Assembly: GCA_023135025.1 (NCBI GenBank)
Contig: JAGLTY010000007.1
Coordinates: 1-18,194, forward strand
Direction: 5' to 3'
Source of the DNA: Bacteroidales bacterium
GTDB lineage: Bacteria > Bacteroidota > Bacteroidia > Bacteroidales > GCA-2748055
DNA: 18,194 nt
Part shown: one piece after another, positions 1 through 18,194 of the stretch
Layout of the letters: every line of letters begins with the position of its first letter
How positions within the stretch are numbered: position 1 is the stretch's first letter
Made by a program: the position numbers and the translations under genes
Notes under the pieces: model-generated
Database searches by the model: none
The model's input: the letters and a program-made list of their open reading frames with translations, nothing else
Told to the model about the DNA's origin: nothing

Positions 1-1832
1 GGTGGTCCCAGGATCTCAGTGGCCATTTTGCGGGAGAGTTTCTTATCATAACTCTCTTCGAAAGCAATATGTCTGGCCATTACGCGTACCAGTTTGGCGA
101 TCTGCTTGTCCAGTTGCCTTACTCCCGATTCGCGTGTATAGCCTTCAATGATCTGTTCCAGCACTGAAGGGGAGATGGAGAACTGTTGCCGGGTAAGTCC
201 ATGCTTATCTATCTGGTCCGGAATCAGGTGCCTTTTTGCGATCTGAATCTTCTCTTCCACAATGTAGCCGGAGAGATCGATGATCTCCATCCTGTCCAGG
301 AGGGCAGGGTTAATACCTGCCGTGGTATTGGCAGTGGCTACAAACATCACTTTTGAAAGATCATAATCCAGTTCCAGGAAGTTGTCGTGGAAAGTGCTGT
401 TCTGTTCCGGATCGAGCACCTCCAGGAGGGCCGATTCCGGATTTCCCTGGGCACCTCTTCCTACTTTGTCAATTTCATCCAGTACAAATACCGGGTTCGA
501 CGATTTGACTTTTTTCAGATTCTGGACCACCCTTCCTGGCATGGCACCTATATAGGTTTTCCTGTGGCCCCTGATTTCGGCTTCATCATGGAGTCCGCCC
601 AGTGACATTCTGACATATTTTCTGTTCAGAGCCTCTGCTATTGATTTACCAAGGGAGGTTTTCCCAACGCCCGGGGGGCCTACCAGACAGAGAATGGGTG
701 ACTTCAGGTCTCCTTTTAGCTTCAGAACTGCAAGGTGCTCCAGGATCCTGTCCTTTACTTTTTCCAGCCCGAAGTGGTCCTTGTCCAGAATCCGGCTGGC
801 ACGTTTCAGATTAAAGTTATCTTTGGTGTACTCATTCCAGGGAAGCTCAACCAGTGTCTGGATATAGTTGACCTGGACCGAATATTCGCCGGTGGCCGGA
901 TTTAATCTAAGCAGCTTATCCAGCTCCTTTTTAAAAGCAGCTGCTACCTCCTTGCTCCATTTTTTCTTTTTTCCTTTTTCTCTGAAATCGATCACCTCCT
1001 GGTCCTGCGGTGACCCTCCCAGCTCATCCTGAATGGTTTTCATCTGCTGGTGCAACAGGAACTCTCTCTGTTGCTGATCCAGGTCGCTTTTTACCTTGGT
1101 CTGAATATCGTTCTTCAGTTCCAGCATCTGAACCTCGTTGGAAAGGCTTTCCAGCAGGGTAAAACCCCGTTTTGACACACTGTTGGTTTCGAGCAGTTTC
1201 TGTTTTTGTTTCAGGGAGAGTTCACTATTGGAAGCAAGAAAGTTAACCAGGAAAGAGGGGCTCTCAATGTTCTTTACGGCAAAAGTTGCTTCTGTAGGTA
1301 TATTGGAAGAGAGCTTAATGATTTTGATAGCCAGATCTTTCAGTGCGGCTGCCACAGCTTTGGCTTCACCTGCGGGTTCATCCTCATCATCCTCCATCGG
1401 GGTAATCCTGGCCATGTGATAAGGTTTTTCAGTAAGCAGGTCGTTCATCATAAACCGCTTCCTTCCCTGGATAATCACCGATGTGGACCCATCGGGCATC
1501 TCCAGGATCTTCAGGATCTGTGCAACGGTCCCGATTTTGAAAAGATCATCCAGTTCAGGATCCTCAATGGTACCATCCTTCTGGGCCACGGCTCCCAGAA
1601 TTTTACTCTTTTTATATACCTCCTGTACAAGTTTCAGGGATTTATCCCTGCCCACGGTAATGGGTATCACCACACCCGGGAACAGAACTGTATTGCGCAA
1701 TGGCAGGATCGGCAATACATCGGGGATGTTTACTTTTTTCAGGTCCTCCTCTTCCTCCTGCGAGAGCAAAGGAATATATTCTGTCTCTTCGTCAATAGTG
1801 ATCATCAGCTTCTCAATACTATTTAAACTCAT
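1..1832 (-). CDS. lon: Lon ATP-dependent protease, partial (C-terminus beyond the window)
   Basis: This is an ATP-dependent cytoplasmic protease that degrades misfolded and regulatory proteins. The reading frame is open on the minus strand from an ATG at 1832-1830 to the window edge, giving about 610 residues. The N-terminus contains a LON substrate-binding domain (begins around residue 38, PDVLPILPLRNTVLFPG). A coiled region follows (around 270-290, QQQREFLLHQQMKTIQDELG), then the AAA+ module. Walker A is GPPGVGKT (385-392) and Walker B is VFVLDEID (448-455). The arginine-finger and sensor region follows (around 495, ANTTAGINPALLDRMEIIDL). The C-terminal Ser-Lys peptidase domain would lie to the left of base 1, so protease activity cannot be judged here. 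Bacteroidetes Lon is usually about 800 residues, so nothing suggests truncation other than the window edge. No Shine-Dalgarno precedes the start. The gene points the same way as the phosphatase operon but is separated from it by 119 bases, so it is probably transcribed independently. Confidence 0.96.
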   Translation of the reverse strand, partial: MSLNSIEKLMITIDEETEYIPLLSQEEEEDLKKVNIPDVLPILPLRNTVLFPGVVIPITVGRDKSLKLVQEVYKKSKILGAVAQKDGTIEDPELDDLFKIGTVAQILKILEMPDGSTSVIIQGRKRFMMNDLLTEKPYHMARITPMEDDEDEPAGEAKAVAAALKDLAIKIIKLSSNIPTEATFAVKNIESPSFLVNFLASNSELSLKQKQKLLETNSVSKRGFTLLESLSNEVQMLELKNDIQTKVKSDLDQQQREFLLHQQMKTIQDELGGSPQDQEVIDFREKGKKKKWSKEVAAAFKKELDKLLRLNPATGEYSVQVNYIQTLVELPWNEYTKDNFNLKRASRILDKDHFGLEKVKDRILEHLAVLKLKGDLKSPILCLVGPPGVGKTSLGKSIAEALNRKYVRMSLGGLHDEAEIRGHRKTYIGAMPGRVVQNLKKVKSSNPVFVLDEIDKVGRGAQGNPESALLEVLDPEQNSTFHDNFLELDYDLSKVMFVATANTTAGINPALLDRMEIIDLSGYIVEEKIQIAKRHLIPDQIDKHGLTRQQFSISPSVLEQIIEGYTRESGVRQLDKQIAKLVRVMARHIAFEESYDKKLSRKMATEILGP

Positions 1833-1882
1833 TATGCAGTCAATCTGTCAGCTCCACTGCTCTGGAACTGGCCACACCATTA

Positions 1883-1900
1883 TGTCAATAAGCGTGCCAA
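1883..1900 (-). promoter_or_regulatory. Weak sigma-54-like -24/-12 match upstream of lon
   Basis: On the minus strand these bases read TTGGCAC, five bases, then TTGAC. This resembles the sigma-54 consensus TGGCAC-N5-TTGC, but the highly conserved C at the -12 element is replaced by A. It lies about 50 bases upstream of the lon start. One mismatch at a key base makes this a low-confidence call. No TAnnTTTG element was seen in the same gap. Confidence 0.2.
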
Positions 1901-1951
1901 GAAATAATACACCCGGGCAGGGGTATTTGTTTAAAAAGTCTTTAAATCAGT

Positions 1952-3136
1952 TTAGATGTATCTGATGGTGACCTCCTTCAGAAACTTCTCTTCCAGCATC
2001 CTGGCCATTCGTTTCACAACGGTTCTTCTAATTTCGAGATCGATGGGAAGGTTTGGATCCTGGTGTGCAATATTCACCCTGGTTCCGATAATGAAATGAA
2101 TCTCATCACTTTGTTGAACCAGTTTCACAATCCGGTCCGCAGGCCCCTTGCCCAGAGTAAAAGAGGGGGAGAAATCCTTAAGGAGTCGGGTTACCTTTGT
2201 GATGGTCAGAATTCCCTCTGTGACAAGGTCAATCCCCTCCATATAGGAGACCGGAGGCAGCTCCGGGTCTTCAAATACCAGGCTGTCTTCAATCTCCACA
2301 TCCAGTTCACGGGCAATGATATCGGCGGTGGTGGCTCCGCACACCACTTTTTTTCCTTTGAATGCCCTGACTGAATCACCCAGTTCTTTGTCGTTCTCCT
2401 CTTCATAGGGGGGGCCGGTGATAATCATCAACTTTCGCGGTTTCCGAAAATAGATACTGGCACAGCTGGTATCGTCCTTGGAACTGTACCCATCGTTACG
2501 ATGAGCCATATTCACCATTTTTGATGCCAGTTTAGAGGCAGATATTTTGGGACTGTTCTCTACCAGCTGAATGGCATGCTCCTGCATATTCTCCCTTCCC
2601 CATCCCAGTGGAAACTTGTCTGTCCCCAGTCCTGACTGGGCAATGCCGTCACTACAGAATATGATCCTGTCCTCTTTCCTGGGTTCAAACTGGCAGGAGA
2701 GAATCTCCTTGCCTCTATTTTTTTCACTCTCAAGGGTCAGGCTCTTCCAGCCAGGATCAAAGGGCTTATTGTCTCTCAGTATAATGGTCTGGGGGTTGTC
2801 AAACTCCAGGATATTAATCAGTCCGTCGTGTTCAATATCCACAATGGTAAAGGTGGAATAGCTCATCTGCCGTTCGCTGCATACCGGCAGGGTGTTCATG
2901 ATGATCTCAGCAATCCGCTCCACTGCCTTATGCTCCATTGTGAAATTTACGGCCATAGTGGCTGTAAGTGTGGCCAGGACATTGGCTTTCACTCCGTGCC
3001 CCATCCCATCGGACAAAACCACAATGGTGCGGTTCTCCTCTTTCACCTTACGGCTGAGAAACACATCCCCACAAATACGCTCATTGCCAAAATTGCGTTG
3101 TTCGCAGGCGACCTCCATATAAAATTTACCACTCAT
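1952..3136 (-). CDS. SpoIIE/PP2C-type serine phosphatase with C-terminal extension, hydrogenase-locus associated
   Basis: This is a predicted Mn/Mg-dependent Ser/Thr phosphatase of the SpoIIE (PPM) family, 394 residues, soluble. Metal-binding acidic positions are visible: GD at 23-24, SDGMGHG at 42-48, SDGI at 162-165 and KDD at 220-222. The catalytic domain ends near residue 230. A further 160 residues (about 235-394) form a second domain that I do not recognise; it contains VVCGATTADIIARELDV, so it may bind a ligand. The start ATG overlaps the TGA of the upstream Fe-S/PAS gene (ATGA at 3133-3136), so the two are translationally coupled. SpoIIE-like phosphatases next to PAS-containing hydrogenase-like proteins are known from clostridial sensory [FeFe]-hydrogenase loci (HydS/Hfs type). 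The inferred role is to convert the redox state sensed by that partner into dephosphorylation of a Ser/Thr target. No STAS anti-anti-sigma factor or Ser/Thr kinase is encoded in this window. Confidence 0.85.
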   Translation of the reverse strand: MSGKFYMEVACEQRNFGNERICGDVFLSRKVKEENRTIVVLSDGMGHGVKANVLATLTATMAVNFTMEHKAVERIAEIIMNTLPVCSERQMSYSTFTIVDIEHDGLINILEFDNPQTIILRDNKPFDPGWKSLTLESEKNRGKEILSCQFEPRKEDRIIFCSDGIAQSGLGTDKFPLGWGRENMQEHAIQLVENSPKISASKLASKMVNMAHRNDGYSSKDDTSCASIYFRKPRKLMIITGPPYEEENDKELGDSVRAFKGKKVVCGATTADIIARELDVEIEDSLVFEDPELPPVSYMEGIDLVTEGILTITKVTRLLKDFSPSFTLGKGPADRIVKLVQQSDEIHFIIGTRVNIAHQDPNLPIDLEIRRTVVKRMARMLEEKFLKEVTIRYI

Positions 3137-4992
3137 CGATCTTTCAGGTCCTGTCTGAGGTTATACGATTCAATAATCGAATTGAGCATCCTTTCTGCTT
3201 CTGAAGTTCCTTCCCCCAGGATAAAACCGATCTGCTGCGCCAGGCTCAGGTTCTTGTCAATGACCTCGGTGAGCCGTTTTACCACCTCCTCTTTCTCTAC
3301 TTCGGGGGCTGACATATCCCGGATCACCGCACCAACAATCTTCTCTTTTTCTATAACAAACACGCTTACATTCAGGATCTTGCCTTCATGATGAATATCT
3401 CTGTTGGTAATGGATTCATTTTGTGCAAGCACATAGGTAAACAGGTTGTAGAAGTTATAGGGGAGGAGTGTCTTCAAATCGGCACCGGCAAGTCCGGGCA
3501 CCACCTCGTTGATCTCCTTTGCATCCTCTCCAAGCATCTCGATAAAACTGTCATTGGTCTGAATAATCTTCAGGTTCATATCACAGATAACCACCATAGA
3601 AGGTAGTTTATGGAGCATGCGGCGAACTATTTCAGAAGCCTCCCGGGCAGCCTCCTTCTCTTTTTGAGCAAGCCGCTCCGATCTCTTGAGGGCATCCTGT
3701 GCCTGTGCCAGCTTTTCATTGCTGATCTTCAGGGATTGGATATGATCCTGTCTGTTCCTGGATGCATAGATGTTGCACATCTCCGGAATGGCCAGGCCCT
3801 GGGCAATGGCAGTGGCAAAGTCGGTGCAGCTTGCATATCCGCATGCACCACACCCTATATCTGAAGGATTCAACTGATCAATCTCTTTCAGAATTTTATT
3901 CAGCTTACTTTCAGATGGAACCGGAAGAGATTGGTCATCTGCCCTGAATGTGCGATTCAAATTCAGTGATTCAAATTCAGTCATGCTGGCCTCCCATGCA
4001 TCCTTGTCCAGTGTCTTTATCCGCTTGTTTACATATTTAATAAGCTGACTATGCCTTAAAATTCTTCTCCCCCCGGCACTGGTTCCTCTTCCCATGAGGA
4101 ACTCTTTGTAAAAGAGATTGAAATGGTGTTTGATGGTTCCGATATCCTCCTCAAACTCCCTGATGGCGTCAATCATTCCGTTACCCTCTACTGTGATTAC
4201 AGGGGTGAGGTGTAGTTCCTCCTCGATACCGGCTGCCTGGATGATTCCGTTGGCCACAGGGAAGAAAGAGCCTTTAAAGCCCAGCGGGGCATCAAAATCA
4301 CTGTATTCAAGATCCGTTTCATGGATGTTGGCCTCACTGAAGAGTTCCCTGAGCTCCACAAAGGTGATGGCCAGGTCGATGCGGCTATCTCCTTCGAATC
4401 GCCTGATCTCATCTTTGCTGGCAATTAACGGACTGATATGAACCAGGATCACATCTTCGCCGGCAATCTTCCGGATCACTTTAGCTGTTGCAGCTACCGG
4501 TGGGATGATGGGAGCCAGGTTGGGCACTAGTGCGGGTTTGTATTTTTCAACAAAGGAGACGGTCACCGGATCGTTGGACATGATGTAATACTTTCCCTTG
4601 CTTTTTTTGAAAAGATCCTTGTAGGCCTTTGCCACCAGATCCACTCCAAATGCAACTTCGTTGATATACTGAAAGCCCAGCATACGAAGCATCTGGACAA
4701 ATTTCCTATAGTCTGTGATATCGGGAAACTCCCCTGCAATGGAGGGATCCACAAGTGCAGCTACCTTTTTCCCTCTTCCCAGGATCTTTCTCAGGTCATC
4801 CAGGGAGTTCCTGACTTCAATGGCACCAGGACCACACACGGCCACACAGCTTCCACAGCCAATACACCTTTCGGGGATGATTTCGGGTTTTACTTTTTCG
4901 GTCTGCACCCTTATTGCTTTCACCGGGCAGGCCCTTACGCATGCATAACAGGCAATGCAAGTTTCACTGTTGATTTTCAGGAGGGGTTCCAT
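3133..4992 (-). CDS. Hydrogenase-like Fe-S/PAS sensor lacking all H-cluster cysteines
   Basis: This 619-residue soluble protein is related to sensory [FeFe]-hydrogenases (HydS-like). Domain order: two ferredoxin-type [4Fe-4S] motifs (C12, C15, C18, C22 and C43, C46, C49, C53); a hydrogenase large-subunit fold (about 70-330); an Fe-S domain of the PF04060 type (C381, C384, C389, C406); a coiled coil (about 412-455); and a PAS domain (about 456-560) with a short helical tail. No kinase or output domain follows. The fold is degenerate at the active site: the L1 loop reads SNDPVTV (D141 where the paralogue at 9548 has C145), L2 reads SPLIASKDE (L189 for C193), and the L3 cysteine pair is gone (around 293-298). 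It should therefore carry three [4Fe-4S] clusters but no H-cluster. It probably acts as a redox relay or sensor working through the PAS domain and the phosphatase gene it overlaps. Confidence 0.88.
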   Translation of the reverse strand: MEPLLKINSETCIACYACVRACPVKAIRVQTEKVKPEIIPERCIGCGSCVAVCGPGAIEVRNSLDDLRKILGRGKKVAALVDPSIAGEFPDITDYRKFVQMLRMLGFQYINEVAFGVDLVAKAYKDLFKKSKGKYYIMSNDPVTVSFVEKYKPALVPNLAPIIPPVAATAKVIRKIAGEDVILVHISPLIASKDEIRRFEGDSRIDLAITFVELRELFSEANIHETDLEYSDFDAPLGFKGSFFPVANGIIQAAGIEEELHLTPVITVEGNGMIDAIREFEEDIGTIKHHFNLFYKEFLMGRGTSAGGRRILRHSQLIKYVNKRIKTLDKDAWEASMTEFESLNLNRTFRADDQSLPVPSESKLNKILKEIDQLNPSDIGCGACGYASCTDFATAIAQGLAIPEMCNIYASRNRQDHIQSLKISNEKLAQAQDALKRSERLAQKEKEAAREASEIVRRMLHKLPSMVVICDMNLKIIQTNDSFIEMLGEDAKEINEVVPGLAGADLKTLLPYNFYNLFTYVLAQNESITNRDIHHEGKILNVSVFVIEKEKIVGAVIRDMSAPEVEKEEVVKRLTEVIDKNLSLAQQIGFILGEGTSEAERMLNSIIESYNLRQDLKDR

Positions 4993-5001
4993 ATAAGTTG
5001 T

Positions 5002-5265
5002 TTACATCTCTCCAAGTTCGGTTTCAAGGATCTCCAGAACGCTCTCGTCGGTCACCTCCTCATATACCCTATTTCCGATCTTCATCACCGGACCTGCATT
5101 GCAGTTGTTGAAGCAGTGGTTTCCTTTCAGTATTACATCGCTCTCCAGGTTGTGGTCCTTCAGGTATTTCTGGACCACCAGGAGGGTCTTTTTGTTTCCG
5201 CGACTGAAACAGGAACTACCCAGGCATATTTTTATCTCCTTTTTTAAAAGTGTCATTCCGATCAA
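5002..5265 (-). CDS. Small thioredoxin-like [2Fe-2S] ferredoxin (HndB/NuoE C-terminal domain type)
   Basis: This is a predicted single-domain thioredoxin-fold [2Fe-2S] electron carrier of 87 residues. Four cysteines in the family spacing are visible: C14-x4-C19 (CLGSSC) and C51-x3-C55 (CFNNC), followed by GPVMKIGNRVYEEVT, as in NuoE C-terminal domains. It is the first gene of the leftward operon and ends nine bases before the start of the Fe-S/PAS protein. It may pass electrons to or from that protein's ferredoxin domains. ATG codons at 5265 and 5256 are both possible starts and no Shine-Dalgarno decides between them. It is shorter than Desulfovibrio HndB, so I do not assign that name. Confidence 0.88.
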   Translation of the reverse strand: MIGMTLLKKEIKICLGSSCFSRGNKKTLLVVQKYLKDHNLESDVILKGNHCFNNCNAGPVMKIGNRVYEEVTDESVLEILETELGEM

Positions 5266-5342
5266 GCTGGTTAAAGTTAATAAAATCAGGTGATCTGCTG
5301 TAATTTATAATCTGTTCAAATTAATTACTGTTTTTCAAATAA

Positions 5343-5350
5343 CAAACTTA
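5343..5350 (-). promoter_or_regulatory. Candidate -7 element of the leftward sensor/phosphatase operon
   Basis: On the minus strand this reads TAAGTTTG, a full match to the Bacteroidetes -7 element TAnnTTTG. It would place transcription start near 5336, about 70 bases before the ATG at 5265. No clear TTTG -33 element is present at the expected spacing. It lies only five bases from the rightward -7 element, so the two promoters overlap. Confidence 0.5.
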
Positions 5351-5355
5351 ATCAA

Positions 5356-5363
5356 TATCTTTG
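5356..5363 (+). promoter_or_regulatory. Candidate -7 element of the hyd operon
   Basis: TATCTTTG matches the Bacteroidetes TAnnTTTG -7 element exactly. Predicted transcription start is near 5370, leaving a leader of about 50 bases before the HydC start at 5422. The -33 region (TGTTTTT around 5329-5335) is only a loose match. The same octamer occurs before the acyl-CoA synthetase gene at 15159-15166. Confidence 0.55.
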
Positions 5364-5371
5364 AGCGTTCT

Positions 5372-5382
5372 GTGAAAATCAC
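5372..5382. promoter_or_regulatory. Candidate operator: dyad GTGA-aaa-TCAC over the hyd start site
   Basis: GTGA (5372-5375) and TCAC (5379-5382) form a perfect inverted repeat with a three-base spacer, starting a few bases after the rightward -7 element. The left half is part of TTCTGTG (5368-5374), which recurs directly at 5388-5394, 20 bases away. The position suits a repressor. Rex is encoded downstream, but its usual TTGTGAA-N4-TTCACAA site has wider spacing, so the binding protein is unassigned. Confidence 0.35.
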
Positions 5383-5421
5383 TGTAATTCTGTGTTAAAA
5401 AGTTGATCCTGATTCAATTTT

Positions 5422-5898
5422 ATGGCTGACGATACAGCAAGAATAGAAGAGATCCTGCAGCGGTTCCCGCAAATAAAGAGGAATGCGCTGATCCCGCTTC
5501 TTCAGGCTTTTCAGGATGAATTTGGTTATATTTCCGAGGAGGCCATTTCCAGGATTGGCGCACATCTCTCTCTACCCACCAGCAAAGTCTACGGCCTGGC
5601 CACTTTCTATAATCAGTTCTCTTTCTCACCAAGAGGTTTCTACCATGTGGTCCTCTGTAATGGCACTGCATGCCACATGGGTGGTGCCGGGGAGTTGTTG
5701 AATGAAATCACCAAACTGCTTGATATCGAAGATGGAGAGACCACACGTGACGGTCTGTTTAGTCTGGAGGTACAATCCTGTATAGGGGCGTGTGGACAGT
5801 CACCTGTAATGGCAGTGAATGGTGCCTATTATTCTGGAATCACTGTGAAGGAGGTCAGGGAGATCATCAATCAATACAGGGAAGATGCAGAGAGATAG
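5422..5898 (+). CDS. hydC: NuoE-like [2Fe-2S] subunit of the NADH-linked hydrogenase complex
   Basis: This is the electron-transfer subunit of HydABC/Hnd-type complexes, homologous to NuoE of complex I; 158 residues, cytoplasmic. An N-terminal helical bundle (about 1-65, ending in KVYGLATFYNQF) precedes a thioredoxin-fold domain. That domain binds one [2Fe-2S] cluster through C79-x4-C84 (CNGTAC) and C120-x3-C124 (CIGAC). All four ligands and the family length are intact. The ATG at 5422 is the first in frame after the divergent promoter. The 3' end overlaps the start of the NuoF-like gene by 14 bases, showing tight operon coupling. In electron-bifurcating hydrogenases this subunit docks on the NuoF-like flavoprotein. 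Equivalent names are HndA (Desulfovibrio) and HydC (Thermotoga). Confidence 0.93.
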   Translation: MADDTARIEEILQRFPQIKRNALIPLLQAFQDEFGYISEEAISRIGAHLSLPTSKVYGLATFYNQFSFSPRGFYHVVLCNGTACHMGGAGELLNEITKLLDIEDGETTRDGLFSLEVQSCIGACGQSPVMAVNGAYYSGITVKEVREIINQYREDAER

Positions 5899-7816
5899 AG
5901 CATTTTTGTTAAAGCTGGCACAGTGTGACCATTCTGAGCTGAATCCTGATGAATTACGGCAGGTGGATATACTCAGGAAGATTCAGGTCCCAAAGCCACT
6001 GGTGATGGTGAACAGCTCCACTTCCGGAATTGTAGCAGGATCGAAAAAAACATGGGAGGCCATTGAACAGTATGCGGCGGACCGTTCCATTGAAATTGAC
6101 CTGACCGAAACGGGAAGTATTGGATTGAGTTCAGAAGATCCTGTGGTTTCGGTACAGTTGCCGGGACGTGCCCGCATCTTTTTTCGCAGGATTACCCCTG
6201 AGAAGGTCCTCTCTTTGCTGGATGACCTCTTTCACCAGGTAGTGCCTGATCAGAATGTCATTGGACAGCTTTGGTGTGAGGGACAGGAGTCCTGGAAGGA
6301 TGTTCCGGCCCTGGAAGATATACCATATTTTGCATTGCAGAGCCGTATCGTCATGGAGTCTTGTGGAATCATCGATCCTTTCTCATTTGAAGAGTATATT
6401 GCAGGCGGCGGATACAGGGCATTTCTGAATACCATTCGCAGTTACACATTCAGTGAGGTTTGTGACCTGGTGAGTGACAGTGGACTGAGGGGTCGGTCGG
6501 GAGGGGGATTTCCAACCGGTGAGAAATGGAAAGCAGCATTTCGGACACCCTCCGATCAAAAATTTATGGTCTGCAACGCCGAGGAGAGTGATCCCGGTGC
6601 ATTTATGGATCGTACCCTGATGGAGGGAAACCCGTTTCAGTTACTGGAGGGCATCTCTATTGCAGCCTATGCCATCGGTTCCAACAGGGCCTATATCTAT
6701 ATCCGTAGTGAGTACAAAGAGGCCATCAGGCGCATTAACAATGCCATTAAGGAACTAAGAGAGATGGGGCTGCTGGGGGACAATATCCTGGATAGTGGTT
6801 ATAACCTTCAAATCTCACTGCGCAAGGGTCCGGGTGCATTTGTCTGTGGGGAGGAAACCGCCCTGATAGCGAGCCTGGAGGGGAGAAGGGGAATGCCTTC
6901 TTCCAAACCACCTTACCCATCCACTTCAGGTTACCTGGGACGACCTACAGTGGTCAATAACGTGGAGACCCTCTCCAATTTGCCCGGAATCATAAGAAAT
7001 GGCCCCGACTGGTTTAAGGGGATAGGAACAGGGGATTGTCCTGGAACCAAGATATTTAGTATTTCGGGCCGGGTAAAAATGGCCGGATTGGTTGAAGTGC
7101 CTATGGGTACCTCCTTCGATACCATCGTCAATAAGATTATCGGTGGAGTTGGTAAAGGCAGGGAACTGAAAGCACTGCATGTGGGGGGACCATCGGGGTG
7201 TATGGTTCCTGTGGAACTGATGGAGATTCCTGTGACATATGAAACCCTGAAGGAGAAAGGGCTGGTGATGGGTTCGGGAGGAGTTATTGTCATGGATGAC
7301 AGGACCTGTGTGGTCAATACGGTCAGGTACTTTATGGAGTATTTGCATAAACAGAGTTGCGGAAAATGCATCCCCTGCAGGGAAGGGACAAGACGAATGG
7401 CCGAGATCCTGACCAGCATCACTCGGAAACCTGTAGATGAGGAGGGGCATACCACCCTGGAGAGGTTCAAAGGTGTGATGCAGCTGGAGAATCTGGCTGA
7501 GGTGATGAAGGATACCTCTCTTTGCGGACTTGGTCAGAATGCGCCCAACCCGGTAGTGAGTACGCTTAAATATTTCAGGCATGAATATGAGGAGCATATC
7601 TTCGATAGGCGATGTCCTTCCAACTCATGCACAGAGTTACGTAGCTGGTTCATTGATGTGGACCTCTGTACCGGATGCTCCATCTGCGCCAAAAGGTGTC
7701 CGGCCGAAGCGATTATCGGTACAGCGAGACACCCCTATTTTATCGTTCAGGAGAAGTGTATTGGGTGTGGAATCTGCCATGAGGTATGCAAGTTTACAGC
7801 AGTGTATTATAAATAG
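5885..7816 (+). CDS. hydB: NuoF-like flavin/NAD(H) subunit with degenerate N-terminal thioredoxin domain
   Basis: This is the FMN- and NAD(P)(H)-binding subunit of a HydABC-type complex; 643 residues, full length for HydB. Domains: a thioredoxin-like N-terminus (about 35-118); the flavin/NADH core with GLRGRSGGGFPTGEKW (200-215) and CNAEESDPGAF (230-240); an SLBB region (about 385-460); the NuoF [4Fe-4S] site C492, C495, C498, C547; a CPxxxC pair (C577, C582); and two C-terminal [4Fe-4S] ferredoxin motifs (C595/598/601/605 and C625/628/631/635). In most HydB proteins the N-terminal domain binds [2Fe-2S]. Here the ligand segments read VNSSTSG and TGSIGLSS, so all four cysteines are gone. The fold is kept but that cluster is absent. 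The other clusters and the flavin site look intact, so NADH oxidation or reduction remains likely. The stop lies three bases before the hydA start. Confidence 0.93.
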   Translation: MQRDRAFLLKLAQCDHSELNPDELRQVDILRKIQVPKPLVMVNSSTSGIVAGSKKTWEAIEQYAADRSIEIDLTETGSIGLSSEDPVVSVQLPGRARIFFRRITPEKVLSLLDDLFHQVVPDQNVIGQLWCEGQESWKDVPALEDIPYFALQSRIVMESCGIIDPFSFEEYIAGGGYRAFLNTIRSYTFSEVCDLVSDSGLRGRSGGGFPTGEKWKAAFRTPSDQKFMVCNAEESDPGAFMDRTLMEGNPFQLLEGISIAAYAIGSNRAYIYIRSEYKEAIRRINNAIKELREMGLLGDNILDSGYNLQISLRKGPGAFVCGEETALIASLEGRRGMPSSKPPYPSTSGYLGRPTVVNNVETLSNLPGIIRNGPDWFKGIGTGDCPGTKIFSISGRVKMAGLVEVPMGTSFDTIVNKIIGGVGKGRELKALHVGGPSGCMVPVELMEIPVTYETLKEKGLVMGSGGVIVMDDRTCVVNTVRYFMEYLHKQSCGKCIPCREGTRRMAEILTSITRKPVDEEGHTTLERFKGVMQLENLAEVMKDTSLCGLGQNAPNPVVSTLKYFRHEYEEHIFDRRCPSNSCTELRSWFIDVDLCTGCSICAKRCPAEAIIGTARHPYFIVQEKCIGCGICHEVCKFTAVYYK

Positions 7817-7819
7817 TGA

Positions 7820-9547
7820 ATGATGGGAATAAGGCTGGAGGTAAATGGAAGAAGCATTGAAGCGGAGAAGGGAGAGACCATACTCTCTGCCCTGAATCGC
7901 AATGGCATGCATGTGCCTACCATCTGTAGCATGAAGGACCTCTCTCCTTCCGGGGCATGCCGTATGTGTGTTGTTGAGGTTGAGGGGAGAGAGAACCTGG
8001 TTCCATCCTGTTCTTTCCCCATTGAGGGCCCCATGAAGATCATGACCCATTCTCCCAGGGTATTGAGGGCACGGAAGACCAATGTGGAGTTGTTGCTCTC
8101 AAATCATCCCGACGATTGCCTTTACTGCGAGCGGAACGGCTCATGTGAACTGCAATCGCTCGCCGAAGATCTGAACATCAGGGAGAGACGTATTCCGGGA
8201 AAAAGAACTCCCCATAAGATTGATAAGTCAAGTCCGGCCATCATTTGGGACCCATCCAAATGCATACTCTGTGGGCGATGTGTAAGGATCTGTGAGGAGA
8301 TTATGCATACCTCTGCTCTGGATTTTGCACACAGGGGAAACCAATTGAAGATATCAACCACCCTTGGCAAGCCGCTTAACTACTCAAATTGCACCTCCTG
8401 TGGCCAATGCCTGAATGCCTGTCCCACAGGGGCACTTATTGAACATGTGCAATTTCCCGAACTGGAAGTACATATTCATGCTCCCGGCAAGCTGGTGGTG
8501 GCCCAGTACAGTCCGGCCGTGGCCATCTCTGTGGCTGAACTGTTGGGATTTAAACCCGGTACCGATTTGAGTGGGATCATCAACGCCGTGTTGCGCAGGT
8601 ATGGATTCGATTTTGTATTTGAAACCTCTTTTGGAGCCGATCTGATGATCATGGAACAGGCCAGGGTATACCAGGAACGTATGGGGGAGGGGAACGAATT
8701 TCCTTTGATCACCAGTTCCTGTCCGGCATGGGTTCATTATGTGGAACAATACTATCCTGAGTTGATGCCGTTTCTCTCCCCATTGAAATCACCACAGCAG
8801 ATGGTCGGTGCACTGATCAGGGAGTGGTTTCCCAGGGTGGGGAAACAGGAGGGAAAAGAGATCGTTTCAGTGGTGATCTCCTCATGCACGGCTGCCAAGA
8901 CCGAAGCAAGGAGGGTGGAGATGACCTATGCGGGAATTCCCGTGATCGACCTGGTTCTGACCACACGTGAACTGGCCAGAATGATTAAACTCAGCGGACT
9001 CGACCTGGAGCAACTGGAGCCGGAGATGCCCGATGCACCATTCTGTTCGACAGGTTCTGCCGGGAAGCTTACCGGTGTAGCAGGTGGGGAGATAGAAGCC
9101 ACAGTTCGCACCATTTATGCTCAAACCACAGGGAGAGAGATGCCCCCATCAAAACTGCACAGGTTCCGGGTTCATAAATCTTATCGTGAGATGACTGTTA
9201 AAGCGGGGAATACCGAGATCAGGATGGGTACAGTCAGTGGTCTCGCCAATGCGGTCACACTGATTGAAGAGCTCAAAACAGGAAAGAGGAGACTGGACCT
9301 CCTGGAGGTGATGGCCTGTCCGGAAGGATGCATCAATGGGGGCGGACAACCCATACCGGTGGATGAAAAACTACTTCGAGCCAGATCAAAGGCTGTTTAC
9401 GACATGGATAACGGGAGTGACCTGCATACGGCTCACAGCAACCAGGTTGTGCAGGATATTTACAATGATTTTCTGGGGGAACCAGGAGGAAAGCTGAGCC
9501 GGGAGCTGCTCTATACCACCTTTACAAAAAGGGAGGTTTTATTATAG
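7820..9547 (+). CDS. hydA: [FeFe]-hydrogenase catalytic-type subunit with altered active site
   Basis: This 575-residue subunit has the M3 architecture of NADH-linked [FeFe]-hydrogenases. It has a plant-type [2Fe-2S] domain (C36, C47, C50, C64), a His-Cys [4Fe-4S] site (H96, C100, C103, C109), two [4Fe-4S] motifs (C148/151/154/158 and C191/194/197/201), the H-cluster domain (about 225-515) and the small-subunit tail (about 520-575). The four H-cluster cysteines are present: C301, C356, C500, C504. The loops are not canonical. L1 is TSSCPAW instead of TSCCPxW, so the proton-relay cysteine (C299 in CpI) is S300. L2 is SSCTAAKTE instead of MPCxxKxxE. L3, EVMACPEGCINGGGQP, is near normal. The proton-channel glutamates E279 and E282 of CpI align with Q280 and V283. 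H2 chemistry, if any, is probably slow. ATG at 7820 or 7823 may be the start. The stop abuts the next ATG. Confidence 0.9.
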   Translation: MMGIRLEVNGRSIEAEKGETILSALNRNGMHVPTICSMKDLSPSGACRMCVVEVEGRENLVPSCSFPIEGPMKIMTHSPRVLRARKTNVELLLSNHPDDCLYCERNGSCELQSLAEDLNIRERRIPGKRTPHKIDKSSPAIIWDPSKCILCGRCVRICEEIMHTSALDFAHRGNQLKISTTLGKPLNYSNCTSCGQCLNACPTGALIEHVQFPELEVHIHAPGKLVVAQYSPAVAISVAELLGFKPGTDLSGIINAVLRRYGFDFVFETSFGADLMIMEQARVYQERMGEGNEFPLITSSCPAWVHYVEQYYPELMPFLSPLKSPQQMVGALIREWFPRVGKQEGKEIVSVVISSCTAAKTEARRVEMTYAGIPVIDLVLTTRELARMIKLSGLDLEQLEPEMPDAPFCSTGSAGKLTGVAGGEIEATVRTIYAQTTGREMPPSKLHRFRVHKSYREMTVKAGNTEIRMGTVSGLANAVTLIEELKTGKRRLDLLEVMACPEGCINGGGQPIPVDEKLLRARSKAVYDMDNGSDLHTAHSNQVVQDIYNDFLGEPGGKLSRELLYTTFTKREVLL

Positions 9548-11536
9548 ATGGAACAGAGGGTTAGAAAGAGGGGACTCGTTTATACTGTCAAGGATCTGTG
9601 CAGGGTATGCTACACCTGTGTCAGGGAGTGCCCGGTAAAGGCCATCAGGATTGTGGACGGCCAGGCCGAGGTGGTGGCAGAGCGTTGTATTGCCTGCGGG
9701 AACTGTACCATAGTCTGTTCTCAGGGAGCAAAGGTATATGAGCGCTCCATCGACCGGGTGAACGATCTGTTGCGGGATGAGAAAGAGGTGACAGCCATTG
9801 TGGCGCCAAGCTATGTAGCAGAGTTTGAGGATGTTCCAGACACAACTCTTTTTGCAGGTATGTTAAAGAAGCTTGGATTTAACCAGCTGTATGAGGTGGG
9901 TATGGGGGCCGATCTTGTAGCTGAGGAGTATGAAAAACTGATCAATGGAAATTCCGGTAAAGGATATATAAATTCTGATTGTCCGGCCATTGTCTCTTTC
10001 ATCGAAAAATACCATCCCGACCTGATTGAATCGCTTACTCCGGTGGTATCTCCAATGGTGGCCACTGTGCGGTATATCAGGGAGGTATCGAAAAGCAATG
10101 CAAGGATTGTGTTTATCGGACCGTGTGTGGCAAAAAAGGAGGAGTCGGATGAGGTGGATGAGGTGATTACCTTTTCAGAGTTGAGGAGTATGTTTACATC
10201 CAGAAGGATCAGGGCTTCCAATGTGGAGCGGGCAGCGTTTACACCACCCCTTGCCATGAAAGGAGCAGGCTTCCCTGTAAGCAGAGGTCTGCTTCAATCG
10301 ATGAACCTGGAGGGAAATCATGTGGACCAGCGGGTTATTGTTGCGGAAGGAAGGGTTCACTTCCAGGAGGCGATCAGGGAGTATGCTTCAGGGAAGCTGG
10401 GTTCCATGCAACTTGAGCTGCTCTGTTGTGAAGGGTGTATCATGGGACCGGGAACCAGCCCTGACGGGAATAAGTTTGTCCGTAGAAGCCATGTGCTCAA
10501 CCACCTATACCAAAGAGTTGATAAGGCCAATGGAGAGACAGAGGGGGTAAGGGCGGAACACTGTAACCTGGATCTTGGCCGTTCCTTTAAAAGGGGCGAT
10601 CAGCGCATCAGTGTTTCATCGGAAGATGAGATTGAAAAAGTACTTTTTCAGATGGGAAAGTTCTCTCAACAGGATCACCTGGATTGTGGAGCGTGCGGAT
10701 ACGACACATGTCTGAGCCATGCAAGGGCTATTACACAGGGACTTGCCGAGGTGGAGATGTGCCTTCCCTATTCCATAGATACCCTGCACCAGACCATTCA
10801 TAAACTGGCTGATTCAAATCATAAGTTGCTCTCTGTGGAACAGGCCCTGCAACAGAGTGAAAAACTGGCACATATGGGACAGCTCGCCGCGGGAATTGCC
10901 CATGAATTAAACAACCCGCTTGGAGTGGTCATTATGTACAGCAACCTTCTGCTTGAGGAGAGCGGTGATGATCAACAGTTGAAGGAGGATCTGGAATTAA
11001 TTGTGGAGCAGGCGGGGAGGTGCAAGTCCATTGTGGGCGGATTACTGAATTTTGCAAGGAAGAACCAGGTAAAGTATTCCCGCATCGATCTGGAGGAGTT
11101 GATGAGAATAAGCACTACCTCCATGATTTTTCCTGATAACATCACCTTAAACATGGAGAACCATCTCTCCAATCCTTTCGCTGAGATGGACAGGGAGCAG
11201 ATGGTTCAGGTGATCACCAACCTGTTGAAGAACGGAATGGAAGCCATGCCCAATGGCGGGACCCTAACTGTGAATCTCTCTGATAGCCACGACCGGGTGA
11301 TTATCAAGATCCGGGATGAGGGTACCGGAATCTCTCCTGGCGATCTGGAGAAGGTATTTGAACCGTTCTATACAACCAAGGGCATTGGAAAAGGTACAGG
11401 CCTTGGATTGGCCACAACCTATGGGATCGTTAAGATGCACAGGGGAGAGGTCGATGTGAAATCCAATACACAGCCTGAAAAAGGGCCCACTGGAACGGAA
11501 TTTACCATTAAGCTTCCCAGGAAGTTAGTGCAATAG
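9548..11536 (+). CDS. Sensory [FeFe]-hydrogenase fused to a histidine kinase
   Basis: This 662-residue soluble protein joins a hydrogenase-like sensor to a complete histidine kinase. Domains: two [4Fe-4S] ferredoxin motifs (C18/21/24/28 and C47/50/53/57); an H-cluster fold (about 80-325) with all four ligand cysteines (C145 in NSDCPAI, C193 in GPCVAKKEE, C293 and C297 in CCEGC); a PF04060-type Fe-S site (C380, C383, C388, C405); a coiled linker; HisKA with phospho-accepting H452 (GIAHELNNPLG); and HATPase with N558, DEGTGIS (590-596) and GKGTGLGLA (614-622). The proton-relay cysteine before C145 is D144, so this is likely a sensor and not a turnover enzyme. It resembles group C/D-type hydrogenases. 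Its start directly follows the hydA stop codon with no gap. The probable partner regulators are the next two genes. Confidence 0.9.
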   Translation: MEQRVRKRGLVYTVKDLCRVCYTCVRECPVKAIRIVDGQAEVVAERCIACGNCTIVCSQGAKVYERSIDRVNDLLRDEKEVTAIVAPSYVAEFEDVPDTTLFAGMLKKLGFNQLYEVGMGADLVAEEYEKLINGNSGKGYINSDCPAIVSFIEKYHPDLIESLTPVVSPMVATVRYIREVSKSNARIVFIGPCVAKKEESDEVDEVITFSELRSMFTSRRIRASNVERAAFTPPLAMKGAGFPVSRGLLQSMNLEGNHVDQRVIVAEGRVHFQEAIREYASGKLGSMQLELLCCEGCIMGPGTSPDGNKFVRRSHVLNHLYQRVDKANGETEGVRAEHCNLDLGRSFKRGDQRISVSSEDEIEKVLFQMGKFSQQDHLDCGACGYDTCLSHARAITQGLAEVEMCLPYSIDTLHQTIHKLADSNHKLLSVEQALQQSEKLAHMGQLAAGIAHELNNPLGVVIMYSNLLLEESGDDQQLKEDLELIVEQAGRCKSIVGGLLNFARKNQVKYSRIDLEELMRISTTSMIFPDNITLNMENHLSNPFAEMDREQMVQVITNLLKNGMEAMPNGGTLTVNLSDSHDRVIIKIRDEGTGISPGDLEKVFEPFYTTKGIGKGTGLGLATTYGIVKMHRGEVDVKSNTQPEKGPTGTEFTIKLPRKLVQ

Positions 11537-11564
11537 TGCCTGGGGAAATAGTTAGATTGTAGTT

Positions 11565-11957
11565 ATGAGTGAAAAGAAGAAGAGCATTTTGCTGGCGGAT
11601 GATGATCCGGATATGATTTTCCTGGTGAAACATCACCTGGAGCGCTGGGGATATGAGGTGATTGCTGTGGAATCGAGGGAGGAAGCTGAGCGCTACCTGG
11701 AGAGTGGATGTCCCGATCTGGCTATTCTCGATCTGATGATGGAGGAGGAGGACAGCGGTTTTATCCTCTCATACAGGATTAAAAAGTGCCGGCCCGAAGT
11801 GCCTGTGATTATCTGTACGGCAGTGGCTGCCGAAAGTGGTATCAGTTTCGATATCAACAGTCCCGGCAGCAGGTCCTGGATCAAAGCAGATCACTATTTG
11901 GAAAAGGGTTTTAGAATGGAACAGTTAAGATTATTGGTTAAGAAATACCTCGATTAA
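11565..11957 (+). CDS. Single-domain response regulator (REC only)
   Basis: This 130-residue receiver domain has no output domain. Acidic pocket D12/D13/D14, phospho-acceptor D56 (LAILDLMM), T85 (VIICTA) and K114 (YLEKGF) are all present, so it should accept phosphate. The stretch between T85 and K114 is some seven residues longer than usual and contains NSPGSRSW. It lies 28 bases after the hydrogenase-histidine kinase and three bases before the REC-kinase. It probably shuttles phosphate between those two proteins or acts by protein-protein contact. No DNA-binding partner is encoded nearby. Confidence 0.9.
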   Translation: MSEKKKSILLADDDPDMIFLVKHHLERWGYEVIAVESREEAERYLESGCPDLAILDLMMEEEDSGFILSYRIKKCRPEVPVIICTAVAAESGISFDINSPGSRSWIKADHYLEKGFRMEQLRLLVKKYLD

Positions 11958-11960
11958 TTC

Positions 11961-13079
11961 ATGGAAACTTTATCTATCCTGGTGGTTGATGATGAACCGG
12001 GAATCCGGTCGGGAGTAAAAAGGATTCTTGCAGGGCACAGTGTGAGTTTCCCTTTTATGGATGATGATTATCTGTTTGAGGTTCGGGAGGCAGCCAGTGG
12101 TGAAGAGGCACTTGTTATGCTGGAAGAGGCACCACCTGAAATCCTTTTGTTGGATAATAAACTACCCGGTATGGACGGGATGGAGGTGCTGGAGATTATC
12201 AGACAGAAAAAGATGGATATCATGGTGGCTATGATCACATCCTATGCATCCCTTGAAATTGCGGCCAAAGCCACCGAAGACGGGGCCTGGGATTTTATTC
12301 CCAAACCATTTACTCCAGCCGAGTTAAAGTCCAGCATCGACCTGATCACAAAGCAGTATTTCCTGAAGAAGATAACGAGAACAATGAAGGAGGAGGGGAA
12401 AAAGATTCGTTACCAGTTTCTCTCCGTACTGAGTCACGAGCTTAAATCACCCCTCAATGCACTGGAGGGATACCTTCAAATGATAAAGGAGCGGGAGTTG
12501 GGAGAGGGTCTGAAAGTTTATGATGCAGTTCTGGACCGCTCACTTCAGCGTGTGGAGGGGATGCGCTCACTGATTATGGATCTGCTCGATTTTACCAAAA
12601 TCAGGCTGGAACGAAAAGATGAAAAAATTGAACATGTGAATCTCATGGAATGTGCACAGTTGGCTCTTGCAACCATTAAGCCCCTCGCTATACAACGAAA
12701 TATTGCTATTACCTGCACAGGTGAGGAGATCTATTACGATGCGGATCCGTCGGACCTGGATATCATGTTCAACAACCTGCTCTCCAATGCAGTGAAATAT
12801 AACCGTGAGGGTGGTGAGGTGGAGGTTTCGGTTCACCGGAGGGACCAGGTTGTTGAGATCCTGGTGAAGGATACAGGAATCGGCATGAGTGAGCAGGAGA
12901 TCTCACAGTTGTTCAAAGAGTTTGTTCGTATAAAAAACAGCAGGACCAGGGGCATTGCCGGTTCGGGCCTGGGCCTCTCAATAGTGAGCAAAATTGCAGG
13001 ACTTTACGGGGGACATATTCAAGTGAACAGCACCCCCGAAAAGGGCAGCGAATTCAGTGTGATTCTGCCTTTGTCCTGA
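11961..13079 (+). CDS. REC-histidine kinase (N-terminal receiver, C-terminal kinase)
   Basis: This is a 372-residue cytoplasmic protein with no membrane segment. The N-terminal receiver (about 3-130) has D10/D11, phospho-acceptor D65 (LLLDNKLPG), T93 and K115 (IPKPF). A short helical linker leads to HisKA with H159 (FLSVLSHELKSPL). The HATPase domain shows NNLLSNAVKYN, DTGIGMS and GSGLGLSIV. In this architecture the receiver usually controls the attached kinase, so phosphate from the upstream hydrogenase-kinase may set its activity. It is the last gene of the tight hydrogenase run. A 90-base gap with overlapping dyads separates it from rex. Confidence 0.9.
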   Translation: METLSILVVDDEPGIRSGVKRILAGHSVSFPFMDDDYLFEVREAASGEEALVMLEEAPPEILLLDNKLPGMDGMEVLEIIRQKKMDIMVAMITSYASLEIAAKATEDGAWDFIPKPFTPAELKSSIDLITKQYFLKKITRTMKEEGKKIRYQFLSVLSHELKSPLNALEGYLQMIKERELGEGLKVYDAVLDRSLQRVEGMRSLIMDLLDFTKIRLERKDEKIEHVNLMECAQLALATIKPLAIQRNIAITCTGEEIYYDADPSDLDIMFNNLLSNAVKYNREGGEVEVSVHRRDQVVEILVKDTGIGMSEQEISQLFKEFVRIKNSRTRGIAGSGLGLSIVSKIAGLYGGHIQVNSTPEKGSEFSVILPLS

Positions 13080-13081
13080 AG

Positions 13082-13109
13082 GTTGATGGGTATCAACAGA
13101 ATTGTTGAT
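13082..13109. promoter_or_regulatory. Overlapping inverted repeats upstream of rex, candidate operator
   Basis: Three copies of the hexamer GTTGAT in alternating orientation lie here. GTTGAT (13082-13087) pairs with ATCAAC (13092-13097) across GGGT. The latter, extended to ATCAACA, pairs with TGTTGAT (13103-13109) across GAAT, giving an 18-base perfect palindrome with a four-base spacer. A 7-4-7 layout is what Rex sites have, but the half-site differs from TTGTGAA/TTGTTAA. No T-tract follows, so an intrinsic terminator is less likely. Autoregulation by Rex is an inference from position. Confidence 0.4.
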
Positions 13110-13169
13110 TTGAATCTGTGATTTAATTAACAATATTTTGTAGTATTGTATCAGATCAAATATTACTTT

Positions 13170-13793
13170 ATGACCTTACCGGAGCGTACTGTTGAACGTT
13201 TGAGTGAATACCGCAGGTCCCTTCTTCAGTGCCTTGAGGAGGGAAAGACACATATTTTCTCTCATGAACTCGCAGAACTTCATCACAATACAGCGGTACA
13301 GGTACGTCGGGATATTATGTTTATCGGCTATACCAGCATGCAGCGAAAAGGGTACGATTTAAGAGAGCTGGTCGATGTCATTGGAGATATTCTTGATTCG
13401 GAGAGGGGCCTCAATGTGGCTGTGATCGGCATTGGTAATCTTGGTAGAGCAGTCACCACCTACTTCGTAGGGAAGCGGTCGAAGCTCAATATCATTGCTA
13501 CTTTCGATGTGGATACTACCAAGATAGACAGGGTGATCTCGGGTGTAAAGTGCTACCCGCTCAGCAGGTTGAACGAGGTGGTTAAAGCCCAGCAGATCTC
13601 CATTGCCATTCTGACTGTACCGGCCGATTCAGCGGCTGAAGTGACCGCCCAACTGGTGGAAGCGGATATTAAGGGTTTGATGAATTTCACTACTGTACCC
13701 CTGAATGTACCGCCCGACGTGTACCTGGATGAGTTTGATATGATCACTTCGCTGGAGAAAGTAGCCTATTTCGTGAAGAGTCCCCAGAACTAA
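13170..13793 (+). CDS. rex: Redox-sensing transcriptional repressor Rex
   Basis: Rex binds DNA at low NADH/NAD+ and releases it when NADH accumulates, typically controlling fermentation and hydrogenase genes. An N-terminal winged helix (about 1-80) carries the recognition segment NTAVQVRRDI (40-49). A Rossmann domain follows with the dinucleotide motif GIGNLG (87-92) and the Rex-type C-terminal helix. The frame extends upstream to a TTG at 13146, but the ATG at 13170 (MTLPERTVERLSEYRR) matches where family members begin, giving 207 residues, the usual size. It sits between the hydrogenase signalling genes and a RibF-like gene, starting the second part of the run after a 90-base gap with dyads. 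Its location is strong circumstantial evidence that it regulates the hyd genes. Confidence 0.94.
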   Translation: MTLPERTVERLSEYRRSLLQCLEEGKTHIFSHELAELHHNTAVQVRRDIMFIGYTSMQRKGYDLRELVDVIGDILDSERGLNVAVIGIGNLGRAVTTYFVGKRSKLNIIATFDVDTTKIDRVISGVKCYPLSRLNEVVKAQQISIAILTVPADSAAEVTAQLVEADIKGLMNFTTVPLNVPPDVYLDEFDMITSLEKVAYFVKSPQN

Positions 13794-13794
13794 G

Positions 13795-14679
13795 ATGCAG
13801 GTACATCACTCAATGGAAAATTTGCCGGAGATTGCCTCACCGGTTGTCACTGTTGGTTCATTCGATGGTGTACATGTTGGCCACCGGGTGATTATCGGAC
13901 GATTGAATGATCTGGCCGGAGAGGTGGATGGCTCCTCTGTACTGATCACTTTTCATCCACATCCACGTAAAGTGCTCTATCCGGATTCAGCCGGTAAGGA
14001 TCTGAAACTGATCAATTCCCAGTCCGAAAAGATAATACTTTTGGAAGAAGCGGGTCTGGATCACCTGGTCATTATGGAATTCACTCTGGATTTTGCCCGG
14101 ACCAGTTCAGATGATTTTGTGGAGCATTACCTGGCAGGAAAACTTCATGCGCATACCATTGTAGTTGGCTTTAACCACTATTTTGGCCACAACAGGGAGG
14201 GGAACTTTTCATCCCTTTACGATGCCAGGGAGAGATTCGGTTTTCAGGTGGAAGAGATCCCTGAACAGGAGATCCAGAATGAAACAGTAAGCAGCACCAA
14301 GATCCGGAAAGCCCTGAAAGAGGGGAATATTCAGCGAGCGAATGCCTATCTGGAGCATCACTATATGATCACGGCAAATATTGAACCGATTCCGGAACAG
14401 GAGGTGCTGTACGGGCACCCCTGTTTACATATTCCTGTGAGCAATCCTCTGAAGTTGGTTCCCCCGGAGGGCGGGTATGCAGCTTCTTTTTTCTGCAGAG
14501 GTCACTATTTAAAAGCGCTTGTTCATATCGGGGAAGAGAAACTTCTTCTGTTTCCGCTTGAAACAGCAGCATCTTCAGGAGCAGGCGAGAGGGTGATCCG
14601 TTTTCATAAAAAAATGACCGGTGCAGGTGAACCCGACCTCTTACCGCTGCTTGATGCCGTCAGAGAACTCATTTATTAG
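13795..14679 (+). CDS. ribF: RibF-like FAD synthetase with degenerate riboflavin-kinase domain
   Basis: RibF normally phosphorylates riboflavin to FMN and adenylates it to FAD. The N-terminal FMN adenylyltransferase domain (about 14-180) is well kept: GSFDGVHVGH (21-30), TFHPHPRKVL (52-61), VVGFNHYFG (123-131) and SSTKIRKAL (166-174). The C-terminal region (about 183-294) has the length and rough pattern of a riboflavin kinase, but its PTxN-type nucleotide motif appears as IPVSN (213-217) and the usual catalytic ExH segment is not visible (LLLFPLETA instead). The kinase function may be lost, leaving an FAD-only enzyme. A normal bifunctional RibF would then be expected elsewhere. The start follows the rex stop after one base. 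A link to flavin supply for HydB is inferred from position only. Confidence 0.85.
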   Translation: MQVHHSMENLPEIASPVVTVGSFDGVHVGHRVIIGRLNDLAGEVDGSSVLITFHPHPRKVLYPDSAGKDLKLINSQSEKIILLEEAGLDHLVIMEFTLDFARTSSDDFVEHYLAGKLHAHTIVVGFNHYFGHNREGNFSSLYDARERFGFQVEEIPEQEIQNETVSSTKIRKALKEGNIQRANAYLEHHYMITANIEPIPEQEVLYGHPCLHIPVSNPLKLVPPEGGYAASFFCRGHYLKALVHIGEEKLLLFPLETAASSGAGERVIRFHKKMTGAGEPDLLPLLDAVRELIY

Positions 14680-14691
14680 TATATTCGTTAT

Positions 14692-14934
14692 ATGGAACAA
14701 CGTATCGGAGCAGTGATTGTACTGGTCAGTGAAGGGGGTGATATCCACCGGATCAATGCCATCATTTCTGAACATGCCGACCTGATCCTGGGCCGCCAGG
14801 GGATTCCACTCAGGGATCGTTCCACCAGTGTAATCTCGCTTGTACTTGAAGGAAATACAGATCTGATCGGATCACTCACTGGAAAGCTGGGAAGGCTGCA
14901 GGGGGTCAAAGTGAAATCGGTGCTGGCCGGGTGA
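14692..14934 (+). CDS. TM1266-family iron-only hydrogenase system regulator
   Basis: This 80-residue protein belongs to the small ACT-like, ferredoxin-fold family typified by Thermotoga TM1266, which is named for its repeated linkage to [FeFe]-hydrogenase and maturase genes. The sequence MEQRIGAVIVLV, then HADLILGRQGIPLRDRS and a C-terminal LQGVKVKSVLAG, follow the family pattern closely. No DNA-binding motif or metal ligand cluster is visible and the biochemical role is not established. It starts 12 bases after ribF and is the last gene of the run. In many anaerobes it sits beside hydE, hydF or hydG, but none of those is here. Confidence 0.85.
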   Translation: MEQRIGAVIVLVSEGGDIHRINAIISEHADLILGRQGIPLRDRSTSVISLVLEGNTDLIGSLTGKLGRLQGVKVKSVLAG

Positions 14935-14947
14935 AATGTTAAAAAAC

Positions 14948-14995
14948 ATCTTCCATTTGTTAAAAGTGCTTTAACAAGCAACAAATCTTCCATTT
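14948..14995. repeat. Direct repeat ATCTTCCATTT flanking an inverted repeat
   Basis: The 11-base word ATCTTCCATTT occurs at 14948-14958 and 14985-14995, 37 bases apart. Between them lies the inverted repeat TTGTTAAA (14957-14964) and TTTAACAA (14970-14977) with a five-base spacer. The arms resemble the Rex half-site TTGTTAA but are three bases too far apart for a standard site. The inverted repeat lies 22 bases after the TM1266-type stop codon, so it may be a hairpin in the transcript end or an operator. Confidence 0.5.
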
Positions 14996-15032
14996 ATTGG
15001 TTATTATAGCTGAAAAGTAATTGTTGGGGTGC

Positions 15033-15094
15033 AAGGCAAGTTGCGAATCTTTTGAGGGTTTTAGGAAGAGCAGCAACTTGCCTTATTTTTTTTT
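15033..15094 (+). terminator. Rho-independent-type terminator after the hydrogenase/rex run
   Basis: AAGGCAAGTTGC (15033-15044) pairs perfectly over 12 bases with GCAACTTGCCTT (15073-15084). One A and a nine-base T-tract (15086-15094) follow. The loop is long (28 bases), but the stem and T-run are strong. It would end transcription from the hyd, rex and ribF genes before the acyl-CoA synthetase gene. Confidence 0.82.
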
Positions 15095-15158
15095 ATTCCT
15101 GTTGTTGGGCAGTGTTCTAAGACACTCCCTATCCGGCGAAGACACACATCTGCTTTGT

Positions 15159-15166
15159 TATCTTTG
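15159..15166 (+). promoter_or_regulatory. Candidate -7 element of the acyl-CoA synthetase gene
   Basis: TATCTTTG matches the Bacteroidetes TAnnTTTG element and is identical to that of the hyd promoter. It lies 20 bases before the ATG at 15187, giving a very short leader. No clear -33 TTTG was found. A short dyad AGTGT-N6-ACACT lies upstream at 15111-15126. Confidence 0.5.
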
Positions 15167-15186
15167 AATCTATTAAACTGATTCGA

Positions 15187-17244
15187 ATGATCAATCGCCA
15201 ACTTATTAATCCTGAGAGCATTGTCGTTGTAGGAGCATCCAATAATATCTCCAAGCCCGGAGGAAAACTCTTCCATAATATTCGGTCCGGAACATACAAA
15301 GGATCGCTCTATTCGCTTAATCCCAAAGAGGATGAGATACAGGGACTGCCTTCTTACAGGGAGATCCGGGATTTACCTCCGACTGAACTGGCTTTCCTGG
15401 CTGTTCCTGCAACGCTTTGCACATCCGTTGTGAGAGAGCTTGCAGAGACCAAAGGGACCCGTGCGTTTATTATTGTTTCGGCAGGGTTCAGTGAAGAGAA
15501 CAGTGAAGGAGCAGAGATTGAGAAGGAGATTGTCGAGATCTGCAGAAAGCATGATGCAGCCCTGATTGGCCCCAATTGCATCGGTGTAATGACCCCGGCC
15601 TACCAGGGTGTCTTTACACTGCCCATTCCAAACCTGGATCCACAGGGATGCGATTTCATCTCCGGGAGCGGTGCCACAGCTGTATTTATCATGGAGTCCG
15701 GACTACAGAAAGGGCTCAGGTTTAACCATGTTTTTTCGGTTGGGAACTCTGCCCAGCTGGGAGTGGAAGATGTATTGCAACATCTGGATGAAACATACAG
15801 TGAGGAACACTCTTCACGGGTAAAGATGCTCTATTTTGAAACCATCAAGGATCCGGGCCGTCTGCTCAGGCATGCCACCTCTCTGATCGGGAAGGGGTGT
15901 CAAATTGCTGCCATCAAGGCGGGAACAACCGATGCGGGTAGCAGGGCAGCTTCATCACATACGGGTGCCATGGCCAGTTCCGATATGGCTGTTGATGCGC
16001 TCTTCCGCAAGGCAGGCATTGTACGTTGTTATGGCAGGGAGGAGCTGACCACCGTGGCTTCGGTAATGCTGCATCCGCCGTTGAAGGGCAGGAACCTGGC
16101 CATTATTACTCATGCAGGCGGACCAGCTGTAATGCTCACCGATCAGCTGGCCAAGGGGGATATGGATGTTCCCAACCTGGAGGGACCCAAAGTGGATGAG
16201 CTGCTCACGCATCTCTACCCGGGATCGTCTGCTTCAAATCCCATCGATCTGCTGGCTACCGGCAATGCTGAGCAGCTGGGGAAATGTATTGATTATTGTG
16301 AGCACTTCTTCAAAGAGATTGATGGTATAGTGGTCATCTTTGGTACTCCCGGTCTCGCCCCGGTTTTTGATGTATATGAGCTGCTTTTTCAGAAGATGCA
16401 GCATTGCAGCAAGCCGATCTACCCGGTTCTCCCCTCTCTGACCACTGCCGCCAGGGAGGTTGAGGCGTTTCTATCTCATGGTACCATCAATTTTCCCGAC
16501 GAGGTGCAACTGGGAGAGGCATTAACCCTTGTATATGGAACAGAAGCACCTGCCGGAGAGGCTTCCATCCCTGAGGGGATCGATCTGAAAACCATCAGGG
16601 AGCTGATCGACCGGTCCGAAGAGGGGTATCTTGCTCCCGATGTGATCCAGAAATTTCTTGATGCTGCAGGTATTTCACGGGTGACCGAGGAGGTAGCAAC
16701 CGATGAATCGTCACTCGATCGCCTGGCACATCAGACAGGTTTTCCCCTGGTTATGAAAGTGGTTGGACCGGTTCATAAATCGGATGTGGGTGGCGTGGCC
16801 CTGGGGATCGATAATGATATTGACCTGATGGAGCATTTTCAACGCATGTTAAGAATTGAAGGTGCCACAGGAGTACTGCTGCAGCCGATGCTGGAGGGGA
16901 TTGAACTATTTGTTGGGGCAAAATATGAGCCGGGTTTTGGACATATTATTCTCTGTGGCCTCGGTGGTATCTATGTGGAGGTTATGAGGGATATGGCAAC
17001 GGGACTTGTCCCGTTATCGATGACAGAGGCCGGACGGATGATCCGCTCCCTGAAAGGTTTTAAAATACTGGAAGGGATGAGGGGAGAGCCGGGAATCAAT
17101 ATCAGTGCATTTGAGGAGATCCTGGTTAGACTCTCTGTGGTACTCAGCGACAATGATCATATTGCAGAACTTGACCTGAATCCCCTGATGGGACGCGGAG
17201 ATCAGCTGGTTGTGGTGGATTCAAGGATTAGAATAGAGAGGTAA
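15187..17244 (+). CDS. ADP-forming acyl-CoA synthetase (fused alpha-beta)
   Basis: This enzyme converts an acyl-CoA such as acetyl-CoA plus ADP and phosphate to the free acid, CoA and ATP, a substrate-level phosphorylation step in fermentation. It is 685 residues, cytoplasmic. The alpha part has an N-terminal CoA-binding Rossmann domain (VVVGASNN, 13-20) and succinyl-CoA ligase-like domains with IGPNCIG (127-133). The likely phospho-histidine is H258 in SSHTGAM. The beta part (about 455-685) is an ATP-grasp domain with MKVVGPVHKSDVGGVALG and a C-terminal ELDLNPLM segment. Alpha and beta are fused in the order common in bacteria and some archaea. It has its own candidate promoter after a strong terminator. 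Substrate preference cannot be read from the sequence; the following aminotransferase suggests 2-oxo-acid-derived acyl-CoAs as an option. Confidence 0.9.
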   Translation: MINRQLINPESIVVVGASNNISKPGGKLFHNIRSGTYKGSLYSLNPKEDEIQGLPSYREIRDLPPTELAFLAVPATLCTSVVRELAETKGTRAFIIVSAGFSEENSEGAEIEKEIVEICRKHDAALIGPNCIGVMTPAYQGVFTLPIPNLDPQGCDFISGSGATAVFIMESGLQKGLRFNHVFSVGNSAQLGVEDVLQHLDETYSEEHSSRVKMLYFETIKDPGRLLRHATSLIGKGCQIAAIKAGTTDAGSRAASSHTGAMASSDMAVDALFRKAGIVRCYGREELTTVASVMLHPPLKGRNLAIITHAGGPAVMLTDQLAKGDMDVPNLEGPKVDELLTHLYPGSSASNPIDLLATGNAEQLGKCIDYCEHFFKEIDGIVVIFGTPGLAPVFDVYELLFQKMQHCSKPIYPVLPSLTTAAREVEAFLSHGTINFPDEVQLGEALTLVYGTEAPAGEASIPEGIDLKTIRELIDRSEEGYLAPDVIQKFLDAAGISRVTEEVATDESSLDRLAHQTGFPLVMKVVGPVHKSDVGGVALGIDNDIDLMEHFQRMLRIEGATGVLLQPMLEGIELFVGAKYEPGFGHIILCGLGGIYVEVMRDMATGLVPLSMTEAGRMIRSLKGFKILEGMRGEPGINISAFEEILVRLSVVLSDNDHIAELDLNPLMGRGDQLVVVDSRIRIER

Positions 17245-17272
17245 GGATTGTTAGAGTGTTAAACAGATCAAT

Positions 17273-18194
17273 ATGAAATCGACTCCAATACCGTCAGAAG
17301 TTGTTAACGAAGTGATAGATGCCTTTGGTATTCATCCTGCCGGGAAAGCTACCATCAGAGAGCTTGTTAAGATCGTCAATGATATTGAGGGTATTACCGG
17401 GGAGGAGTATATACGGATGGAGATGGGTGTTCCCGGACTTGACCCTACCTTTGTGGGAATCGAGGCGGAAATGATCGCTCTTCGTCAGGGTGTCGCTTCC
17501 AAATATCCCAATATTGAGGGAATCACTCCCCTGAAAGATGAGTCTGCCAGGTTCGTAAAAATGTTTCTGGATATAGATGTAGAACCGATGCACTGTGTCC
17601 CAACTGTGGGATCGATGATGGGAGGTATGGCTTCATTTATGGTGGTGAACCGGTCTGATCGCCATCGGACCGGAACCCTGTTCCTGGACCCGGGCTTCCC
17701 TGTACAGAAGCAACAGTGCCTGGTGCTGGGACACCAGTTTGGATCGTTTGATCTGTATGATTTCAGAGGTAAGAAGCTGCGCCGGAAAATGGAGGAGGAG
17801 ATTGAAAAGGGGCAATACTCCTCTATTCTCTATTCAAATCCCAACAATCCATCATGGATATGCCTGAACGATGAGGAGTTGAAGATCATTGGAGAGATCT
17901 CCATGAAATATGACATTACCGTGATAGAGGATCTGGCCTATTTTGGCATGGATTTCAGGAAGGACCTTTCAAAACCGGGGATTCCCCCTTTTCAGCCAAC
18001 CGTAGCCAAATATACAGACAACTATCTACTCCTGATATCGAGCTCCAAAGCATTTAGTTATGCGGGTCAGCGCATAGGGATGATGATCATATCGCCTGGA
18101 TTGTATGAGAGAAAATATCCCGACCTGAAGAGGTATTACTCCTCTGAAAAATTTGGTCATGCCATGATCTATGGAGCACTCTACGCGTTATCAG
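17273..18194 (+). CDS. Class I/II aminotransferase, partial (3' end beyond the window)
   Basis: This is a pyridoxal-phosphate aminotransferase of fold type I; 307 residues are visible from the ATG at 17273 to the edge. Cofactor-binding signatures are present: SNPNNPSW (188-195) with N192, IEDLAYFGMD (218-227) with D220, and the Schiff-base lysine K259 in LISSSKAFSYAGQR. The N-terminal extension (VVNEVIDAFGIHPAGKATIREL) and early EYIRMEMGVPGL are like those of Bacteroidetes aminotransferases annotated only generically. Substrate cannot be assigned. It follows the acyl-CoA synthetase by 28 bases on the same strand, so the two are probably co-transcribed, fitting amino-acid fermentation. Confidence 0.9.
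   Translation, partial: MKSTPIPSEVVNEVIDAFGIHPAGKATIRELVKIVNDIEGITGEEYIRMEMGVPGLDPTFVGIEAEMIALRQGVASKYPNIEGITPLKDESARFVKMFLDIDVEPMHCVPTVGSMMGGMASFMVVNRSDRHRTGTLFLDPGFPVQKQQCLVLGHQFGSFDLYDFRGKKLRRKMEEEIEKGQYSSILYSNPNNPSWICLNDEELKIIGEISMKYDITVIEDLAYFGMDFRKDLSKPGIPPFQPTVAKYTDNYLLLISSSKAFSYAGQRIGMMIISPGLYERKYPDLKRYYSSEKFGHAMIYGALYALS

What the first reader, a model, noticed from the sequence alone, without database searches (positions are those of the whole stretch)
7820..9547. HydA keeps H-cluster cysteines but lacks key catalytic residues
Seen: the H-cluster cysteines C301, C356, C500 and C504 are present, but L1 is TSSCPAW and L2 is SSCTAAKTE. Known for Clostridium pasteurianum CpI (recalled sequence): C299 relays protons, E279 and E282 continue the channel, and K358 and M353 contact the di-iron site. 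The segment aligns without gaps from L1 back to the channel helix: C299 to S300, E279 to Q280, E282 to V283, while R286 and S319 equivalents are kept. In L2, M353 becomes S354, P354 becomes S355 and K358 becomes A359. Inference: the subunit may bind an H-cluster or a bare [4Fe-4S] but is unlikely to turn over H2 fast. It could be a sensory or repurposed NADH-linked complex. The operon position beside sensor kinases fits.
Basis: partly seen in the sequence, partly recalled or inferred. Interest (0 to 1): 0.82.

Follow-up and report, generated by a model that had tools for sequence, protein, structure and literature searches.

The report
Hydrogenase-like protein stripped of catalytic site
In many anaerobic Bacteroidales-type bacteria one copy of a hydrogen-making enzyme has lost its chemistry step by step but kept its iron-sulfur wiring beside regulatory genes, while a second copy in nearly all of the same genomes stays intact, which suggests an enzyme turned into a redox relay or sensor.

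Summary
The window's HydA (7820-9547) keeps all four [4Fe-4S]H cysteines but has S300, Q280, V283, S354, S355 and A359 where active HydAs have C, E, E, M, P and K. Two changes were missed: A230 to S231 and F417 to T418. The window protein and its 120 closest listed clusters share Q280 and S300; none has Lys at 359. It is no isolated oddity: 61 HydA rows (55 genomes of a 295-genome draw of the order, plus five named records) form a supported clade. All 19 iron-sulfur cysteines are kept in 61 of 61; pocket residues are lost to graded extents. 52 of 55 such genomes also carry a second trimeric HydABC, its pocket intact in 53 of 53 copies checked; 0 of 44 genomes with the undegraded operon do. Selection is purifying (dN/dS 0.07-0.10). 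Best reading: a retired hydrogenase kept as an NADH/ferredoxin-linked electron relay, probably for redox signalling (inferred). The sensor kinase is not always beside it: absent in L010, L011 and L056. Known relatives: HylA, NiFe-Bfu A subunit.

The parts
7820..9547 (+). HydA-like subunit, 575 aa: N-terminal Fe-S wire plus hydrogenase domain with [4Fe-4S]H ligands but without the di-iron pocket residues
8657..8659 (+). Q280 (CpI E279, proton channel)
   Evidence: Q in 121/121
8717..8722 (+). S300 (CpI C299, proton relay) and C301 (CpI C300, [4Fe-4S]H ligand)
8879..8896 (+). L2 loop S354-S355-C356-T357-A358-A359 (CpI M353 P354 C355 .. K358)
   Evidence: K in 0/121 at A359
9071..9073 (+).
9317..9331 (+). 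L3: C500 and C504, [4Fe-4S]H ligands, kept
5422..5898 (+). NuoE/HydC-like [2Fe-2S] subunit
   Evidence: four Cys kept 55/55 divergent loci
5885..7816 (+). NuoF/HydB-like FMN/NADH subunit with C-terminal 2x[4Fe-4S]; B2 ligands C475, H571, C577, C582 kept; N-terminal Cys replaced by S47, S78, S82
9548..11536 (+). HydS-type sensor: 2x[4Fe-4S], H-domain (D at C299, G-P-C..K at L2), FeS, HisKA-HATPase
11565..11957 (+). single receiver-domain response regulator
11961..13079 (+). receiver plus histidine kinase
13146..13793 (+). Rex-type NADH-sensing repressor
5002..5265 (-). 87-aa thioredoxin-like [2Fe-2S] ferredoxin
3133..4992 (-). HfsB-like PAS protein with hydrogenase-like domain that lost the H-cluster Cys in the window genus
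1952..3136 (-). SpoIIE/PP2C-type phosphatase

Best explanation
The gene encodes a HydA paralogue that is no longer a hydrogenase. It keeps every iron-sulfur ligand from the NADH/ferredoxin side to the [4Fe-4S]H cubane but not the pocket that holds and protonates the di-iron subcluster. In a NuoE-NuoF-HydA complex, electrons from NADH (and perhaps ferredoxin) would end on this cubane instead of making H2. H2 chemistry in the same cell has been handed to a second, intact HydABC. The retained complex most likely reports or relays the NADH/ferredoxin redox state to its neighbours (HydS-type kinase where present, PP2C-HfsB, Rex). Shown by sequence: loss of pocket residues, retention of ligands, clade, co-occurrence with the intact copy, purifying selection. 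Inferred: no di-iron cluster, electron flow, signalling output.
For: Residues. E279Q and C299S each under 1% activity in CpI (PMC6226526, passages). Sensory HydS enzymes that still bind an H-cluster keep the residues that H-bond the [2Fe] unit (PMC10055695, passages; that K358 is one of these is recalled); this protein lacks K358. All 19 Fe-S Cys 61/61 in the divergent clade; C299 27/61, E279 5/61, F417 11/61, K358 34/61. The clade is one side of a branch, SH-aLRT 99, and 98 without active-site columns. Intact L002-type HydABC in 52/55 divergent against 0/44 canonical-operon genomes; its HydA pocket intact in 53/53 (52 of those genomes plus G465; one has G418 to A). Loci: HfsB 39/45 v 0/27, PP2C 38/43 v 0/24, Rex 43/47 v 4/29. 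dN/dS 0.07-0.10 against four relatives. NuoF ligands of the bifurcation-linked cluster B2 (3 Cys, His) kept 56/56.
Against: No biochemistry. HydE, HydF and two partial HydG matches are in the genome and HydG lies beside 22/42 divergent operons, so a cofactor supply exists. TamHydS lacks the whole group A proton path and still binds an H-cluster (PMC8163306, passages). 8 of 61 clade members keep all five direct contacts, so the clade as a whole is not H-cluster-free. The HydS kinase is missing in 8 of 53 divergent loci, so a direct relay to it cannot be general. The co-occurrence with the second HydABC is one clade against another and may be one historical event; three divergent genomes lack the second HydABC. 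Neither receiver protein has a DNA-binding domain.
Confidence: 0.55

Rival explanations
1. It still binds an H-cluster and acts as a slow H2 sensor, like group C/D HydS enzymes, coupling H2 and NADH to the kinase cascade.
For: Four ligand Cys and the S323 and M497 equivalents kept in 121/121, Q325 in 103/121; P324 kept in the window protein; maturases present; TamHydS-type enzymes tolerate loss of the proton path and Ser/Thr at M353 (PMC8163306, passages); 8/61 clade members keep all five contacts.
Against: K358 to A in 118/121, P354 to S in 118/121 and F417 changed in 120/121 of the window subfamily, on top of C299 and E279. The neighbouring HydS kinase, the more obvious H2 sensor, keeps K358.
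Confidence: 0.2
2. It is a Bfu-type NADH/ferredoxin electron-bifurcating complex with a new third partner, feeding electrons to or from a separate enzyme through HydA, as in HylABC-FdhF2 or NiFe-HydABCSL.
For: NuoF keeps the B2 ligands and the C-terminal 2x[4Fe-4S] cysteines 56/56; published precedents in which HydA lost the H-cluster (PMC6085437, PMC9304861). In the window genus an acyl-CoA synthetase-type gene and, in L009, an aminotransferase and a 2-oxoacid:ferredoxin oxidoreductase-type gene follow.
Against: I found no partner oxidoreductase linked to the operon across the clade, but I looked only for genes already in the window and for HydE, HydF and HydG. The N-terminal Cys of NuoF, part of the core that PMC9304861 calls invariant, are all lost here.
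Confidence: 0.2
3. The gene is simply decaying.
For: Loss of otherwise invariant residues at several sites; the HfsB neighbour and the NuoF N-terminal cluster also eroded in this lineage.
Against: dN/dS 0.07-0.10; all Fe-S Cys kept 61/61; Q280 and S300 fixed in 121/121; no stop inside the window gene.
Confidence: 0.03

Closest known systems
Trimeric HydABC / NADH-dependent [FeFe]-hydrogenase, group A (T. kivui 8a6t, A. woodii 7q4v, T. maritima 7p5h)
   Same: Same domain order, all Fe-S ligands including [4Fe-4S]H, NuoE and NuoF partners; 40% identity to 8a6t
   Different: Proton relay, proton channel and direct di-iron contacts lost
HylA of HylABC-FdhF2 (Clostridium acidi-urici)
   Same: HydA homologue lacking conserved motifs, with NuoEF-type partners
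   Different: No formate dehydrogenase recognised in the window; L3 and all four cubane Cys kept here; HylA reported only from Firmicutes in PMC6085437 (passages)
HydA of NiFe-HydABCSL / Bfu family (PMC9304861)
   Same: [4Fe-4S] in place of the H-cluster (inferred here); NADH/Fd core
   Different: No NiFe subunits recognised in the window; N-terminal [2Fe-2S]-type Cys of the B subunit lost
Sensory HydS (groups C/D), HfsB, Ruminococcus albus HydS
   Same: Altered C299 and M353; beside PAS, kinase and phosphatase genes
   Different: HydA here has no fused PAS or kinase domain and loses K358, which the HydS kinase next door keeps

Membership tests
[FeFe] hydrogenase group A (TIGR02512, NF040763) | Curated score cut-off | tested here: not met
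   363.4 v 405.95 bits; 634 v 765 bits
[FeFe] hydrogenase group A | L1 TSCCPxW | tested here: not met
   TSSCPAW
[FeFe] hydrogenase group A | L2 MPCxxKxxE | tested here: not met
   SSCTAAKTE
[FeFe] hydrogenase group A | L3 ExMACxxGCxxGGGxP | tested here: met
   EVMACPEGCINGGGQP
[FeFe] hydrogenase group A | Binds an H-cluster and turns over H2 | not testable with these tools
   needs infrared spectroscopy and assays
Hyl (HylABC-FdhF2) | HydA homologue lacking conserved L1, L2 and L3 | tested here: not met
   L1 and L2 lost, L3 kept
Hyl (HylABC-FdhF2) | Formate dehydrogenase encoded with it | tested here: not met
   none among the 12 window proteins scanned against Pfam; the rest of the genome was not searched for it
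Bfu family (PMC9304861) | BfuBC core: FMN domain, B1, B2 (3 Cys + His), 2x[4Fe-4S], C1 | tested here: met
Bfu family (PMC9304861) | Remaining [2Fe-2S] cluster of BfuB (B5), taken here to be the N-terminal one | tested here: not met
   three Cys all Ser in the window; all three kept 31/56 divergent, 40/40 canonical
Bfu family (PMC9304861) | Identified third substrate | not testable with these tools
   no partner recognised in the loci
Sensory HydS (groups C/D) | H-domain fused to C-terminal FeS/PAS or kinase | tested here: not met
   HydA-like ends after the small-subunit domain

The most novel reading that the evidence does not exclude
This bacterial order holds an evolutionary series in which a working NADH-linked [FeFe]-hydrogenase was converted into a non-hydrogenase redox relay or sensor: the internal proton-channel residue (E279) is gone in nearly all members, the di-iron contacts were lost several times and to different extents, the electron wire never, and the change goes with a second intact HydABC and a phosphatase-PAS-Rex regulatory cluster. 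In the window lineage the emptied pocket has been reset to a fixed serine-rich cavity beside a [4Fe-4S] cluster, which may bind something new.
Probability: 0.4. Interest if true: 0.78.

Novelty: new variant of a known kind. Interest (0 to 1): 0.62.

Why it matters
Genes like this are named hydrogenases automatically (several of the closest clusters carry 'iron-only hydrogenase group A'), so H2 budgets inferred from metagenomes of these bacteria may count non-hydrogenases. The graded series offers natural variants, from one changed residue to nine of ten scored positions, for asking which residues are needed to hold the H-cluster and how a bifurcating enzyme can become a sensor.

Tried and rejected
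Rejected: misalignment (same result with three solved structures, and two MAFFT alignments); sequencing error (same residues in 120 other clusters); loss of maturases as the cause (HydF in 53 of 55 divergent genomes; HydE, HydF and two partial HydG matches in the own genome); a Rex-type or TGTGA palindrome as a conserved operator (2 sites, and 27 of 200 shuffles had at least 2; TGTGA palindrome in 1 of 37 intergenic regions). HydF presence cannot test the idea, because these genomes keep an intact HydA. HydG adjacency does not separate the two groups (22/42 v 11/27). AlphaFold2 gave a mediocre model (mean pLDDT 66.9; hydrogenase domain mostly 73-90; residues 119-211 under 50); its best match is 8a6t, but no coordinates were available to measure the pocket. 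B-subunit cluster loss correlates only weakly with HydA degeneracy (Mann-Whitney p 0.04, relatedness not corrected). The trees are quick searches with SH-aLRT only; forks deep inside the divergent clade are weak, and no ancestral states were computed, so the order of losses is a reading of how widespread each loss is. No AU test was run.

Rows dropped: one short fragment (L006) and duplicates (173 hits to 143 sequences); for the tree 23 canonical rows from the phylum draw (L029-L052 except L040). The match list was cut by the tool and at most 4 candidates per genome were scored there, so low-scoring HydAs were not all seen. Subunit and neighbour counts use only loci long enough to hold the gene. 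One search gave 44/53 for the HydS kinase in divergent loci, which places genes by midpoint, corrects this to 45/53 (L140 had been misplaced); other counts did not change. Of the 99 genomes counted, 79 were searched for HydF (plus G465) and 99 for the L002-type (79, 20).

Full report
WHAT IS THERE. The window is contig C432 of an unnamed assembly, 80.9% complete; its nearest named relatives are Bacteroidota/Bacteroidales assemblies, from which I take the order to be Bacteroidales. Gene order is PP2C phosphatase (1952-3136 -), HfsB-like PAS protein (3133-4992 -), small [2Fe-2S] protein (5002-5265 -), then NuoE-like (5422 +), NuoF-like (5885 +), HydA-like (7820-9547 +), HydS-type histidine kinase (9548 +), receiver (11565 +), receiver-kinase (11961 +) and Rex (13146 +), by Pfam and NCBIfam scans. 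A RibF-type FAD synthetase (13795 +) and an acyl-CoA synthetase-type protein (15187 +) follow. The name HfsB is given by analogy with the Thermoanaerobacterium gene; I did not compare the sequences.

They add A230 to S231 and F417 to T418. The NCBIfam hydrogenase models match but fall below their cut-offs (363 v 406 and 634 v 765 bits). In the window protein plus the 120 listed clusters (of 7,999 hits) Q280 and S300 are fixed, position 354 is always S or T, position 359 is A in 118 and never K, and the four [4Fe-4S]H cysteines are fixed. The new residues are therefore conserved, not drifting. dN/dS between the window gene and four relatives is 0.07-0.10.

A LARGER PATTERN. A draw of 295 genomes of the window's order gave 183 with a HydA match at E 1e-60 or better. 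I fetched loci of the best-scoring members and aligned 143 different HydAs plus T. kivui HydA1. A tree of 121 rows splits 61 divergent HydAs from the other 60 rows on a branch with SH-aLRT 99; with the active-site columns removed the same split has 98. The 61 rows are 56 from 55 genomes of the draw and five named records. On a ten-position pocket score (which tolerates H or M at 325 and A at 418) every changed row lies in this clade. Inside it, E279 is kept in 5 of 61, A230 in 6, F417 in 11, C299 in 27, M353 in 33, K358 in 34 and P354 in 45; the fewest changes on the tree are 10 for C299 and 11 for K358. All 19 iron-sulfur cysteines are kept in 61 of 61. So proton-path position E279 is almost universally gone, the di-iron contacts were lost repeatedly and to different extents, and the electron wire never. 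Eight members keep all five direct contacts (C299, M353, P354, K358, F417) and may well still bind an H-cluster; 23 have lost C299, M353 and K358 together, the window among them. Eight rows have D at C299, a change that leaves 30-80% activity in CpI and HydA1 (PMC6226526, passages) and about half of kcat in CaHydA (PMC3485046, passages).

DIVISION OF LABOUR. Among the 99 genomes counted none had both the intact and the degenerate form of this operon. A second trimeric hydrogenase, typified by own-genome locus L002 (NuoF-HydA-NuoE), is present in 52 of 55 genomes with a divergent HydA and in 0 of 44 with the intact form of the operon. Exceptions: G482 (98% complete), and G454 and G522, which are 70% and 78% complete. 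I fetched these L002-type HydAs: in 53 of 53 (the 52 plus G465) the checked residues are canonical, one with G418 to A. This is a within-genome control: the same cells that let one HydA erode keep the other. In 19 of 44 intact-operon genomes the operon HydA was the only HydA match, against 1 of 55 divergent genomes. The two groups come from 28 and 30 families with one family in common, so relatedness is not controlled and the association may be one event. The phylum draw (395 genomes, 50 with a match) showed no further degenerate HydA among the 29 fetched loci L025-L053; the lower-ranked matches there were not fetched, and other phyla were not searched.

NEIGHBOURHOOD. With loci long enough to judge, divergent v intact operons have HfsB 39/45 v 0/27, PP2C 38/43 v 0/24, small [2Fe-2S] protein 39/52 v 0/35, Rex 43/47 v 4/29 and HydF 0/42 v 9/27. 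The HydS-type kinase is near both: 45/53 v 36/39. HydG is near both: 22/42 v 11/27. In eight genomes the intact L002-type HydABC lies directly beside the PP2C gene of this cluster (L149, L161, L136, L141, L173, L176, L193, L194). In L010 and L011, close relatives of the window, and in L056 the kinase and receiver genes are absent and HydA is followed by Rex (L010 has only 900 bases after HydA and is not in the counts). Deletion of hfsB raises ethanol yield, with increased adhE expression, in Thermoanaerobacterium saccharolyticum (PMC5707799, passages), which supports a regulatory role for that kind of neighbour.

PARTNER SUBUNITS. NuoF keeps the B2 ligands (C475, H571, C577, C582) and the C-terminal 2x[4Fe-4S] cysteines in 56 of 56 divergent loci, the site PMC9304861 (abstract, passages and parts of sections 4-6 seen) ties to bifurcation. 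The three N-terminal cysteines are intact in 40 of 40 canonical-operon loci, all three in 31 of 56 divergent loci, and all Ser in the window. I take that N-terminal site to be cluster B5 of that paper, which is an inference. HfsB in the window genus has lost the H-cluster cysteines; over 41 divergent loci each of three such cysteines is missing in 4 to 6, and L056 of the same family keeps the first. The HydS kinase keeps its cubane cysteines and the K358 equivalent, with D at C299. In this lineage, then, the only hydrogenase-like protein at the locus that still looks equipped for an H-cluster is the kinase.

MECHANISM. Shown by sequence: pocket residues lost, wire kept, strong selection, intact copy elsewhere in the genome. 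Following from established work: E279Q and C299S each nearly abolish turnover in CpI. Inferred: the di-iron unit is absent because the Lys, Pro and Phe contacts are gone as well; sensory HydS enzymes that hold an H-cluster keep the H-bonding residues (PMC10055695, passages). Against this, TamHydS shows that an H-cluster can survive loss of the whole group A proton path (PMC8163306, passages). The remaining complex would equilibrate NADH, and perhaps ferredoxin, with a terminal [4Fe-4S] cluster. A redox-reporting role is my preferred reading because the strongly linked extra genes that I looked for are regulators, but no output is demonstrated.

KNOWN OR NEW. H-cluster-free HydA relatives are known: HylA (PMC5861303, PMC6085437; passages) and the A subunit of NiFe-HydABCSL (PMC9304861). 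Searches in an open-licence library listed no paper that, by title and the abstract start shown, describes this clade; papers in subscription journals and the supplement of PMC9304861, whose BfuB tree has 17 unassigned clades, were not seen. I class it as a new variant of a known kind.

Noticed in passing
L010 4100-6587 and L011 3548-5974: HydA-like gene is followed directly by Rex; the HydS kinase and both receiver genes are absent at this place in close relatives of the window.
   Followed up: yes
window 3133-4992 (-): HfsB-like protein lost the H-cluster cysteines in the window genus (MSNDPVT, ISPLIASK), while most relatives keep them.
   Followed up: partly
L003 450-2231 (own genome C250), also L182: Otherwise canonical HydA with TSCSPGW, i.e. 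Ser at the C300 ligand position; the A. woodii chain 7q4v aligns the same way.
   Followed up: no
window 6023-6130: N-terminal [2Fe-2S]-type cysteines of the NuoF-like subunit are all serine; lost fully or partly in 25 of 56 divergent loci, never in 40 canonical ones.
   Followed up: partly
window 5356-5363: TATCTTTG, resembling the Bacteroidota -7 promoter box (recalled consensus), lies upstream of NuoE and is conserved in 7 of the 8 rows aligned (not in L056).
   Followed up: no
L009 19414-22152: Downstream of the acyl-CoA synthetase come an aminotransferase-type and a 2-oxoacid:ferredoxin oxidoreductase-type gene (Pfam), hinting at amino-acid fermentation.
   Followed up: partly
genome G465: 99% complete genome with L002-type and TSCSP-type HydAs but no HydF match at E 1e-60.
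   Followed up: no
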